Assembly: GCF_001040845.1 (NCBI RefSeq)
Contig: NZ_CP011941.1
Location: 110,977 to 174,976, forward strand
Source: Synechococcus sp. WH 8020
GTDB taxonomy: Bacteria; Cyanobacteriota; Cyanobacteriia; PCC-6307; Cyanobiaceae
Length of the DNA: 64,000 nucleotides
Direction: 5' to 3'
Numbering within the stretch: position 1 is the first letter of the stretch; each line of letters starts with the position of its first letter. A program made the translations under genes and the position numbers. Below, in pieces: positions 1 to 64,000 of this stretch. The notes beneath the pieces are model-generated. The model was not told the DNA's origin and searched no databases. It worked only from the letters and a program-made list of their open reading frames with translations.

Positions 1-66
1 AAAGAAAACCTGATCGTTGAGGTGCGTCGGCCGAGTGATCAAACCGGCTCGCAACGAGCGACCTAG
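1..66 (+). CDS. C-terminal end of an upstream gene (partial)
   Basis: Frame 1 is open from the window edge and gives 21 residues before a TAG stop at 64-66. The peptide is polar and basic, ending SQRAT. Too little is visible to name a family. The real gene lies mostly outside the window, and it could equally be chance open frame. The next gene starts 30 bases later on the same strand. Confidence 0.4.
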   Translation, partial: KENLIVEVRRPSDQTGSQRAT

Positions 67-95
67 TGGTGGGTTGCTGAGGATTCAAACATTTG

Positions 96-473
96 ATGCA
101 GATCAGTACTGAGAGAAGCTTCGATGAGCGGGTTTGTCATGCCGTCAGTTTGATTCCGCATGGCCGTTTGGCCACCTATGGCCAGGTGGCTGACCTGATC
201 GGGGCCTGGGGCTGTGCGCGTCAGGTGGGATGGGCCCTGCGCCGGCTGAGCTTGCCTTCTGAAGTGCCTTGGCAGCGCGTTGTTAATGCTAAAGGACGGA
301 TTTCGATGAGTCTCAGTCGCGAGGGCTCAGATTGGATGCAGCGGCAGCTTTTGATCGCAGAGGGAATTCCTGTGGATGGAGAAGGCAGGCTCCCCTTGCG
401 GCGATTTCTCTGGATGCCGGACCTCGAGGCGCTAACTCTGGAGATCAACCAATTTGCCATTGCCCGTGAGTGA
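96..473 (+). CDS. Alkyltransferase-like protein (MGMT/ATL family, Trp in place of the catalytic Cys)
   Basis: A 125-residue protein with the fold and motifs of the C-terminal domain of O6-alkylguanine-DNA alkyltransferase: an IPHGRLATYGQVA helix-turn-helix block near residues 22-34 and PWQRVVNAKGRIS near 58-70. True alkyltransferases have PCHRV, with the Cys accepting the alkyl group. Here the position is Trp, as in ATL proteins such as YbaZ/Atl1, which bind alkylated guanine and hand it to nucleotide excision repair. So it is predicted to sense damage, not repair it directly. I chose the ATG at 96; a TTG at 93 is in frame. Its 3' end overlaps the rsmB start region by about 20 bases. Confidence 0.85.
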   Translation: MQISTERSFDERVCHAVSLIPHGRLATYGQVADLIGAWGCARQVGWALRRLSLPSEVPWQRVVNAKGRISMSLSREGSDWMQRQLLIAEGIPVDGEGRLPLRRFLWMPDLEALTLEINQFAIARE

Positions 474-1809
474 GCCCAAAGCCAACGGCGAGAAAATTGG
501 TTTACCGGCGCGTCGTTTGGCTTTGGAGGTGCTGGAGGCCGTTGCTGCGGGTGCCTATGCCGATGTGGCCCTAGAGCGAGCCCTTCGTCAAAATCCCCTG
601 TCTCCTGCGGATCGCGGCCTGGCCACCGAGCTTGCCTATGGATGCATTCGCTGGCGTCAATGGCTCGATGGTTGGTTGGATCGTTTCGGCAAAGTTCCAG
701 CTCATCAACAACCGCCCCGGTTGCGTTGGCTCTTGCATCTCGGCCTTTACCAAGTGCTACGCATGCAGCGCATCCCTGCTGCTGCAGCCGTGGACACCAC
801 GGTGGAGCTTGCTAAGCGACAACGGCTCTCCAAGCTGTCGCCCGTGGTGAATGGTGTGCTTCGTTCGGCCCTTCGCGCCAAGGAGGCCGGCGAGACCCTG
901 CCCCTGTCTGACCAATCTGCCGAACGTCTGGCGTTGTGCCATTCCCTGCCTGTTTGGTTTGCTGAAAGCTTGTTGAGCTGGTCTGCTCCTGACCAGGCCG
1001 AGCGGGTGGCTGTTGCCTGTAATCAAGTTCCCCCCTTGGATCTGCGGGTGAATCGCTTGTGCAGCACACCTGACGAGGTGGCGGCTGAATTAGCCGAGGC
1101 GGGGGTGCCGACGCAACCGATCGATGCTTGTCCAGATGGGTTGCAGGTGCTGTCGCCTGCGGGGGATTTGCGACGTTGGCCTGGTTTTGAAGAGGGGCAT
1201 TGGAGCGTGCAGGATCGATCGGCCCAGGGTGTTGCTCCGCTGTTAGCGCCTCAGCCTGGAGATCGGATTCTTGATGCTTGCGCCGCTCCTGGTGGGAAGG
1301 CAACCCATCTGGCGGAGCTGGTCAGGGATGAGGGTCAGATCTGGGCTGTGGATCGCTCGGCGGGTCGCTTAAAGCGAGTGGCTGCCAACGCTGCACGCTT
1401 GGGATGTGGTTCGATCCATGCGCTGGCAGCGGATGCAACCAACCTCCTTGAGCTAAAGCCCGAATGGCGTGGTTTCTTTCAACGCATCCTCCTGGATGCT
1501 CCATGCTCGGGACTGGGGACCTTGTCCCGTCATCCCGATGCCCGTTGGCGCGTCACGCCTGCCACGGTGGAGGAGTTGTTGCCGCTGCAAGCGCAATTGC
1601 TGGCGGCGATGTTGCCGCTGCTCGCTCCTGGTGGGCGATTGGTGTATGCAACGTGCACGATTCATCCCGCCGAGAATCTGGGACAAGTCAACAAGTTCCT
1701 TCAGGATCATCCTGATTTTCAGTTGGAGTCCGAGCAGCAGCGCTGGCCAGATCCCGAGGGGGGTGATGGGTTTTACACCGCAGTGATCACTGCACCGGCA
1801 AAGGCCTAA
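454..1809 (+). CDS. rsmB: 16S rRNA m5C methyltransferase RsmB (Sun/Fmu family)
   Basis: This 451-residue protein has the two-part layout of RsmB, which methylates C967 of 16S rRNA. Residues 20-150 are an NusB-like RNA-binding helical domain. The C-terminal half is the SAM-dependent m5C methyltransferase fold, with DACAAPGGKATHLAEL (SAM motif I), DAPCSGLGTLSRHPD (motif IV, PCS Cys) and YATCTIHPAEN (motif VI, catalytic TC Cys). The start is uncertain: TTG at 454 or GTG at 466, both inside the 3' end of the preceding gene. The two are probably co-transcribed. The 3' end overlaps the convergent penicillin-binding protein gene by 23 bases, so no terminator separates them. Confidence 0.93.
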   Translation: MPLPVSEPKANGEKIGLPARRLALEVLEAVAAGAYADVALERALRQNPLSPADRGLATELAYGCIRWRQWLDGWLDRFGKVPAHQQPPRLRWLLHLGLYQVLRMQRIPAAAAVDTTVELAKRQRLSKLSPVVNGVLRSALRAKEAGETLPLSDQSAERLALCHSLPVWFAESLLSWSAPDQAERVAVACNQVPPLDLRVNRLCSTPDEVAAELAEAGVPTQPIDACPDGLQVLSPAGDLRRWPGFEEGHWSVQDRSAQGVAPLLAPQPGDRILDACAAPGGKATHLAELVRDEGQIWAVDRSAGRLKRVAANAARLGCGSIHALAADATNLLELKPEWRGFFQRILLDAPCSGLGTLSRHPDARWRVTPATVEELLPLQAQLLAAMLPLLAPGGRLVYATCTIHPAENLGQVNKFLQDHPDFQLESEQQRWPDPEGGDGFYTAVITAPAKA

Positions 1810-3808
1810 AGAATTCATCCACCGGGGGTCCACCAGATGGGCTCACGTAGCGCGGTGTGGGTGGGGCCGAGTTGTTATTCGCTGGATCATCCGTTTCACC
1901 AAACAGATCACGATCCGGAAGGGGGCCATCAGCAGGGTTCGGTTGATTGGGGTTGCTCGCTTTCTTTTTCCCAGGCCGTGTAAGAACCGGTCGTACAGTT
2001 TTGGGCTTGGGCGGAAACTTCTGTGCCGGGAATTCAGACTTGATTTGATTCATGAATTGCTTCCAGGCCCATGCTGATTCACCACTGTTGCTTTTGGTCT
2101 CGGCATTGTTGTCGTGACCAAACCAAACGGCAGTGGTGAGTTGGGGAATAGAGCCGATGAACCAGATGTCTCTTGCCCCCTCTGATGTTCCAGTTTTTCC
2201 GGCCACCGGGCGATCATCGAGCTTGGCTGCAATTCCAGTGCCGCCGCTCACCACCCGCTGCAGCATCCAATTCATGGTGTCGGCAACATCACTATCCATG
2301 GCACGCTTCCCGCGGTCGCCATCCACCCTGCGGTTCCAAAGCACGACGCCACCAGGACCACGGATCTCTTCAAAGGCGGTTGGTTTCACGTACACCCCGC
2401 GGTTGGTTACAGCGGAATAGGCGGCCGTCATATCCAGAACGGTTTGTTCATAGGCGCCGATGGCCATTGGGTAATACCGGCCGAGAGGACGTTGGTTGCC
2501 AATCCCGAGATTGTTGGCCATCGCAATGATGGGGTCAAAGCCCACCTTGTCTTGCAATTGCACTGCAACCGTGTTGAGAGAATTTTTTAAGGCATCAGCG
2601 AGAGAAATGTAGCCAAAATATTTTTTGCCAAAGTTTTTAGGGCAGTAACCGTTCCAGCAGCGCGGTTTGTCTAAGAATTTATCTTCCGGTTTAATGCCCG
2701 CATTAATCGCTGCGCTATAGGGAAACAGTTTGAAGGTGGACCCTGGCGATCTCAGTGCCTGTGTGGAGCGGTTGAACTGGCTGGAGTAAAAGTTTTTCCC
2801 TCCCACCATCACGCGCACCAATCCGGTGCCAGGCGCAATCGAAACGATGACGCCCTCGGTTCCATTCGGTGCGATTTCACGCACCACCTTCTGGGCTTTG
2901 CGTTGCCAGTCGAGATTCAGACTGGTACGAACCTTGAGGCCTCCCACCTCCAGTTGTTCTGGGGTGAGCATGGTGGGCAGCTGTTGGGCCACCCAAGTTG
3001 TGAAATAGGGAGCCGTGCTGTTGTAGTACTTCGGTATGGCTGGTTTGAGTGCCAGTGGGCTGTTGCGAGCTTCTTCCGCTTCGTCCGAGGTGATGAATCC
3101 TTCCTGCTCCATCCGACTGAGCACGATGCTGCGCCTTTGCAGGGCAATCTCGGGGTTGACCAGCGGGGAATAGAGCGATGGAGCTGGTGGCATCCCAGCG
3201 ATCAGAGCTGCTTCGGGGAGGTTTAGCTCCTCCGGTTGCTTGGAGAAATACACCCAAGCCGCATCGGAAACGCCATAGGCGCTGGATCCGAGATACACAA
3301 AATTCAGGTATTGCTCGAGGATCTGCTCCTTGCTTAATTGCCGCTCGAGCTTGTAGGCCAGCGCCGCTTCTTTGAGTTTGCGCGTGAACGTCCGGTCCTG
3401 GCTCAAGAACACCGTACGGGCCAGTTGTTGGGTGATCGTGCTCGCACCTTCTCGAACAGAGCCCTGCTTCAAATTTGTGAAGACAGCCCGTCCGATTCCC
3501 CAGATATCAACGCCGTTGTGGTCAAAGAAGCGGCGGTCTTCAGCTGCGATGAAGGATTGCATCACGAGCTGGGGCATTTGCCCTGGTTTGATTTTCTCCC
3601 GGGTCGCTGGCCCGAGTTTTTGGATCACCTTGCCGTTGGTCGAAAGGAGTGTGATCGTTCCAGGCCGATTGAAAAGATTGATTTCTCTTGCATCAGGCAA
3701 GGTTGAATCAAACGCTCGCGTGATGGCGGCTTGGCCGAGCGCAGCACCACTACCAATCGCAACGGCGACGCCTGCGACCAAGATCCAGTGACGACGGGTG
3801 CGATTCAC
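1787..3808 (-). CDS. Class A penicillin-binding protein (bifunctional transglycosylase/transpeptidase)
   Basis: A 673-residue peptidoglycan polymerase. It has an N-terminal membrane anchor (residues 8-30), a GT51 glycosyltransferase domain with EDRRFFDHNGVDIWG and GASTITQQLAR, and a transpeptidase domain with the active-site SxxK in SPGSTFKLF, SLN in NSLNTVAVQ and KTGTSEG. The C-terminal 70 residues are a Pro/Lys/Asn-rich low-complexity tail. It builds and cross-links the wall from the periplasmic side. It is the downstream partner of chlG: start and stop overlap in a 4-base ATGA-type junction, so translation is probably coupled, although the functions are unrelated. Confidence 0.93.
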   Translation of the reverse strand: MNRTRRHWILVAGVAVAIGSGAALGQAAITRAFDSTLPDAREINLFNRPGTITLLSTNGKVIQKLGPATREKIKPGQMPQLVMQSFIAAEDRRFFDHNGVDIWGIGRAVFTNLKQGSVREGASTITQQLARTVFLSQDRTFTRKLKEAALAYKLERQLSKEQILEQYLNFVYLGSSAYGVSDAAWVYFSKQPEELNLPEAALIAGMPPAPSLYSPLVNPEIALQRRSIVLSRMEQEGFITSDEAEEARNSPLALKPAIPKYYNSTAPYFTTWVAQQLPTMLTPEQLEVGGLKVRTSLNLDWQRKAQKVVREIAPNGTEGVIVSIAPGTGLVRVMVGGKNFYSSQFNRSTQALRSPGSTFKLFPYSAAINAGIKPEDKFLDKPRCWNGYCPKNFGKKYFGYISLADALKNSLNTVAVQLQDKVGFDPIIAMANNLGIGNQRPLGRYYPMAIGAYEQTVLDMTAAYSAVTNRGVYVKPTAFEEIRGPGGVVLWNRRVDGDRGKRAMDSDVADTMNWMLQRVVSGGTGIAAKLDDRPVAGKTGTSEGARDIWFIGSIPQLTTAVWFGHDNNAETKSNSGESAWAWKQFMNQIKSEFPAQKFPPKPKTVRPVLTRPGKKKASNPNQPNPADGPLPDRDLFGETDDPANNNSAPPTPRYVSPSGGPPVDEFFRPLPVQ

Positions 3809-4758
3809 ATTCCCTGCGTCAGGGGACTGTGGCCAATCGCCAAAGCTGTCACCAGCATTCCCAGCACGAGAAAGGGTTGGGCACTGGCTTGATATTTCAC
3901 GTCAAATTCCACTGGATCGCGAAGCAGCCAGATGTCCTGAAAAGTGATCTGAGGCACGATCAACAACACCAGCAGAACCGCTGCAAAATGCTGCCCGATT
4001 GCGATCAGAACCGCAACCATCAGGAGTTGGAAGAGGTCGATCATCCCAGCGCTGATCCAGCTTGCGGGCCCAATTCCAAATGCAACAGGGAGTGACTGAA
4101 GGCCGAGAGCGCGATCACCTTCCACACTTTTGAAGTCGTTCACGACAGCAATCCCCAAGCCAGCGAGGCTGTAGGCAAGCGTGAGCAGCGCCGTCGCCCA
4201 GGTGAGTTGGCCGAAGAGGGCCTGACCCGCCCACCAGGGCAGGGCTATGTAACTGGCCCCGAGGGCGTAATTGCCCAACCAGCCGTTCTGTTTCAGCTTG
4301 AGGGGAGGAGCTGAATAGATGAAACTCACGAACGAGCCGCCAAGGGCGAGAAGAAACAACACGGGAGTGTTGTGCCCAGCCCAGACATCCAAACCCCAAG
4401 ACACCGCTAAACCAGCGATCAGCAGGGCCCAGATCTGAATTTTGACTTGGCCGAGACTGATCTCACCCGAAGGGATCGGCCGGTACGGCTCATTGATTGC
4501 ATCGATCTCACGGTCGTAGTAGTCGTTAATGGTTTGGGTGTAGCCGGCGAGAAGCGGGCCACTCATCACCATGCAGGCCAGCGCAGCTCCCACGTGGTCA
4601 AGACGCCATTCGTAATTGCCGCTGGCCGCGGCACCACAGACCACTCCCCAAATCAAGGGAATCCAGGTGACTGGCTTCATCAGCTGCAGGCGCAGCTTCC
4701 AAATGTTGGAGGTGCCCTTGGCACCTTTCATACCGAGCAGCTGACGGGCGTCACTCAC
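3805..4758 (-). CDS. chlG: Chlorophyll synthase ChlG
   Basis: A 317-residue polytopic UbiA-family prenyltransferase that esterifies chlorophyllide with phytyl or geranylgeranyl diphosphate, the last step of chlorophyll a synthesis, in the thylakoid membrane. The substrate motif NDYYDREIDAINEPYRPIPS (about residues 81-100) holds the Mg-binding Asp residues. The second Asp-rich loop is in NDFKSVEGDRALGLQSLPV. About eight hydrophobic spans are visible. Length matches cyanobacterial ChlG. It lies between the petP-like gene (upstream, 11-base gap) and the penicillin-binding protein gene (overlap of 4). Confidence 0.96.
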   Translation of the reverse strand: MSDARQLLGMKGAKGTSNIWKLRLQLMKPVTWIPLIWGVVCGAAASGNYEWRLDHVGAALACMVMSGPLLAGYTQTINDYYDREIDAINEPYRPIPSGEISLGQVKIQIWALLIAGLAVSWGLDVWAGHNTPVLFLLALGGSFVSFIYSAPPLKLKQNGWLGNYALGASYIALPWWAGQALFGQLTWATALLTLAYSLAGLGIAVVNDFKSVEGDRALGLQSLPVAFGIGPASWISAGMIDLFQLLMVAVLIAIGQHFAAVLLVLLIVPQITFQDIWLLRDPVEFDVKYQASAQPFLVLGMLVTALAIGHSPLTQGM

Positions 4759-4769
4759 TGGGTCAATCC

Positions 4770-4991
4770 TCAGCCGGGCGCGATTTCGTCTTCGAAGAAC
4801 CAGCTGGTTGAGCCATCACTGAGCTGAACGACCACGCCGATTCCCTTCCCGTCGACAGTGCGGAAATCAACCACGGTGCCAGTGGAGTCTTTTTTGAGTA
4901 AGTCCACCAGCTCACCGGGAATGCGATCGCGGACTCGGGTGACCCGGACCTTTGAGCCGATGTCTATCGTGACGGCAGTCTGCTGTGACAT
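4770..4991 (-). CDS. petP: DUF2862 SH3-like protein, PetP homologue
   Basis: A 73-residue soluble protein with alternating short beta strands: a basic [18 protein letters not shown] block, [12 protein letters not shown], and an acidic-aromatic end [13 protein letters not shown]. This matches, from memory, the cyanobacterial DUF2862 family. The best-studied member, PetP, has an SH3 fold and binds the cytosolic side of cytochrome b6f, affecting supercomplexes and linear electron flow. Its place directly upstream of chlG fits a photosynthesis role. The family call is by pattern recognition, so another DUF2862 paralogue is possible. Confidence 0.7.
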
Positions 4992-5045
4992 GGCCTGCGA
5001 GGCTTGAGATGTGGCCGCAACCCTAACAGCCTCTTTTCAACTGAC

Positions 5046-5837
5046 ATGGTCGCTCTTCGTTTGATTCCCTGCCTCGACGTGGCCAAGGGCCGCGTGGTGA
5101 AAGGTGTCAATTTTGTGGGCCTGCGTGATGCAGGCGATCCGGTGGAATTGGCCTGTCGTTACAGCGAGGCCGGAGCCGATGAATTGGTGTTTCTCGATAT
5201 TGCGGCCAGCCATGAGGAACGCGCCACGTTGGTTGACCTCGTGCGTCGCACGGCTGCGAGTGTCACGATTCCGTTCACGGTGGGAGGCGGAATCGCGTCA
5301 GTGGAAGGCATTACGGAACTTCTGCGAGCAGGTGCCGACAAGGTGAGCCTGAATTCGTCGGCTGTGCGTCGCCCTGAGCTGGTGTCAGAAGGGGCTGAGC
5401 GGTTTGGATGTCAGTGCATTGTTGTGGCGATTGATGCGCGTCGTCGGCCGAGTGGTGGTTGGGATGTCTATGTCAAAGGCGGCCGCGAAAACACCGGATT
5501 GGATGCGGTGGACTGGGCGCGTCGGGTTGCGGCCCTTGGTGCCGGAGAGATTTTGCTCACGTCGATGGATGGCGATGGAACCCAAGCGGGATACGACCTG
5601 GCTCTCACGAGAGCTGTGGCGCAGGCTGTGCCGGTTCCAGTGATTGCCTCTGGTGGGGCCGGGTGCATGGATCACATCGCTGCAGCCCTCGATTCCGGGC
5701 CAGAGGGCGGCCAGGCATCCGCTGCTTTGCTGGCTTCACTGCTCCATGACGGCGTTCTCAGCGTTGAGCAAATCAAGCTGGATTTGCAAGGACGCGGTTT
5801 GTTGATCAGACCCTTAGAGCCTGAGTTCAGGTCTTAA
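5046..5837 (+). CDS. hisF: Imidazole glycerol phosphate synthase subunit HisF
   Basis: A 263-residue TIM barrel that, with HisH, closes the imidazole ring to give imidazole glycerol phosphate and AICAR in histidine synthesis. The opening [20 protein letters not shown] carries the catalytic Asp of strand 1. The phosphate loops are VGGGIASVE and ASGGAG, and the second catalytic Asp lies in [15 protein letters not shown]. An upstream in-frame extension to 5004 exists, but the ATG at 5046 matches the family N-terminus. It is divergent from the petP-like gene, so the interval 4992-5045 should hold promoters for both directions. Confidence 0.96.
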
Positions 5838-5883
5838 ATTAAAGACCTCTAGAAGGTGATTTTTGATCGGTGGTCTGCCATTT

Positions 5884-6084
5884 ATGACGCGTCAGCAGGC
5901 TTTGCCTGTGGGGATTGTCTTGGTCGTGGTGGTGATTGCTTTGCTGGCGTGGGCACTGCAATTGATGCAGTCGGCTATCGACCAGCAGGAATTTTCATTG
6001 ATGCTCGCAGGCTGCTTGGTCTGTTCGGCTGCCGTTGGTTTGGCCACGGTGATGGTGATGACTTTGAACGGATTGCTTCTTTGA
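5884..6084 (+). CDS. Small two-span membrane protein, unknown function
   Basis: A 66-residue protein with two hydrophobic segments (residues 8-26 and 38-60) joined by a short polar loop, SAIDQQEFSL. No motif is recognised. It sits between hisF (47 bases upstream) and menG (start 8 bases downstream), all on one strand, so it is probably co-transcribed with menG. The ATG at 5884 (MTRQQALPVG) is preferred over an in-frame start at 5863. The membrane prediction is from hydrophobicity only. Confidence 0.65.
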   Translation: MTRQQALPVGIVLVVVVIALLAWALQLMQSAIDQQEFSLMLAGCLVCSAAVGLATVMVMTLNGLLL

Positions 6085-6091
6085 GCTGCTT

Positions 6092-6793
6092 GTGAACCCT
6101 CTTGACCCTGCTGCGGTGGAGGCGTTGTTTAACGCAGTCGCTCCCCGTTATGACCGCCTGAATGACCTGCTGAGTTTGGGGCTGCACAGGCAATGGAAAC
6201 GCCAACTTCTGTCGTGGTTGAGTCCGCATCCTCATGAGCGTTGGCTGGATTTGTGTTGTGGGACAGGTGATCTCGCCCTTGCCTTGGCAAGAAAGTTGAG
6301 ACCTGACGGTTCGGTTTTGGGACTTGATGCCGCAGCGGCACCCTTGACCGTGGCTGCGGAACGAGCAGGCCGCGAGCCTTGGCTGCGGGTGCAATGGATG
6401 CAAGCGGATGCCCTTGACACCGGGTTGCCGGATCAAGACTTCGATGGGGTTGTGATGGCCTATGGCTTACGCAACCTGGCGGACCCGTTCTTGGGTTTTC
6501 AGGAGATGGCAAGGGTGTTGAAGCCCGGCGGGCGCGCGGCGGTTTTGGATTTCAACCGGTTGCCAGAAGGAAGTGCAGCGGCAGCTTTTCAGCGGACCTA
6601 TCTGCGCCGGGTTGTGGTTCCTGTGGCCGCTGGCATGGGGCTTGCCGACCAGTACGCCTATTTGGAAACCAGTCTGAAGCAGTTCCTAACCGGCGCGGAG
6701 CAGGAGAGTCAGGCGTTTGCTGCTGGGTTTACAGCGGCAAAGCATCGACGTTTGGTTGGTGGACAGATGGGTGTGCTGCTCTTAATTCGTTAA
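6092..6793 (+). CDS. menG: MenG/UbiE-type quinone C-methyltransferase
   Basis: A 233-residue class I SAM methyltransferase of the UbiE/COQ5 family. The opening FNAVAPRYDRLNDLLSLG is the family N-terminal signature, LDLCCGTGDLALALA is SAM motif I, and VVMAYGLRNLADP and ARVLKPGGRAAVLDFNR are the post-I and motif III blocks. Cyanobacteria make no ubiquinone, so the expected substrate is demethylphylloquinone, giving the photosystem I quinone. The substrate is inferred from lineage. Translation appears to start at GTG 6092. Confidence 0.9.
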   Translation: MNPLDPAAVEALFNAVAPRYDRLNDLLSLGLHRQWKRQLLSWLSPHPHERWLDLCCGTGDLALALARKLRPDGSVLGLDAAAAPLTVAAERAGREPWLRVQWMQADALDTGLPDQDFDGVVMAYGLRNLADPFLGFQEMARVLKPGGRAAVLDFNRLPEGSAAAAFQRTYLRRVVVPVAAGMGLADQYAYLETSLKQFLTGAEQESQAFAAGFTAAKHRRLVGGQMGVLLLIR

Positions 6794-6876
6794 GGAAGTT
6801 TGAGGCCTGTTCCAATTTCCGCGACAGACCTTGATTTGGGATTAGGAAGAAAACATTAAGAAACGGAGCTGTCCGT

Positions 6877-7230
6877 TTGGCCTTCCCTATCCCCTCGTTG
6901 CTGGCTTCGATTGAAGATCTTTTAGTGGAGGTGGCATGGCTAGACGGGATGATCCTGGTCACGGAGTCTCAGGAGGCCACCTTCCTTCCCGTGGCACAGG
7001 TCACTCCTGTGCTGGCCAGGCTGCGATCAAAGCCGCGAGGTGCGGAGGTCGCGGACAAGCTCAGCCTGTCGTTGCTGAAATCGCAGGGAAAACGGGCGAG
7101 TAAGCCTGTGCTGGTCGTTCAGGGAGACGGATGTTTTTGGTTGGGGATCATTAGCCCAAGCATGTCCCGTTCTCGATCACGTCATCAATACGCTGTCGAA
7201 CACCTTGCTCGCTGCTTTGCAAAGGGTTAG
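6877..7230 (+). CDS. Conserved-looking hypothetical protein
   Basis: A 117-residue soluble protein starting at TTG 6877, or TTG 6898 which removes seven residues. It reads as alternating helix and strand with a hydrophobic core (VEVAWLDGMILV, KPVLVVQGDGCFWLGIIS) and a basic C-terminus rich in SR. No catalytic motif is seen. It stands alone between menG and the anchored protein at 7418. Codon use and composition look like the core neighbours, which is why I accept it as a gene. Confidence 0.6.
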   Translation: MAFPIPSLLASIEDLLVEVAWLDGMILVTESQEATFLPVAQVTPVLARLRSKPRGAEVADKLSLSLLKSQGKRASKPVLVVQGDGCFWLGIISPSMSRSRSRHQYAVEHLARCFAKG

Positions 7231-7417
7231 GTCCAGGCCTGTGGGCTGTTTCGCTTACTTGGACGACTTTGTTTGAACAACATTGGATCGGAGTCGCAAT
7301 CTTTGGCTTTGGTCTGATCTGAATGGATTGAATTGCGATCTTTGTTTTTGGTTTAGATCGTTGATTCTTATGGCCTGGCTGATGCCTGCTAGATTTTTAT
7401 TGCTTGCTTGTTATTGA

Positions 7418-8014
7418 TTGAAAGGGCCCTCTACGCTGGCTTTGTTCGTGGCCGTTGTCGGCAGCGGCTTGGTTGGCATGTTGGTTTATGCCGGTCTCTT
7501 TTACTCCAATGCTAAGCGCACAGTTCCTGTCTCCAGTGAGATTGACGATTCCATTTATCAGTCTCGGGAGCAGGCTGAAGCTGCGGCGAATGAATGGATC
7601 TCACTCGGCGGCGTTTATGTTGTCGAAACACTGACAACGGTGAGGCGTACTGTACCCGTGACGGCGATCGAAAAAAAGAAATTAAAATCTCAGATTGAAC
7701 AATCTATGAGGAAAAAAATAGAGGCTGAATATAATCGTTGCCTTCAAAGGGCTGAGAATAGTCTTGCTAAGGAGTTGTGTTCGTTTGGCCCGCCTGAAGC
7801 CGCTGTTGGCGACGATGTGAAGATCCCTCAGAAAAAGACCATTCAGGATCGGAAAGTGAGAACAATTGAATATCAGCGTCGAGAATGCGCTGATGATCAA
7901 GAGCTGCGGTCTTTTGAATGTATTGAATTGGATGTTGCACGTGGCGAAATCGTAAGTCTTTCAGAAGAAGGTGAGGAGATACCTGTTAAAGTTTTTCGGC
8001 AGTTCCGCTATTAA
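7418..8014 (+). CDS. Membrane-anchored hypothetical protein related to the 52974/54123 lipoproteins
   Basis: A 198-residue protein with one N-terminal hydrophobic span (residues 7-30), then a charged periplasmic or lumenal part with a Lys/Glu-rich helix (residues 85-115). Two parts resemble the small lipoproteins at 52974 and 54123: SREQAEAAANEWISLGG after the membrane span, and RRECADDQEL followed by the last residues VKVFRQFRY. All three share EQA/W/G, an R-x-C and a terminal VK-x-F-x-Y-type end. Function unknown. The start is TTG 7418. The 3' half is A+T rich compared with glyQ. Confidence 0.65.
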   Translation: MKGPSTLALFVAVVGSGLVGMLVYAGLFYSNAKRTVPVSSEIDDSIYQSREQAEAAANEWISLGGVYVVETLTTVRRTVPVTAIEKKKLKSQIEQSMRKKIEAEYNRCLQRAENSLAKELCSFGPPEAAVGDDVKIPQKKTIQDRKVRTIEYQRRECADDQELRSFECIELDVARGEIVSLSEEGEEIPVKVFRQFRY

Positions 8015-8228
8015 CGGATTGCTAATGACTCAGGGCTTGGGTATTGGCTGGACTGAAAGTATTGCAATAGGCTGATTCGGGTTGGTTTTTGGAATCATTG
8101 TGCGTTGCTGATTGTTTTGCGCTCTGGCCTTTCTTTCGATCTTGGTGAGTTGATTGTTTGCTCTTCCTGGGAAAGAAAGAGAGTTGATTCACTCCTTCTC
8201 TGCTAGCGGTTTCAGGCCTTGAAGGGCT

Positions 8229-8468
8229 TTGCAAGCCGTAGCAGCTGCTGTTTGGCGCTCGGGGTGTTCCTGGGCGAGCGAAGACTGCGAGGTTTGGCTA
8301 GTAAAGATGGAGTCGTTGCTGGGCAGGGGCATGCCCAACGGTGAGCCGGCTCTGTTGAAAAAACGGCAACAATTACGCCGTGAACAGGCAGAGCAATTGT
8401 TGAATGCTTTGCGTCATCAGGGGTGGAGACCAACAGAACCTGTGAGGGGGTCTGCTCGTGAGCCATAA
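8229..8468 (+). CDS. Small hypothetical protein
   Basis: A 79-residue ORF; an internal ATG at 8307 gives a 53-residue version beginning MESLLGRGMPNGEP. The second half is a basic amphipathic helix (LLKKRQQLRREQAEQLLNAL) ending in a short Trp/Pro tail. No family is recognised. The stop codon abuts the A-run of a hairpin at 8467-8495 that terminates the opposite strand. It is supported mainly by its protein-like second half; the first 26 residues are doubtful. Confidence 0.4.
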   Translation: MQAVAAAVWRSGCSWASEDCEVWLVKMESLLGRGMPNGEPALLKKRQQLRREQAEQLLNALRHQGWRPTEPVRGSAREP

Positions 8469-8495
8469 AAATGAGAGGGCTCTCAACCCCTCTCA
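8467..8495 (-). terminator. Intrinsic terminator for a minus-strand transcript
   Basis: A perfect 8-base stem TGAGAGGG/CCCTCTCA (8472-8479 with 8488-8495) with an 8-base loop. On the minus strand it is followed directly by TTTTT (8471-8467). The plus strand has no T-run after the stem, so the direction is minus. No minus-strand protein gene lies upstream of it, which points to a transcript from the 8496-8805 gap. Confidence 0.6.
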
Positions 8496-8805
8496 GCGCG
8501 TCTTGCTTTCGCTTAGTCACTTTGGCTTTTGAGTTGGCGGAGGTATGACGAAATGGTGAGCAAGTCGCTACTAAATCAGTCTTTGGCAAGAGGGCGCTTC
8601 CCTGCATTGGCTTGTTCTTCGGGTGGTGCGCTGATCCATTGCTTCTTTGTTCAGGCCAGAAGCCTTAGCTCGACTAGCCTTTTAGCTCCACAGGTTCTCT
8701 GCGTTGCTGGCCCGAATCGCAATCGTCCGATCTGCGCTCCAAGGCTTGCGATAGCGCGGAACTCAGTGAGCAAGTCCAACCGTTCTTTCTAGGCCCCTGC
8801 TCGGT
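8496..8805 (-). other. Gene-poor interval; possible minus-strand non-coding RNA upstream of glyQ
   Basis: This interval has no ORF I can support on either strand. It lies between the small ORF ending at 8468 and glyQ, and a minus-strand terminator sits at its left edge. A minus-strand RNA of up to about 300 bases is therefore plausible. I compared it by eye with 6S RNA, tmRNA and RNase P RNA signatures and recognised none. The glyQ promoter must also lie here. Confidence 0.3.
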
Positions 8806-9699
8806 ATGCACTTCCAGGACATCATCAGCACGCTGAATCGCTTTTGGGGAGAGCAGGGCTGCGTGTTGTTGCAGCCCTATGACACTGAAAAGGGTGCTGG
8901 AACCATGAGCCCGCATACGGTGCTTCGGGCGATTGGGCCTGAGCCCTGGGCGGTTGCTTATCCAGAACCTTGCCGGCGTCCCACCGATGGTCGTTATGGA
9001 GATAACCCCAATCGGGCGCAGCATTACTTTCAGTACCAAGTGCTGATCAAGCCCTCGCCCGATGGCGTTCAGGAAACGTATCTGGCATCCCTTGCGGCCC
9101 TAGGAATTTGTGCTGCCGATCATGACATTCGTTTTGTGGAGGACAACTGGGAGTCCCCAACGCTTGGTGCCTGGGGTGTGGGTTGGGAGGTGTGGTTGGA
9201 CGGCATGGAGGTCACCCAGTTCACCTACTTCCAGCAATGTGGAGGCATTGACTGCAAGCCCGTCTCGATTGAGATCACCTACGGCTTAGAGCGCTTAGCG
9301 ATGTACCTACAGGATGTGGAGAGCATCTGGGATTTGAGCTGGAACTCGGAACGTAGCTATGGGGATATTTGGCTTCCTTTCGAGAAGGGGCAATGTCAAT
9401 TTAATTTTGAATCATCCAATCCTGATCGCCTTAAACAGCTCTTTGCGATTTATGAGGCAGAAGCCGCTGATCTGATTGAACAACACTTGCCAGCGCCTGC
9501 TCTCGACTTTGTCTTGAAGTGCAGCCACACGTTCAATCTGTTGGAAGCTCGTGGCGTGATTTCGGTGACGGAACGTACCGCCACAATTGGACGGATTCGT
9601 AATCTGGCGCGAAAAGTAGCTGAGGCTTGGTTGGCAGAACGGGAGGCTCTGGGGTTTCCTTTGCTGCAGCCAACAGCTGCCGCGGTGGCAGATCATTGA
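8806..9699 (+). CDS. glyQ: Glycyl-tRNA synthetase alpha subunit GlyQ
   Basis: A 297-residue class II aminoacyl-tRNA synthetase alpha chain of the alpha2beta2 glycine enzyme. It begins [19 protein letters not shown], the standard family N-terminus. It contains [19 protein letters not shown] (motif 2 region) and the class II core around [16 protein letters not shown] and [13 protein letters not shown] (motif 3). The beta subunit, glyS, is not in this window, so the two subunits are unlinked here. The 220 bases between its stop and comEC show no gene. Confidence 0.97.
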
Positions 9700-9921
9700 C
9701 CTTGCTATGAATGAATCAAGCAGTATTAATTCGAAATTTGAGCCTGTTTTTGGCGCCTACCTGTTGGATTGATTGAGTCCAGATACGTCTGTCAGTGATT
9801 GTTTTTAAAACCGCTCTGACTTGATGTAAGCAAGCCTCTTCAAAGTATGGGCCTGGGGGTATCGCTTTTCTCCTTTGTTGTTTGAGGGGAATGCTTCAAC
9901 CAGCTTGATGGCTCAGCGTTG

Positions 9922-11889
9922 ATGAACGTTGCTCTTTGGCTGGTTCTCTTGATGCTTGCCACTCAGCTTGGTGCCGCCTTTCCCCAGGGGATTCAGCATT
10001 GGTGTGTGGTGTTGGTTGGGCTTGCTGCGGCTGTTCTGTTGATCTGCCGCCGGTTTCCACTTCCAGGCTGGAGGCTGTTTCTTCTTGTTCTCGTGCTCTG
10101 TGGCTTGTTGCTGCGCTCGTCTACGGGGCAAGAGGCCATGCCCTCATCACTGGATCCTCTTCAGCTTGTGTCAAGCGGCTCCGATCAGAAGCCGCTGGTG
10201 ATTGAGGGCCGTGCCCTCGCTGATGCACCTGTGCGTAGGGGGCGCTGCCAAGCCCTGCTGCAGGTGAACCATCTTGGTGGCCAGAGTCGCGATGGTCGCA
10301 CCGAACTGGTTGTAGACCCCTGCCTTCAGATGTTGCGCAAAGGCTCATTGGTCAGGGCTCAGGGTCAGCTCGTGACTCCTGCAGTTGCAACCCATCCCCT
10401 ACTTCCTAATCCAGCTGAACGCTTGGCGGATCAAGGGTGTTGGAGCCAATTCCGCACCAAGCAGGTGGAGCTGATCCAGCAAGAACACACTCCTCTGGCT
10501 GATGGGCGTCGTCTGATCGCTGCTCGATTTCAAGACTTAGCAGGGGAGCACTCAGGTGGACTACTGGCCGCATTGGTGCTTGGGGGTGGGCAAGTAGAGC
10601 TCAGCTCAGAGCTGCGAGAGGCCTTTCGAGTCGCGGGTTTATCCCATGCATTAGCAGCATCTGGATTTCACCTTTCAGTGCTGTTAGGAGCCACGCTTGC
10701 CCTGACGCGCAGGGTTGACATGCTCTTGCGATTGGCGGCTGGAGCTGGTGCCATGGCTGTTTTCCTTGCCCTGGCGGGCGGGCAGCCATCGGTTGTTCGC
10801 GCTGTGTTGATGGGAGCTACCGCCCTCTTGATTCGAGAACGGGGCTCTCGAACTCAACCCTTGGGTGTGTTGCTCACCACATTGGTGTTGATGCTGTTGG
10901 TACACCCCTCCTGGGCACGTTCCATTGGTTTTCAGCTCAGTGCCGCTGCGACAGCTGGCTTAGTGCTCAGTTCGCAGCCATTAGAGCAGTGGCTCCTGCA
11001 GCTCTGTCCTCAGCGTTGGATACGAGTTTTGGCCCCTGCCCTGTCGGTGCCAGTGGCGGCGCTGCTCTGGACCCTTCCCCTGCAAATCCTGCATTTCGGA
11101 TCTGTGCCTTTGTATGCGCTGGTTAGCAACCTGATCGCTGCACCTTTGCTGGCACCGCTCACCCTTTCGGCGATGATCCTGGCGCTGCTGACCTTAATGC
11201 TGCCAACGGCGATCGCTGCACTGGTGATGCCAGTGTTGGTTTCGCCGGTGCAGCAGTTGGCGTCGTTGTTGATCGCTTTGGTGCATTGGATCAGTTCCTG
11301 GCCCCATGCCCAGTTGCTCACGGGACATCCGCAGCCTTGGGTGGTGCTGGTCGTCGTGCTGGCGCTTCTCCCTTGGGCCTTGCCGTCCCTGCATCATTGG
11401 CGCTGCAGGGCTTTCCCTCTTTTACTCTTGGCCACGCTGGTGCAAGCCAGCGTTCAGCTCAGCGATGAGCTTGTCATGGTGCGGCAGTGGGGGAGACACT
11501 GGCTACTGGCCCGTCATCAGGGGCGCGCCGCGCTGATCAGCAGTCACGGAGATTTGCTCAGTTGCCAGTTGGCTCAGCAACTTGGGCATGGTTATGGACA
11601 CCCACGCTTGGACTGGGTCGTGGTGATGGATCCAGTGGCGAGCGATCACAGCCGTTGTTGGACTGAACTAGCGCACACCGTTCGGGCTGAGCATCAGGGA
11701 GAGCCTCCTTTGCTGCCAGGTCAACGCCTGCAAAGCCCTGGTTTGATGCTTCGCCCACTGGGAGGCCAAGATCGTCGTTGGTATTTGCGCGTGAATGGTC
11801 AATCCCATCGACTCAGGCAATCAAGCGGTGGAGCCTTAAGATGGGACGACGCTCGTGAAGCGTTTGGAGAGGTGGCAGAGCCCGGTTGA
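9922..11889 (+). CDS. comEC: ComEC/Rec2-family DNA uptake channel protein
   Basis: A 655-residue polytopic membrane protein. Residues 80-180 match the OB-like N-terminal domain, and HALAASGFHLSVLLGA near 243-258 is the ComEC signature. It is followed by 8-10 membrane spans. In transformable bacteria ComEC carries single-stranded DNA across the inner membrane. The C-terminal 140 residues occupy the place of the metallo-beta-lactamase-like domain, but I see no HxHxDH motif, so that domain seems degenerate. TTG 9919 is an alternative start. The last eight codons lie inside the tRNA-Ser gene: the TGA at 11887-11889 is in its D-arm region. Confidence 0.85.
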   Translation: MNVALWLVLLMLATQLGAAFPQGIQHWCVVLVGLAAAVLLICRRFPLPGWRLFLLVLVLCGLLLRSSTGQEAMPSSLDPLQLVSSGSDQKPLVIEGRALADAPVRRGRCQALLQVNHLGGQSRDGRTELVVDPCLQMLRKGSLVRAQGQLVTPAVATHPLLPNPAERLADQGCWSQFRTKQVELIQQEHTPLADGRRLIAARFQDLAGEHSGGLLAALVLGGGQVELSSELREAFRVAGLSHALAASGFHLSVLLGATLALTRRVDMLLRLAAGAGAMAVFLALAGGQPSVVRAVLMGATALLIRERGSRTQPLGVLLTTLVLMLLVHPSWARSIGFQLSAAATAGLVLSSQPLEQWLLQLCPQRWIRVLAPALSVPVAALLWTLPLQILHFGSVPLYALVSNLIAAPLLAPLTLSAMILALLTLMLPTAIAALVMPVLVSPVQQLASLLIALVHWISSWPHAQLLTGHPQPWVVLVVVLALLPWALPSLHHWRCRAFPLLLLATLVQASVQLSDELVMVRQWGRHWLLARHQGRAALISSHGDLLSCQLAQQLGHGYGHPRLDWVVVMDPVASDHSRCWTELAHTVRAEHQGEPPLLPGQRLQSPGLMLRPLGGQDRRWYLRVNGQSHRLRQSSGGALRWDDAREAFGEVAEPG

Positions 11890-11952
11890 ATGCGCACGAC
11901 TCGAAATCGTGTAGGGGTAACACCCTCGTGGGTTCGAATCCCACCCTCTCCG
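11866..11952 (+). tRNA. tRNA-Ser(CGA)
   Basis: An 87-base type II tRNA. The acceptor arm is GGAGAGG (11866-11872) with CCTCTCC (11945-11951), discriminator G at 11952. The anticodon stem CACGA/TCGTG (11895-11899, 11907-11911) closes the loop CTCGAAA with anticodon CGA at 11902-11904. The T-arm GGTTCGAATCC is intact, and the long variable arm is typical of serine tRNA. No CCA is encoded. Its 5' 24 bases overlap the comEC coding sequence. A decayed copy of its 3' end lies at 12848. Confidence 0.97.
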
Positions 11953-11956
11953 TTTT
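11937..11956 (+). repeat. tRNA-Ser 3' end, candidate attachment-site copy 1
   Basis: The sequence AATCCCACCCTCTCCGTTTT spans the T-arm end, acceptor strand and four bases beyond the tRNA. It recurs at 12848-12867 with 18 of 20 bases identical. Direct copies of a tRNA 3' end are the usual footprint of tyrosine-recombinase integration. Confidence 0.5.
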
Positions 11957-12068
11957 AGATGAGTCCGAATAAGCGCTTTTTCAACACCATTCTTGTGATG
12001 CTCTGAATGATGGGCGGTTATCTCATCTGAAATGTGCCTTTAGGGAGCATTTTCAGTCCATTGGGTCC

Positions 12069-12266
12069 TTGCAGTTCACTCTTTCCCCTGTCTGGCGAGA
12101 ACGCAAGCAGGGAAACCAGCAGCTCGAAGAAAGACTGCGGTGGCAAGAAAAAGGCGAGGATTGCCAATGGCGTCATTCAGATGGCAGCTACTGGTCTCTC
12201 TGCTATTTCCTAGGCAGCAAGCGCTCTTGGCTTCTGTGCTGTGAAGCAAGAGAACAAGGTGTGTAA
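12069..12266 (+). CDS. Small Trp/Cys-rich hypothetical protein (uncertain)
   Basis: A 65-residue ORF starting at TTG 12069. It has a charged middle (RERKQGNQQLEERLRWQEKG) and six Trp plus three Cys in a short length. No family is recognised. It lies 116 bases past tRNA-Ser in the accessory stretch. A second ORF (12241-12342) overlaps its end in another frame. It could be an open frame by chance. Confidence 0.3.
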   Translation: MQFTLSPVWRERKQGNQQLEERLRWQEKGEDCQWRHSDGSYWSLCYFLGSKRSWLLCCEAREQGV

Positions 12267-12342
12267 CGGTTGCGTTGAAGAGGTCATTGCTGTCGGTCAG
12301 ACCAATGCGCAGGCAGTCCGCTTCCGTAACGGCGGGAACTGA
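12241..12342 (+). CDS. 33-residue CxxC micro-protein candidate
   Basis: GTG at 12241 opens a 33-codon frame to the TGA at 12340-12342. The peptide contains CNGCVEEVIAVGQTNAQAV and ends FRNGGN. The CxxC and regular alternation look protein-like, and the ORF overlaps the end of the upstream 65-residue ORF by 26 bases. It is too short to assess by eye; conservation in related strains would decide. Confidence 0.3.
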   Translation: MKQENKVCNGCVEEVIAVGQTNAQAVRFRNGGN

Positions 12343-12413
12343 ATAGGGAGTTCCGCAAAACATCACTACATAACCTCTGTGACTCACGTCTCAGAGATCT
12401 TTCTTTTGGTTTT

Positions 12414-12469
12414 GATCGCATAGAGAATCGGTGTCTGTCCCTACAAAAGAGTTCATCTGGATACATAAC
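12414..12469 (+). repeat. Tandem RNA-like unit, conserved 56-base block, copy 1
   Basis: This block matches 12546-12601 at 48 of 56 positions without gaps. The core CTACAAAAGAGTTCATC is identical in both. It is followed 38 bases later by an intrinsic terminator. The spacing between copies is 132 bases. Confidence 0.75.
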
Positions 12470-12506
12470 ACTGGCTCCGTTCCTCACACGGGACAGCACA
12501 GCGAGG

Positions 12507-12537
12507 AGGAAGGTTTTGAGAAACCTTCCTTTTTTTT
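12507..12537 (+). terminator. Strong intrinsic terminator of unit 1
   Basis: The stem AGGAAGGTTT/AAACCTTCCT (12507-12516 with 12521-12530), perfect over 10 pairs, has a TGAG tetraloop and is followed by T8 (12530-12537). This is one of the clearest Rho-independent terminators in the window. It ends a plus-strand transcript although no plus-strand gene precedes it closely. Confidence 0.85.
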
Positions 12538-12545
12538 GGTCTGCT

Positions 12546-12601
12546 GACCTCATAGGGATTTGGTGCTTGTCCCTACAAAAGAGTTCATCCGGATACATAA
12601 A
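12546..12601 (+). repeat. Tandem RNA-like unit, conserved 56-base block, copy 2
   Basis: The second copy of the block at 12414-12469, 48 of 56 identical, starting 8 bases after the first terminator's T-run. The identical core begins at 12573. Confidence 0.75.
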
Positions 12602-12648
12602 AATGCTCATAACCCAAGGAGGTGGTCCTTGGGGATGCGTCGTCATGG

Positions 12649-12678
12649 GGGAGGTTGTGGAAGGCCTTCCTTTTTTTT
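12649..12678 (+). terminator. Intrinsic terminator of unit 2
   Basis: GGGAGG (12649-12654) pairs with CCTTCC (12665-12670) with one G-U, or a shorter GGAA/TTCC hairpin forms from the palindrome GGAAGGCCTTCC (12659-12670). T8 follows at 12671-12678. The end CCTTCC-T8 is identical to that of unit 1. Confidence 0.6.
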
Positions 12679-12741
12679 GCTTGGGTTCTGTTGTCTGACC
12701 TCGCTGGAAGTGAAGTCATTTAGAGGGTTTTGGTTAGTGGT

Positions 12742-12781
12742 CCAACAAGTCCAAACGAAGTGTTATTGGATGTCTTGTTGG
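12742..12781. other. Long imperfect inverted repeat (hairpin)
   Basis: CCAACAAG (12742-12749) pairs perfectly with CTTGTTGG (12774-12781), and the next TCCAA pairs with TTGGA (12766-12770), leaving a TGT bulge and an 11-base loop. There is no T-run, so it is not a simple terminator. It lies 67 bases before the tRNA-Ser-like repeat at 12848. Confidence 0.5.
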
Positions 12782-12847
12782 AAATCAGTATCTTCTCTTC
12801 TGTTTGGCCCTAAATCGAGATTGAAGCTGATTTTTAACCCTATATAT

Positions 12848-12867
12848 AATTCCACCCTCTTCGTTTT
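12848..12867 (+). repeat. Decayed copy of the tRNA-Ser 3' end (candidate attachment-site copy 2)
   Basis: AATTCCACCCTCTTCGTTTT matches tRNA-Ser positions 11937-11956 at 18 of 20 bases; both differences are C to T. No tRNA structure surrounds it. The 891 bases between the two copies hold the tandem RNA-like units. The recombinase and AlpA remnants lie beyond this copy, so it may be an internal scar of one of several insertions. Confidence 0.5.
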
Positions 12868-13071
12868 GAGTTTGTCTCAGGACTGATCGGAAACCCATGA
12901 ATGCAAGGCAATGGGTCTGGTAGTTTTTCCTGCCTCACGGTTTCTATGAGCAGATGATCTGGTGGCAAAGCAGAAGTTTACTTTTAGGTGCTAAGCCTTT
13001 ATAAGTGTTTCGCTGTTCAGGAATTTTGTTTCTGCTTCAAGAACTAGACCCCACTAGTTGCAAAGCAAGGA

Positions 13072-13721
13072 TCAGTCTATTGCAGAGTTTTGAGATTTGA
13101 TATGCCTTGAGGCATCTTCGATAGCGCATAGCAGCCCAATTAAAAGGAAGGCTCCGCCAAATATTTTGGTCCACTCCTCAAGATGAGCCAGGTACTGGCG
13201 GACGTGGATAGGCAATCTGAAATATGGACTGAAATCGCATGCAACCATTACAAAAGCCATTGTAAGAGAATATTTGGCGAATTTCATAAACCTTGTGGAG
13301 AAGCGAAAATAACTTCTGCTGTAAAAAACGAAAAAAGCACCAATGACTCCATAAATGCCAACAATTATGTCGTCAATTCTGTCGCTTAAGCGAGTCTCTT
13401 TCCAGCCAAATGCCGAATGTATCGTGTAATCTATTCGCTCGTGAAACATGAAGCTATCGTCCATTGCTAAAAAGCAAAGCCCAAGGCTAAAAAGATCCAT
13501 ATGGAGAATTCGGTAAGCTTTATCCCTCCGCTTCTTAGGTTTAATATGAAAGGTATGATTATGCTGGCCAGTGAGCATGAGGCTAATTGCAAAGTTGAAA
13601 CTGTGGTGATTATTGAGTTTTCTTTGTAAGAGGGTGCCGTCAATAGAATCGCTACAAGGTAAGCAATGTAAGTAACCAGTATGAATTGCTTGAGGTATTT
13701 AACGCGAAAGTTTTGAATCAT
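13072..13721 (-). pseudogene. Multi-span membrane protein split by a single-base frameshift
   Basis: Two minus-strand frames join into one coherent protein of about 216 residues. The first (13721-13467) runs MIQNFRVKYLKQF to LALGFAF and stops. The second, open from 13578 to 13072, continues as LAMDDSFMFHERIDYTIH and ends SQNSAID. The break is at an A5 run on the plus strand (13469-13473): one extra base there, or a -1 slip on the T5 of the mRNA, restores the frame. Six or so hydrophobic spans and a DDSFMFHE motif between spans 2 and 3 are visible. No family is recognised. A sequencing error, a real mutation or programmed slippage are all possible. Confidence 0.6.
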
Positions 13722-13895
13722 TTTTAGCTAATGAGAGTTGAGGTGGGTTTTAGAAGGTAAAGGTTTGGTGTAAAATCTGAGGCCAAGTTCTTCGATATTG
13801 TTGGCTTCGGGCAAGGTTTTTATCCTTCAAAAGCTTGCGTAGCGTATTAGATACTTTAGCACTGATAGGCCTCAATAAAGCGCACTCAAGTTGCC

Positions 13896-14083
13896 ATGCT
13901 TAAAATATATCAAGTTCATTCATTCAAAGTCTGGCTCGTTGATATCACTCTCGAAGGCATCCCATCTATCGCTCGATTGCTGCATGGGAGTTTCCAAAGC
14001 AGGTTCCGATTGGCGGCAACACGGTCGTCTGGACTGAGTCTTCGGTCTATGAGTGGATGTCAGATCGAATCAAAGAGGCATGA
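13896..14083 (+). pseudogene. Broken AlpA-type phage regulator/excisionase
   Basis: Frame 3 starts at ATG 13896 with MLKIYQVHSFKV. About 60 bases on, a different frame continues with PIYRSIAAWEFPKQVPIGG, then NTVVWTESSVYEWMSDRI, and ends KEA-stop at 14081-14083. AlpA/MerR-like excisionases of integrated elements have this layout: an IYR recognition helix, then FPK-x-V-x-IG, then a W-x-E-S wing and a final amphipathic helix. At least one frameshift near 13950-13960 disables it. The family call comes from conceptual translation by eye. It lies upstream of the recombinase remnant at 14645 on the same strand, the usual neighbour. Confidence 0.5.
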
Positions 14084-14554
14084 CCCCAGGCTTGGGTATG
14101 CCGTTAGAGGCAGGGCGTTCACGCGTCCTGATTTTTTTGTGCCTGGCGTAGATGCCTGGTTGTCCAGGATCTCCATAGGGGGGGGGCTGGTCCCTTGAAA
14201 TCGTCCAGGGCATTTCCCTTCGTGAGTTGGATGAAGGGGGGACCCGTACTCCTGTTGGCGGTTCTCTCCGTATCCAGATCCCAATGCCCGTCCGATCCTG
14301 ATGGGGTCGAGCAGTTCATGAGGGACCGGACCTCTGGGGTTGAGCACCCAGGGGTCTTTTTCTGTCAGAAGCCTCGTCCTGAGATGTTTCAGGGGGGTGT
14401 CAGGGCGTCTCCTTCGGCGACATCCTTTGTGTTGGTATGTTCGAGCGCGAATTCGGAAAACAACACTCAGAGCCTCTCAGGGAAACTTATTTGGGGTAAA
14501 GCCGGCTTCATCCCAGCATCTCTGTTCTAAGTAGGTCCTGGTAGATCTTCTGGT
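14084..14554. other. Gene-poor G-tract-rich interval
   Basis: Open frames exist on both strands, but none has a convincing protein pattern. The plus strand has repeated G-runs, including nine G at about 14177-14185 and GGGGGG at 14237 and 14393. One short stretch near 14195-14285 reads LEIVQGISLREL in one frame before a stop, so it may be further decayed element sequence. A terminator follows at 14555. Confidence 0.4.
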
Positions 14555-14586
14555 GTCCCCAACCCGTTGTGGTGAGGGACTTTTTT
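14555..14586 (+). terminator. Intrinsic terminator
   Basis: GTCCC (14555-14559) pairs with GGGAC (14576-14580), with extra inner pairing of CAAC with GTTG, followed by T6 (14581-14586). It would end a plus-strand transcript from the gene-poor interval upstream or from the AlpA remnant region. Confidence 0.65.
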
Positions 14587-14644
14587 ATTCCTTGGTGTTC
14601 TTGGGTGTGCCTAGAAACGCCAGGGTGTGCAGTAACAGAGTTAG

Positions 14645-14850
14645 GTGAATCCTCAAATGTCTTTCACTGACTCAGAAGTTTGTGTAAAGACTTCGTGGAG
14701 CAAAAGACAGAAAAAGAGTTGTGGTGATTCGTTCTGTTTGGTCGTGGAACCCATCAGCAAATGGGGAGGCGTCGCCTATCGGCATCACCCGATTCTCTCC
14801 CTGAAGTCCCAAAAATGGGGGAAAGATGGTTGAGGTCTGAATCGGTCCTT
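14645..14850 (+). pseudogene. Decayed N-terminus of a tyrosine recombinase (phage-type integrase)
   Basis: GTG 14645 opens MSFTDSEVCVKTSWSKRQKK, then GDSFCLVVEPISKWGG, resembling the arm-binding domain that starts many phage and island integrases (T-D near the start, then G-D/DG, then a hydrophobic V-x-P block). The frame then shifts by one. From 14766 the other frame reads SPIGITRFSP, a stop, SPKNGGKMVEV, a stop, IG, which is the pattern expected next in such domains. Two stops and one frameshift within 90 bases mean it is dead, and no catalytic domain (R-H-R-Y) remains in the following 200 bases. The family call is from memory of the pattern and needs a profile search. Confidence 0.5.
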
Positions 14851-14898
14851 AAAGGTATCTGGGATGGTCAGGGGAGTTGTGTGGATCTTGATTGACGA

Positions 14899-14917
14899 TC
14901 CTAAATGTTATTTAGGA
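14899..14917. repeat. Perfect palindrome, 8-base arms
   Basis: TCCTAAAT and ATTTAGGA flank a 3-base spacer (GTT). There is no T-run after it, so an operator or a cruciform-prone site is more likely than a terminator. No intact gene starts nearby. Confidence 0.4.
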
Positions 14918-15054
14918 ATAGACTAGTTGTCCGCAGCTTCAGTTATACGCGCTTCTTTTTTTTGATTGCTATGAATTGCTGGTCACGGCGTGTTTTGTAT
15001 CACTCATTCTTTTTGGAGTTGTCTATGATGTTCGCAGAGTAGATTTTCGGTCGA

Positions 15055-15312
15055 CTAAGAATGAAACAAGAGGACTAGGCCCTGGCTAACTTGATGGAAT
15101 TCACGCTCTTCCCGGCTTAAATCCAGCCCAATCTCTAAACCTTCCTTTAAAGCATTTTCAAATGGTGGCGTGGAAGGCGGAGACGCGTCGATCCATAACG
15201 CCGCGATTCCAATCGCCGTGGCGTGCCATCGAAAGCTCCCTGTTTCTCCGATCGTTGGCTCCTGGAGAGCTTCTTCGAGAAGTGCGCTGATGGACGTTTC
15301 GGTGGAAGTCAT
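15055..15312 (-). CDS. Conserved-looking hypothetical protein
   Basis: An 85-residue protein, MTSTETSISALLEEALQEP at the start, then a hydrophobic middle RWHATAIGIAALWID and an acidic amphipathic helix ending VLLFHS. Composition matches core genes, so I place the right edge of the accessory stretch just before it. No motif or partner suggests a function. It is convergent with the element remnants and divergent from the sugar transferase gene; positions 15313-15526 hold no other gene. Confidence 0.6.
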   Translation of the reverse strand: MTSTETSISALLEEALQEPTIGETGSFRWHATAIGIAALWIDASPPSTPPFENALKEGLEIGLDLSREEREFHQVSQGLVLLFHS

Positions 15313-15526
15313 GCCCTAGCTTCGGAATTCTTGCTCTTTGCCGCAATTGGCTGAGAGACTTCTTGATCTGTTTCTGTCAGCAAATGCTGTTATCCACCGC
15401 TGAGACGGGTGCGCTACTGCGAGTCGAAATCAGCAGTGGTTCCTGTGCCTTTGCGGTGACTGGCCATTTTTCCCTTTTGGCTAGGCCCTGTTGCGGTTCA
15501 GTGGGGTGAGACTCAAGGGTTACTTG

Positions 15527-16285
15527 ATGCAACTTGGTCTGCGTGCAACGTCGTTTCAGGCCGGTGGTTCCAGTCTCAGTCGGCGTGCGACGAAGCGGCA
15601 TCTCGAGTTGTTGTCAGCTCCTCCCTCGGTGCTCACGTCGGTGGCACTGGTTCGAAAACAAAGCAGGTTGGGGCGCACGCTCAAGCGAAGCGGTGATATT
15701 GCCTTTTCATTGCTGGCTTTGGGACTTGGATCGCCCGCTTTTTTGTTGATCGCGGCCTTGGTGAGCCTGAGTTCACCCGGTCCAGTGTTTTATGTCCAAA
15801 AACGTGTTGGTCGTGGATATCGCCGTTTTGGTTGCATCAAATTCCGCACCATGCGCGCTGATGCCGACGCTGTTCTGCAACGCGTGCTGGCCGACTCACC
15901 GGAAATGCGTGCTGAGTTTGAGCGTGATTTCAAGCTCCGTAAGGACCCTCGCATCACCCCGATCGGTCGTTTCTTAAGGCGTTCCAGCCTGGATGAACTG
16001 CCACAGTTCCTGAACGTTTTACGTGGTGAGATGAGTGTGGTGGGGCCAAGGCCAATCGTGGATAAGGAGATTGAGCGCTATGGCCCTTTCATGGATGAGG
16101 TTTTGGCTGTGCGTCCTGGTTTAACCGGGTTGTGGCAGGTGAGTGGTCGCAACAATCTCAGCTATGCCAAGCGGGTGAGGCTTGATTTGGCCTACTCGAG
16201 AGGTCGTTCGTTCTCTCTGGATTTGGCGATCATTCTGCGTACGTTTGGAGTGCTGCTTTTGCCCATGGATCGCGGTGCCTACTGA
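15527..16285 (+). CDS. Undecaprenyl-phosphate sugar phosphotransferase (bacterial sugar transferase family)
   Basis: A 252-residue initiating transferase for exopolysaccharide or O-antigen: it moves a sugar-phosphate from a nucleotide sugar to undecaprenyl phosphate. One hydrophobic hairpin (about residues 50-80) precedes the cytosolic catalytic domain. That domain has SSPGPVFYVQKRVGR, FGCIKFRTM, the catalytic DELPQFLNVLRGEMSVVG block, GPRPI and RPGLTGLWQVSGR. It lacks the long multi-span N-terminus of WbaP and WcaJ, so it is the short form. TTG 15491 is an alternative start. It overlaps cobD tail to tail by 7 bases, and no other polysaccharide genes are adjacent. Confidence 0.88.
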   Translation: MQLGLRATSFQAGGSSLSRRATKRHLELLSAPPSVLTSVALVRKQSRLGRTLKRSGDIAFSLLALGLGSPAFLLIAALVSLSSPGPVFYVQKRVGRGYRRFGCIKFRTMRADADAVLQRVLADSPEMRAEFERDFKLRKDPRITPIGRFLRRSSLDELPQFLNVLRGEMSVVGPRPIVDKEIERYGPFMDEVLAVRPGLTGLWQVSGRNNLSYAKRVRLDLAYSRGRSFSLDLAIILRTFGVLLLPMDRGAY

Positions 16286-17253
16286 ACCAACGAGCACCCA
16301 GCTGCCACTATTAACCAAGCACTTTCCAGCTTGAGGCCAAGGTTCAACAGCTTGCGCACGCCTGAATCCGTTGCCTTCCCGGAGTGTGCGGAAAGCAGCG
16401 GTTTGTTGATCCAAGTGTTGCCGTAGCGATTGAGCCCACCCATCTGTACATCGGCGCAGTGGGCAAAAATGGATTCGGAGAGTCCTGCGTTTGGAGAGGG
16501 GTCAGGTTTCCCATCTGCAGAGGCGGCACGTACTGTTGATGACCATTGGGTCCAGCTCAAGCTCACCAGTGGAAGAGTGATGACCACCAACCTGCAGGGC
16601 AACCAGGTCAGGAGATCGTCGAGCCGGGCCCCAGCAGTACCGAGCCAGCGCAGTCGGCCATGCTTGTATCCCAGCATCGAATCGAGGGTGCTGCTTGCTT
16701 TGAAGGCCCAAGCCAAGGCGAGGGGGCCTGGACCTTGGCTGAATCCTGCCTTCCATAGCCCGGCTCCGATCAGCATCCAAAACAAGGGAGCAAACAGCCC
16801 ATCCACCGCATTCTCACTGGCTGTTTCTGCGCTAGCCCTGAGGATGTCGTCTTGATCCAATTGACTCACATCACGCCCCACAATCCAACTCAGGCGATCC
16901 CTGGCTGAGGGAAGGTTGGGGAGGGCCTGAAGGACGGCCAGCACGCTGTCGCGAAGGCTTCGTGCCGCCAGGGCGCTCGCCAGGGCAATCACGACTAACA
17001 GTGATGCCAAGGGATGGGGCAAGGGAGACTGCGGCAAGATCAGCCTCTCGAGCAGCCAGCCCGCTCCGCCGCTGCCCAACACCAAAAGGAAGGTAATCAG
17101 GCCCCCGCCGGCGCGCAAGCGAAAGGGCCGGTCTCCGGCCCAGGGTTCGATCCAGTTGCGCAGTCCACTGATCACTCGACCCATGCCGACCACTGGATGG
17201 GGGCACCAGCGGGGATCGCCGACCAGCAGGTCAAGGCCTGCGGCGACGATCAC
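16279..17253 (-). CDS. cobD: Adenosylcobinamide-phosphate synthase CobD/CbiB
   Basis: A 324-residue integral membrane protein of corrin synthesis that attaches aminopropanol (or its phosphate) to adenosylcobyric acid. Signatures are LDLLVGDPRWCPHPVVGMG at the start, ASETASENAVDGLFAPLFW and STLDSMLGYK. Four to five hydrophobic spans are visible. Length is typical. Picocyanobacteria make pseudocobalamin, so this enzyme is expected. It starts 18 bases after the ilvC stop on the same strand and may be co-transcribed. Confidence 0.93.
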   Translation of the reverse strand: MIVAAGLDLLVGDPRWCPHPVVGMGRVISGLRNWIEPWAGDRPFRLRAGGGLITFLLVLGSGGAGWLLERLILPQSPLPHPLASLLVVIALASALAARSLRDSVLAVLQALPNLPSARDRLSWIVGRDVSQLDQDDILRASAETASENAVDGLFAPLFWMLIGAGLWKAGFSQGPGPLALAWAFKASSTLDSMLGYKHGRLRWLGTAGARLDDLLTWLPCRLVVITLPLVSLSWTQWSSTVRAASADGKPDPSPNAGLSESIFAHCADVQMGGLNRYGNTWINKPLLSAHSGKATDSGVRKLLNLGLKLESAWLIVAAGCSLVQ

Positions 17254-17270
17254 CAGCAGTATTGGGTCGC

Positions 17271-18299
<1,029 letters not shown>

Positions 18300-18322
18300 T
18301 TACGGATGGACCGGATAAGCCC

Positions 18323-18925
18323 TCACGCTTCATTGGGGTGGGAAATGACTCGATCAATTAAGCCGTAATCCTTCGCTTCTTCCGCACTCAAGAAATAATC
18401 CCGGTCGGTGTCCTTTTCGATTTTTTCAAAACTTTGGCCTGTCATATCGGCCATCGAGCGATTGAGCATCTCTTTCATCCGCAGGATTTCCCTGGCTTCG
18501 ATTTCGATATCACTCGCCTGTCGTTGCGCCGTGCCACCGAGAGGCTGGTGAATCATGATTCGACTGTGGGGGAGAGCCAATCGCTTGCCTTTTGTGCCTG
18601 CCGTCAACAAAAAGGCACCCATCGATGCGGCCAGTCCTACGCAGATGGTGACGACATCGCTCTTGACGTATTGCATGGTGTCGTAGATCGCCAAACCAGC
18701 GGTGACGGATCCACCTGGAGAGTTGATGTACAAGTAGATGGGCTTGCTGCTGTCTTCTGAATCGAGATACAGCATCTGGGCGACGAGGCTATTGGCAACT
18801 CCGTCATTCACGTCCTGGCCGAGGAACAAAATCCTCTCAACGCCAAGACGGGTGTAGATGTCGACCCAGCGCTCCATTTGGCTGCCGGGGAGGCGGTAGG
18901 GAACGCTGGGGGTACCGATTGGCAT
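18323..18925 (-). CDS. clpP: ATP-dependent Clp protease proteolytic subunit (catalytically active)
   Basis: A 200-residue serine protease subunit forming the heptameric ring. The catalytic Ser is in [11 protein letters not shown], His in [10 protein letters not shown] and Asp in [11 protein letters not shown]. In cyanobacteria a ClpP and the inactive ClpR share one core, and their genes are adjacent as here: clpR lies 113 bases upstream on the same strand. By this context it corresponds to the ClpP3 type, which is inference. Confidence 0.95.
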
Positions 18926-19038
18926 GGGTCCTCAGAGGGGTTGAAGGAGATAAAAAGATGGTCTGATGAGGCAACCACAGCTGCTTCAACAGCTTTGGTG
19001 TTTTCAACTACGAATGCAGTTGATGCTTGGGTGCGTGA

Positions 19039-19704
19039 TTAAGCCACTGCTGCAGGCAGCTCCTTGCGACTGTCCAGAACCCTGTCAATCAGGCCATAGG
19101 AGACGGCCTCTTGAGGGGTGAGGTAACTCATTCTGTCTGAATCTGCAGAGAGTTCTTCCACGCTGCGCCCTGTGTTGGTCGAAAGGATTTCGAGCATGGC
19201 TCGCTTGTTATGCAGCACCTCTTTGGCGCGGATTTGAATGTCTGTGGCCTGGCCGCGAGCGCCGCTGCGAGGTTGATGCAACACGATGGAGGCATGGGGC
19301 AGGGCCGCCCTTTGACCTTTGGTGCCAGCAGAAAGAATCACGGCAGCCGTTCCCATCGCCTGACCGATGCAAATCGTGTGGACAGGTGGCTTCACGTAGC
19401 GAAGCGTGTCGCAGATGGCAAAGGCTTCTGTCTCGAAGCCAATCGACTCGCCCGAATACCAACTGGTCCCTGTGGAGTTGATATAGAAGTAAATCGGTTT
19501 CTCTGGGTTGTCGAATTCCAGATAAAGGAGCTGGGCAATGATCAGTTCCGTCACGTCAAGGCCCATCTGACGCTTGGCATCTCCGTCTGAAAACAGCGGT
19601 AGGCCCAGATACACGATCCGCTCTTTGAGCATCAAAGAGGGCAGGTCAGGCGGGGGTGTGCGCATCACGCCTGAGTCGCCGTAATAAGGCGCTGATGTGG
19701 TCAT
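19039..19704 (-). CDS. clpR: ClpR, non-catalytic ClpP-like subunit
   Basis: A 221-residue ClpP homologue. The nucleophile region reads CIGQAMGTAAVILS, with Gly where ClpP has Ser, while the His motif SIVLHQPRSG is kept. That is the defining change of ClpR, which builds mixed rings with ClpP and tunes substrate access. An insertion STGTSWYSGESIGFETEAF replaces the short loop of ClpP, also typical of ClpR. An in-frame start at 19716 adds four residues. It is probably an operon with clpP downstream. Confidence 0.93.
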   Translation of the reverse strand: MTTSAPYYGDSGVMRTPPPDLPSLMLKERIVYLGLPLFSDGDAKRQMGLDVTELIIAQLLYLEFDNPEKPIYFYINSTGTSWYSGESIGFETEAFAICDTLRYVKPPVHTICIGQAMGTAAVILSAGTKGQRAALPHASIVLHQPRSGARGQATDIQIRAKEVLHNKRAMLEILSTNTGRSVEELSADSDRMSYLTPQEAVSYGLIDRVLDSRKELPAAVA

Positions 19705-19743
19705 TCCGCTAAGCATCCCTGTCGTAGAGCGAGCCTAGCGGGG

Positions 19744-20892
19744 TTAAGTGGATGGCTGCTCCTTAGGGCTGTCAGTCCGTGCAGCCTTGCTCTTGCTGCC
19801 CTTGCTGCTGCGGTTGCTCTTGCCCCCGTTTTTGTCACGGCGTGCAAACACCATGCGCCCTGTTGGGGTCTGTAGAGCACCGGTCACCACAACGGGCTGA
19901 CGGGATCCGATCAAGCTCCGGCCCTCCTCAACCACCACCATCGTCCCGTCTTCGAGATAGCCCACTCCCTGACTCTCTTCTTTGCCTTCGCGCACGATTT
20001 TGAGCAACAGCTCATCACCTGGCTGAACCTCAGGGCGTAAGGCGATCACCAATTCGCTCAGATTCATGACTTTGATCTCCTTCAATTCGGCGACTTGGGC
20101 CAGGTTGAAGTCGGCGGTCACGAGCGTGCCGCCCGTGTCGCTTGCGAGCAGTAGTAGACGATCATCCGTTCCCGTGCCTTCGTAACGGGTGCTGTTGATC
20201 ACCAGTCGACGTCCGTAGGTGTCGCGTAGATCGCGCAGAAGTTTCAGACCACGTCGCCCCTTGGCTCGCTTCTCCAAGTTGGTGGAGTCGGCCAATTGCT
20301 GCATCTCGTCGATCACGGTTTGAGCAACGATGGCCTGGCCTTCCAGCAAACCGCAGGCCAACATGCCGCGGATTCGCCCATCGATGATCACGCTGGTGTC
20401 GAGGATCTTTGGGGTCGCAGGGGTGAGAACACCATCTGCGACCAGCAAGGCTTCCGTGCTTGTGGGGTTAAACAGGCGCAGGAGCGTGCGTCCATGCACC
20501 TCAGCGAGGTTGTATCCCAGAACCCCAAAAAACACATTGCTGAGAACCGCAGCAAGGGGTTTGACCAAGGTGACGCCACCGGTGAGTGGGAGCAGCAGGA
20601 TGGGTGCCAGCAATAAATTGGCAACCAGTAATCCCAGGATCAGTCCCACCGATCGACTGATCAATAAATCGGTGGGCATCGTGCGCACCTGCTGCATCAG
20701 TTGCAGTCGCAGCCGCTTAAACACCAGGCCTGCCACCAGGCCGACTGCAGTACCGATGCCGGTGAGCACGAGGCGCACGAGTTGGACATCGGTGACATCG
20801 TCCAGCATCTCTTGTGGAAGGAGATGAACACCCATCCAGCCGGTGGCTCCACCGGAGATCAGAAATAGGACCAGGATGAGAACTTCAACCAT
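19744..20892 (-). CDS. PIN/TRAM-domain membrane protein (YacL-like)
   Basis: A 382-residue protein with four N-terminal membrane spans (residues 3-120), then a PIN ribonuclease-like domain with ILDTSVIIDGRI (first Asp), IDEMQQLADS and TADFNLAQVAEL (later Asp residues). A TRAM RNA-binding domain follows (GDELLLKIVREGKEESQGVG), then a Lys/Ser-rich tail. This order matches the YacL family. RNA cleavage is predicted by family, and the target is unknown. The ATG at 20892 begins MVEVLILVLF, and an extension to 20979 is less likely. Divergent from hemW with a 71-base spacer. Confidence 0.85.
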   Translation of the reverse strand: MVEVLILVLFLISGGATGWMGVHLLPQEMLDDVTDVQLVRLVLTGIGTAVGLVAGLVFKRLRLQLMQQVRTMPTDLLISRSVGLILGLLVANLLLAPILLLPLTGGVTLVKPLAAVLSNVFFGVLGYNLAEVHGRTLLRLFNPTSTEALLVADGVLTPATPKILDTSVIIDGRIRGMLACGLLEGQAIVAQTVIDEMQQLADSTNLEKRAKGRRGLKLLRDLRDTYGRRLVINSTRYEGTGTDDRLLLLASDTGGTLVTADFNLAQVAELKEIKVMNLSELVIALRPEVQPGDELLLKIVREGKEESQGVGYLEDGTMVVVEEGRSLIGSRQPVVVTGALQTPTGRMVFARRDKNGGKSNRSSKGSKSKAARTDSPKEQPST

Positions 20893-20963
20893 GGCAATCA
20901 GTCGTGGCCGTTCACTCCGTATGCAGGCAGCATGCACCATCTTCCGTCGCTCTGCCTGCGCAG

Positions 20964-22214
20964 ATGACCGCATCTGCACCTCGCAGCGCCTATTTACATA
21001 TTCCTTTTTGCCATCGGCGATGTTTTTACTGCGACTTCGCGGTAGTTCCTCTCGGTGATCGGGCTGATGCCTATGGAGGGTCTGGTAGTGGCTCGATCGA
21101 GGCCTACCTGGATCTGCTCAGCACAGAGATCAACCTGTCTCCCCAAGGCCCTGCACTGGCCACCGTGTATGTCGGGGGTGGGACGCCATCGTTGTTGAGA
21201 CCCGATCAAATTGCAGGGCTGCTGCAGCAGCTCAGAGGTCGATTCGGGTTCCAGGACGGTGCTGAAATCACCCTCGAAATGGACCCTGCCACGTTTGCGC
21301 GCAGTGATCTTCACGCCCTGATCACTGCGGGAATCACCCGCGTGAGTTTGGGAGGGCAAAGTTTTGACAATGTCAGGCTCGCGGCCCTGGGGCGTCGACA
21401 TCGCAGGCAGGATTTGCTGGAGGCCTGCCATTGGCTCCAAGAGTCTGTGCAGGTTGGTGACCTGCAGAGCTGGAGTTTGGATCTGATTCGAAATCTTCCA
21501 GAGCAAGGAGATCTGGAATGGGAGGCTCAGTTGGAGCAGGCCGTCACTGTTCAAGCTCCCCACGTGTCGATCTACGACCTCAGCGTGGAGCCAGGCACGG
21601 TGTTTGCTTGGCGCGAGAAGCGAGGCGAGCTGGCGCTCCCCGAGGACGATGCCGCCGCCGACCGCATCGCCTTGACCACCCGCAGGCTCCGACGGGCCGG
21701 TTACAGCCGCTATGAAATCTCAAATTTCGCCAGGCCAGGTCATGCCTCCAGGCATAACCGCGTGTATTGGAGTGGTGCGGGCTGGTGGGCCTTTGGCCTG
21801 GGGGCCACCAGTGCTCCCTGGGGGGAGCGGATGGCCCGTCCTCGAACCCGTGAGGCCTATGCCTCCTGGTTGAAGGATCAGAGTCAGCAACTGGATTCCA
21901 GCTTGCTTCAAGGGTCAGCGAGGAGCTTGCCTTTGGATGATCGGTTGCTCGTGGGGCTGCGCTGCCACGAAGGCGTGGACCCATGGGATCTTGCAAGACG
22001 CTGCGGCTGGAGTGAACAGCGCTGCATCCGTGATCTATCCGCCCTGGAGGCCCGTTGGCAACCCTTTGTGGAGATGGGTCTTGTTGAACGCTTTGGCCGT
22101 CGCTGGCGCCTCAGTGATCCCGAGGGGATGGCCGTTAGCAATCAGGTGCTGGTGGAGGTGGTGGAGTGGTGGGAGTTGCTCCCTGATCCCGTTGCTCCTG
22201 AAGCCAGCTTTTGA
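20964..22214 (+). CDS. hemW: HemW, radical SAM heme chaperone
   Basis: A 416-residue radical SAM protein. The cluster motif is in [14 protein letters not shown] (CxxxCxxC), followed by [11 protein letters not shown]. The HemN-like C-terminal domain follows ([20 protein letters not shown]). The CHRRCFYC form is that of HemW, which binds heme and helps insert it, and differs from that of coproporphyrinogen oxidase HemN, so older labels as HemN should be avoided. The ATG at 20964 fits the family start. Its 3' end overlaps panB tail to tail by 80 bases. Confidence 0.88.
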
Positions 22215-22968
22215 GAGCGTTGATGCTGAGTGCACGGCCTTGCATTCGGGCCGGGGTGAAGGGTGGTTGGCTCGGCGTTAAGCCCAGCAGGTCGGCGGTG
22301 ACGCTGACCTGTCCATCGCAATCGGGTCCGGCGCCGATGCCGATCACCGGGATGGATAACGTGCGTCGCAACCGACCGGCGAGTTCGCTGGGGATATGTT
22401 CCACAACAAGGGAGAAACAACCGGCGTCCTGTAGGGCTTGTGCTTGGCGATGCAGTTTGTCCTGGCTCTTTGGATCGATGCCTTGCCGCCGGTAGCCGAG
22501 TCGGTGCACCGCCTGGGGGGTGAGTCCGAGATGTCCCATCACTGGGATGCCCATGCGGACGAGGCGGTCCACAACGGCCACCACCTCGGGTTCTCCGCCC
22601 TCAAGCTTGACGGCCGCGGCATCCGACTCTTTGAGAATGCTGCCTGCAGCGGCGACGGCACGATCGAGGCCGCATTGATAACTCAGGAATGGCAGATCGC
22701 AGACCACCAGCGGTTGCTCCGAGAGAGGTTTGCTGAGGCCACGGCATACGGCCTGGCTGTGATGAAGCATCTGTTCGAGCGTGACCGGAAGGGTGGTGTC
22801 ATGGCCAAGAACCACCATCGCGAGTGAATCACCCACTAAGACCACATCGGCGCCGGCCTCTTCCACCAAGGCAGCACTAAGGCCATCCCATGCCGTGAGC
22901 ATTGTGATCGCTCTGCCTGATTGTTTGAAGCGAATCAATTCAGCTGGGCGCATCCGCCCTTCCGCCAC
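22135..22968 (-). CDS. panB: 3-methyl-2-oxobutanoate hydroxymethyltransferase PanB
   Basis: A 277-residue TIM-barrel enzyme adding a hydroxymethyl group to ketoisovalerate on the way to pantothenate and CoA. Motifs: [41 protein letters not shown] with the substrate-binding Lys, and [14 protein letters not shown]. The C-terminal 20 residues are a Pro/Thr tail ([11 protein letters not shown]) that overlaps the end of hemW. GTG 22968 or ATG 22953 can start it. Confidence 0.95.
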
Positions 22969-23007
22969 AAAAGAGGTTCATTGCTAACATCGTATTGATT
23001 CGGATCC

Positions 23008-23096
23008 ATGCGGTCCAGACGCCCAAACCTGGTCAGAACCGGAAGGGAGCAGCCACACGGGATGCTCTGGGCAGGCGTGGACTCCGGGTCACCAAC
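23008..23096 (+). ncRNA. ffs: Signal recognition particle RNA (4.5S, small bacterial type)
   Basis: The conserved domain IV loop is present: CCTGGTCAG, then ACCGGAAGGGAGCAGCC at 23037-23053, the Ffh-binding site. Flanking arms pair: GTCCA with TGGAC and ACGCC with GGCGT (23013-23023 with 23073-23082). Ends are approximate. It lies between panB and ftsZ, both on the minus strand, and its protein partner Ffh is encoded at 59150 in this window. Confidence 0.92.
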
Positions 23097-23098
23097 CT

Positions 23099-24229
23099 TT
23101 AGCTGTCGTTTTGACGCTGTTGGCGCTGCCTAAGGAAATCAGGAATTCGAGCACCACTTTCTGGAGCGATGTTGGTGTTGGAACTGGGCTCGAACGCTGA
23201 AACGGCTGGTCGAGTGGTGATGCGCTCCGAGCGATAGGGAGTTCCATCTGTAAAGCCGGTGGCAATCACGGTCACGTGAATCTCTCCTTCGAGTCGCTCG
23301 TCCACCACAGCGCCAACAATGATGTTGGCTTCTGGATCCACCACGTCGTAAATCACCTCTGATGCGGTGGTCATGTCCTCCAGGGTCATGTCCCGGCCGC
23401 CACTGATGTTGATCACGCAGCCGCTTGCACCATCGATGCGAGCGGATTCCAGCAAGGGGCTGTTGATGGCGGTTTGGGCGGCTTCAACCGCTCGTGATCG
23501 GCCCGAACCCACACCGATACCGAGCAGGGCCGTACCGGCTTCGGTCATCACGGAGCGCACGTCAGCAAAGTCAACGTTGACAAGGCCTGGGAGCGTAATG
23601 ATGTCGCTGATTCCCTTCACTCCCATGCGCAGAACGTCATCGGCACTCCGGAAGGCTTCCTGCAGAGGTGCTCCAGCGATGGCATCGCGCAATCGATCGT
23701 TGGGAATGACGATCAGGGTGTCGACGTGCTCTGCCAGGCGGGCAATGCCTTCATCGGCCTGCCGCATTCTGCGGCGACCCTCAAAACTGAATGGTTTGGT
23801 GACGATGCCAACAGTGAGGGCCCCGCTTTCTTTGGCAACCTCTGCAACGACAGGAGCAGCACCGGTACCGGTGCCACCACCCATGCCCGCGGCGATAAAG
23901 ACCAGATCTGCGCCTTGGAGGGCTTGTTGGAGATCAGCTCGCGACTCTTCTGCAGCCTTTTGGCCAATGCTGGGGTTTCCGCCAGCTCCAAGCCCGCGTG
24001 TCAGTGTTTGGCCTAACTGAACCCGATTGTCAGCGGCTGATTGAATCAGCGCCTGTGCATCAGTGTTTAAAACGCGGTAAGCAACTCCTTCTAGGTCACT
24101 CAAAATCATGCGATTGACAGCGTTGCTGCCACCCCCACCAACACCAATCACTTCGATGCGGGCCGATTGGCTAGGCGAGATGCCCTCTGGATTCATGGAT
24201 GAGGACATTTCACTGCTCACAATCTCCAT
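23099..24229 (-). CDS. ftsZ: Cell division GTPase FtsZ
   Basis: The tubulin-like GTPase that forms the division ring. It has [15 protein letters not shown] (nucleotide loop), the tubulin signature [19 protein letters not shown], and the T7 loop VNVDFADV. The C-terminal tail ends with [14 protein letters not shown], the peptide that recruits partners. The start is ambiguous: in-frame ATGs at 24262, 24229 and 24208. I list 24229, but both upstream ATGs lie in an inverted repeat (see 24216-24276). ftsQ ends 112 bases upstream, so transcription may be shared. Confidence 0.95.
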
Positions 24230-24276
24230 TATGTGGGCTTTAACCGCTTTAATCGGTTGCATTATGGAGCTGTGAG
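24216..24276 (-). promoter_or_regulatory. Inverted repeat over the ftsZ start region
   Basis: On the mRNA strand CTCACA-G-CTCCAT (24276-24264) pairs with ATGGAG-AT-TGTGAG (24229-24216), 12 pairs with a small internal bulge. A second hairpin AACCG/CGGTT sits inside (24242-24258). Candidate start codons at 24262 and 24229 are in or next to the stem. This could control translation or mark a protein-binding site. There is no T-run, so it is not a standard terminator. Confidence 0.5.
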
Positions 24277-24340
24277 CGGCTTTTGCCGACAAAAGTGATA
24301 CAGGAACTTGATTGTCACGATCATTTTTGCGGCGGGGCCG

Positions 24341-25210
24341 TCAAGAATCGGTGACTTTCCCAGGGGTTGATGGCTTGGGCTTCGGCCGTAACTTCAGTTC
24401 AGGTTGGCTTGGATCACTGAGATCGAGGCCTTCGTTGGACGCGCCGCGCAAGTTGGGAGGGAGGCTTTGATTGAGTTGCGCAATGGTTATGAATTGCTCA
24501 TCTAAAAGGGCATCATTGGCGCCGAGATAGACAAGTCCAAGCGTTTCAATGCGCAAACTCACGCCACCAGCGGGTTCCACCTGAATGGTTTTGAGTGGTC
24601 GACCCAGCAGGTCTCGTTGTTGAAGAATGCGGGCAATGACGGCGCGACGATTGGAAATCCAGCCTTCGACTTTCACCGCGCTCGATGGTTTCTCGCCCTG
24701 CTTGGCCATGTCCATCGGCATCCAATAAGCCTCGCCGTCCACCATGCCCCGCTCGATTCCTCTGGGGCCCATCCGCGTGGCAGCCGCGACAGGGCGTCGC
24801 TCAACGAGTTGGATGTCGAGGCCTGGAGGGAGAAGGTGCCGCTGAACGGACACCTCCTGCACAGGAAGCTCCTGCATCAATTTGGCCTCGATCTCACCAG
24901 GCTCAAGGCTCAATAGGGATTGGGGAAAGGAGAGGCCTGCAGCTTTCACCACCACGGTTTCGTCCATCCTCTGGCTTCCGCTGATCTGAATTTGTGAAGC
25001 GGATCGCAGGCTCCAACCCAGGGTCAGCAACAACCAGCTCAATCCAGTGGCCGTGAGGAGAAAAAAAACAAGCCTCCACAATTGGATCAAGCGCTCTTGC
25101 CTTCGCTCTTGCCGCAGCCTTCGCCGCCGCTCCACACCAGGAGGCAGCGGGCCTGAGCTTTTGCGTTTTCCGAGCCTAAGGCCTTTCTTTCTGGAAGCTT
25201 CCGGGCTCAC
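24341..25210 (-). CDS. ftsQ: Cell division protein FtsQ/DivIB
   Basis: A 289-residue bitopic membrane protein of the divisome. A very basic cytosolic N-terminus (residues 1-42, RRRRLRQERRQERL) precedes one span (43-68), then a POTRA domain starting IQISGSQRMDETVVVKAAGL and the beta domain with DIQLVERRPVAAATR. In the complex it links FtsW/FtsI and FtsB/FtsL. It begins in a 4-base overlap with the 136-residue gene upstream and lies between ddl and ftsZ, the standard division-wall order. Confidence 0.88.
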   Translation of the reverse strand: MSPEASRKKGLRLGKRKSSGPLPPGVERRRRLRQERRQERLIQLWRLVFFLLTATGLSWLLLTLGWSLRSASQIQISGSQRMDETVVVKAAGLSFPQSLLSLEPGEIEAKLMQELPVQEVSVQRHLLPPGLDIQLVERRPVAAATRMGPRGIERGMVDGEAYWMPMDMAKQGEKPSSAVKVEGWISNRRAVIARILQQRDLLGRPLKTIQVEPAGGVSLRIETLGLVYLGANDALLDEQFITIAQLNQSLPPNLRGASNEGLDLSDPSQPELKLRPKPKPSTPGKVTDS

Positions 25211-25617
25211 AAGTCACAGCGTGCACGAGACATCAGTTGGTCCATCCAACGGCGGGCGCGATCTGCATCGGCAAAGGGCACATCAAGCTGACGGCCATTC
25301 CCAATCAATCGGAGACGGCATCGACCTTGAGATTCACTGGCCAGTGGTGCCTCCCCTGATGCCAAGGCCATGAGTTCGACCAATTCCAGATCCTTGATCA
25401 CAAAGTGCCCCTCCTCTTGAAATGACCCAGCGCTGAAGCTGCACCAGCGCAGTTCACCATCCTTGAGAAGTGCCGCGCCGCAGCCATCGAGTTTGGCTAA
25501 CTCAGATCCTTCGCTCCAGGTTCGGAATAGATTTTGACGACGGCGCTCGAGCCACCCCAGTGCTACGAGCAGCACAAAGGCGACGAGGAGTGGAAGCCAG
25601 AGCAGACCTTCAATCAT
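25207..25617 (-). CDS. Membrane-anchored hypothetical protein in the ddl-ftsQ cluster
   Basis: A 136-residue protein with one N-terminal span (MIEGLLWLPLLVAFVLLVAL), then a soluble domain with repeated short strands (GCGAALLKDGELRWCSFSAG, CRLRLIGNGRQLDVPF) and a final basic helix. No named family comes to mind. It overlaps ftsQ by 4 bases and follows ddl by 19 bases, so it is translated with cell-wall and division proteins. A structural or regulatory role at the septum is a guess from location only. Confidence 0.75.
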   Translation of the reverse strand: MIEGLLWLPLLVAFVLLVALGWLERRRQNLFRTWSEGSELAKLDGCGAALLKDGELRWCSFSAGSFQEEGHFVIKDLELVELMALASGEAPLASESQGRCRLRLIGNGRQLDVPFADADRARRWMDQLMSRARCDL

Positions 25618-25636
25618 CGCTTGTCTGGATATTCCT

Positions 25637-26713
25637 TCATTCTCGCGCCGTGTGGACCAGCTGGGCCACTAGGTCGGGTAAAGCGACACCACTGGCCTCC
25701 CAAAGCATGGGATACATGCTTTGGGAGGTGAAACCAGGCAGGGTGTTGATCTCGTTGAGCCAGATGTCACCGCTTTTTTCATCGTAAAAAACATCAACCC
25801 GTGCCAAGCCATAGGCGTGAACAGCGGTGCAGGCTTGCAGGGCAATCGCCTGAATCTGAGCGCTCACCTGCTCGGGAAGTGGAGCTGGAATCAGCGTTTG
25901 GCTGCAGCCATCGGTGTATTTGGTTTCGTAGTCGTACCAATCGGCCTCAAAACTGATTTCGCCTACAACGGAGGCCTTCAGCTGTTTCCGTCCGAGTACG
26001 GCACATTCCAACTCGCGAGCGCTAACACCACGCTCGACAACGAGGCGGGTGTCATGGCGTGCCGCTTCCTGCAGGCCAGCAAGCAGTTGGTCTCGGTGAC
26101 GCGCTTTGCTGATTCCAACCGATGAGCCCATGTTGGCCGGTTTGACAAAACAGGGATAGCCCAATTCCGCTTCGATCCTGGCGACCAGCTTGTTGTGGCG
26201 TTCAGGGTGATCGAGATCTGCAGCATTCAGCCCCACATAGGGAACCTGAGGTAACCCTGCGGCGGCAAAAGCGGCTTTCATGGCCAGCTTGTCCATCCCT
26301 ACTGCGGAACCGAGAACACCGGAGCCCACATAGGGCTGCCCCATCAGTGTGAATAACCCTTGAACTGTTCCGTCCTCTCCGTTAGGGCCATGAAGCACGG
26401 GGAACCAAACATCCACCCGGTCGTGGTCGATGGGCAGGGAGCGAAGGCCTGCGGGAGGTAGGGGCTGGGGAAGGTTGTCCTCAGTTAGCGGTTGCTTTCG
26501 TTCGAGCACGCTGTTGGCAATGCGCTCCGGCCACCAACGCCCCGACTGATCGATGTAGAGCGGAACCACCTCGAAATGATCTCGATTTCGCCCTTCTTGA
26601 AGGGCATTGATCACCGTGATGGCCGAGCGAATCGACACGGCATGCTCACCGGATGCTCCTCCGAACACCACGCCAATGTGAACGGGAGAAGAGGGCATAG
26701 TGCGGCCGTTCAT
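25637..26713 (-). CDS. ddl: D-alanine-D-alanine ligase
   Basis: A 358-residue ATP-grasp enzyme joining two D-Ala for the peptidoglycan stem peptide. [19 protein letters not shown]-type start, the [17 protein letters not shown] block, the ATP-binding [15 protein letters not shown] loop and the Mg site [18 protein letters not shown] are all present. It heads the run ddl, unknown, ftsQ, ftsZ on the minus strand. Start at ATG 26713 or, six residues later, ATG 26695. Confidence 0.96.
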
Positions 26714-26736
26714 TCACAAAACGAACCCGAAAGGTA

Positions 26737-28215
26737 TCAGTTGATCACCGGTGTGCCAGTAAGGGAGAAGGAGCGAACTTGATCGATTCGAACATCGACT
26801 AGATCTCCCGCACGATGCGTGATGCCGTTGGGGGATTCAGCAGAGAAGAAGGTGAGCCTGTTGGAGCGCGTCCGCCCCATGAGCTGGCTTGGATCTTTGG
26901 GATTCATTCCCTCTGCAAGCACTTGCTCAATCCGACCGGCATAGCGAGCGTTCCGTTCTTTTGCTGTGGATTCCACCAGAGCATTGATCTCTTGAAGGCG
27001 TGCGACTTTGACCTCCTCAGAGAGCTGATTGTTCCAGTCCGCAGCGGGGGTGTTGGGCCTTGGCGAATAGGCAGCTGTGTTCACTTGGTCAAAGCCAATC
27101 TCTTCAATCAACGCCAGGGTGCGTCTGTATTGCGCATCTGTTTCTCCAGGGAAGGCCACGATCACATCAGCGCTGATGGCTGCATCGGGCATGCGCTTGC
27201 GAATGCGATCAATGATGCGCCGGTAACGCTCAACGGTGTATCCGCGGGCCATCGCTTTTAAAAGCTCGTTATCACCGCTTTGGAAAGGGATATGGAAGTG
27301 TTCGCACACTTTCGGAAGGTCAGCGCAGGCATCAATCAGTCGCTCGGTGAAATATCTCGGGTGACTCGTGGCAAAACGCAGGCGTTCGATGCCCTCGACG
27401 TCATGCACTTGGTGAAGGAGATCCGTGAGGGTGTGTTGGCGTCGGCCCTCGGCGGTGATGCCTGGTAGATCGCGTCCATAGGCATCGATGTTTTGACCGA
27501 GCAGGGTGATCTCTTTGAACCCACGCGCTGCCAATCCTTCCATCTCCAAAACGATGGAGTTAGGCAGGCGGGATTGCTCTTTGCCACGAACCGAGGGCAC
27601 CACGCAATACGTGCAACGCTCGTTGCAGCCGTAGATCACATTCACCCAAGCGCAGGTGCTGCTGTCGCGCCTGGCGGTGGTGAGGTCTTCGAGGATGTGA
27701 TGGTCTTCAGTCGCGACGACCTGCTGTCCAGTTTGGACTTGTGTGAGCAGGGTTTCGAGGCGATTGGCGTGCTGGGGTCCCATGACCAAATCCAGCTCTG
27801 GAACTCGGCGCAGTAGGGATTCTCCCTCTTGTTGCGCGACGCAACCTGCCACCACCAAGGTGAGATTGGGATTGGTTCGCTTGCGGATGGCCTGGCGACC
27901 CAAATAGCTGTACACCTTCTGTTCGGCGTTGTCGCGAATGGTGCAGGTGTTGTAGAGAACGAGATCGGCGTCCAGTTCGGCGTTGGCTTCCTGGTAGCCC
28001 ATGCTTTCCAGAATTCCTGCCATCCGTTCGGAATCGGCCTTGTTCATCTGGCAGCCAAACGTGGTGATCCAGTAGCTACCGCGCTGCCCCTCGTTCCGAG
28101 TGGAGGATGCAGGGTTGGTCTTGGCAAGACTGGGGCTGGCGGGACTGGAGAGAGCCAAAGCGGGTGGCGATCCTGGAGACCGACGACGGTGAAATCTTCT
28201 TTTAGTTTGAGCCAC
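26737..28215 (-). CDS. miaB: tRNA-2-methylthio-N6-dimethylallyladenosine synthase MiaB
   Basis: A 492-residue radical SAM methylthiotransferase acting on A37 of tRNAs reading UNN codons. The N-terminal domain has three cluster Cys ([29 protein letters not shown]). The radical SAM motif is [13 protein letters not shown], and a TRAM domain ends the protein ([22 protein letters not shown]). The first 48 residues are Ser/Pro/Arg-rich and not conserved in the family as I know it, so the true start may be internal. Divergent from dgcA with a 40-base spacer. Confidence 0.95.
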
Positions 28216-28255
28216 CGTCGACTTGTGCCAGCTTGGGGATTGGCGTTATAGGGCG

Positions 28256-29329
28256 ATGGTCTGGTCTCTTCGGCGCTTTTCTCTCACCAAAGCGGTGCCG
28301 CTCGCCATTAGCCGCGGAACCACAGCCCAGGTGGAACATCTCGAGCTCACCTTTCGCCTGGATGGCTGCAGCGGTCGCGGCGAAACGGGAGGGTTTGATA
28401 CCGGACATCGTGCTTTCAGGACCGATGACTTGGCCTCGGAGCTCGAGGCGTTGATGCCAAAACTGGGCGATCTTGACCCTGCGGATCGCCAGCGACTTTC
28501 TCCCCTGCTAGAGCCGTTGTCTCCCCCGGCCCGTTGTGCTGTGGACCTCGCTCTTTGGGATTGGTGGGGGCAACGGCTGGGACAGCCGGTGTGGCGATTG
28601 TTCGGTCTCGATGGCAGTCGCCCTGTTGCCACCAGCGTGACCTTGGGGCTCGGGTCAGTCGATGAGGTTGTGAGTCGCCTTCATCGTTGGTGGCGGCAGT
28701 TACCGGCAACGCGCATCAAGCTCAAGCTCGGCAGTGCTGATGGCTGCGATCACGATCGGGCCCTGTTGGAGGCGGTAGCCCAGGCTTTGCAGGAGCACGG
28801 CCAACAGCAGCAGCAGCAGATGGAGCTTCAAGTGGATGCCAACGGTGGGTGGAGTCTCGATGAGGCAAAGGCGATGCAGGCCTCTCTGCAACAGGCCGGG
28901 GTGGTGTTGCTTGAGCAGCCGATGGCGGCAGTGCTCGATCCCGAGCGTGATACGGCTGCCTTTGCGGCGCTCAAGCCCCATTGCGCCATGCCCCTTGTGG
29001 CCGACGAGAGCTGTTGGGATCTGCAGGATTTGCTGCGCCTTGCCCCTCACGTGGATGGGGTGAATCTCAAATTGCTGAAAAGTGGAGGGCTCAGTGAAGC
29101 TTGGCTGATGGCCCAGGTTGCTCAGCGCTTGGATCTGGATCTGATGATTGGCTGTTACTCCGACAGCCTCTTGCTCAATGGGGCGGCTGCCCAGCTGCTG
29201 CCCTTGATCCGCTGGCCTGATCTCGACAGCCATCTCAATCTTGTGGATGACCCTTATCAAGGGCTCAAATTGGTGGGAGATCAAATGCGAGCACCAGCTG
29301 CTGCTGGGCTTGGGATCACCCGCGCGTGA
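28256..29329 (+). CDS. dgcA: Enolase-superfamily dipeptide epimerase / DgcA-type racemase
   Basis: A 357-residue muconate-lactonizing-subgroup enzyme. Catalytic Lys in TRIKLKLGS (KxK), metal ligands in LQVDANGGWS, LLEQPMA and LVADESCWD, and the second Lys in NLKLLKSGGLSE. The KLLKSGG form is that of L-Ala-D/L-Glu epimerases, not of MenC, although the families are close. Its neighbour is a DUF1611/DgcN gene. In the described DgcN-DgcA route DgcA converts N-acetyl-D-glutamate to N-acetyl-L-glutamate. I therefore prefer that role; o-succinylbenzoate synthase is the alternative. Confidence 0.75.
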   Translation: MVWSLRRFSLTKAVPLAISRGTTAQVEHLELTFRLDGCSGRGETGGFDTGHRAFRTDDLASELEALMPKLGDLDPADRQRLSPLLEPLSPPARCAVDLALWDWWGQRLGQPVWRLFGLDGSRPVATSVTLGLGSVDEVVSRLHRWWRQLPATRIKLKLGSADGCDHDRALLEAVAQALQEHGQQQQQQMELQVDANGGWSLDEAKAMQASLQQAGVVLLEQPMAAVLDPERDTAAFAALKPHCAMPLVADESCWDLQDLLRLAPHVDGVNLKLLKSGGLSEAWLMAQVAQRLDLDLMIGCYSDSLLLNGAAAQLLPLIRWPDLDSHLNLVDDPYQGLKLVGDQMRAPAAAGLGITRA

Positions 29330-29474
29330 CTGCTACAAACAACGCTCTTTTGTGTTGTCGCTGAAAGTCTTGCTAGAGGCGTGGAGAAGAGTTGGCTGAG
29401 TTGTTTTGGTCCGCTCGGGTCGTCATCGCAACAGAAGTGGAGTGAACAACCAGTGTCCTGAGGGATTTGAACAG

Positions 29475-30521
29475 ATGCCTGTGCTGCTGCTTCAGCACGG
29501 TGGTCTCACATCCCTAACTGGGAAGACAGGTCTTGCACTGTTGCGACATCGACGGGGGCCGATTGCCGGTGTCATTGACCCCGAGCACGCCTACGGCTCC
29601 CTGGCTGAGATCACAGGGATTGATCGCCCTGTGCCGATTGTGCCCGATCTGGCTGCGGCATTGCCCTATCGCCCTGCTGTTGCTGTGGTTGGCTTAGCTC
29701 CCTCCGGTGGAGTTTTGCCCGACCCGGTGCGACGGGATGGCCTGGCCGCACTACGGGCCGGGCTGAGCCTGGCTAGTGGCTTGCACGCGCTATTGGGCGA
29801 GGACCCCGACTTCGAGGAGGCCTGTCAGGACGGGCAATGGATCTGGGATTTACGCCGGGAGCCCCCCGCTATTCAGGTAGCTCAGGCTCGGGCAGCTGCG
29901 CTCTCCTGTCAGCGCGTTCTAGCGGTGGGAACCGATATGGCTGTAGGAAAGATGAGTGCCTGTTTGGCACTGCAAGCGGCAGCAGCACGGCACAAGCGGG
30001 TGTGCAGGTTTGTTGGAACCGGTCAGGCTGGAATTTTGATCAGCGGTCGGGGCATTCCTTTGGATGCGGTGCGTGTGGACTTTGCGGCAGGTGCTGTGGA
30101 AGCGGCTGTTCTAGAAGCAGGCTCGGGATTGTCAGAACGGGATTTATTGGTGGTGGAAGGGCAAGGCTCGCTCTGTCACCCAGGCTCGACTGCCACGCTT
30201 CCCTTGATGCGCGGCAGTCAACCAACGGCTTTGCTGATGGTGCATCGGGCGGGTCAGTCCACAATCGGGCGACTGCCGCAGGTACCGCTGCCCCCCTTGA
30301 AGGAGTGCATCAGTCTTTATGAATCGCTGGCAGCGATTGCACGCCCTCGAGGCTCATCTCCTCCTCCGAAGGTTCAAGCCGTTGCCCTCAACACAGCGGC
30401 CTTGTCGGCCGAGGAGGCACAGAGATCGATCCACTCTTGCCAAGACGCTCTAGGCCTTCCCTGCGACGATCCCATCCGCAATCAGGCAGACGGCCTACTC
30501 AAAGTCTTTCTTAATCGTTGA
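29475..30521 (+). CDS. dgcN: DUF1611 protein, DgcN-type D-glutamate N-acetyltransferase
   Basis: A 348-residue protein with a Rossmann-like N-terminal part (RRGPIAGVIDPEHAYGSLA, VAVVGLAPSGGVLP) and a C-terminal P-loop-like part, AVGTDMAVGKMSACLALQ, then FVGTGQAGILISGRG and VVEGQGSLCHPG. These are DUF1611 signatures. One member, DgcN, was shown to acetylate D-glutamate and works with DgcA. The gene follows dgcA by 145 bases on the same strand. The substrate is inferred from that pairing. ATG 29475 fits the family; 23 upstream in-frame codons look non-coding. Confidence 0.78.
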   Translation: MPVLLLQHGGLTSLTGKTGLALLRHRRGPIAGVIDPEHAYGSLAEITGIDRPVPIVPDLAAALPYRPAVAVVGLAPSGGVLPDPVRRDGLAALRAGLSLASGLHALLGEDPDFEEACQDGQWIWDLRREPPAIQVAQARAAALSCQRVLAVGTDMAVGKMSACLALQAAAARHKRVCRFVGTGQAGILISGRGIPLDAVRVDFAAGAVEAAVLEAGSGLSERDLLVVEGQGSLCHPGSTATLPLMRGSQPTALLMVHRAGQSTIGRLPQVPLPPLKECISLYESLAAIARPRGSSPPPKVQAVALNTAALSAEEAQRSIHSCQDALGLPCDDPIRNQADGLLKVFLNR

Positions 30522-30522
30522 G

Positions 30523-30596
30523 GGCGGATGAGGGGATTCGAACCCCCGGATGGCGGCACCACAAGCCGCTGCCTTAACCACTTGGCGACACCCGCC
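30523..30596 (-). tRNA. tRNA-His(GTG)
   Basis: Minus-strand cloverleaf with acceptor GCGGGTG/CATCCGC, an encoded G at position -1 (30596) opposite C73 (30523), the identity pair of histidine tRNA. Anticodon stem GCGGC/GCCGC with loop TTGTGGT, anticodon GTG. The T-loop TTCGAAT is intact. No encoded CCA. It begins 2 bases after the dgcN stop, on the opposite strand. Confidence 0.96.
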
Positions 30597-30678
30597 GTGT
30601 CGAGTAAGAATCTACCAATTCACCAAACTTCTTCAGGAGACGCTCATCGGTCCTTTTCGCAAGCCATCGGCCAATGCA

Positions 30679-31065
30679 GTGGCAGCCGTTTTGGCATTGG
30701 CCGCCTCTGGTGTGGCACTCGCCTTCACCAATCCCTCTCCTGAGGACTTCAAGAGCTACGCGGGCGGCCAACTCGTCTCCGTGATCAGCGATGAGTTGTG
30801 TGAGGGTGGATTGCCGATGGTGTTGCAGCTTTGGGTGAAAGATTGCCCGCGCTTGATTCGTGATCAGGAGCCAGCCTTGGCTGAGCTCGCTGGTCAATTC
30901 AGCCGACGTCTCAACCTTGGCTTGTTCAGCATTTACACCACTGAGCTGGGTGGACAGGACTTACTCCCCACCTTGCGTCTTCCTGAGTATTCGGTCATGA
31001 CCCTCGGAATCGCCGGCCAATTTGTCATCCTTCAAGCCAAGAGTGACGCCGGCAAGATCGAATGA
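30679..31065 (+). CDS. DUF4359 family secreted or anchored protein
   Basis: 128 residues from GTG 30679: a hydrophobic N-terminus (VLALAASGVALAF) followed by TNPSPEDFKSYA, two Cys (ELCEGG, KDCPRL), GLFSIYTTEL and a final VMTLGIAGQFVIL. This is the DUF4359 pattern as I know it, a cyanobacterial family of unknown role, probably anchored by the first span. The frame stays open upstream through the tRNA-His antisense strand, but no good start lies outside the tRNA, so the N-terminus is uncertain. It overlaps the next gene by 4 bases. Confidence 0.65.
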   Translation: MAAVLALAASGVALAFTNPSPEDFKSYAGGQLVSVISDELCEGGLPMVLQLWVKDCPRLIRDQEPALAELAGQFSRRLNLGLFSIYTTELGGQDLLPTLRLPEYSVMTLGIAGQFVILQAKSDAGKIE

Positions 31066-32324
31066 TTCCTCGTTTTGGAGATGGCACTCTCAGTGCCTGG
31101 ATTCCAAGGGGACTGGTCGAGCTCGACGATGAACGCGTGGGTACGCCAGCGCCGATCACACGTGCTGATGGCCTTTGTGCCTTGCAGGTGTCCTGGAGTG
31201 AAGGACGGATTGTGCGAGTCCAGCCTCTCGTTGAGGGAGCTGCGGAACCGGATGGGATGTTGCTTCCCCGTTTGCTGGAACCGCATGCGCATCTTGATAA
31301 GGCGTTTAGCTGGAGCCGCTATCCCAATCTCCGTGGCACCTATGCCGGAGCGATGGCGGCCAACTTCAGGGAACATCAGACCCGAACCCTCGAGGTGGTT
31401 CAAGAGCGCTTTGAGCGCGCCATGCAGTTGGTATGGCGCCATGGTCTACGCGCTGTACGCACCCATATCGACAGCCTTGGGCCTGGGGCCCAGTGCAGCT
31501 GGGACGCCATTCTGGACGGGGCCTCCCGTTGGCAAGATCGGGTCAAGGTTCAGCCGGTTGCCCTGGTTCCAGTGGCGTATTGGGGCACCTCAGAAGGGGA
31601 ACAGCTGGCGGCTCAGGTGGCAGAGTCCGGGGGCTTGCTCGGCGGAGTGATCTCCCCGCCCTGCTCAGGGCGTGCCTCCCGCCAGGAGCTGAAACACCTT
31701 TTGGCGCTGGCCGACCGGCATGGATGCGGGGTGGATTTGCATATCGACGAAGCCGGTTCTGAACCTGCGGCCGGGGTGTTGCAGTTGATGCGTGTTCTCA
31801 AGCGGATGCCCGTTTCAGTGCCGATCACCTGCAGCCATGCCAGCAGCCTGTCGCTCCTCAGAGCATCTGCGTTGCAGCGGCTTGCTGAACGGATGGCGCT
31901 TCACAACATTCGAGTGGTGGCTCTCCCCCTGACCAATGGCTGGCTTTTAGGTCGGCAAGATTTCGCGACGCCTCTGCGGCGACCCTTGGCTCCGATTCGT
32001 CAGTTGCAGCGTGCTGGTGTGTGTGTGGCCGTCGGGGGTGACAACGTGCAGGATCCATGGTTCCCGGCTGGCAACTTTGACCCTTTGGCTTTGATTGCAG
32101 CAAGCCTGGCTAAGGCCCATCTGGTTCCCTGGGAGCGCTTGGGTCTTTCTCCCTTCACAACGGCGGCAGCGCGATTGATGGAGATGGAGTGGGACGGGGT
32201 ACTCCGGGCGGGTGCCCCCGCTGATGCGATGCAGCTTCCCGTTCAAAGCTGGGCGGAAGCCTTGGCGGCACCTCCGGAACGTCGCTTGTTGGTGCGTGGA
32301 GTGTGGGTGCAGGATTCAACCTGA
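31062..32324 (+). CDS. CodA-like amidohydrolase (cytosine deaminase family)
   Basis: A 420-residue amidohydrolase-superfamily enzyme. Metal ligands: HxH in LLEPHAHLDKAFS, His in VDLHIDEAGSE and CSHASSLSL, and Asp in VAVGGDNVQDPWFPAG. The DNVQDPW-P-G motif is that of the CodA branch (cytosine deaminase and related deaminases of pyrimidine or isoguanine-type substrates). The exact substrate is not readable from sequence. It starts in a 4-base overlap with the DUF4359 gene and precedes a flavin oxidase by 68 bases, so an operon is likely. Confidence 0.82.
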   Translation: MIPRFGDGTLSAWIPRGLVELDDERVGTPAPITRADGLCALQVSWSEGRIVRVQPLVEGAAEPDGMLLPRLLEPHAHLDKAFSWSRYPNLRGTYAGAMAANFREHQTRTLEVVQERFERAMQLVWRHGLRAVRTHIDSLGPGAQCSWDAILDGASRWQDRVKVQPVALVPVAYWGTSEGEQLAAQVAESGGLLGGVISPPCSGRASRQELKHLLALADRHGCGVDLHIDEAGSEPAAGVLQLMRVLKRMPVSVPITCSHASSLSLLRASALQRLAERMALHNIRVVALPLTNGWLLGRQDFATPLRRPLAPIRQLQRAGVCVAVGGDNVQDPWFPAGNFDPLALIAASLAKAHLVPWERLGLSPFTTAAARLMEMEWDGVLRAGAPADAMQLPVQSWAEALAAPPERRLLVRGVWVQDST

Positions 32325-32392
32325 GGATCACCATCGCTACAGCAGTCTTTTTCAGTTACAGCACCCCCTCACACAGCCAGCCCTGAAGCGCC

Positions 32393-33724
32393 ATGGTTCC
32401 TGATGCTTTGCACAACGAGCTGGCAGCCATTGCCGATCTCAACTTGCTAACGAGTCCAGCCGATTTGGATCGTTATTCCCGTGATGCCTACGACTACTCA
32501 CCAGTGCTGCGAAAACAGCTCAGCCAATGCCGCGCTGATCTTGTTGTCAGCGTGGCTTCAGTGCAGGCGGTGCAAGCGGTGGCCGCGGCGTGCCATCGCC
32601 ATGGCGTGCCGCTGACCTTGCGCGGGGCGGGAACGGGTAATTACGGCCAGTGCGTTCCCTTGAAAGGAGGTGTGGTGCTCTTGATGGATGCCCTGCGCGA
32701 GGTGCGTTCCATCGATCCGGTTTCTGGTGTGGTGACTGTGGAATGCGGTTGCTTGATGCGTGACCTGGACCGCGCTTTGGCTGTTCATGGCCGGCAATTA
32801 AGGCTGTTTCCAAGTACTTGGCGCAGTGCCACGATCGGTGGCTTTATCAGCGGGGGATCTGGGGGGATCGGTTCGGTGCGTTGGGGATTTTTGCGAGATC
32901 CCGGTCACCTCCTTGGCCTGGAGGTGGTGACGATGGAGTCTTCACCTCGGCTGTTGCAACTAGAGGCCGGAGAGGCGGAAGCCTTAAATCATGCCTATGG
33001 CACCAATGGCATCATCACGGCGCTCAAGCTCTCCTCGGCGGCGCGGGTGGCGTGGCAGGAGGTGGTGGTGGATTGTCCCGACTGGGCGAGGGCGGTGGAG
33101 TTGGCCCAGCGATGTGGTCAAGCTGCGGTTGAGTTGAACCTCTGCACCGTTCTGCAGTCGGCCATCGTGGAGCGCCTTCCGTCTTGGAGTGGGGCCTCAC
33201 GGGGACAGCACCGGTTGCTGTTGTTGGTGGCTCCCGATGGGGTAAGCACGATTGAACGTCTGGCGAGTTCTTTGCAGGCGCAGGTGCAGGTGCTCGGGCC
33301 AGAGGACAACCGTCAGGGCAATGGTTTGAGGGAGTTGAGCTGGAATCACACAACCCTGCATCTGCGCAACCACGATCCCAACTGGACCTATCTGCAGATG
33401 CTTCTGCCCCAACCTGAACAGGCCTGCCTGGATGCGCTCCAGCAGCGCTGGGGCGATGATTTCGTGTGGCATCTCGAGGCCGTTCGTCAGCAGGGGACCT
33501 TTCGATTGGCGGCTCTGCCAGTGGTCTATTGGAGAGGGGCGAAGGCTCTCCAGGACTTAATCGACGACTGTCGTGCTCAGGGGGCATTTGTGTTTAACCC
33601 CCATGTCCTCACTGTTGAGGGAGGCGGCCTGGGTGTGATTGATGGCGATCAGGTGGCAGCGAAGCATCGCCACGATCCTGATGGCTTGCTCAACCCTGGA
33701 AAGCTTGGCGGATTTCCAGCGTGA
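32393..33724 (+). CDS. FAD-linked oxidase (GlcD/D-lactate dehydrogenase type)
   Basis: A 443-residue flavoprotein with a PCMH-type FAD domain: YSRDAYDYSPVL, then VPLTLRGAGTGNYGQCVPL, then STWRSATIGGFISGGSGGIG for the pyrophosphate. A C-terminal substrate cap ends in VFNPHVLTVEGGG and LLNPGKLG. Such enzymes oxidise 2-hydroxy acids (glycolate, D-lactate, D-2-hydroxyglutarate). The substrate is not assignable here. It ends exactly where the convergent pentapeptide gene ends (33724/33725), so the two stops abut. Confidence 0.85.
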   Translation: MVPDALHNELAAIADLNLLTSPADLDRYSRDAYDYSPVLRKQLSQCRADLVVSVASVQAVQAVAAACHRHGVPLTLRGAGTGNYGQCVPLKGGVVLLMDALREVRSIDPVSGVVTVECGCLMRDLDRALAVHGRQLRLFPSTWRSATIGGFISGGSGGIGSVRWGFLRDPGHLLGLEVVTMESSPRLLQLEAGEAEALNHAYGTNGIITALKLSSAARVAWQEVVVDCPDWARAVELAQRCGQAAVELNLCTVLQSAIVERLPSWSGASRGQHRLLLLVAPDGVSTIERLASSLQAQVQVLGPEDNRQGNGLRELSWNHTTLHLRNHDPNWTYLQMLLPQPEQACLDALQQRWGDDFVWHLEAVRQQGTFRLAALPVVYWRGAKALQDLIDDCRAQGAFVFNPHVLTVEGGGLGVIDGDQVAAKHRHDPDGLLNPGKLGGFPA

Positions 33725-34258
33725 TCAGCAGTCCAGGCTGTCGCGGGTGGAGACACCGCTGCTGGAATTGACGCCATCAGCGTCCTGACAGAGCCGACGT
33801 TGATCCTCCCGATCCAATAAAGCATCCGTGAAATCAGCGCCCTCGATGTCTGCACCGGCAAAGCTGCTTCCGGAAGCGATCACGCCAAGAAGCAAGGCAT
33901 CGCGAAGATCTGTTTTGGAGAAATCGGCACGATCCATGAGCGCATCACTGAGGTTGGCGCCATGGAAATTGGCTTCTGGGAATTCCGCTTGGGTGAAGAT
34001 CGTTCCTTGCAGGTTGGCGTCGCTGAAATCAGCCTTCCTGCCTGTCGCACCGGCGAAGGATGTGTTGACGAGGTCCTGCCCGTGGAAGTCACCGCCGCTC
34101 TGGTTGGTCAGGGTGTAATCCACCCGCTCTTGGAATAAAGCTCGATCTTGAAGCCCCACACCAGTGGAGGTATCGAGTGCGATCACCGGGAATGGCAGAG
34201 CTGTCATGAGCGCCAGCAGAGCAAGAGCGAACAGGGAGCGCAGAGTCTGGTTGCGCAT
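33725..34258 (-). CDS. Secreted pentapeptide-repeat protein
   Basis: A 177-residue protein with a signal peptide (MRNQTLRSLFALALLALMTA, cleavage likely after VIA). Pentapeptide repeats of the A(D/N)LxX type follow (GQDLVN, ADFSDANLQGTIF, ANFHGANLSDALMDRADF, TDLRDALL, ADIEGADFTDALL), forming a right-handed beta helix. The fold binds or scaffolds; no catalysis is implied. Export to the periplasm or thylakoid lumen is inferred. ATG 34258 is chosen because 24 upstream in-frame residues would bury the signal. Confidence 0.82.
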   Translation of the reverse strand: MRNQTLRSLFALALLALMTALPFPVIALDTSTGVGLQDRALFQERVDYTLTNQSGGDFHGQDLVNTSFAGATGRKADFSDANLQGTIFTQAEFPEANFHGANLSDALMDRADFSKTDLRDALLLGVIASGSSFAGADIEGADFTDALLDREDQRRLCQDADGVNSSSGVSTRDSLDC

Positions 34259-34363
34259 GACGGATGCATCGAAAGCTGACCTCACTCTGCCGTTTGTTCC
34301 TGCACGCTGAGTGGAACGCAGCTGAACCATGTGCCGATGAGGGGTTTGAGGAAATGTTTATCC

Positions 34364-35608
34364 CTAGTGCTCTTGCAACACTCCCTCTCTCAACAAGGAT
34401 CCAATCAAATACAAGGAGCCTGCAATCACAGGCGTTGGCCTTGATCTGTCTGCGTCATTCTTGGACAGCCTGATGAGAACGTTCTCCACGCTTGAGGCGC
34501 TCCTCAGTTGATGCGCATGCGTTGGGCAGATCTTGCTCAATGCGTCAGCTGTCCAGCTGAGATGCCCTGGCACCGGCACGATCCAGGCTTCATCGTTTGG
34601 TTTCAACAAAATTCTGAGCATCTCCGGGGCTTGTTTATGGGCCTGAATGCCAAGAATCCAGACCTGGTGATGCCCTGGCTGGTTCCAGCATCGACGCTCA
34701 AGCGCGAGCTGCTGAGCTGCATCGGGGTTGTGGGCTCCATCCACACGTACAGATTGGTGGTTCCAGTGCAGCGTTTGAAGCCTTCCAGGCCAACGGGCTT
34801 GAGCCAGGCCTTGTCGGATTTGCCCCTCTGTTATCGAGCTGCCAAGTGCCTTCATGCGTCGCAGCGCAGCACAGGCTACGGCTCCGTTTCGCCGTTGTAG
34901 GCGTCCAGATAGCCCTAGCTCCCACTGGTCTGTGAGGGGTGACACCCACTCCAGCGTTGCACCCATCTCTTGGCTGCGGGCCTCCAAGACCTTGGTCACA
35001 TCCTCGTGTTGAGGGGCGCTGATCACATGCGCTCCAGGGCTGATCACCGCAGCTTTTTCGCTGCTGATGGCGGTTAAGGAGTGGCCGAGATGCTCGCAGT
35101 GATCCATGCCGATCGAGCCAATGGCGATGAGAGGTCGATAGGGATGGGCCGTTGTGGCATCCAGCCGTCCTCCAAGGCCTGCTTCGAGGACAAGCCAATC
35201 CAGGGCGTTGGCATCGAAATGGACCAGGGCGGCGCTGATCAGCTGTTCGAACGGCGTCAGGTTGTGGCGCTGCGCCAGTGGTTGGAGTTGTTTTAAGCGT
35301 TGGCGTAGTTGGGCGAGCTCGATCTGCTGCTGGTTCACGCAAATCCGTTCACACCAAGTTGTGAGATGGGGAGAGGTGGTCAGTCCAGAGCGAAGACCTG
35401 CTGCGGTTAGGCCGCTGTGAATCATGCAGGCGATCGAGCCTTTGCCATTGGTGCCCACCACCTGAACGGCGGGAACATCAGCGCAGGGGCTGGCTAGATC
35501 AGCAAGCGCGCTCTGCATGCGCTCAAGGGATAGATCCATCCCCCGCTGCTCAAAGGGAGAGATCAGGTCCGCCAACTCATCAACGGGGTCAACCTTGGAC
35601 CGGGTCAC
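34364..35608 (-). CDS. folC: Folylpolyglutamate synthase / dihydrofolate synthase FolC
   Basis: A 414-residue Mur-ligase-like enzyme adding glutamate to dihydropteroate and folates. P-loop VVGTNGKGSIACMIH, then LTTSPHLTTWCERICVN, the GLGGRLDATTA loop (VLEAGLGGRLDATTAHPY region) and VRVDGAHNPDAAQQL in the C-terminal domain. Length and order are typical. It starts in a 4-base overlap with the argD stop, so the two are co-translated. Confidence 0.95.
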   Translation of the reverse strand: MTRSKVDPVDELADLISPFEQRGMDLSLERMQSALADLASPCADVPAVQVVGTNGKGSIACMIHSGLTAAGLRSGLTTSPHLTTWCERICVNQQQIELAQLRQRLKQLQPLAQRHNLTPFEQLISAALVHFDANALDWLVLEAGLGGRLDATTAHPYRPLIAIGSIGMDHCEHLGHSLTAISSEKAAVISPGAHVISAPQHEDVTKVLEARSQEMGATLEWVSPLTDQWELGLSGRLQRRNGAVACAALRRMKALGSSITEGQIRQGLAQARWPGRLQTLHWNHQSVRVDGAHNPDAAQQLALERRCWNQPGHHQVWILGIQAHKQAPEMLRILLKPNDEAWIVPVPGHLSWTADALSKICPTHAHQLRSASSVENVLIRLSKNDADRSRPTPVIAGSLYLIGSLLREGVLQEH

Positions 35609-36816
35609 TTGTTCAGCAGTTCCAGCGTCCGTTCAAGGCGGGAGAGCAGCTCTTTCACCTCTCGGCGATCGATGATTAAGGGAGGAACCATCCGCACCAC
35701 TTTGGCCCCGGCAGGAACGAGTAAAAGTTTTTGAGCTAAAGCTGCTTTGACAACGTCAGCAGCATTGAGATCGCAGTCCTCTCGAAGCACTAAACCCTGC
35801 AGTAAGCCCCATCCTCGGGCTTCCTGGAGTTGTTGAGGGAAGCGATCTATGAGCTGGTTGAGTCCAGCTTTTAATTGCTCCCCCCGTTCTGAAACGTTGC
35901 GGAGCAGCTGTCTCCGTTCCAATTCGCGGGCGACGGTCAGCCCAGCGCGACAAGCAAATGGGTTGCCGCCGAACGTGCTGGCGTGATCTCCGGGTGCAAA
36001 CAGATCGGCGTGGTGGGTTGTCAGCAGGGCACCGACCGCATGGCCGCCACCGAGACCTTTCGCCAAGGTGATCGCATCAGGTTGGACCTCCAGTTGCTCG
36101 TAGCCCCAGAGCCGGCCGCTGCGACCCATACCCACTTGAACCTCGTCAAAGATCAACAGGATGTTGCGTTCATCGCAGTGGCGACGAATGGCACGGAACA
36201 CATCGGGATCTCCTGGATTCACACCGCCTTCGCCCTGGAGCGGTTCGATCAGCACAGCGCAAACTCGAGGCCCATGGCACTCCAGGCGGTTTAAGAGCTG
36301 TTCAAAGCTCTGGATGTCGTTGTAGGTGAAGGTCTCAAACCCCTCCACAATCGGCTCAAATCCCACGTGATAACGAGGTTGTCCGGTGGCGCTCACCGCT
36401 GCCAGCGTGCGGCCATGGAAGCTTGCGGCCGCCGTCAAGATCACGGGTCGTTCGATTCCCCGTCGTTGATGGCCATGTTTGCGGGCCAATTTGATGGCCG
36501 CTTCATTGGCTTCTGCACCAGAATTGCAGAAGAAAACACTGTCGGCGCAGCTGTGATCCACGAGCCAACGGGCTAGCTCTTCCTGTTCAGGAATCTCATA
36601 CAGATTGGAGACGTGCTGCAGGCGGCTGAGCTGATCCTTAAGCGCACGCCGCATCGCGCGGTTGCTATGGCCGAGGGTGCAGGTGGCAATTCCAGCCACG
36701 GCATCGAGGTAGCGATGACCTTTGCGGTCGCGGACCCAGCAACCGTTCCCACTCACCAGAGTGAGCGGATAACGGTTGTAGGTCCCCATCACAGCAGTGG
36801 ATGGCGACTCAGTCAT
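35605..36816 (-). CDS. argD: Acetylornithine aminotransferase ArgD
   Basis: A class III PLP aminotransferase converting N-acetylglutamate semialdehyde to N-acetylornithine in arginine synthesis. GCWVRDRKGHRYLDAVAGIA, CNSGAEANEAAIKLARK, the Asp of LIFDEVQVGMGRSG and the PLP Lys in ITLAKGLGGGHAVGA are visible. ATG 36816 (MTESPSTAVMGTYNRYPL) fits the family; 36846 is an alternative. It pairs with folC in an operon. Upstream lies tRNA-Leu(CAA), same strand, 196 bases away. Confidence 0.95.
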   Translation of the reverse strand: MTESPSTAVMGTYNRYPLTLVSGNGCWVRDRKGHRYLDAVAGIATCTLGHSNRAMRRALKDQLSRLQHVSNLYEIPEQEELARWLVDHSCADSVFFCNSGAEANEAAIKLARKHGHQRRGIERPVILTAAASFHGRTLAAVSATGQPRYHVGFEPIVEGFETFTYNDIQSFEQLLNRLECHGPRVCAVLIEPLQGEGGVNPGDPDVFRAIRRHCDERNILLIFDEVQVGMGRSGRLWGYEQLEVQPDAITLAKGLGGGHAVGALLTTHHADLFAPGDHASTFGGNPFACRAGLTVARELERRQLLRNVSERGEQLKAGLNQLIDRFPQQLQEARGWGLLQGLVLREDCDLNAADVVKAALAQKLLLVPAGAKVVRMVPPLIIDRREVKELLSRLERTLELLNK

Positions 36817-37011
36817 GCCAGTGGTTTTTTGGGATGCTTCTGCCATTTCGCCCGACTGTTGACCAGTGGCCTTCGTTCACCTATTGAAGCTGACCAACCT
36901 TGATCGAGTTGGCCACGTATTGAGGTGGCCATGACAGTTCTTTTGACTTGCTTCTCTCTGATGGATGAACGACGGGCCCATGCAATGGGTCGGATCATCG
37001 CGGTTAGCTCA

Positions 37012-37093
37012 TACAGGTGGTCGGACTTGAACCGACAAGGGTTTCCCCGCCGCATTTTGAGTGCGGTGCGTCTACCAATTCCGCCACACCTGC
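37012..37093 (-). tRNA. tRNA-Leu(CAA)
   Basis: Minus strand, 82 bases. Acceptor GCAGGTG/CACCTGT with a terminal G-U, discriminator A. Anticodon stem CCGCA/TGCGG with loop CTCAAAA, anticodon CAA. Type II variable arm and T-loop TTCAAGT are present. Confidence 0.95.
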
Positions 37094-37177
37094 TAGTTCG
37101 CGTCTCCAGACGCTCTAGGTCCCTCAATGAATTGAGGACTCTCAAATTACCCTACACGTTTTGCGACTGAGGCTTCC

Positions 37178-38476
37178 TCAGGATGTACGCCTGGTTAATT
37201 TGGCTCCAGTACGACCGAGCTTCGCTTCAATATCGGCGTACCCACGGTCGAGGTGGTCGAGGCCACTCACTTGCGATTTCCCCTTCGCCACCAGTGCCGC
37301 CAACACCATGGCCGCTGAGGCCCTGAGATCGGTTCCATTCACTGGTGCCCCGCTGAGTGCGGACACGCCTTCTACAACCGCAGTGTTGCCTTGAACCCTG
37401 ATGGAGGCACCCATGCGCTGCAGCTCTGCGACGTGCTGCATCCGATTTTCGTAGATCTTTTCGGTGATCACACTGGTTCCCTGTGCCGTGGCCAGTAAGG
37501 CCATGAAGGGTGCTTGCAGATCGGTGGGAAAACCAGGGAACGGTTGGGTGGTGATGTCGATGCCCTGGATCTCACCTGGAGTGATCGTGATCCCTTCGTC
37601 GTCGATCTCAAGTTTGCAGCCGCAGTCGCGCAATTTCTGCAGCACTGCACTGAGGTGATCAGGAATCACGGGTGCCACTCTGAGCTTGGATCGGGTGATG
37701 GCCGCTGCAAGCAGGAAGGTACCGGCCTCAATACGGTCGGGAATCACCGTGTAATCGCAACCTTGGAGTTGATCTACACCTTCCACGGTGATGGTGGGTC
37801 CACCAGCCCCGCTGATTTTGGCGCCCATCGCAATCAACAAGTTGGCGAGATCCTGAACCTCTGGCTCCTGGGCTGCATTCGAAATCACGCTCGTGCCTTG
37901 AGCCAAGGCGGCAGCCATCAAAATGGTTTCCGTGGCGCCCACACTGGGGCAATCCAAAACGATCTCTGCACCTTTAAGACGTTGCTCCCTGCCTGGGATT
38001 GAGGCGGCAATGATCCCGTGCTCCACGTTCACAACGGCTCCGAGGGCCTTCAATCCACGGATGTGTTCCACCACCGGACGAGCACCAATGCGGCATCCAC
38101 CTGGAAGGGGCACCCGCGCGTATCCCATGCGGGCGAGAAGGGGGCCAATGGCAAAAAAGCTAGCGCGCAAGCCATTCACCAATTCATAAGGCGGCTCTGC
38201 TCCTGTCATCTGATTGGCGTGGAGGTGCACTGTCTCGCCGCTGCGTTGAACCTTCACGCCCAGGGAAGACAGGATTTCTGTCATCCCGCCGATGTCTGTT
38301 AATGGGGGAACGTTGCGAAGGGTCAGGGGGGCTTCGGTTAGGAGAGACGCCGTCATCAGCACGAGGGCTGAATTTTTTGCTCCGCTGACGCGAAGCTCTC
38401 CGGTCAATTTTTCTCCACCATCAATCACGAGGTGCGGCTTGAGAATGTCTTGAGACGCAAGAGCCGCTGCCGTCAT
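37178..38476 (-). CDS. murA: UDP-N-acetylglucosamine 1-carboxyvinyltransferase MurA
   Basis: A 432-residue EPSP-synthase-fold enzyme, the first committed step of peptidoglycan synthesis. [20 protein letters not shown] at the N-terminus, the catalytic Cys in [13 protein letters not shown], and [18 protein letters not shown] and [15 protein letters not shown] are family signatures. ATG 38476 ([16 protein letters not shown]) is preferred over 38515, whose extra residues ([13 protein letters not shown]) are not typical. It is divergent from tRNA-Leu(CAG). Confidence 0.96.
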
Positions 38477-38626
38477 GCCCGTGATCACTAAATTCACGAC
38501 CATCTTGACCATCAAGGATGAGACCGTCTAGACGGCCGGCGCTCAAACTGGTTCTGTTGGGTCCAGATCGTGTCTGACACTCCAAAGCTGATGTCGTATG
38601 GTCGTCAGGTCACGTTTGTGACGCCA

Positions 38627-38708
38627 GCGGTTGTGGCGGAATTGGTAGACGCGCATGTTTCAGGTACATGTGTCTTCGGACGTGGGAGTTCAAGTCTCCC
38701 TAACCGCA
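38627..38708 (+). tRNA. tRNA-Leu(CAG)
   Basis: Plus strand, 82 bases. Acceptor GCGGTTG/TAACCGC, discriminator A at 38708. Anticodon stem CATGT/ACATG with loop TTCAGGT, anticodon CAG. Long variable arm and T-arm GGGAGTTCAAGTCTCCC are present. Second leucine tRNA within 1.6 kb. Confidence 0.95.
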
Positions 38709-38742
38709 TTAACGTGATTGGGTCAGGACTCCCAACGCCTCC

Positions 38743-38991
38743 ATGATTGTGCTCAAGATCTCCAACTCATCGGAGGTAGTGGCTTCCAAAGTTGGCAAGT
38801 TCCTCGAATTTTTGACACCGGACTCCATTGATCAATCCACCGTGGAAGATCAAGTCATTAAAAAGTTGGTTGAGAATCTGGCCGCTGAAGGCATCAAAGG
38901 TGAAATTGCTGCGGTTCAAGGCATCGACCTCAACGGTCAGAATCTCAATCTTCACGACGGCATGAAAGTTCGTAAGCACACGAGCTTCTGA
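38743..38991 (+). CDS. Small conserved-looking hypothetical protein
   Basis: An 82-residue protein, MIVLKISNSSEVVASKVGKF at the start, with one amphipathic helix (VEDQVIKKLVENLAAEGIKG) and a strand-turn-strand end (AAVQGIDLNGQNLNLHDGMK). It looks like a compact alpha-beta domain. No name is known to me. It lies 34 bases after tRNA-Leu(CAG) and 4 bases before the methyltransferase gene, so it is probably co-transcribed with the latter. Confidence 0.75.
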   Translation: MIVLKISNSSEVVASKVGKFLEFLTPDSIDQSTVEDQVIKKLVENLAAEGIKGEIAAVQGIDLNGQNLNLHDGMKVRKHTSF

Positions 38992-38995
38992 TTAC

Positions 38996-39868
38996 GTGTC
39001 ATTGGAAGATCAGTCAGATGAGCTGATCACAAGTCGCCGCAACCCACTTGTGCGAAGGCTTCGTTCGTTGTCCGCCCGTGCAGGGAGAGACGAGCACGGC
39101 CTCGTTCTGTTGGAAGGAACCCACCAAGTTCAAGAACTCCAGAGTTGTTCTTGGCCAGATTCTGTGGCACTTGATGTTGTGGCAACTCCCGCTTGGTTGC
39201 AGACGCACGCTGGCTTGATTCGCGCTTTGCCGGGATCTGTGCGGGTGCAGAGGATCAGTTCCGAAGCGTTGCAAGCCGGCTTAACCACGGTTCAGCCCGA
39301 TGGTGTTGCCTGTTTGCTGCCCTTCTCTTGCTTGCCTTCAGCGGTTGAGGCCCCCGACTTTGTTCTGGCGCTTGATCGCATTCAGGATCCAGGCAATCTC
39401 GGAACCCTGCTGCGCACTGCGCGGGCCGCAGACATCCAGCAGGTTTGGTGCGCGTCCGGTGCTGATCCGTTGGCGCCGAAGGTGGTTCGCTCGTCGGCTG
39501 GTGCGATCTTGAGCCTGCCCGTTGCGCGCTTTGGCCCTGATCCAATGGAAGGGGTGGTTCAACTCGCGAAACGACTGAACCAAGCGCGCGAGGACGGACT
39601 TCAAATTGTGGCCACTTTGGTGCCAGATGCGGCCGCAAACTTACGCGTTCAGCCCTACTGGGAATTGGACTGGACCCTGCCCACGGTGCTGCTGCTCGGA
39701 AATGAAGGTGCAGGTCTGGACCCGTTGTTGCAGGCCTGTTGCTCCGCTGGCGTGACCCTGCCCCATAGCTCTGCTGTGGAATCGCTCAATGTGGCGGCGG
39801 CGGCGGTCCCTCTGCTTTTGGAGAGGCGACGGGCGAGAATGACGTCTTCAATGCAGACGATCGGGTGA
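38996..39868 (+). CDS. TrmH/SpoU-family RNA 2'-O-methyltransferase
   Basis: A 290-residue SPOUT methyltransferase. An L7Ae-like N-terminal substrate domain (LVLLEGTHQVQELQ) precedes the knot with motif 1 LDRIQDPGNLGTLLRTA, motif 2 LPTVLLLGNEGAGLDPLL and motif 3 LPHSSAVESLNVAAAAVPLL. These match the rRNA branch (RlmB-like) better than tRNA Gm18 methyltransferase, but the target base cannot be read here. GTG 38996 starts it. The stop overlaps lpdA by 4 bases. Confidence 0.9.
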   Translation: MSLEDQSDELITSRRNPLVRRLRSLSARAGRDEHGLVLLEGTHQVQELQSCSWPDSVALDVVATPAWLQTHAGLIRALPGSVRVQRISSEALQAGLTTVQPDGVACLLPFSCLPSAVEAPDFVLALDRIQDPGNLGTLLRTARAADIQQVWCASGADPLAPKVVRSSAGAILSLPVARFGPDPMEGVVQLAKRLNQAREDGLQIVATLVPDAAANLRVQPYWELDWTLPTVLLLGNEGAGLDPLLQACCSAGVTLPHSSAVESLNVAAAAVPLLLERRRARMTSSMQTIG

Positions 39869-41307
39869 GCGACGCCAATTTCGACTTCGATGTGATCGTC
39901 ATTGGCGCCGGATATGGCGGCTTTGATGCAGCGAAACATGCAGCCGAACATGGCCTCAAGGTGGCCGTCCTTGAATCCCGCGACATGGGAGGCACCTGCG
40001 TTAACCGTGGCTGTGTCCCCTCAAAAGCACTGTTGGCTGCCAGTGGTCGCGTGCGTGAGCTGGCTGATGCTGAGCATCTTGCAGGGTTTGGAATTCATGC
40101 TGCTCCTGTGCGTTTTGAGCGCAAGAAGATTGCTGATCACGCCAATCAACTGGTGGCCGCGATTCGATCCAATCTCACCAAAACATTGGAGCGGGCAGGG
40201 GTCACCATCCTTCGCGGTCAAGGTCGGCTTGAGGGGCCTCAACGGGTTGGGGTGCGGGAGATCAGCGGCGTGGACCGGGTCTTAACGGCACGGGATGTGA
40301 TCTTGGCCACTGGCTCTGATCCCTTTGTCCCCCCGGGCATCGAAACGGATGGGCGCAGTGTGTTCACCAGTGATGAGGCGGTCAATCTGGAATGGCTGCC
40401 CCGTTGGATTGCGATTATTGGCAGTGGCTATATCGGACTGGAATTTGCGGATGTCTACACGGCTTTGGGCTGTGAAGTCACGATGATTGAGGCCTTGGAT
40501 CGGGTCATGCCAACCTTTGATCCTGATATCGCCAAGATCGCAGCCCGCAAATTGATCGATGGCCGCGATATCGATGCGCGCTCTGGGGTTTTGGCCAAAT
40601 CGATTCAACCCGGATCACCGGTGCAAATTGAGCTGGTTGATATGAAAACTAGAGAGCCAGTTGAAACGTTGGAAGTGGATGCGGTGCTCGTAGCGACAGG
40701 CCGTGTGCCCAGCAGCAAACATCTCAATCTCGAGTCTGTGGGAGTGGAGACCAATCGTGGGTTTATTCCCGTAGACGACAGCATGCGCGTGTTGGTGAAT
40801 GGTGCTCCACTGGCCAATCTCTGGGCCGTCGGTGACGTCACCGGCAAGTTGATGCTCGCCCACACGGCCGCAGCTCAGGGTTCAGTGGCTGTGGACAACA
40901 TTCTTGGTCACCCCAGGCAAATCGATTACCGCAGCATTCCTGCCGCCACTTTCACGCATCCTGAGATTAGTTCAGTCGGCTTATCGGAAGCCGATGCCAA
41001 GGAGCTCGCTGGAGAAGAGGGCTTTGAGCTGGGAACAGTACGGAGCTATTTCAAAGCCAATTCCAAAGCGCTTGCTGAATTGGAAAGTGATGGCCTGATG
41101 AAGTTGTTGTTCAACAAAACCAGCGGGGAGGTTCTGGGGGCGCATATCTACGGTTTACATGCGGCTGATCTGATCCAGGAGATTGCGAATGCGGTGTCCC
41201 GTCGTCAAAGCGTGATCCAACTCGCCAATGAGGTGCACACACATCCAACGCTGAGTGAAGTGGTGGAAGTGGCCTACAAGCAGGCGGCTTCAGCGGTGGG
41301 GTCCTGA
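39865..41307 (+). CDS. lpdA: Dihydrolipoyl dehydrogenase (E3)
   Basis: A 480-residue FAD flavoprotein that reoxidises lipoamide for pyruvate dehydrogenase and the glycine cleavage system. FAD loop IGAGYGGFDAAKHAAEHG, redox disulfide GGTCVNRGCVPSKALL, NAD loop IAIIGSGYIGLEFADVY, and the C-terminal HTHPTLSEVVEVAYK with the catalytic His. The E1 alpha gene pdhA is at 55643, unlinked. It starts in a 4-base overlap with the methyltransferase gene and abuts trpC. Confidence 0.95.
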   Translation: MSDANFDFDVIVIGAGYGGFDAAKHAAEHGLKVAVLESRDMGGTCVNRGCVPSKALLAASGRVRELADAEHLAGFGIHAAPVRFERKKIADHANQLVAAIRSNLTKTLERAGVTILRGQGRLEGPQRVGVREISGVDRVLTARDVILATGSDPFVPPGIETDGRSVFTSDEAVNLEWLPRWIAIIGSGYIGLEFADVYTALGCEVTMIEALDRVMPTFDPDIAKIAARKLIDGRDIDARSGVLAKSIQPGSPVQIELVDMKTREPVETLEVDAVLVATGRVPSSKHLNLESVGVETNRGFIPVDDSMRVLVNGAPLANLWAVGDVTGKLMLAHTAAAQGSVAVDNILGHPRQIDYRSIPAATFTHPEISSVGLSEADAKELAGEEGFELGTVRSYFKANSKALAELESDGLMKLLFNKTSGEVLGAHIYGLHAADLIQEIANAVSRRQSVIQLANEVHTHPTLSEVVEVAYKQAASAVGS

Positions 41308-42207
41308 GTGATGGAGATCCGCCGTCGTCCACCTAATCCCAAGGTGCAAGTTGCGCATTTGGAGTACGCGGTCCCTGATCAGGACGGCGAACCTCGCAAT
41401 ATTTTGGAAAAAATCGTTTGGGAGAAAGATCGCGAGATCGCGGTTGCCCGTGAGCGCATGCCATTGGAGCAGTTGCGCCGCAAGGTGGCCGATTTGCCCC
41501 CAGCCCGTGATTTTCTGGCTGCGTTAAGCGCTGCTGCAGTCAGGCCTGCCGTGATTGCTGAGGTGAAAAAAGCGAGTCCCAGCAAAGGTGTGATTCGAGA
41601 GGATTTCGATCCAGTCGCGATTGCCAAGGCTTATGCGTCAGGTGGGGCAAGCTGTCTTTCGGTGCTCACCGATAAAACCTTTTTTCAGGGCGGTTTCAAT
41701 GTGTTGATTGAGGTGCGCAAAGCCGTGGATCTTCCACTGCTTTGTAAGGACTTCATCCTTAGCCCCTATCAGCTCTATCAGGCGCGAGCAGCTGGAGCCG
41801 ATGCCGCGCTTTTGATTGCGGCGATCCTCACCGATCAAGACCTTGCCTATTTCGCCAAGGTCGCTGCAGCACTTGGTCTTACGGTTTTGGTCGAGGTGCA
41901 TGACGCGGCAGAGCTGAAGCGGGTGTTGGCCCTGGGTGGATTCCCTTTGATCGGAATCAACAATCGGGATCTCACCAGTTTTGAAACGGATTTGGCAACG
42001 ACTGAAACACTCACGGCCCAATTCGCTGAACAGCTGGCGGAGCAGCAGATTCTTTTGGTGAGCGAATCGGGACTGTTCCACCGAGCTGATCTTGATCGTG
42101 TTCAAGCCGCTGGAGCACAGGCTGTTTTGGTGGGTGAAGCCCTGATGCGGCAAGCGGATGTGGAGGCAGCACTTCAATCCTTGATCCATGGTTCAGGGGG
42201 AGGTTGA
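41308..42207 (+). CDS. trpC: Indole-3-glycerol phosphate synthase TrpC
   Basis: A 299-residue TIM barrel closing the indole ring in tryptophan synthesis. The catalytic Lys is in [17 protein letters not shown]. Also [54 protein letters not shown] and [16 protein letters not shown]. The first 40 residues ([16 protein letters not shown]) are the usual cyanobacterial extension. It follows lpdA with no gap; GTG 41308 or ATG 41311 starts it. Operon with lpdA and the methyltransferase gene. Confidence 0.96.
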
Positions 42208-42291
42208 AAGGCTTGGATCAGCACGAACAAGCCGTCAATCGGTTGGTCGCGATCTCTGTCCGGTAGAATTAATGAATCTTGGGATCGCGAC

Positions 42292-42960
42292 TTGCTGATT
42301 AGTGTTCTGACGGGCTTCGCGGCAGGTGCTGTGCACGTTGTTGGTGGTGCTGATCATTTGGTTGCCATGGCCCCCTTTTCGCTGAGGCGTCCGTGGCAGG
42401 CCGTGAAGTCTGGAATGGCTTGGGGCGGCGGCCACTCTCTTGGGGTGTTGTTGCTTGGCGTTGTTGCGATTTTTTTTAAAGATCCGATTCATGTCGAAAG
42501 CATGTCGGCATGGGCTGAATTTTTAGTGGGGGTGTCGTTGCTTGTGATTGGCGCTCTTGCCATTCGAACCGCATTTGGCTTGGAGTTGCACACCCATGAC
42601 CATCACCACGATGGTTCGGCCTTGCATCGCCATCTCCATCTGCATCTTCGCGGGCAAAACAGCCATCGACGCCATGCTCATGCGGCATCTGGCCTTGGAT
42701 TGCTCCATGGTTTGGCGGGAGCCGGCCATTTGTTGGCTGTGATCCCAGCTCTTGCCCTACCGGTTCATGGTGCTGTTCTGTATCTCGTTGCTTATTTGTG
42801 CGGATCGATGGGCGCCATGCTCGCTGTAGTGAGCACACTCTCCATTCTCACCATGCGTAGCAGCGCTCGTTTCCTGCCACTTCTGGTGGGCTGTACGGGT
42901 GGATTATCGATCGTGACAGGAGCGATCTGGCTCCAGAAAACATCAACTGCCTTGTTCTAA
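42292..42960 (+). CDS. Nickel/cobalt transporter-like membrane protein
   Basis: A 222-residue protein with about six spans. An H-x4-D-H-type motif in span 1 (HVVGGADHLVAM), a second His-rich span motif (GMAWGGGHSLGV), and a His-rich loop between spans 3 and 4 (HTHDHHHDGSALHRHLHLHL) suggest divalent metal binding, as in NicO/RcnA or UreH-type carriers. Its 3' end overlaps sodX tail to tail, and sodN is next, so nickel import for superoxide dismutase is the likely role. The role is inferred; the direction of transport cannot be read from sequence. TTG 42292 start. Confidence 0.75.
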   Translation: MLISVLTGFAAGAVHVVGGADHLVAMAPFSLRRPWQAVKSGMAWGGGHSLGVLLLGVVAIFFKDPIHVESMSAWAEFLVGVSLLVIGALAIRTAFGLELHTHDHHHDGSALHRHLHLHLRGQNSHRRHAHAASGLGLLHGLAGAGHLLAVIPALALPVHGAVLYLVAYLCGSMGAMLAVVSTLSILTMRSSARFLPLLVGCTGGLSIVTGAIWLQKTSTALF

Positions 42961-43248
42961 TGGTCGTGTGACGAGGGCCACAACTTCTCCGATGAGGTGC
43001 CCTCGCGGAATCCTTCCCCATTCCCGGCTGTCTGTGCTGGCATCTGGACAGTCACCGAGAATGGTGAGCTGATGATCAGCGACAGCGCTCAGCCGTTTGA
43101 TTACCCGCCTTGAAGGCTGCTGGGGATGGATGCAAACGACGATGGCACCAATCGCTGGGAGCTCTGAGTGTTGATTGTGGGGCCGCACGATGACGCGGTC
43201 CTTAGGTTTCAGCGTTGGCCACATGGAATACCCCTCCACTTGCATCAC
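42943..43248 (-). CDS. sodX: SodX, nickel superoxide dismutase maturation protease
   Basis: A 101-residue S26-family signal-peptidase-like protease. The catalytic Ser is in VEGYSMWPTLKPKDRVIV and the Lys in PSRRVIKRLSAV. The C-terminal GDCPDASTDSREWGRI is the family GD-x-x-x-S-x-D-S block. It removes the SodN leader so that the mature chain starts with His. It lies 92 bases downstream of sodN on the same strand, behind an intrinsic terminator, so it depends on read-through or its own promoter. Confidence 0.92.
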   Translation of the reverse strand: MMQVEGYSMWPTLKPKDRVIVRPHNQHSELPAIGAIVVCIHPQQPSRRVIKRLSAVADHQLTILGDCPDASTDSREWGRIPRGHLIGEVVALVTRPLEQGS

Positions 43249-43262
43249 CCGTCGCCGACCAC

Positions 43263-43298
43263 AAAAAAACAGCAGTAGGTCGAGGAGACCTACCGCTG
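43263..43298 (-). terminator. Intrinsic terminator between sodN and sodX
   Basis: On the minus strand CAGCGGTAGGTC (43298-43287) pairs with GACCTACTGCTG (43281-43270), 12 pairs with one G-U, loop TCCTC, then T7 (43269-43263). Its position, 42 bases after the sodN stop and 15 bases before the sodX start codon, suggests strong sodN expression with limited sodX read-through. Confidence 0.88.
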
Positions 43299-43340
43299 CA
43301 AGAGATGGTTGAGATCCTGATATAGAGCTCAGAACCTGAC

Positions 43341-43808
43341 TCAGGAAGCTGTGACCCAGGCGTCAGTGCGGCCTTTGGACTGCCAGAACATGCCGTGGAT
43401 TTTCTCCACAGCGGCGAGAAGCTCTTCAGCTTTGCCTTGGTCGATGTGAACCTTGCAGGCGCTGCAAAGTTTCGCCGCTTTCCAGAAGGTGTCGTGAAGA
43501 TCGGGGAACGTTGCCAGGTGCTCGGGCTTGAAATAATCAGTCCAAAGGATCAAGAGTTCTTTCTTGGTCTTTTGGGCTTCATCTTCCTTGACCGCAACGA
43601 AGCGAGTAAAGGTGTTGAGAGCAGCGTGGTGGTCTCCTGCAGAGGCAGGAGCTTCCAAAGCCTTGAGCTTTTTGGTCATCGCGAGCACTGCTTCAGCGTG
43701 AACACGAGCTGAAGCAGGGTCATACACACCGCAGGGTCCGTCGCAGTGGGCTTCAACGGTGGAAGCGGGCAAGGAGCGAACGATCGCTGATAGAGCCGTG
43801 CGAAGCAT
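43341..43808 (-). CDS. sodN: Nickel superoxide dismutase SodN
   Basis: A 155-residue precursor. The nickel hook HCDGPCGVYDP starts at residue 21; the preceding 20 residues are the leader removed by SodX. The mature chain is a four-helix bundle with HAEAVLAMTKKLKAL and ELLILWTDYFKPEH. The enzyme dismutates superoxide with a Ni(II)/Ni(III) centre, replacing iron enzymes in marine picocyanobacteria. It is 58 bases downstream of the FKBP gene, so a shared or an own promoter is possible. Confidence 0.97.
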   Translation of the reverse strand: MLRTALSAIVRSLPASTVEAHCDGPCGVYDPASARVHAEAVLAMTKKLKALEAPASAGDHHAALNTFTRFVAVKEDEAQKTKKELLILWTDYFKPEHLATFPDLHDTFWKAAKLCSACKVHIDQGKAEELLAAVEKIHGMFWQSKGRTDAWVTAS

Positions 43809-43866
43809 CGGGTTTGAAACAGAATTTTCGTTCGATAAGCCTACCTATGGATCACCTGCCTTTGGA

Positions 43867-44481
43867 TCACTTTTTGATGTCTAATAGTTCGACTTCAAAA
43901 ATCAGGGTTGCGTTCGGAGGGATCACTCGGCCTGCACCACGCTGGCCGTAGCCCAGCTCAGGGGGAATGACCAACTTGCGCTTTCCGCCCACTTTCATCC
44001 CTTGGACGCCTTCATCCCAACCTTTAATTACCCGACCGGCTCCAAGCGGAAATTCAAACGGAGTGCCGCGGTCGTAGCTCGCATCAAATTGCTTGCCGTC
44101 TTCGAGGGTGCCGCGGTAGTGCACCACCACGTTCTGTCCCGAGCTCGCTTCATCACCAGTGCCGACAACCAGGTCGGTGATTTTCAGTCCACTCGCGGTG
44201 ACCTGAGGCTTCTCTGCTTCCATCGGTCCGCCGAGCGCTGAGGCATCAGCCAGGTTGGTATCGGGTGCCATTGCAAACAAGGTGGGGTTGGGGTCGTCAG
44301 GGTCGAGTTCCATGGGATTGGCCACGGCCTGAACGACAGCCGCTTGGGACTTCATCGCAGTGCTGCTGGCCATGGTGGATGGAGTTGCGGCAGTCACCGT
44401 GGAGGGCGCCACCAGTTGGCTGATGAGCGCCACCATCAAACAGGACACAAAGACAGCGGTGCTGATCAAAATCTCGCGCAC
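43867..44481 (-). CDS. Membrane-anchored FKBP-type peptidyl-prolyl isomerase
   Basis: 204 residues from GTG 44481. One N-terminal span (EILISTAVFVSCLMVALISQ), a linker rich in Ala/Ser/Thr, then a complete FKBP domain: QNVVVHYRGTLEDGKQFDAS, FEFPLGAGRVIKGWDEGVQG, and PPELGYGQRGAGRVIPPNA. It should fold proteins outside the cytoplasm or in the thylakoid lumen. A longer frame to 44580 overlaps the next gene, so the internal GTG is preferred. Upstream of sodN, same strand. Confidence 0.9.
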   Translation of the reverse strand: MREILISTAVFVSCLMVALISQLVAPSTVTAATPSTMASSTAMKSQAAVVQAVANPMELDPDDPNPTLFAMAPDTNLADASALGGPMEAEKPQVTASGLKITDLVVGTGDEASSGQNVVVHYRGTLEDGKQFDASYDRGTPFEFPLGAGRVIKGWDEGVQGMKVGGKRKLVIPPELGYGQRGAGRVIPPNATLIFEVELLDIKK

Positions 44482-44515
44482 AGAATTTTGCTCGATTGAA
44501 CCCAAGTTTGGCAGT

Positions 44516-44845
44516 TCATTCTTCTCGCTCCTTTTGGCGTAACTGCTGCTCAAGGCGATCGATTCTCCCCCGAAGCTCATCCACTTCTCGCTGACTGGCC
44601 AGACCGAGGTCTTGAAGAATGTGGTCGCGGTTGCGTTCGAGGTTGCGGCCCATCTGCTGCTCGAGTTCTGGTGTTTCGCCGCGCAATGCTTTCAGCACAT
44701 CGTCCACAAGTGCGGAGGCATGGCTTGAATCAAGACGGCCGCTGCTCACCCATTCCTGGGTGACATAACGAAGCCGATCTGCAACAAGCGTGGTGGTGCC
44801 GAGTCCACGAAGAAGTAGCTGTTGCAGGGGATTGGCAGTATCCAT
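44516..44845 (-). CDS. Phasin-like coiled-coil protein
   Basis: A 109-residue helical protein. It has LLLRGLGTTTLVADRLRYVT at the N-terminus, VDDVLKALRGETPELEQQ in the middle and a C-terminal heptad region (EVDELRGRIDRLEQQLRQKE). The pattern resembles small phasin/PHA-regulator-like proteins found in cyanobacteria without polyhydroxyalkanoate, so the function is open. It lies 34 bases upstream of the FKBP start on the same strand, and is divergent from lnt. Confidence 0.6.
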   Translation of the reverse strand: MDTANPLQQLLLRGLGTTTLVADRLRYVTQEWVSSGRLDSSHASALVDDVLKALRGETPELEQQMGRNLERNRDHILQDLGLASQREVDELRGRIDRLEQQLRQKEREE

Positions 44846-44896
44846 AGCCGTACGATGCGTCTCGATTCAGGATGGCTTGATCTCCCGGCACTGACC

Positions 44897-46414
44897 ATGG
44901 GCAATGACCGATCCCTGGTTCTTCTGCAGGGGCTGGTGGGAGGACTGCTTGCAGGCGTTGCTTTGACAGTGTCGGGACCTTGGTGGATGGTGCCGGCCCT
45001 GGCGCTGCTCTGGGCTGCGTCCTCCAGTTGTCTCGCCTCTGCGCTCTGGGGTGGCGTGGCCGTTCTGTTGAGCCATCGCTGGTTGCTGGCGTTGCATCCC
45101 CTGATGTGGATCGGTGTTCCCGCAGGGCTCAGCCTGCCGGTGGCTGCTGGGATTTGGTTGGCCTGTGCACTGCTGGCAGCCCTACTGCTGGCCTGTTGGA
45201 GTGGTCTTGTGAACCGCCTGCCCTTGCGGGGGAGTTTGACCCATGCCGTGATGGCCGCGTCCGTATGGGGATTGGTGGAAGTGGCGCTATCCCAAAGCCC
45301 TGTGTTTTGGATCGGAGTTGGTGGCAGCTTGCTTCCTGCCGACCCTCCTTTGGCTGCTCTGAGTCGCTGGATCGGTGAGGGCGGACTTGCCGCCCTGCAA
45401 TTGCTGCTCGGCTGGTGGCTATGGCGCTTGCTGACGCTGTCCCGGCGTGATTCAGGTTGGCTCGGACTCCTGGCAGGTGGCCTGTTGAGCCTTGTTGTTC
45501 TTCATGGGGTAGGGGCCAAGTTGCTGCAGAACCCAGTCATGATGGCGGTCCAATCTGAGCGAGCGGGATACAGCGTTGGCCTCTGGCAACCTGCGATTCC
45601 CACCCGTGAAAAATTTTCTGCGCAACGCCAACGGGACCTTCCCGGACGGCTTCAAGCTGCGCTTCAAGAGGCTGAAGCCGCTGATGCGGATTGGCTGATG
45701 GCACCTGAAGGTACGTTGTCGCTTAATGATTCCCTCATCGCACCGGCTCCGATTCCATTGATGAGTGGAGGGTTTCGCTGGTCGAGGGGACGTCAGCACA
45801 GCGCCATGCTTTTGGTAGAGGCTGGTAGCACCACTCCGATTGCCTCGATTGATAAGCATCGATTGGTTCCGTTAGGGGAATGGGTTCCGGCCTTGCCAGG
45901 CTTCAGTGGCCTCTCTGCCATCGGAGGCCTGGAGGCTGGAGAGCCATCCAGGCTTTGGCGCTGGGGCGGTCCACCTGCTTCTGTGGCCATCTGCTACGAG
46001 ATCAGCAATGGAGTGGCGTTGGCTCGGGGCGTGGCGGAGGGGGCGGAGTGGATTCTTGCTGCGGCCAACCTTGACCCCTACCCCCGCCTCCTTCAGATGC
46101 AGTATTTGGCTTTGGCCCAGCTGCGCAGTTTGGAGACGGCCAGACCGCTGTTATCAACGGCGAACACGGGTCCAACGGCCTTGGTCCAAGCCAATGGTCA
46201 GATCGCAGAGCGCTTGGCGTCGTTCGATCCAGGCCTCTTGGTGGTGCAGTTCCAACCCCATACGGGTTTGACGGGGTATGTGCGCTGGGGAGAGTCACCC
46301 CTGCTGTTGTTGATCGGAGCCTCGTCGCTGATCTTGATCAGACCGGCGAGTCGATTAGCCCCCCGCCCAGCACGACCTCGCCGTCGTACATCACAGCCCC
46401 CTGACCAGGAGTGA
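44897..46414 (+). CDS. lnt: Apolipoprotein N-acyltransferase Lnt
   Basis: A 505-residue membrane enzyme adding the third acyl chain to lipoproteins. Six to seven N-terminal spans precede a nitrilase-type domain with the catalytic triad Glu ([11 protein letters not shown]), Lys ([13 protein letters not shown]) and Cys ([10 protein letters not shown]). The final hydrophobic span is at residues 475-490. ATG 44897 ([13 protein letters not shown]) is chosen; upstream in-frame codons to 44822 overlap the divergent gene. Tail-to-tail overlap with mnmA of 77 bases. Confidence 0.93.
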
Positions 46415-47513
46415 TCGAAAACTGCGGCTCGTGGAAGGTGAGCTTGCAGCGATGAGGGCGCTGTCCAGCCCGATCGTTAGCAGTGGCTTCGATGCAGATG
46501 AGATGGGCACGAACGGGTTCGCTGCGGTAGCGCACTTGCACCTCCACCTCCATGGGGGAACCGAGTGGGGGCGGGGCGATTGAGACCCAGTTCACAGCGC
46601 CAACCTCGCAGCCAGTGCGACCAGCTTCTGCCCTCGTGGCGACCACCACCTGATTCATGGCGGCATCGAGCTTCACCACATGGAGTGGTTCACTCCAGGC
46701 AATTCCCAAGCCTTTGCGTTGACCGATCGTGAAGTGTTCGATGCCGTCGTGCTGCCCGATCACCGTTCCGTCTTGCAGCACGATTTCACCGTCCCGCGGG
46801 GGAATGTAGGCATCGAGGAAAGCGCGCATCGAGCCATGGTGATCGGCGAGGCAGAGGTCCTGACTTTCTGGCTTGTCGGCAGTCCTTAATCCGTGGCGCC
46901 CGGCCTCAAGACGGGTGTCGGCCTTGGTGAGTTCGCCGAGTGGGAACACGACGCGCGCCAAAACTTCCTGGGGGAGGTCATAGAGGAAGTAACTCTGGTC
47001 TTTGCGGCTGTCTAAACCTCGCAACAGCTTCCAGCGGCCGTCTTCCCGGTCAAGACGAATGCGGGCGTAATGGCCTGTGGCAACCCTGGGGAGATTGCGT
47101 TCTTGCTCGGCCCAGGCGAGCATCGGCCCGAATTTCACCGAACGGTTGCACTTGGAACATGGCAGGGGTGTGATGCCAGCCCGGTAGCCATCAACCAAGC
47201 CTTGAACGATTTCGCGAACGAAGGTGTCTCTTGAATCCACCACGTGGTGGGGAACACCGAGCTGTTCACAGATTCCGGCAGCATCCACCAGGCCCTCGGC
47301 GCAGCATGCTCCCTTCCCGCTCATCAGCCAGAGCGTGAGGCCCTCCACCTCCCAGCCGGCTTCCACCATCAAGGCTGCTGTCAGTGAGCTGTCGACCCCA
47401 CCCGAAAGCCCAACGGCCACCCGATGCTCACCAGGCCATTGGCGCAATCGCTCCAGGGCCTCGGCACCTGCTTGAGTTGCTGTAGAGGTGGTCATCTTGG
47501 CCTCGGCCGACAT
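46338..47513 (-). CDS. mnmA: tRNA-specific 2-thiouridylase MnmA
   Basis: A 391-residue enzyme that thiolates U34 of tRNA-Lys, -Glu and -Gln. The PP-loop [18 protein letters not shown] activates the base, the catalytic Cys is in [13 protein letters not shown], and the partner Cys is in [29 protein letters not shown] and the C-terminal barrel are present. Its C-terminus overlaps lnt in the opposite strand. Divergent from nnrD/E. Confidence 0.95.
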
Positions 47514-47563
47514 GGGCGGGCATCGCTGTCTAACTCCATAGTGAGGGCCCGGGTGTTTTTGGC

Positions 47564-49117
47564 TTGGTCTGGCCTCCTTTTGATGCGGATCACTGGCTCG
47601 TCAGTGCAGAGCAAATGTTGGCACTGGAGCAGGAATGGCTGGGGAGTGGTTTGCCTGTTGCCGCCTTGATGGAAGCCGTCGGCCAGGCGATGGCTGATTG
47701 GTGTCTTCAGCGCCGGAAGCGACTCGAGCAGGGCGTTTTGGTGTTAGTGGGACCGGGCCACAACGGTGGTGATGGGCTTGTGGTGGCGAGACGGTTGATC
47801 GCTGCCGGAGTGGAGGTGAGGCTGTGGGCCCCTCTGCCGCTCCGGCAATTGCTCACCCAAGAGCATTGGCGTCATCTGGAGTGGCTTGGGGCAATTGTTC
47901 TGGAGACGCAGCCGGATCCGAGGGACTCAGCTCTGTGGGTGGAGGCACTGTTTGGGTTGGGACAACATCGTCCACTCCCTGAGGGTTTGGCGCTGTTGTT
48001 TTCCGAACGCGAGCGTGTTCAGCCGGGTCGGTTAATCAGTTTGGATGTGCCTGCTGGGATGCATTCCAATCACGGCCGGATGCAGGCCGGCGGTGGGGCG
48101 GTGGCCTCCGACACGTTGTGCGTGGGTCTGGTGAAACGCGGGTTGGTTCAGGACGCAGCTCTGGCCAACGCGGGTTGTGTGCATCGTTTGGACCCTGGCG
48201 TTCCGCGCCAGTTGATTGATCAACGGGATGCATCTGCTGTGCTGCGAGTGATGGCAAAAGATCTGGTGACTCTGCCAGTTCCTCAAGATTCGCCAATGGC
48301 CATGAAATATCAGCGAGGCCGCGTCTTGGTACTCGCAGGTAGCGAGCGCTATCGCGGCGCAGCCGTTCTGGCGGCGCATGGGGCGATGGCGAGTGGCGTG
48401 GGAAGTCTGAAAGCCGCGTTGCCAGAAGCCGTGGCTGAGCTCATCTGGCAGTGGATTCCTGAGTTGGTGGTGTCGGCCTCGTTGCCAGCAACCGCATCGA
48501 GAGGATTGGCTTGGGGACCATGGCTGGCTCATGCAGATCTAACCCGCTTGGATGCGTTGTTGCTGGGCCCTGGTGTTGGAGCGCTCGAAGGGCATTGGGA
48601 TGCCTGGGCAGAACCCTTGGTTTCGTTTCAAGGGCTACTCGTGCTGGATGCGGATGGGCTCAACGCCTTGGCCGGCTCAAAGCAAGGCTGGCGTTGGCTT
48701 TGCCGGCGTGAATTCCCAACCTGGATCACCCCACATCGCAGTGAATTCGCAAGGCTTTTCCCTGATTTCAGTGGTCGGGAACCGCTGGAGAGTGCGCAAT
48801 GGGCAGCAGCAGAGAGCGGAGCGGTTGTGCTGCTTAAGGGTGCTCACTCATTGATTGCCGATCCGAATGGTGTGGTGCATCAACTCGTGGATACGTCTGT
48901 TCAGTCGGCTCGTGCGGGCCTTGGAGATCTGTTGGCTGGATTTGCCGTTGGCTGGGGTGCGCGTTGCCTGGCGTGTGGAGAGGAGTCGCGGGGCACGGCC
49001 CTTGCCGCCGCGGCTTTATTGCACGCCGAAGCGGCAAGAACCAGTGAAGATGCCAGTAGTGCCAATGAGATTGCGAAAACCCTTGCTGAGCTCACCCGTC
49101 AGATTTGCGCCAATTAA
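47564..49117 (+). CDS. nnr: Bifunctional NAD(P)H-hydrate epimerase/dehydratase
   Basis: A 517-residue fusion repairing hydrated NADH/NADPH. The N-terminal YjeF epimerase domain has [18 protein letters not shown] and [17 protein letters not shown]. The C-terminal ADP-dependent dehydratase has [39 protein letters not shown] and [12 protein letters not shown]. The last motif usually reads GTGD; here AGLGD. The start is not certain (GTG 47564). Confidence 0.92.
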
Positions 49118-49269
49118 TTGTAAGAAAATTGATGAAGTTTTAAAATGCACACAATTCAAAACGCACAAATGTGTCGTTTTCCTTTCAAGAATCTGAAGGG
49201 TTGCTGAAAACATTTGGGTTTATCGTTTTTTCATAGGAAAGTCTCACCACGCCCAAGAGACGAGTTGCC

Positions 49270-49338
49270 ATGGTTTCCTCAACAGCTCGGACCTCCGAGA
49301 CTCAGAGACGCAGAGACGCAGAAGCAGTGATCCGATGA
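49270..49338 (+). CDS. Out-of-frame remnant of the sigma factor N-terminus (22-residue ORF)
   Basis: ATG 49270 encodes MVSSTARTSETQRRRDAEAV and stops at 49336-49338, overlapping the sigma ATG as ATGA. The sigma frame itself reads SETQRRRSSDPMSWYL across the same bases. Deleting one 8-base repeat (49305-49312) fuses the two into a continuous protein. So this is best read as the original 5' end of the sigma gene, now shifted. It could also act as a coupled leader peptide. Confidence 0.5.
   Translation: MVSSTARTSETQRRRDAEAVIR
49297..49320 (+). repeat. 8-base tandem repeat (three units, one degenerate)
   Basis: GAGACTCA (49297-49304) is followed by two perfect GAGACGCA units (49305-49312, 49313-49320). 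A unit of 8 is not a multiple of 3, so gain or loss of one unit changes the reading frame of the downstream sigma gene. Confidence 0.9.
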
Positions 49339-50219
49339 GTTGGTATTTGGCGACGATTGGCCGAATACCACTGTTGACCGCTGCTGAAGAAATTGAGCTT
49401 GGCAATCAGGTCCAGAAGTTCATGGAGCTGACCCAGGACGGAACAGTTTCTCCCGACAGCGAAGAGTTCAGCTCCAAGGACCGCCGCATGATTCGCGTTG
49501 GCCAGCGTGCCAAGCAGCGGATGATGAAGGCCAACCTACGCCTTGTTGTGAGTGTCGCGAAGAAATATCAAGGCAAAGGTCTTGAGCTTCTCGATCTCAT
49601 TCAAGAGGGCTCCCTTGGCTTGGAACGGGCGGTTGAGAAGTTTGATCCAACGCGTGGATATAAGTTTTCCACCTACGCCTTTTGGTGGATCCGTCAGAGC
49701 ATGACCCGGGCGATTGCTTGTCAGTCACGCACGATCCGTCTGCCCGTGCATTTGAGCGAGCGTCTCACCACCATCCGCAAAGTGAGTCTGGATCTCGCAC
49801 ACAAGCTGGGTGCGATGCCGAGTCGCCTCGAGATTTCAGAAGCTCTGGACATGCCTGTTGAGGAGCTCGACTCCTTGCTCCGCCAGGCTCTCACGACTAG
49901 CAGTCTTGATGCTCCTGTGAATGGAGAGGATGGCCGTAGTTTCCTTGGCGATTTGATTGCCGATTCCTCAGCAGAGGAGCCTCTCGACAAGGTCGAACAG
50001 CGCATTCACCACGAACAACTTGGCCGCTGGTTAAGTCACCTGAGTGAGCAGGAGCAACATGTGCTCACTCTGAGGTTTGGTTTAAACGGTAACGAGCGCC
50101 ACACCCTGGCTCAAATTGGTCGTTTGCTCGATGTCTCGCGTGAACGCGTACGCCAGGTGGAATTGAAGTCACTGCGCAAGCTGCGTAATCTCACTCGTCG
50201 GATGTCTCCAACGTTCTGA
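49335..50219 (+). CDS. RNA polymerase sigma factor, group 2 (sigma-70 family)
   Basis: A 294-residue non-essential-type sigma factor. It has region 1.2 (WYLATIGRIPLLTAAEEIEL), region 2 (NLRLVVSVAKKYQGKGLELL and YKFSTYAFWWIRQSMTRAIA), region 3 (LPVHLSERLTTIRKVSLDLA) and region 4.2 (TLAQIGRLLDVSRERVRQVE). No region 1.1. Cyanobacteria carry several such SigB-SigE-like factors for stress and circadian control; which one this is cannot be told. The ATG at 49335 is the only in-frame start now available, because an 8-base duplication upstream puts the likelier ATG at 49270 out of frame. Confidence 0.92.
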   Translation: MSWYLATIGRIPLLTAAEEIELGNQVQKFMELTQDGTVSPDSEEFSSKDRRMIRVGQRAKQRMMKANLRLVVSVAKKYQGKGLELLDLIQEGSLGLERAVEKFDPTRGYKFSTYAFWWIRQSMTRAIACQSRTIRLPVHLSERLTTIRKVSLDLAHKLGAMPSRLEISEALDMPVEELDSLLRQALTTSSLDAPVNGEDGRSFLGDLIADSSAEEPLDKVEQRIHHEQLGRWLSHLSEQEQHVLTLRFGLNGNERHTLAQIGRLLDVSRERVRQVELKSLRKLRNLTRRMSPTF

Positions 50220-50314
50220 TGGCTCGAAGATTCCGCGGCTGGTCACAAGCATCAGTCGTGGTCATCTTTTTCGTCCTTCATGAGGTCATCAGATTCCCTG
50301 TGGTCCCTAGCTGA
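50219..50314 (+). CDS. 31-residue hydrophobic micro-ORF coupled to the sigma gene (uncertain)
   Basis: The sigma stop and a new ATG overlap as TGATG (50217-50221). The frame encodes MARRFRGWSQASVVVIFFVL and ends VVPS before TGA 50312-50314. A basic start followed by a hydrophobic stretch suggests a membrane peptide. It may be chance. The remaining interval 50315-50525 shows no gene on either strand. Confidence 0.28.
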   Translation: MARRFRGWSQASVVVIFFVLHEVIRFPVVPS

Positions 50315-50525
50315 TCAATTGGGTTCTTGTAGGCAATGGATCAATGCATTGTCGATTGATGTCTAGATCCTTGAACTGCGAGTCTTGTGGGGGTTCCAGT
50401 TGACATCCCGGATTCATAGAGCGACTCCAAAACGTCCAAACTCGCGAAGTGCTCACCCAATTGCGCGAGTCCGAACCTGTAAGAACAGTTGAGAGACTTC
50501 TGCTTTCATCCCTGAGACGAAACAC

Positions 50526-50723
50526 TTGAACGAATCAAATCAGCCGAGCAAGCCCAGAGCGCTCACCTATACAGAAATGATGAATGGGGGTCAGCAACAA
50601 ATCGATGGCGCAAAGCATCAGGCTGAGTTGGATCTTCAGCGCCGCAAGGATCAACAAGAGCGCTCAATCGAACATCTGGAGCAGTCCCTCAGGGGCAACA
50701 TAATTGACCCAAATATTGGATGA
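50526..50723 (+). CDS. Small charged hypothetical protein
   Basis: 65 residues from TTG 50526: KPRALTYTEMMNGGQQQIDG then a long charged helix (HQAELDLQRRKDQQERSIEH). Probably a single helix or short coiled coil. No family recognised. Its stop overlaps the start of a 40-residue membrane ORF (ATGA at 50720-50723), which supports both being translated. Confidence 0.5.
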   Translation: MNESNQPSKPRALTYTEMMNGGQQQIDGAKHQAELDLQRRKDQQERSIEHLEQSLRGNIIDPNIG

Positions 50724-50842
50724 ATGCTCTTGCTTGCATCGTTCTATCGGTGACTTTTGCGTACATGATTGTTCAGGTGCAAAAGATAAGTGGTTTCAGT
50801 GCACAGACGGTTCTAGCGCGACGATTCCGAGCTTGTCTTTGA
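50720..50842 (+). CDS. 40-residue single-span membrane peptide, coupled to the upstream ORF
   Basis: ATG 50720 overlaps the preceding stop as ATGA. The peptide is MNALACIVLSVTFAYMIVQV followed by a basic end (LARRFRAC), consistent with one membrane span and a cytosolic basic tail. In the overlapping frame after 50824 the bases read DDSELVFDKNLRFRIKEVFE up to the ATG at 50880, so it may once have been fused to that ORF. Confidence 0.4.
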   Translation: MNALACIVLSVTFAYMIVQVQKISGFSAQTVLARRFRACL

Positions 50843-50879
50843 CAAGAACCTTAGATTTCGGATCAAAGAGGTTTTCGAA

Positions 50880-51176
50880 ATGGATGTGCAAACTAAGGAT
50901 TATAAGGGTTATGTTGAATCGATAAATGCTCTTCTTCGCCACATTGATGCCAATTTCTTGATGATTTCCGAAAGGCGCCTTGAGGATGATCCTTTCAGTG
51001 ATGAGGTGGTGGATTTCGTCCGTGATGACCGTGTTGCAATGCTGTCCTTTAAGGGTGGTTGCCTCATTGCCCTAACGGCTAAGTGGTGACAAGCAGCGCT
51101 TCAGCTTTTTCGTGTGAGTCAATTGGTAGAAGATGGTTGGCAACATCTCCCCCTTACTGATTTCCCCAGCGATTGA
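50880..51176 (+). pseudogene. Small acidic protein interrupted by a stop codon
   Basis: From ATG 50880 the frame encodes 69 residues (MDVQTKDYKGYVESINALLR, then VVDFVRDDRVAMLSFKGG) and stops at TGA 51087-51089. The same frame continues without another stop to 51176 as QAALQLFRVSQLVEDGW and LPLTDFPSD. The last block recurs at 51523-51582 as SSLADFPGDS, so I read the TGA as a nonsense change in a longer gene. The 69-residue product may still be made. Confidence 0.42.
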
Positions 51177-51213
51177 TACCTCAAGGAAACCGCCTATGAA
51201 TTTCACAATCAAG
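51151..51213 (+). repeat. Dispersed direct repeat, copy 1 (gene junction)
   Basis: About 54 of 63 bases match 51554-51616 without gaps. The repeat covers the end of one ORF (DFPSD-stop), a ribosome-binding region (CAAGGAAACCGCCT) and the start ATG of the next (51196). In this copy the second ORF stops after nine codons (MNFTIKDSI). Confidence 0.7.
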
Positions 51214-51256
51214 GACTCAATCTAAGAGTTAGTGCATCATGTTAAAATCGTAAAAC

Positions 51257-51276
51257 TTGCTAAAGTGGTTTAGCAA
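51257..51276 (+). promoter_or_regulatory. Hairpin just upstream of a small ORF
   Basis: TTGCTAAA and TTTAGCAA form a perfect 8-base stem with a GTGG loop, ending 10 bases before the ATG at 51287. It covers the place where a ribosome-binding site would be; no purine-rich site is seen otherwise. Could be a translational control element or an operator. Confidence 0.45.
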
Positions 51277-51286
51277 TACCAATCCA

Positions 51287-51454
51287 ATGGCAGAACATAC
51301 CTCCAAGCATTTCACGCTTCTGAAGCTAGAGGATGCATGGATGCTGAAATCTTCCCATGTCACTAAAGACCAAGATGGAGATTGGATGGTTACCAACGGT
51401 GAACTGCATGAATTGCTGGAGTTGCTGCAATCAGCAAAGAATGACTTCCAATGA
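51287..51454 (+). CDS. 55-residue hypothetical protein
   Basis: MAEHTSKHFTLLKLEDAWML, then KDQDGDWMVTNGELHELLEL and a basic end. It reads as two strands and a helix, a compact small domain. No match known. A longer frame from TTG 51257 exists, but it would begin inside the hairpin. It sits between the two repeat copies. Confidence 0.5.
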   Translation: MAEHTSKHFTLLKLEDAWMLKSSHVTKDQDGDWMVTNGELHELLELLQSAKNDFQ

Positions 51455-51522
51455 ATCAATCTAAGTGCCTTTGTTGGTTGCTTTAGTTTCCTCATCGTTG
51501 TTTGATCATAAGGAGGTGTCTA

Positions 51523-51582
51523 ATGGAAAAAAGGTGGGCGCCATCCTCCTCTTCCCTTGCTGATTTCCCTGGCGATTCATAG
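51523..51582 (+). CDS. 19-residue ORF with a strong ribosome-binding site (remnant)
   Basis: AAGGAGGTGTCTA precedes ATG 51523, the best Shine-Dalgarno site seen in this stretch. The peptide MEKRWAPSSSSLADFPGDS ends like the interrupted ORF at 50880-51176 (W then L-x-DFP-x-D). It is likely the truncated 3' end of a second copy of that gene that has gained or kept a start. Confidence 0.35.
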   Translation: MEKRWAPSSSSLADFPGDS

Positions 51583-51616
51583 CCCAAGGAAACCGCCTAT
51601 GCGTTTCACAATCAAT
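51554..51616 (+). repeat. Dispersed direct repeat, copy 2 (gene junction)
   Basis: Second copy of the repeat at 51151-51213, 403 bases downstream, with the same 45-base spacing from repeat start to the ATG of the second ORF (51599 here). Confidence 0.7.
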
Positions 51617-51780
51617 GCTCCATTTCTGGCACCGGTTGTACAGCTTCGTTGCCCTGAGATTGTCGTGAAGAAAGGCTTCACTGATCAGAGAAGACTGTAG
51701 GGGCTAAGCAGATAAAGGAGCGCCTTGGAGACCACCTGGAGTTCAATGACGCAGATTTGGTCGTTTTTTGGTGGCTGTGA
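51599..51780 (+). pseudogene. Small hypothetical protein split by a frameshift
   Basis: ATG 51599 encodes MRFTINAPFLAPVVQLRCPE and EIVVKKGFTD, then stops at 51698-51700. From about 51680 another frame continues SEKTVGAKQIKERLGDHLEF and ends FNDADLVVFWWL at 51778-51780. Together they make one plausible 58-60 residue protein. The break is near the GATCAGAGAAG at 51681-51691. A short form of 33 residues could still be made. Confidence 0.4.
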
Positions 51781-51930
51781 CTTCTTGATTGGTGAATCTC
51801 TCGCTCCTGAGAAAAAAGTCATCGGCAGCTATTGCCACAGATGACAATCGTTATTGTGGTTTGCACGAAGCGAGTCAGCCATAGCCTGCTTGCTCGCCTT
51901 TCAGAACGAAGTGCGAGGGCAAAAAGAATG

Positions 51931-51975
51931 AAAAAGAAGTGAGCTTGCAATGCCCATCACCCGCCTCACTTCTTT
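51931..51975 (-). terminator. Hairpin with 11-base stem, probable minus-strand or bidirectional terminator
   Basis: AAAGAAGTGAG (51933-51943) pairs perfectly with CTCACTTCTTT (51965-51975) across a 21-base loop. On the minus strand the 3' arm runs into TTTTT. On the plus strand only TTT follows. No minus-strand gene is seen upstream of it, so its partner transcript is unknown. Confidence 0.45.
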
Positions 51976-51987
51976 GATAGGTTCATT

Positions 51988-52182
51988 TTGATACCGAAAA
52001 GAAAAATAGTCAACAGATTGGGAGATAGAGATACGTCATATATCGTGCTATTAACACGTGAAAAGCGCTACTTGCATGGCGATTCGAACGAGTTGGCTTG
52101 GAGGCACCCATACGAGAGGGTTTCTGAATTCATGTTCGTATGTACACGGGTGCAGAAAATTTTTCGAACGTTATTGCTGTAA
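51988..52182 (+). CDS. Small basic hypothetical protein (uncertain)
   Basis: 64 residues from TTG 51988: RKIVNRLGDRDTSYIVLLTR, then EKRYLHGDSNELAWRHPYER. The strand-like first half is protein-like. The last third (CTRVQKIFRTLLL) is less so. A+T-rich. No family. The 780 bases from 51781 to 52562 otherwise hold only this and two smaller ORFs. Confidence 0.32.
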   Translation: MIPKRKIVNRLGDRDTSYIVLLTREKRYLHGDSNELAWRHPYERVSEFMFVCTRVQKIFRTLLL

Positions 52183-52186
52183 CCCT

Positions 52187-52303
52187 ATGGTCTGGCTGCC
52201 CTTCTTAGAGATGGCAAGAATGGTTGCACCGGAAGCAATCATCAATGTTTCAAGCTCGCCTCCTGATCAGCTAGTTCCTGTGCATAAATTTGAATTTGAG
52301 TAA
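52187..52303 (+). CDS. 38-residue micro-ORF (uncertain)
   Basis: ATG 52187, 5 bases after the previous stop: MVWLPFLEMARMVAPEAIIN then SSPPDQLVPVHKFEFE. The close spacing suggests translation together with the upstream ORF. It is not recognised and could be a fragment. Confidence 0.28.
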   Translation: MVWLPFLEMARMVAPEAIINVSSSPPDQLVPVHKFEFE

Positions 52304-52389
52304 CATACAGACTGCTGGATGCAGCTCCTCACAGGCTCTTTTTGAGTTGTAACGATCATCCGCATCATCAAAGACGAAGAGGTGGAGTG

Positions 52390-52464
52390 ATGCTCATCAT
52401 CCTTGTTTGGCTGGGTCTTCTGCTCTTCACCAACCCAGAGGTCTGGTCAATGACGAATGACTGA
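52390..52464 (+). CDS. 24-residue hydrophobic micro-ORF (uncertain)
   Basis: ATG 52390, preceded by GAAGAGGTGGAGTG, encodes MLIILVWLGLLLFTNPEVWS and ends TND. It is one hydrophobic span with a purine-rich leader. Small photosystem-like or regulatory membrane peptides have this size, but no identity can be given. Confidence 0.3.
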   Translation: MLIILVWLGLLLFTNPEVWSMTND

Positions 52465-52562
52465 CTCCGCTCTGTTGGTGATGCAATTGCCCCCGCCAAG
52501 GACTGAAAGACCCTCCAAGATAGAGTGCAAGATCATGTTGTCAAAAAGGGTTAAGAACTAGA

Positions 52563-52877
52563 GTGAAAGTACTTCTACTCCTGATTTTGTTGCCAGTCAT
52601 GCCAGCAAAGGCAGAACAACAAGACATTCAGTGCCCGGGACAGAATACGGTTGAGATGAGGTGGTGTGTATCCAAGAGTTTGAAAAAGTCCAACAATGCA
52701 CTTGAAAAGCAACTGACACCAAAGATTCTTGAGAGCTGGAAACAAGCAACCCAGAAAGTCTGTGCTGCTGCTTATCGACCATATTTACAAGGATCGATCT
52801 ACCCGCAAATGGTTGTCGGCTGCGATGACCGACTCAATCGTACTCTGCTGAAAGAATTCAAGGGTCTAGGGGAATAA
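52563..52877 (+). CDS. LprI/DUF1311-like secreted protein
   Basis: A 104-residue protein with a signal peptide (VLLLLILLPVMPAKA) and a Cys-rich helical domain: QCPGQNTVEMRWCVSKSLKK, LEKQLTPKILESWKQATQKV, CAAAYRPYLQGSIYPQMVVG, and a last Cys in VGCDDRLNRT. The order C, T-x-EM-x-x-C, long helix, C-x(5)-Y, G-S-I-x-P, C matches the lysozyme-inhibitor LprI-like DUF1311 family. A role in wall protection is possible but not shown. GTG 52563 start. Confidence 0.68.
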   Translation: MKVLLLLILLPVMPAKAEQQDIQCPGQNTVEMRWCVSKSLKKSNNALEKQLTPKILESWKQATQKVCAAAYRPYLQGSIYPQMVVGCDDRLNRTLLKEFKGLGE

Positions 52878-52973
52878 GGCTATTGCTCTCACTGCACCAT
52901 AAGAGATTAATCGAAAGTATTTTGTTTGTTATGATAGTCGGAAAGAAAAGAACCATCGTTGCTTCCTTGGCTA

Positions 52974-53234
52974 ATGAGGCTTGCGAATGTCAAACTTCTC
53001 TCTTTTGTTTTTATCGGGCTTATAGGCTGTAATCGTCCATCAGCTGAAGATGCGATGAAATCGTGCGTGAAGTGGGGGAATCAAGGTATCAGTATTCGCA
53101 GCTATCAATACGGACTCACGTCACATACAAGAGAATGTTTATATGACAAAGGAAATAGACAGGTGGTTGGTTATGAAAAGGATGTTAAAAGCAATCAAGC
53201 AGCCCGCAAAAAAGTAAAGCACTTCAGGTATTGA
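52974..53234 (+). CDS. Small lipoprotein, shares a family pattern with 54123 and 7418
   Basis: 86 residues: MRLANVKLLSFVFIGLIGCN with lipobox LIGC (Cys 19), then AEDAMKSCVKWGNQGISI, R-E-C at SHTRECLYDKG, VVGYEKDVK, and a C-terminal KKVKHFRY. The same arrangement (C-x-KW-x(2-3)-G-x-x-I, R-x-C, a G-aromatic turn, VK-x-F-x-Y end) is found in the lipoprotein at 54123. Membrane-anchored, function unknown. An upstream start at 52959 adds five residues. Confidence 0.6.
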   Translation: MRLANVKLLSFVFIGLIGCNRPSAEDAMKSCVKWGNQGISIRSYQYGLTSHTRECLYDKGNRQVVGYEKDVKSNQAARKKVKHFRY

Positions 53235-53240
53235 GCAGAA

Positions 53241-53421
53241 ATGCAAAGCATAGCTCTCCCTGCTCTTGTGTTCCTTGTATCTTTCATGCTGGGACGTGAG
53301 ACATGCTAACGGTGCAGCACCGGGAAGAGAAGCGTGTACGAAGCGGGACAATGGAAAGATCATCACCAGTAAAAAAATAATTGATTATTCGAGTCAGTAT
53401 TTAATATTTAAGGAGTTTTGA
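53241..53421 (+). pseudogene. Small secreted protein split by a frameshift
   Basis: ATG 53241, 6 bases after the previous stop, gives a signal-like peptide MQSIALPALVFLVSFMLG and stops at 53307-53309. Another frame open across the break continues HANGAAPGREACTKRDNGKI and ends SSQYLIFKEF before TGA 53419-53421. A single-base change between about 53290 and 53305 would join a signal peptide with an A-N-G-type cleavage site to this mature chain. Conceptual only. Confidence 0.35.
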
Positions 53422-53556
53422 TTTGCAAGAGTGTTTGGTTAAAACTTCTAGGGCTATTCTGTTTTGCGTCGAAGATTTTAATGTGTGCTTGCATGGGTCT
53501 AGAATGTTCGCTAACGAATATAGGGAAAAAGGATTGTTGAGGCTTGGGCGGCAACG

Positions 53557-53718
53557 CTATTGCAATTTGTGAGTGAGTGTGAGCTGCCAGTATTGAGACA
53601 ATAACTCATTAATGCTATCTCTATATTCACGAGCCTTGGTCCATTCAAAATTGCGAACTGCATGATGATATTTGCTTATTGCGTCAGACCTTAGGGTTCT
53701 AAACTCGATATCACTCAT
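53557..53718 (-). CDS. 53-residue helical protein with a UVR-like motif
   Basis: MSDIEFRTLRSDAISKYHHA, then VRNFEWTKAREYRDSINELL. The second block follows the UVR motif spacing (A-x(3)-x-FE-x-A-x-x-x-RD-x-I-x-x-L) known from UvrB, UvrC and McsA, where it makes a helical hairpin for partner binding. In frame, ATG 53742 adds eight residues. It is the only supported minus-strand gene in this accessory stretch. Confidence 0.5.
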   Translation of the reverse strand: MSDIEFRTLRSDAISKYHHAVRNFEWTKAREYRDSINELLSQYWQLTLTHKLQ

Positions 53719-53924
53719 TAGAATATTGCTGTTGAATATCATGGTGGTCTAAAATCTTGAGCTGCAAATTAGTGACCCCCATGCAATGACTTAAAATCGC
53801 ATGAAAACTGGTTATGAATTTATTAGCGAAGTTATTGATGGGGTCCGTGAGTAGTCGGCAAGAACTAGAGATTATGCAAATTTAACTGTGACCGCTAATG
53901 GCTTTGTGTTGCTATTGTCGGGGT

Positions 53925-54122
53925 ATGAAAAAGGCATTCTTGCTGCTTCCTGTCCTGCTTTTGTTGGCGTCTTGCGGAGCCAATCGGGAGGTATGTGCTC
54001 TTGCTGCTTCACGACAAATCTCTTACGAGGAAGCAGGGGAGCGGTTGGGGCTGAAGGACAACAGAGGAAAGGGGATTAGCTCAGTTGTTAGCAACTACTG
54101 TCAGTACTACTACAAGAACTAG
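53925..54122 (+). CDS. Small lipoprotein
   Basis: 65 residues: MKKAFLLLPVLLLLASCGAN with lipobox LASC (Cys 17), then EVCALAASRQISYEEAGERL and a Tyr-rich end (VVSNYCQYYYKN). Its stop (54120-54122) directly abuts the ATG of the next lipoprotein at 54123, so the two form an operon. No family recognised. The frame is open from 53898, but the ATG at 53925 fits the signal. Confidence 0.62.
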   Translation: MKKAFLLLPVLLLLASCGANREVCALAASRQISYEEAGERLGLKDNRGKGISSVVSNYCQYYYKN

Positions 54123-54458
54123 ATGATTAAAAAGAGAATCCTTCTGTCTTCTGTCGTCCTTGCATCTGTGTTGGTTGGATGCGGGAAGTATGCATCACAG
54201 GAGCAGGCAAAAATAGCTTGTGATAAATGGAAGGATAAAGGTGAACGTATTGATTATTTGGTCCACTTTAGCGATTCTGATACTTATGAAAAGTATGTTA
54301 CGGATAGAGCCTGTAAGTTAGAAGAAGCTACCAGTCAGTTCCTTGGCTTTCAAGGAGAGTTTTCGAGAAAGCAAAGAGAGGTAGAAGGTGAAAGAACGGC
54401 TTATCTGGATGTGCCTGAACTTATCAATCTAAAAGTTGTAAAGCGCTTCTATTACTAG
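54123..54458 (+). CDS. Small lipoprotein, shares a family pattern with 52974 and 7418
   Basis: 111 residues: MIKKRILLSSVVLASVLVGC with lipobox LVGC (Cys 20), SQEQAKIACDKWKDKGERID, VTDRACKLEEATSQFLGF, and the end INLKVVKRFYY. The EQA-x(3)-C-x-KW-x(3)-G block and the terminal VVK-x-F-Y-Y repeat the layout of 52974 and, more weakly, of the 7418 protein. Starts at the base after the previous gene's stop. Function unknown; envelope-located. The following interval 54459-54715 shows no gene I can support. Confidence 0.65.
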   Translation: MIKKRILLSSVVLASVLVGCGKYASQEQAKIACDKWKDKGERIDYLVHFSDSDTYEKYVTDRACKLEEATSQFLGFQGEFSRKQREVEGERTAYLDVPELINLKVVKRFYY

Positions 54459-54715
54459 CACGGGCGTAAATCAATTTAGCTGTAGTCAATTATTTTAAGC
54501 ATCTATCCAGGCGTAAAAAGGAAAGATCTGCGAGATTCCTTAGTGAATATTGCTCTGTTGTGGTAACTAACGCTTTTTTGAAGAGGTCAAGCAATTGTGG
54601 TTGACCTGTCTGTACTGGTTGGCGGCTGAATCCTGTGTCTTCCGTTGAGTTCAGCTTCCACGGTTTGCCTTGTTTGGGTTGAGACTTCTTCCAAACAGGA
54701 CAAGTTCCCAAGCCC

Positions 54716-55630
54716 GTGGTCGTCCCCCTCGTTTATCACCCGGCCTACAGCGCACCTCTGCCCTCGAGCCATCGCTTCCCGATGGCGAAGTTCAAGTTCC
54801 TATTCGAGGCTTTAAGTGACCTGGGGCTGATGACTCCCCAACAGTGGCATCGACCTCTACCAGCTCCCCGCCGCTGGCTCGAAACAGTTCATCAGCGCCG
54901 CTATCACGAGGCCTTTGCGCAAGGCACCCTTGATCGCCAAGCTCAGCGCAGGATTGGTCTGCCAGTTACCACTCCCTTGGTACAACGCACGTGGCTGGCT
55001 GTTGGAGGAACCCTCCTTACCGCCAGGTTGGCTCTTGAGAATGGTGTGGCCTGCCATCTCGCCGGAGGTACACACCATGCCTTTCCCGATCACGGCAGTG
55101 GATTTTGCATCTTCAATGATGTTGCTGTGTCAGCCAGGGTCCTTTTGGATGAGGGGCGGCTGCAGCGCTTGATGATTGTGGACTTGGACGTGCATCAAGG
55201 CGATGCCACTGCGCTGATCTTTGCTGAGGAACCGCGGGTCTTCACATTTTCTGCCCACAGCGCATCCAATTTTCCATCACGAAAGCAGAGCAGCGATTGT
55301 GATCTGCCATTCGTGGATGGTGTGGAGGATCAGGCTTACGTTGCTGCGGTTGGTGAGGTGCTTCCCTCACTCCTCGATCGCTTTAAGCCTGAGTTGGTGC
55401 TTTACAACGCTGGAGTGGATCCGCATCGAGACGATCGACTCGGGAGGCTCTGTTTATCCGATAGGGGACTATTGCAACGCGATCATCTCGTGTTTGATGC
55501 CTGCCTGCGTCGTCAGATCCCTGTGGCCAGCGTGATTGGGGGTGGTTACGACGCCATTGAGCCCCTCGTGATGCGTCACGCTCTGGTGTTCAGAGCTGCG
55601 GCAGACCAGGAGAGATTGCATGGTCTTTAG
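54716..55630 (+). CDS. Histone-deacetylase-family hydrolase (acetoin-utilization/acetylpolyamine type)
   Basis: A 304-residue zinc hydrolase. Active-site motifs: LAGGTHHAFPDHGSGFCIFN (His pair and ligand region), MIVDLDVHQGD (Asp and His zinc ligands), VLYNAGVDPHRDDRLG (third ligand Asp) and VIGGGYD. Bacterial members deacetylate lysine side chains, polyamines or other amides; the substrate is not readable. It stands alone between the lipoprotein genes and pdhA (convergent). GTG 54716 starts it, and VVPLVYHP is the usual family opening. Confidence 0.9.
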   Translation: MVVPLVYHPAYSAPLPSSHRFPMAKFKFLFEALSDLGLMTPQQWHRPLPAPRRWLETVHQRRYHEAFAQGTLDRQAQRRIGLPVTTPLVQRTWLAVGGTLLTARLALENGVACHLAGGTHHAFPDHGSGFCIFNDVAVSARVLLDEGRLQRLMIVDLDVHQGDATALIFAEEPRVFTFSAHSASNFPSRKQSSDCDLPFVDGVEDQAYVAAVGEVLPSLLDRFKPELVLYNAGVDPHRDDRLGRLCLSDRGLLQRDHLVFDACLRRQIPVASVIGGGYDAIEPLVMRHALVFRAAADQERLHGL

Positions 55631-55642
55631 CTGGGCAACATT

Positions 55643-56749
55643 TCAGTCTTCCGCCCAGATATAGCGCGTGAGCTCTGATGAATTCGGCTCTGGAGCATTG
55701 AGGGCAAAGTCCACGCAGTCCTGCACTTCAGCATCAATCTCTTTTTCGATCGCGCGCAGTTCATCAGCGCTCACCAACCCTTCACCAACAAGATCGCGTT
55801 CAAAGGCCTTGAGGGGATCGCGCTTGGCCCAGAATTGCTTTTCTTCCTCGGCTCGGAGTTCATCAGGGTCGGCAAGCGAATGACCTCGGAATCGATAGGT
55901 GAGGCATTCAAGAACCGTTGGACCCTCCCCTGCCCGTGCCCGTTCGATCGCCCGTTCAGCAGCGGCTCGTACGGCAAGCACGTCCATACCATCCACCTCT
56001 TCCCCTGCCATTCCGAAGGCAGCAGCCTTTCGCCAGATTTCCGGATCGCTGGTGGCGCGGTCATGGGCCATGCCGATGGCCCACTTGTTGTTCTCCACCA
56101 CAAACAGGATGGGCAACTTCCAAAGTTGGGCCATGTTGAGGCATTCAAAAAATTGCCCGTTGTTGCAGGTTCCATCTCCAAAAAAGGCTGCGGTGACGGA
56201 GTCACTGCTGGAATCGCCCATGGCATCACGCCTGTAGCGACTGGTGAAGGCAGCGCCTAAGGCAACAGGGATTCCCTCGCCGATAAACGCAAAACCGCCC
56301 AGCAGGTGATGGGCTTTCGAAAACAAATGCATCGAGCCGCCCCGACCCTTGCTGCAGCCGGTTTCCTTGCCAAACAATTCACTCATGACCTCACGGGCTG
56401 GGACGCCTGCGCTTAAGGCATGAACGTGATCGCGATAGGTGCTGCAAAACCAGTCGTGTTGACGCTTCATGGCGCCGATCACGCCGGTACTCACCGCTTC
56501 TTGGCCGTTATAGAGGTGAACGAAACCAAACATCTTTCCGCGGTAGTACATCTCCGCGCATTTGTCTTCAAAACGGCGACCCAGGGTCATGTCGCGGTAC
56601 AGCGCCAACCCTGTCTCGCGATCCACGCTGGCTCTTTGACTGGTCACGAGAGACGACAAGCGCTCGGCATGAGCTCCCATCGGGGACGCGCCATTCGCAA
56701 GCTTTTGATCGATGCCCGCCGCTGCGCCTACTGCGATGTCCTGACTCAT
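55643..56749 (-). CDS. pdhA: Pyruvate dehydrogenase E1 component, alpha subunit
   Basis: A 368-residue TPP enzyme. [20 protein letters not shown], the thiamine motif [20 protein letters not shown] and [11 protein letters not shown], and phosphorylation-loop-like [16 protein letters not shown] are present. It decarboxylates pyruvate together with the beta subunit and feeds lipoamide reoxidised by LpdA (39865). ATG 56749 ([12 protein letters not shown]) fits; an 18-residue extension is unlikely. Divergent from zipN with 86 bases between. Confidence 0.96.
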
Positions 56750-56835
56750 GGCACCACCTCTTTGACAACGAACTTTAAGGGGCCGTGTTGAGGCGATGGG
56801 CAAAACCCCTTTCGCTGCCTAAAGTCTCTCTGCTA

Positions 56836-59049
56836 ATGAACGCAACGCTGGTGGAATTGCCCATCGATCATTTCCGCCTGTTGGGCGTCAGCCCTTCAGC
56901 TGAAACCGAGTCGGTGTTGCGGACGCTGCAGTTGCGTCTTGATCGCTGTCCAGATCAGGGTTTCACCCATGAGGTCCTCATGCAGAGGGCTGAGTTGTTG
57001 CGGCTTTCTGCCGACCTCTTGAGCGATGCGTCGCGTCGGCAGGACTACGAGAGCACCCTTCTCCAATTGGGTCGTGATCATCCGGAAGAGACGGCGGGGC
57101 TGGAATTGGCTTCCAGCCGTGAGGTCGCCGGTTTGATGTTGCTATGGGAGGCCCATGCACCGCACGAGACCTTTCAGCTCACCCGCCAGGTGCTGCAACC
57201 TCCTCAGGCGCCCGTGCTCGGTAGTGGTCGCGAGTCGGACCTTGCCCTGTTGGCGGCACTCTCTTGCCGTGATGCGGCCCGTCAAGACCAGGACCAGCGC
57301 CGGTATGAATCTGCTGCCGGGCTGCTGACTGAGGGACTGCAGTTGCTCCAACGTATGGGCAAGCTTCCCGATTATCGGCAGCGGCTTGAAACGGACCTAG
57401 AGCAGCTCACTCCCTATCGAATTTTGGATCTGTTGAGCCGTGATCTGGCCGAGCAATCAGCCCGTCAAGACGGACTGGTGATGCTGGAAACCTTTGTTCA
57501 AAAGCGCGGTGGTCTGGAGGGGGAGGCTGCCGACTTGACCACGGCTGGCATGGACCAGGGCAGTTTTGAGCTGTTTTTCCAGCAGATTCGCCGCTTCCTC
57601 ACTGTTCAAGAACAGGTGGATCTGTATGGACGTTGGGAGCGCTTTGGTTCCTCTGATGCCAGCTTCCTTTCCGTGATGGCCTTGGTAGCCGCTGGATTTT
57701 CCCAACGCAAGCCTGAGCGTGTTCAGGACGCCCGCAGCAAACTTCAATCCCTGGTGTTCGTTGGTTTGGATCTCAATCCATTGCTGGGATGCATGGATCT
57801 TTTGCTCGGTGATGTGGATCGGGCGTTGGAGCATGTTCATGCCAGCCCGGATGCGGAGCTGCAGGAATGGCTGGCGAACCACCCCAGTGATGATCTCGCG
57901 GCCCTTTTCGATTACTGCCGTACCTGGCTGGGACGGGATGTGCTCCCCGGCTATCGCGATGTCGATGCCCAGGTTGTTGACCTGGAGGCCTGGTTTGCTG
58001 ATCGAGATGTGCAGGCGTATGTGGAGAGTCTGGAGCGCAAGGAGGGGCGAAGCCTGCTAACGCCCGATCCATCCGCAAAGACTGCTCCAGACAAGGACTG
58101 GAGCTTTGGCAATCTCCCTCCATTGGGTCTTGATCCAGAGGGCTCCATGCCCCTTTCTTTTGGAGATGGGGAGGCCTTGTCTGACCACAGTTCAGATTCA
58201 GCTGTCGACGAGGCAAGAGGGAGTGGACTGAGCAGCTTTATCCCAGCGGCCTGGACAAATCTGAAAAGCCGACGCCCATCCCTATCCCGACTCTCAGAGT
58301 CTCGCCGCAAACTGTCCAGCCGGACCCTGTCACGTCTTTCACGGTCGCGGCTTTCGATGTCGCGCTTGTCCCTCTCCAGGCTTTCCCTGCCACAGCTTTC
58401 GCTCTCTCGGCTGTCGATGAATAGCCCTTCTTTGCCGCAAAACAGGCGTTCTTTGTGGATCGGCTCAGGGGTGGTTCTGGTGGTTGTGGTGGTTGTGTTC
58501 AGCCTTGTCGGGCTGAGGCGCGAGGCACAGCAGGAAATCGCAACCACCGCACCAACGAAACCCACGGAGGATGCCCTACCCATTGCTGATGACGTGTCTT
58601 CTCAGCCGAAGGCCACGCTCAAGCAGGAACCCCTTAGGTCCAGCGAACGCATTGCGCCTTTAGCGGTGGCAAAACCGAGTGAGGTTCAGCTGCAAGCCCT
58701 TCTCCAGGCATGGCTTGACCTCAAGGCAACGGCGTTGCTTCAAAAGGGTGGGACGGAATCCCTCGCTGAGGTGGCTCGTCCAGTGCTTGTGGGTCGCGTG
58801 CGTGATCAGCAGGCCGCCTTATTGCAGGATGGCCTCGTCCAAAACATCCAGGCTTCGATCACCTCGATTCAGACGGTGAGTTCAACGCCTTCTCGCATTG
58901 AAATAAGAGCACAACTCACCTACCGCGATCAAACTCTGAATGAACAGGGAGAGGTGGTTGCTGAAACTCCTGCTGGCAACTTGCCGGTCACCTACATCCT
59001 TGGCCGAGACCCAGATGGTTGGCGCCTGCAGGCTTATATCCCGGGCTAG
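56836..59049 (+). CDS. zipN: Cell division protein ZipN/Ftn2 (ARC6 homologue)
   Basis: A 737-residue divisome protein that tethers FtsZ to the membrane. A J-like N-terminal domain (LPIDHFRLLGVSPSAETESV, DASRRQDYES) is followed by long helical repeats. One membrane span lies at about residues 537-556 (GSGVVLVVVVVVFSLVGL) and a C-terminal DUF4101/IMS-like domain ends DPDGWRLQAYIPG. Just before the span there is a striking Ser-Arg-Leu-Ser array (residues about 475-535, for example SRLSRSRLSMSRLSLSRL), not something I know from the family. Linked function: FtsZ is at 23099. Confidence 0.88.
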   Translation: MNATLVELPIDHFRLLGVSPSAETESVLRTLQLRLDRCPDQGFTHEVLMQRAELLRLSADLLSDASRRQDYESTLLQLGRDHPEETAGLELASSREVAGLMLLWEAHAPHETFQLTRQVLQPPQAPVLGSGRESDLALLAALSCRDAARQDQDQRRYESAAGLLTEGLQLLQRMGKLPDYRQRLETDLEQLTPYRILDLLSRDLAEQSARQDGLVMLETFVQKRGGLEGEAADLTTAGMDQGSFELFFQQIRRFLTVQEQVDLYGRWERFGSSDASFLSVMALVAAGFSQRKPERVQDARSKLQSLVFVGLDLNPLLGCMDLLLGDVDRALEHVHASPDAELQEWLANHPSDDLAALFDYCRTWLGRDVLPGYRDVDAQVVDLEAWFADRDVQAYVESLERKEGRSLLTPDPSAKTAPDKDWSFGNLPPLGLDPEGSMPLSFGDGEALSDHSSDSAVDEARGSGLSSFIPAAWTNLKSRRPSLSRLSESRRKLSSRTLSRLSRSRLSMSRLSLSRLSLPQLSLSRLSMNSPSLPQNRRSLWIGSGVVLVVVVVVFSLVGLRREAQQEIATTAPTKPTEDALPIADDVSSQPKATLKQEPLRSSERIAPLAVAKPSEVQLQALLQAWLDLKATALLQKGGTESLAEVARPVLVGRVRDQQAALLQDGLVQNIQASITSIQTVSSTPSRIEIRAQLTYRDQTLNEQGEVVAETPAGNLPVTYILGRDPDGWRLQAYIPG

Positions 59050-59149
59050 CCACCTTGCTTAGGCGCTCGCTGTCTCTGGATCCACCCATGATGTTCAACA
59101 AAGGGCCGAGACTTTTACAGTTGGATCCAGTGCCGCGCGGACTTCCTCC

Positions 59150-60643
59150 ATGTTTGACGAGCTTTCAGCCCGTTTTGAAGATGCCGTCAAAGGGCTGAGG
59201 GGCCAGGACACAATCTCCGAAACGAATGTGGAGGGGGCGCTCAAGGAGGTCCGGCGGGCGCTCCTCGAGGCGGATGTGAGTCTGCCGGTGGTGAAGGATT
59301 TTGTCTCTGAAGTTCGTGAAAAAGCGGTCGGTGCTGAGGTTGTTCGTGGTGTAACGCCCGACCAGAAGTTCATTCAGGTTGTGCATGAGCAGCTTGTCGA
59401 CGTGATGGGCGGCGGCAATGCCCCGCTCGCGAAGGCCGATCAAGCGCCCACGGTGGTGTTGATGGCTGGGTTGCAGGGGGCCGGTAAAACCACGGCGACG
59501 GCCAAGTTGGGTCTTCATTTAAAGGATCAGGGTCGCAGGGCCCTGATGGTGGGTGCCGATGTGTACCGCCCTGCTGCAATTGAGCAGCTGAAGACCCTCG
59601 GCGGTCAGATCGGTGTGGATGTGTTCAGTCTTGGCATTGAGGCGAAGCCTGAGGCCATCGCAGCTGCCGGTTTGGCCAAGGCAAAAGATGAGGGGTACGA
59701 CACCCTCTTGGTCGACACGGCTGGCCGTTTGCAAATCGACTCCGAGATGATGGAGGAGATGGTGCGGATTCGTGGCGCCGTGCAGCCCGATGAGGTGCTG
59801 TTGGTGGTGGATTCGATGATTGGCCAGGAGGCGGCCGAGCTCACCCGCGCTTTCCACGATCAGGTGGGGATTACCGGAGCTGTGCTCACGAAGCTCGATG
59901 GTGATTCACGCGGTGGTGCGGCGCTGTCGATTCGCAAGGTGAGCGGTCAGCCGATCAAATTCATCGGTACGGGCGAAAAGGTTGAGGCTCTTCAGCCTTT
60001 CCACCCCGAGCGGATGGCGAGTCGCATTCTCGGGATGGGGGACGTGCTCACGCTGGTGGAGAAGGCGCAGAAAGAGGTTGAACTCGCTGACGTTGAAAAA
60101 ATGCAGAAAAAGCTGCAAGAAGCGTCGTTTGATTTTTCCGATTTCCTGCAGCAAATGCGCTTGATCAAGCGCATGGGTTCCCTTGGGGGACTGATGAAAA
60201 TGATCCCTGGGATGAACAAAATCGACGACGGCATGCTCAAGCAGGGAGAGCAGCAGTTGAAAAAAATCGAAGCGATGATCGGTTCGATGACAGCGGCGGA
60301 ACGGACGCAGCCTGAGTTGCTGGCAGCGCAGCCCTCGAGGCGCCGCCGGATTGCCTCAGGATGCGGCTACCAAGCAGCTGATGTCGACAAAGTGCTGGCT
60401 GATTTCCAAAAGATGCGCGGCTTTATGCAGCAGATGACCAAAGGCGGAGGAATGCCTGGAATGCCAGGGATGCCAGGCATGGGTGGAGGTGGATTCCCCG
60501 GAATGGGTGGCGGGATGCCAGGCATGGGTGGAGGCATGCCCGGAATGCCAGGGATGGGGGGTGGAATGCCAGCTGGCCAGCCTGGAGCAGCTCCCCGTCG
60601 GCAGCGCCCTTACAAGAAGAAGAAGGGTTTTGGTCAGCTTTGA
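59150..60643 (+). CDS. ffh: Signal recognition particle protein Ffh
   Basis: A 497-residue GTPase that binds SRP RNA and signal peptides. N domain MFDELSARFEDAVKGLRGQD, G domain loops MAGLQGAGKTTATAKLGLHL, DTAGRLQIDSEMMEEM and TKLDGDSRGGAALS, then the Met-rich M domain with SRRRRIASGCG. The tail is a Gly-Met-Pro repeat (GMPGMPGMGGG, positions about 60450-60580) ending in a basic KKKKGFGQL. RNA partner at 23008. rpsP follows by 76 bases. Confidence 0.96.
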   Translation: MFDELSARFEDAVKGLRGQDTISETNVEGALKEVRRALLEADVSLPVVKDFVSEVREKAVGAEVVRGVTPDQKFIQVVHEQLVDVMGGGNAPLAKADQAPTVVLMAGLQGAGKTTATAKLGLHLKDQGRRALMVGADVYRPAAIEQLKTLGGQIGVDVFSLGIEAKPEAIAAAGLAKAKDEGYDTLLVDTAGRLQIDSEMMEEMVRIRGAVQPDEVLLVVDSMIGQEAAELTRAFHDQVGITGAVLTKLDGDSRGGAALSIRKVSGQPIKFIGTGEKVEALQPFHPERMASRILGMGDVLTLVEKAQKEVELADVEKMQKKLQEASFDFSDFLQQMRLIKRMGSLGGLMKMIPGMNKIDDGMLKQGEQQLKKIEAMIGSMTAAERTQPELLAAQPSRRRRIASGCGYQAADVDKVLADFQKMRGFMQQMTKGGGMPGMPGMPGMGGGGFPGMGGGMPGMGGGMPGMPGMGGGMPAGQPGAAPRRQRPYKKKKGFGQL

Positions 60644-60719
60644 GTCCGCGGCACGGTAGGTTGGTCGCTTAGCGCAACGATTTTGCTGTGCTGAATTCCA
60701 CCTTTAAGCAAGCGCCACG

Positions 60720-61115
60720 ATGATCAAGCTCCGCCTGAAGCGGTTCGGTAAGAAGCGGGAAGCGAGTTTCCGCCTCGTGGCCTGCAACAGCACGTCACGC
60801 CGAGATGGCCGCCCCCTGCAGGAGCTGGGCTTTTACAACCCACGCACCAAGGAGACCCGCTTAGACGCCGAGGCCCTACGTGTGCGCCTCAGTCAGGGTG
60901 CTCAGCCCACCGATGCCGTTCGCTCCCTGCTCGAGAAGGGCGGATTGCTCGAAAAGTCTGTGCGACCTGCTGAGACCATCGGCAAGTTGAAGCAAGCTGC
61001 TGCCCGCGAAGCTGCCGGGAAGAAGGCTGCAAAAGAAGCAGCAGAAGCCAAGGCTGCAGAAGCATCAGCGGCAAGTGAATCTGACGATTCAGGCACTGAA
61101 TCAGCCGAAGGCTGA
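60720..61115 (+). CDS. rpsP: 30S ribosomal protein S16
   Basis: 131 residues. [20 protein letters not shown] and [20 protein letters not shown] are the S16 core, ending at about residue 85. The C-terminal 45 residues form an Ala/Glu/Lys-rich extension ([20 protein letters not shown]) longer than in E. coli S16. Order ffh, rpsP, phoH on one strand. Confidence 0.97.
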
Positions 61116-61123
61116 TCAAACCC

Positions 61124-62143
61124 ATGCGCGAAGCTGCCGCAACAGGTCGCTTCGTCCTTGATCTCCCCCATTCTGAAGCCGCTCTTGCGTTAGCAGGATC
61201 GGCAGAACAGACTCTGCATCAATTGGAGGCCCTCACCGGTGCGTCCCTTGTGATGCGGGGTCTTCAGCTTGAAATGTCTGGTCATCTTGTCCAGATCGAA
61301 CGTGCTGCCGCGGTGGTGGAGTTGGTCCGGCCGATCTGGCAGCACGGTCAAGCGGTCTCTCAAGTTGATCTGCAATCAGCGTTGGGAGCCTTAAACACCG
61401 GCCAAGCTGAAGATCATGTCGCCATGGGCGATCAGGTGCTCGCCCGCAACCAAAAGGGCAACCTTCTGCGTCCGCGCACGTTGCGTCAGAAGAAGTACGT
61501 GGATGCGATGGAGCGCCATGACCTCACCTTTGCGCTTGGTCCTGCCGGGACGGGAAAAACATTCCTGGCGGCAGTGCTGGCTGTGCGCATGCTCACGGAG
61601 CGAAAGGTTGAGCGCTTGATCCTCACGCGGCCAGCCGTTGAGGCTGGAGAGCGTCTTGGTTTTCTTCCTGGCGACTTACAGCAAAAAATTGACCCCTATC
61701 TCAGGCCCCTCTACGACTCCTTGCATGCCCTGCTTGGACCTGAGAAAACCACCTCTCTGCTTGAAAAAGGTGTGATTGAAGTGGCTCCACTCGCTTATAT
61801 GCGAGGTCGAACCCTGGCCGGCGCGTTTGTGATTCTTGATGAGGCGCAAAACACCACGCCTGCCCAGATGCGCATGGTGCTTACGCGTTTAGGGGAGCGC
61901 TCACGCATGGTTGTCACGGGTGATATCACCCAGCAGGATTTACCTCCTGGCCAGTTGAGTGGTTTGGTGGAAGCAGCGCAGGTGATGGAGGGGGTGGCCG
62001 GTGTTGCCGTCTGTCATCTCACAGCGGCTGATGTGGTGCGCCATCCGCTGGTGCAACGCGTAGTGGAGGCCTATGCCAGCTTTGATGACCAATCTGACTC
62101 TCAAACAGCAGCTGATACGAGCCGGCTCAGGGGTCCTGAATAG
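61124..62143 (+). CDS. phoH: PhoH family ATPase
   Basis: A 339-residue P-loop protein. Walker A in LGPAGTGKTFLAAVLAV, Walker B in FVILDEAQNTTPAQMRMVLT, plus MVVTGDITQQDLPPGQLSGL. A KH-like N-terminal part (residues 1-90) precedes it. Such PhoH/YbeZ proteins are RNA-linked ATPases that work with YbeY; a ybeY gene is not in this window. The start is 8 bases after rpsP, so it is in the same operon. Confidence 0.92.
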   Translation: MREAAATGRFVLDLPHSEAALALAGSAEQTLHQLEALTGASLVMRGLQLEMSGHLVQIERAAAVVELVRPIWQHGQAVSQVDLQSALGALNTGQAEDHVAMGDQVLARNQKGNLLRPRTLRQKKYVDAMERHDLTFALGPAGTGKTFLAAVLAVRMLTERKVERLILTRPAVEAGERLGFLPGDLQQKIDPYLRPLYDSLHALLGPEKTTSLLEKGVIEVAPLAYMRGRTLAGAFVILDEAQNTTPAQMRMVLTRLGERSRMVVTGDITQQDLPPGQLSGLVEAAQVMEGVAGVAVCHLTAADVVRHPLVQRVVEAYASFDDQSDSQTAADTSRLRGPE

Positions 62144-62299
62144 GGATCAGCAACTGTAATTTTTGTCACCTGCTCGCAGATGGGGTCAGGGTTTAGAAAG
62201 GTTTACCTTGTGATCTGAATCGATAGGGGGATCCACACTTCTGCTGTCGGCCATTCCCTGTCATCGCTGGCAAGATATAGGCAGTCTTCAGTGAAAGGC

Positions 62300-63040
62300 A
62301 TGCCAGCCAGCAGTAATTTTCAAGAGGCCATCCGCGAGGCCCAATCAAGTGCTCTTGTGGGCCCCAATGTTGTCAATAAAGCCCTGCCCTATGTGGGTGG
62401 CGGCATGGTGCTCACTGCCGCAGGTGTTTTAGGTGGTATTTCCACCCTGGCATCCCTGGGAGGACAGACGTTCCAAACTCTGTCGTTCGTTGCGATCATC
62501 CCTTGGTTCATCTTGTTTTTTGTCGCTCAAAACGCGGCTAAAAAAGGGAATAACGGAACGGCTCTCCCCCTTCTAGCCACCTTTAGTTTGCTCACAGGGT
62601 TTACCCTCACAGGCTTAGTTCTTCAAGCCGTCGCTGTGGCAGGTGCTGCTTCGATTGGCATTGCCACGCTCGCGACCGGCCTCACCTTTGCGATTGCCTC
62701 CGTGGTTGGCAGAAGGATGAGCGATAGCGTTGGACAGGCTTTATCTGGTGTGGTGGGGCTTGGCCTCATTGGTTTGATTATTGCCATGGTGGTGCAATTA
62801 ATCGGCAGTTTCTTCGCTCCAGGTGTCTTTGCTGTTGGCGCGTTTGAATTGATGATTGCCGGTTTCGGCACTGTGTTGTTTGTAGGCATGGCCTTCGTGG
62901 ACTTTTACACGATGCCTCGCACCTACCGCGATGATCAATATCTTGCAGGTGCGTTGGGAATGTATCTCACCTATATCAATCTGTTCATCTTCATTTTGCG
63001 TCTGATCATTGCCCTTCAGGGTGGTGGTCGTCGTGACTGA
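62300..63040 (+). CDS. Bax inhibitor-1/YccA-family membrane protein
   Basis: A 246-residue protein with seven predicted spans and little else. FNVVNKALPYV-like opening (VVNKALPYVGGGMVLTAAGV), then GFTLTGLVLQAVA, ASVVGRRMSDSVGQAL, and a C-terminal DFYTMPRTYRDDQYLAGALG followed by MYLTYINLFIFILRL, which matches the BI-1 family C-terminus (D-x(n)-Y-x-D-x-x-NLF). Possible channel or protease-complex regulator as in YccA. It ends with an intrinsic terminator at 63082. GTG 62291 is an alternative start. Confidence 0.8.
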   Translation: MPASSNFQEAIREAQSSALVGPNVVNKALPYVGGGMVLTAAGVLGGISTLASLGGQTFQTLSFVAIIPWFILFFVAQNAAKKGNNGTALPLLATFSLLTGFTLTGLVLQAVAVAGAASIGIATLATGLTFAIASVVGRRMSDSVGQALSGVVGLGLIGLIIAMVVQLIGSFFAPGVFAVGAFELMIAGFGTVLFVGMAFVDFYTMPRTYRDDQYLAGALGMYLTYINLFIFILRLIIALQGGGRRD

Positions 63041-63081
63041 GTTTGCTTGAGGTGGCAAACCTCAATCTCAAGTCATTTTTC

Positions 63082-63107
63082 AATCCCGGCAATGTCCGGG
63101 ATTTTTT
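63082..63107 (+). terminator. Intrinsic terminator after the BI-1 family gene
   Basis: AATCCCGG (63082-63089) pairs perfectly with CCGGGATT (63096-63103), loop CAATGT, T6 at 63102-63107. It separates the membrane protein gene from the sugar porter gene. Confidence 0.88.
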
Positions 63108-63193
63108 ATGGACAGTGTGTGTCGACCTGTAAGGAATTAAGGCGGATTGAACGACGCTTTGCTCTATTGACATCGAGGTTGGCAAGGCCATTC

Positions 63194-64000
63194 ATGCCCA
63201 AGAAGAGTGCAGAGGCAATGGGGAATGATCAGGGCAATCGACGGGTTCAATTCATTCTGCGAATAGCAATTGCCGCCGCCTTAGGCGGCTTTTTGTTTGG
63301 TTATGACACGGCCGTCATCAATGGGGCTGTGTCTTCCATTCAATCCACATTCAACGCGTCTGCCGTGAATCTCGGACTTGCGGTGTCGTCAGCACTCCTG
63401 GGGTCTGCAGCTGGTGCCTTGGGTGCTGGTTGGCTTGCTGATGGGATTGGACGTCGCCGAAGTATGTGGCTTGCGGCGCTTTTGTTTGTTGTGAGTGCAC
63501 TGGGCTCTGCATTGGCGTCCCGATTGATTGATCTGGTGGCCTGGCGCTTGATTGGGGGTGTGGCGGTGGGTTTTGCCAGTGTGCTTGCGCCTGCCTATAT
63601 CGCAGAAATCTCACCAGCGGAGATGCGTGGCCGCACGGGGTCTTTGCAGCAATTGGCCATTGTTCTGGGGATTTTTATTGCGCTTTTGAGTGACTATTTA
63701 TTGGTTCTTGCCACCCCAGATCAAAACCCCATGTCGCCTTTGGGGGCGATGGCGGCATGGCGATGGATGTTGATGTCTGAGATGGTTCCTGCTGTGATTT
63801 ATGGGGCCATGGTGTTGCAAATACCAGAAAGTCCTCGCTATCTGGTGCAAAAAGGTCGGATTGAGCAGGCTCGTGTGGTGATCTGCAAAACCCTTGGCGA
63901 GCCCACACAACCGGTGATTGATCGGATTCAATTCAGTCTTGGCAACCATGAAGGGAGTTCAATTGCTGATCTTTTTTCCAGGCGAACATTGTTTTTACCG
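63194..64000 (+). CDS. MFS sugar porter (partial, cut by the window end)
   Basis: ATG 63194 opens a frame with no stop to the window edge, 269 residues visible. GGFLFGYDTAVINGAVSSIQ (span 1), DGIGRRRSMWL (loop 2-3 motif), PAYIAEISPAEMRGRTGS (span 4 motif), and PESPRYLVQKGRIEQAR (loop 6) are the sugar-porter signatures of the GLUT/XylE family. It likely imports glucose or another hexose with protons; the substrate is not readable. Preceded by a terminator, so it has its own promoter in 63108-63193. Confidence 0.9.
   Translation, partial: MPKKSAEAMGNDQGNRRVQFILRIAIAAALGGFLFGYDTAVINGAVSSIQSTFNASAVNLGLAVSSALLGSAAGALGAGWLADGIGRRRSMWLAALLFVVSALGSALASRLIDLVAWRLIGGVAVGFASVLAPAYIAEISPAEMRGRTGSLQQLAIVLGIFIALLSDYLLVLATPDQNPMSPLGAMAAWRWMLMSEMVPAVIYGAMVLQIPESPRYLVQKGRIEQARVVICKTLGEPTQPVIDRIQFSLGNHEGSSIADLFSRRTLFLP

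Follow-up and report, generated by a model that had tools for sequence, protein, structure and literature searches.

The small RNAs Yfr1 and Yfr10 share the motif ACUCCUCACAC and through it base-pair with the 5′ motif of Yfr2 (PMC2518516, PMC6778093), and the pairing of Yfr10 with Yfr2 has been established in Prochlorococcus MED4 (PMC6778093, PMC2518516). Yfr103, described as a non-coding RNA of unknown function and as the most abundant one in marine picocyanobacteria, is present in CC9605 as seven paralogs of 290–328 nt that form the most abundant transcript there (PMC5069720). The window analysed here, a 64-kb stretch inside a 2,661,066-base single-contig genome, contains two tandem units (A and B), each of which is very likely a small-RNA gene on the sequence evidence set out below. 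Together they are probably genes for trans-acting regulatory sRNAs with their own terminators, belonging to a family that lives at tRNA and tmRNA integration hot spots.

Unit A (type A, ~110 nt, 12428–12537) and unit B (type B, ~119 nt, 12560–12678) are sRNA-like and lie head-to-tail, both on the plus strand, each ending at a T8 run (12530–12537 and 12671–12678). Their first ~56–61 bases are 84–86% identical, and comparison of the window sequence with itself gave a direct repeat (12413–12473 and 12545–12605, spacing 132) with identity at 51/61 positions, reproducing the 56-base block with 48/56 identities at a 132-base offset reported in the preliminary description. In a search of the second repeat copy against the whole 64-kb window, E was 3e-14, and 0.11 for the next-best match. 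The conserved 5′ block, defined by alignment and without coding signal, spans 12430–12468 of the plus strand in unit A (GGTG..TCCCTACAAAAGAGTTC....GGATACATAA, its ACAAA part predicted to be mostly unpaired) and 12562–12600 of the plus strand in unit B, where it matches CCCTACAAAAGAGTTCATC exactly. The middles of the units are unlike, with GTTCC-TCACAC-GGGAC in unit A and CCCAAGGAGGTGGTCCTTGGGG followed by ATGCGTCG in unit B. Ensemble folding gives a middle hairpin at 12479–12494 (plus strand) in unit A, containing UCCUCACAC (12481–12489), and folds of unit B give one at 12613–12634 (plus strand; CCCAAGG AGGTGGT CCTTGGGG), separated from the terminator by a AUGCGUCG spacer (12635–12642, plus strand), a 3′ module motif shared in the alignment and with other RNAs. 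Rho-independent terminators were found by the terminator scan at 12507–12537 and 12647–12678, both on the plus strand, that of unit A having a perfect 10-bp stem (AGGAAGGTTT/AAACCTTCCT); the hairpin and T8 closing each unit, the perfect first stem and the differing middle segments are all as first described. A diverged third copy (unit C) lies at 1,692,597–1,692,714 of the same genome. The unit B hairpin also holds AAGGAGGUGGUCC (12616–12628), 13 contiguous bases complementary, with one G–U, to the 3′ tail of 16S rRNA (−24.2 kcal/mol); this segment sits folded within the hairpin and is found in G000_C and G027c3_D as well, and not in every type B unit.

By DNA search (blastn), 11 of the 31 genus genomes contain relatives. 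A covariance model built from 20 units (R1; 108.9 bits for unit A and 114.4 for unit B) had strong matches in three genera, and a second model built from 38 aligned units, unit A and 37 relatives included (R2; 95.7 bits for unit A and 108.8 for unit B), matched 30 of the 400 family genomes at E ≤1e-4, all within three marine Synechococcus genera, and no further genus among 25 of the order had a match. The matching genomes include some that we take, from their chromosome sizes, to be CC9311, CC9902 and RCC307, as well as UW140, UW105, AG-683-C23, BS30m-G31 and an SP2 MAG. No genus taken for Prochlorococcus, itself an inferred assignment, was matched. The covariance search proposed in the preliminary description for marine cyanobacteria and cyanophages was thus productive for the former, in three Synechococcus genera, and empty for the latter: cyanophages had no match and viral contigs gave 11 motif matches at chance level, of at most 19 bits, on which a cyanophage origin was rejected. 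Rfam at a relaxed threshold gave chance-level matches only (e.g. Listeria sbrA at half its cut-off), and no Rfam family covers these putative RNAs. Nearly all rows of the 38-unit alignment end in a terminator, and tandem or clustered units recur in G011, G027 (two loci), G001 and G006. Sequence comparison places the two units in a fast-evolving multi-copy family of marine Synechococcus whose members are dispersed and often tandem. In an earlier study, Gierga et al. (2012, ISME J) are said to have predicted marine Synechococcus sRNAs from WH7803 and four other strains and to have reported island-borne ones, and the present family may be among those predictions.

In structure predictions, strong pairing in all members is confined to the terminator hairpin, the ACAAAA of the 5′ block being largely unpaired. 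Most members are also predicted to form a middle hairpin, whose pairing is kept through changes (GUCCC/GGGGAU, GUCAC/GUGAC, GCCGC/GGCGGC) and whose covariation support is marginal. Support is likewise marginal for a competing long-range helix of 5′ GGTGCYYGTCCC with 3′ GGGGATGCGTC, the form that unit A is predicted to adopt, which would leave its middle segment free. Folding of the UCCUCACAC region of unit A places UCACAC in the loop and UCC within the stem, and an alternative pairing of the 5′ end with GGGACAGCAC would free the motif.

The units sit inside a tRNA-flanked insertion, as had been proposed, with tRNA-Ser(CGA), the probable integration target (11865–11953, plus strand, from the tRNA search), on one side and, as an att-like right flank on the other, a partial duplicate of its 3′ end (12848–12867, plus strand, 18/20 or 90% in the repeat comparison). 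G021 and G006 likewise have att-like remnants, ~190 nt beyond their final unit. Genes for tRNA and tmRNA are classical integration sites, and across genomes the neighbours of the units include the 3′ ends of tRNA-Ser(CGA), tRNA-Phe(GAA) and tmRNA. A tRNA-Phe lies 17–175 bases from units in six genomes and ~115 bases from a weak relative in G008, the unit in the RCC307-type genome starts ~55 bases after the end of the tmRNA, and sister-type units in a 2,510,659-base genome, which matches CC9605 in size, also follow tRNA-Ser(CGA). A small gene of unknown family with an in-frame TAG (12034–12342, plus strand) lies upstream of unit A in the window; relatives of this gene, intact ones included, precede sRNA units in several other genomes, being the same gene in G024 and G027 and, at lower similarity, in G227, G008 and G028. 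An element of ~200–250 nt upstream of many units (L068 ~1476–1730, L071, L065, L014, L079, L103) is 68–87% identical across genomes and has one open frame without a Pfam match. The ORF preceding unit G001_c was rejected as an integrase, since it had no Pfam, PHROG or NCBIfam match. Elsewhere in the window, a DUF1651 gene at 8307–8441 has no unit and is accompanied by a terminator-like hairpin on the opposite strand (8466–8510), and a bacterial small SRP RNA (RF00169, 57 bits) lies at 22997–23093.

The preliminary description held that no plus-strand ORF explains the units. ORFs starting from GTG do traverse both of them on that strand (12431–12547 and another starting at 12560), and the statement nonetheless stands because the substitutions show no coding constraint. 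Over six frames the synonymous fraction was not above column shuffles, either for the conserved block of all members or for full-length type A units, and the single nominal excess, in frame +1 of five type D rows (5/200 shuffles), was one of 24 tests. Small peptide genes with a GTG start and a VPTKEF..RIHKT... frame, a reading to which the plus frame open in all eight type A units lends itself, are therefore highly improbable given a synonymous fraction at the shuffled expectation (0.22 vs 0.21 for type A, 0.18 vs 0.17 for all members), the replacement of GTG by GTA in several members and a frame that is not maintained past the hairpin between types. The minus-strand MYPDELFCRD frame, codon bias in which had been named as evidence against an RNA, shows no constraint across members relative to column shuffles, and the non-coding reading survives; protein-coding on either strand was rejected by the synonymous-fraction tests.

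Two further readings take the units as non-coding without making them sRNA genes of their own. A DUF1651 or DUF3104 gene or remnant immediately precedes many of the relatives, and in G006, G027, G021, G001, G304 and G326 the block either overlaps the stop codon of such a gene or remnant or starts 0–4 nt beyond it, which fits a 3′-UTR origin there. The units would then be 3′-UTR or terminator cassettes of upstream small-protein mRNAs (DUF1651, DUF3104 and others), acting in cis on mRNA stability or releasing 3′-UTR-derived sRNAs through RNase E, and it is in keeping with this that no promoter of their own was recognised: the sigma-70 promoter consensus had no match upstream of the units, and no conserved −10 was seen by eye upstream of the block across loci. 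However, in the window, in G024 and at the G258_a/G117_a loci the unit is set apart from the gene before it by a separate terminator-like hairpin with a T-run, unit B begins ~23 nt past the unit A terminator, and only four of 30 DUF1651 loci examined have units. A single mRNA is also made less likely by the hairpin before unit A and by the terminator that separates the units, and we consider cassettes of this kind unlikely. Their position at tRNA-Ser, tRNA-Phe and tmRNA 3′ ends with an att-like repeat, their high turnover and modular hybrids such as G001_c, in which a type A loop is joined to a non-A 3′ end, could instead reflect a non-functional repeat, that is, a mobile or att-associated DNA cassette (a recombination hot spot, or MITE-like) whose terminators merely insulate island ends. 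Against such a repeat, conserved terminal inverted repeats or target duplications were not seen around units, conservation is patchy, motif-like and oriented relative to the terminator, and members in the RCC307- and CC9902-type genomes keep the same element order despite strong divergence; we find it decidedly improbable.

We regard sRNAs delivered with genomic islands as the best reading. The units have the intrinsic terminator and the non-coding sequence expected of intergenic Rho-independent sRNAs, and each would yield a separate ~110-nt RNA in which the recognition elements could be an A-rich, single-stranded stretch near the 5′ end (ACAAAAGAGUUC) and the bases that separate the hairpin from the terminator, targets being bound by base pairing. 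Action in trans by base pairing is, on balance, mildly favoured. With less assurance, unit A might present UCCUCACAC in its hairpin, pair with the Yfr2 RNAs of the host and so act in competition with Yfr1, the way Yfr10 does in Prochlorococcus, and unit B, with AUGCGUCG, might be directed at other targets or at a shared RNA-binding factor.

The longest stretch of bases kept invariant across seven type A units coincides exactly with TCCTCACAC (UCCUCACAC), 9 nt long and located in the hairpin, and the eighth type A unit is without it. As a sequence, this run is the core of the Yfr1/Yfr10 motif (PMC2518516, PMC6778093). The statement in the preliminary description that the units were not recognised as Yfr1 is accurate as regards the exact 11-mer ACUCCUCACAC, since unit A has GUUCCUCACAC (9/11), several other type A units have AUUCCUCACAC (10/11) and unit B has no counterpart, and it falls short in that unit A carries the 9-nt Yfr1 core, the longest run kept invariant across its subfamily. 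The present genome has eight RF01701 matches, which carry GTGAGGA (one of them GTGTGAGGA) and GTGGAAAC and therefore correspond to the Yfr2 family. Watson–Crick complementarity of the type A motif to these copies extends over 9 bp for one and 7 or more for the others. Pairing of unit A with Yfr2 is plausible because the invariant type A run equals the Yfr1/Yfr10 core and is complementary to the host Yfr2 5′ motif, and we put such binding forward tentatively, as somewhat less probable than its absence. Genome-wide, UCCUCACAC occurs 15 times in 2 Mb, at the chance rate and not enriched, and full-length duplex energies of the units with Yfr2 were uninformative. Members of the genus with strong multi-unit matches have five to nine Yfr2 copies (three in the fragmented G027), compared with two or three in most unit-less members, an association that shared ancestry may explain. 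Between genomes of one genus, Yfr2 (Cyano-1) copy number ranges from 1–3 up to 9. In G027 (L080), a Yfr2 gene (685–749, plus strand) and a weak unit (788–905, minus strand) converge within 40 nt, recalling the Yfr10–Yfr2 adjacency of Prochlorococcus. A family at attachment sites offers a handle on whether islands bring RNAs that rewire host regulation through Yfr2.

Most non-A units have a hairpin, then AUGCGUCG, then the terminator. The earlier proposal of a duplicated small RNA family with a conserved 5′ part agrees with units that are multi-copy and non-coding and keep the 5′ block, but this block is not the sole conserved part because the hairpin–AUGCGUCG–terminator module is more widely shared. 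In the CC9605-type genome, TGCGTCG with T6 at 18–48 bases occurs at ten places, about eight of them terminator-like, and the reversed control gave none; in the other eight genomes the same search separated the motif less distinctly from the control. Among the ten places are units whose 5′ ends differ, as well as an element of ~300 nt with exactly seven full-length copies and two fragments, and the module is thus used by several RNAs. The seven-copy RNA fits Yfr103 in copy number and length, on which, rather than on the published sequence, this assignment is based. A two-unit element at 829 kb of the CC9605-type genome was rejected as Yfr103, having only two full copies. The module is present in units B and C only of the present genome, and an HMM of six paralogs of the seven-copy RNA had no significant match in 2 Mb of that genome including the window, unit C scoring weakly through its 3′ end (E 0.25). 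A module common to a small, variable island-site family and to putative Yfr103 offers a handle on its role. More speculatively, and in our view with little likelihood, these could be an island-borne sRNA class that plugs into the host core RNA network, alternate units being Yfr2 sponges (type A) or carriers of the AUGCGUCG 3′ module, which Yfr103 would share and which would be recognised by a hitherto unknown RNA-binding protein that takes the place of Hfq in picocyanobacteria.

Set against the described systems, the non-A units share their 3′ end (hairpin, AAUGCGUC and a G-rich terminator with a T-run) with Yfr103, taken as the seven-copy RNA, and are likewise multi-copy; this 3′ arrangement is found in unit B and its non-A relatives. 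However, the units measure ~110 nt against 290–328 nt and have no similarity in the 5′ 200 nt, and identity with Yfr103 was rejected by length and 5′ end. Yfr2 (Cyano-1, RF01701) resembles the units in being small, multi-copy and present at high copy number in the same strains, and is a possible pairing partner, but the units lack a sequence match to RF01701 as well as GUGAGGAG and the GGAGUGGAAAC loop. The Cyano-1 covariance model had no match in the window, nor near units at a relaxed threshold, and identity with Yfr2 was rejected for want of an RF01701 match. Unlike in Yfr10 and Yfr1, the type A motif is not the exact 11-mer and lies partly in the stem, unit B and most members are without it, and the units of the window are not adjacent to a Yfr2 gene; to our knowledge, there is no similarity outside the motif. 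Type A units resemble Yfr10, which holds the motif in a loop, in having UCCUCACAC, 9 nt of ACUCCUCACAC, within a predicted hairpin, and the partner of Yfr10, Yfr2, is multi-copy in the present genome.
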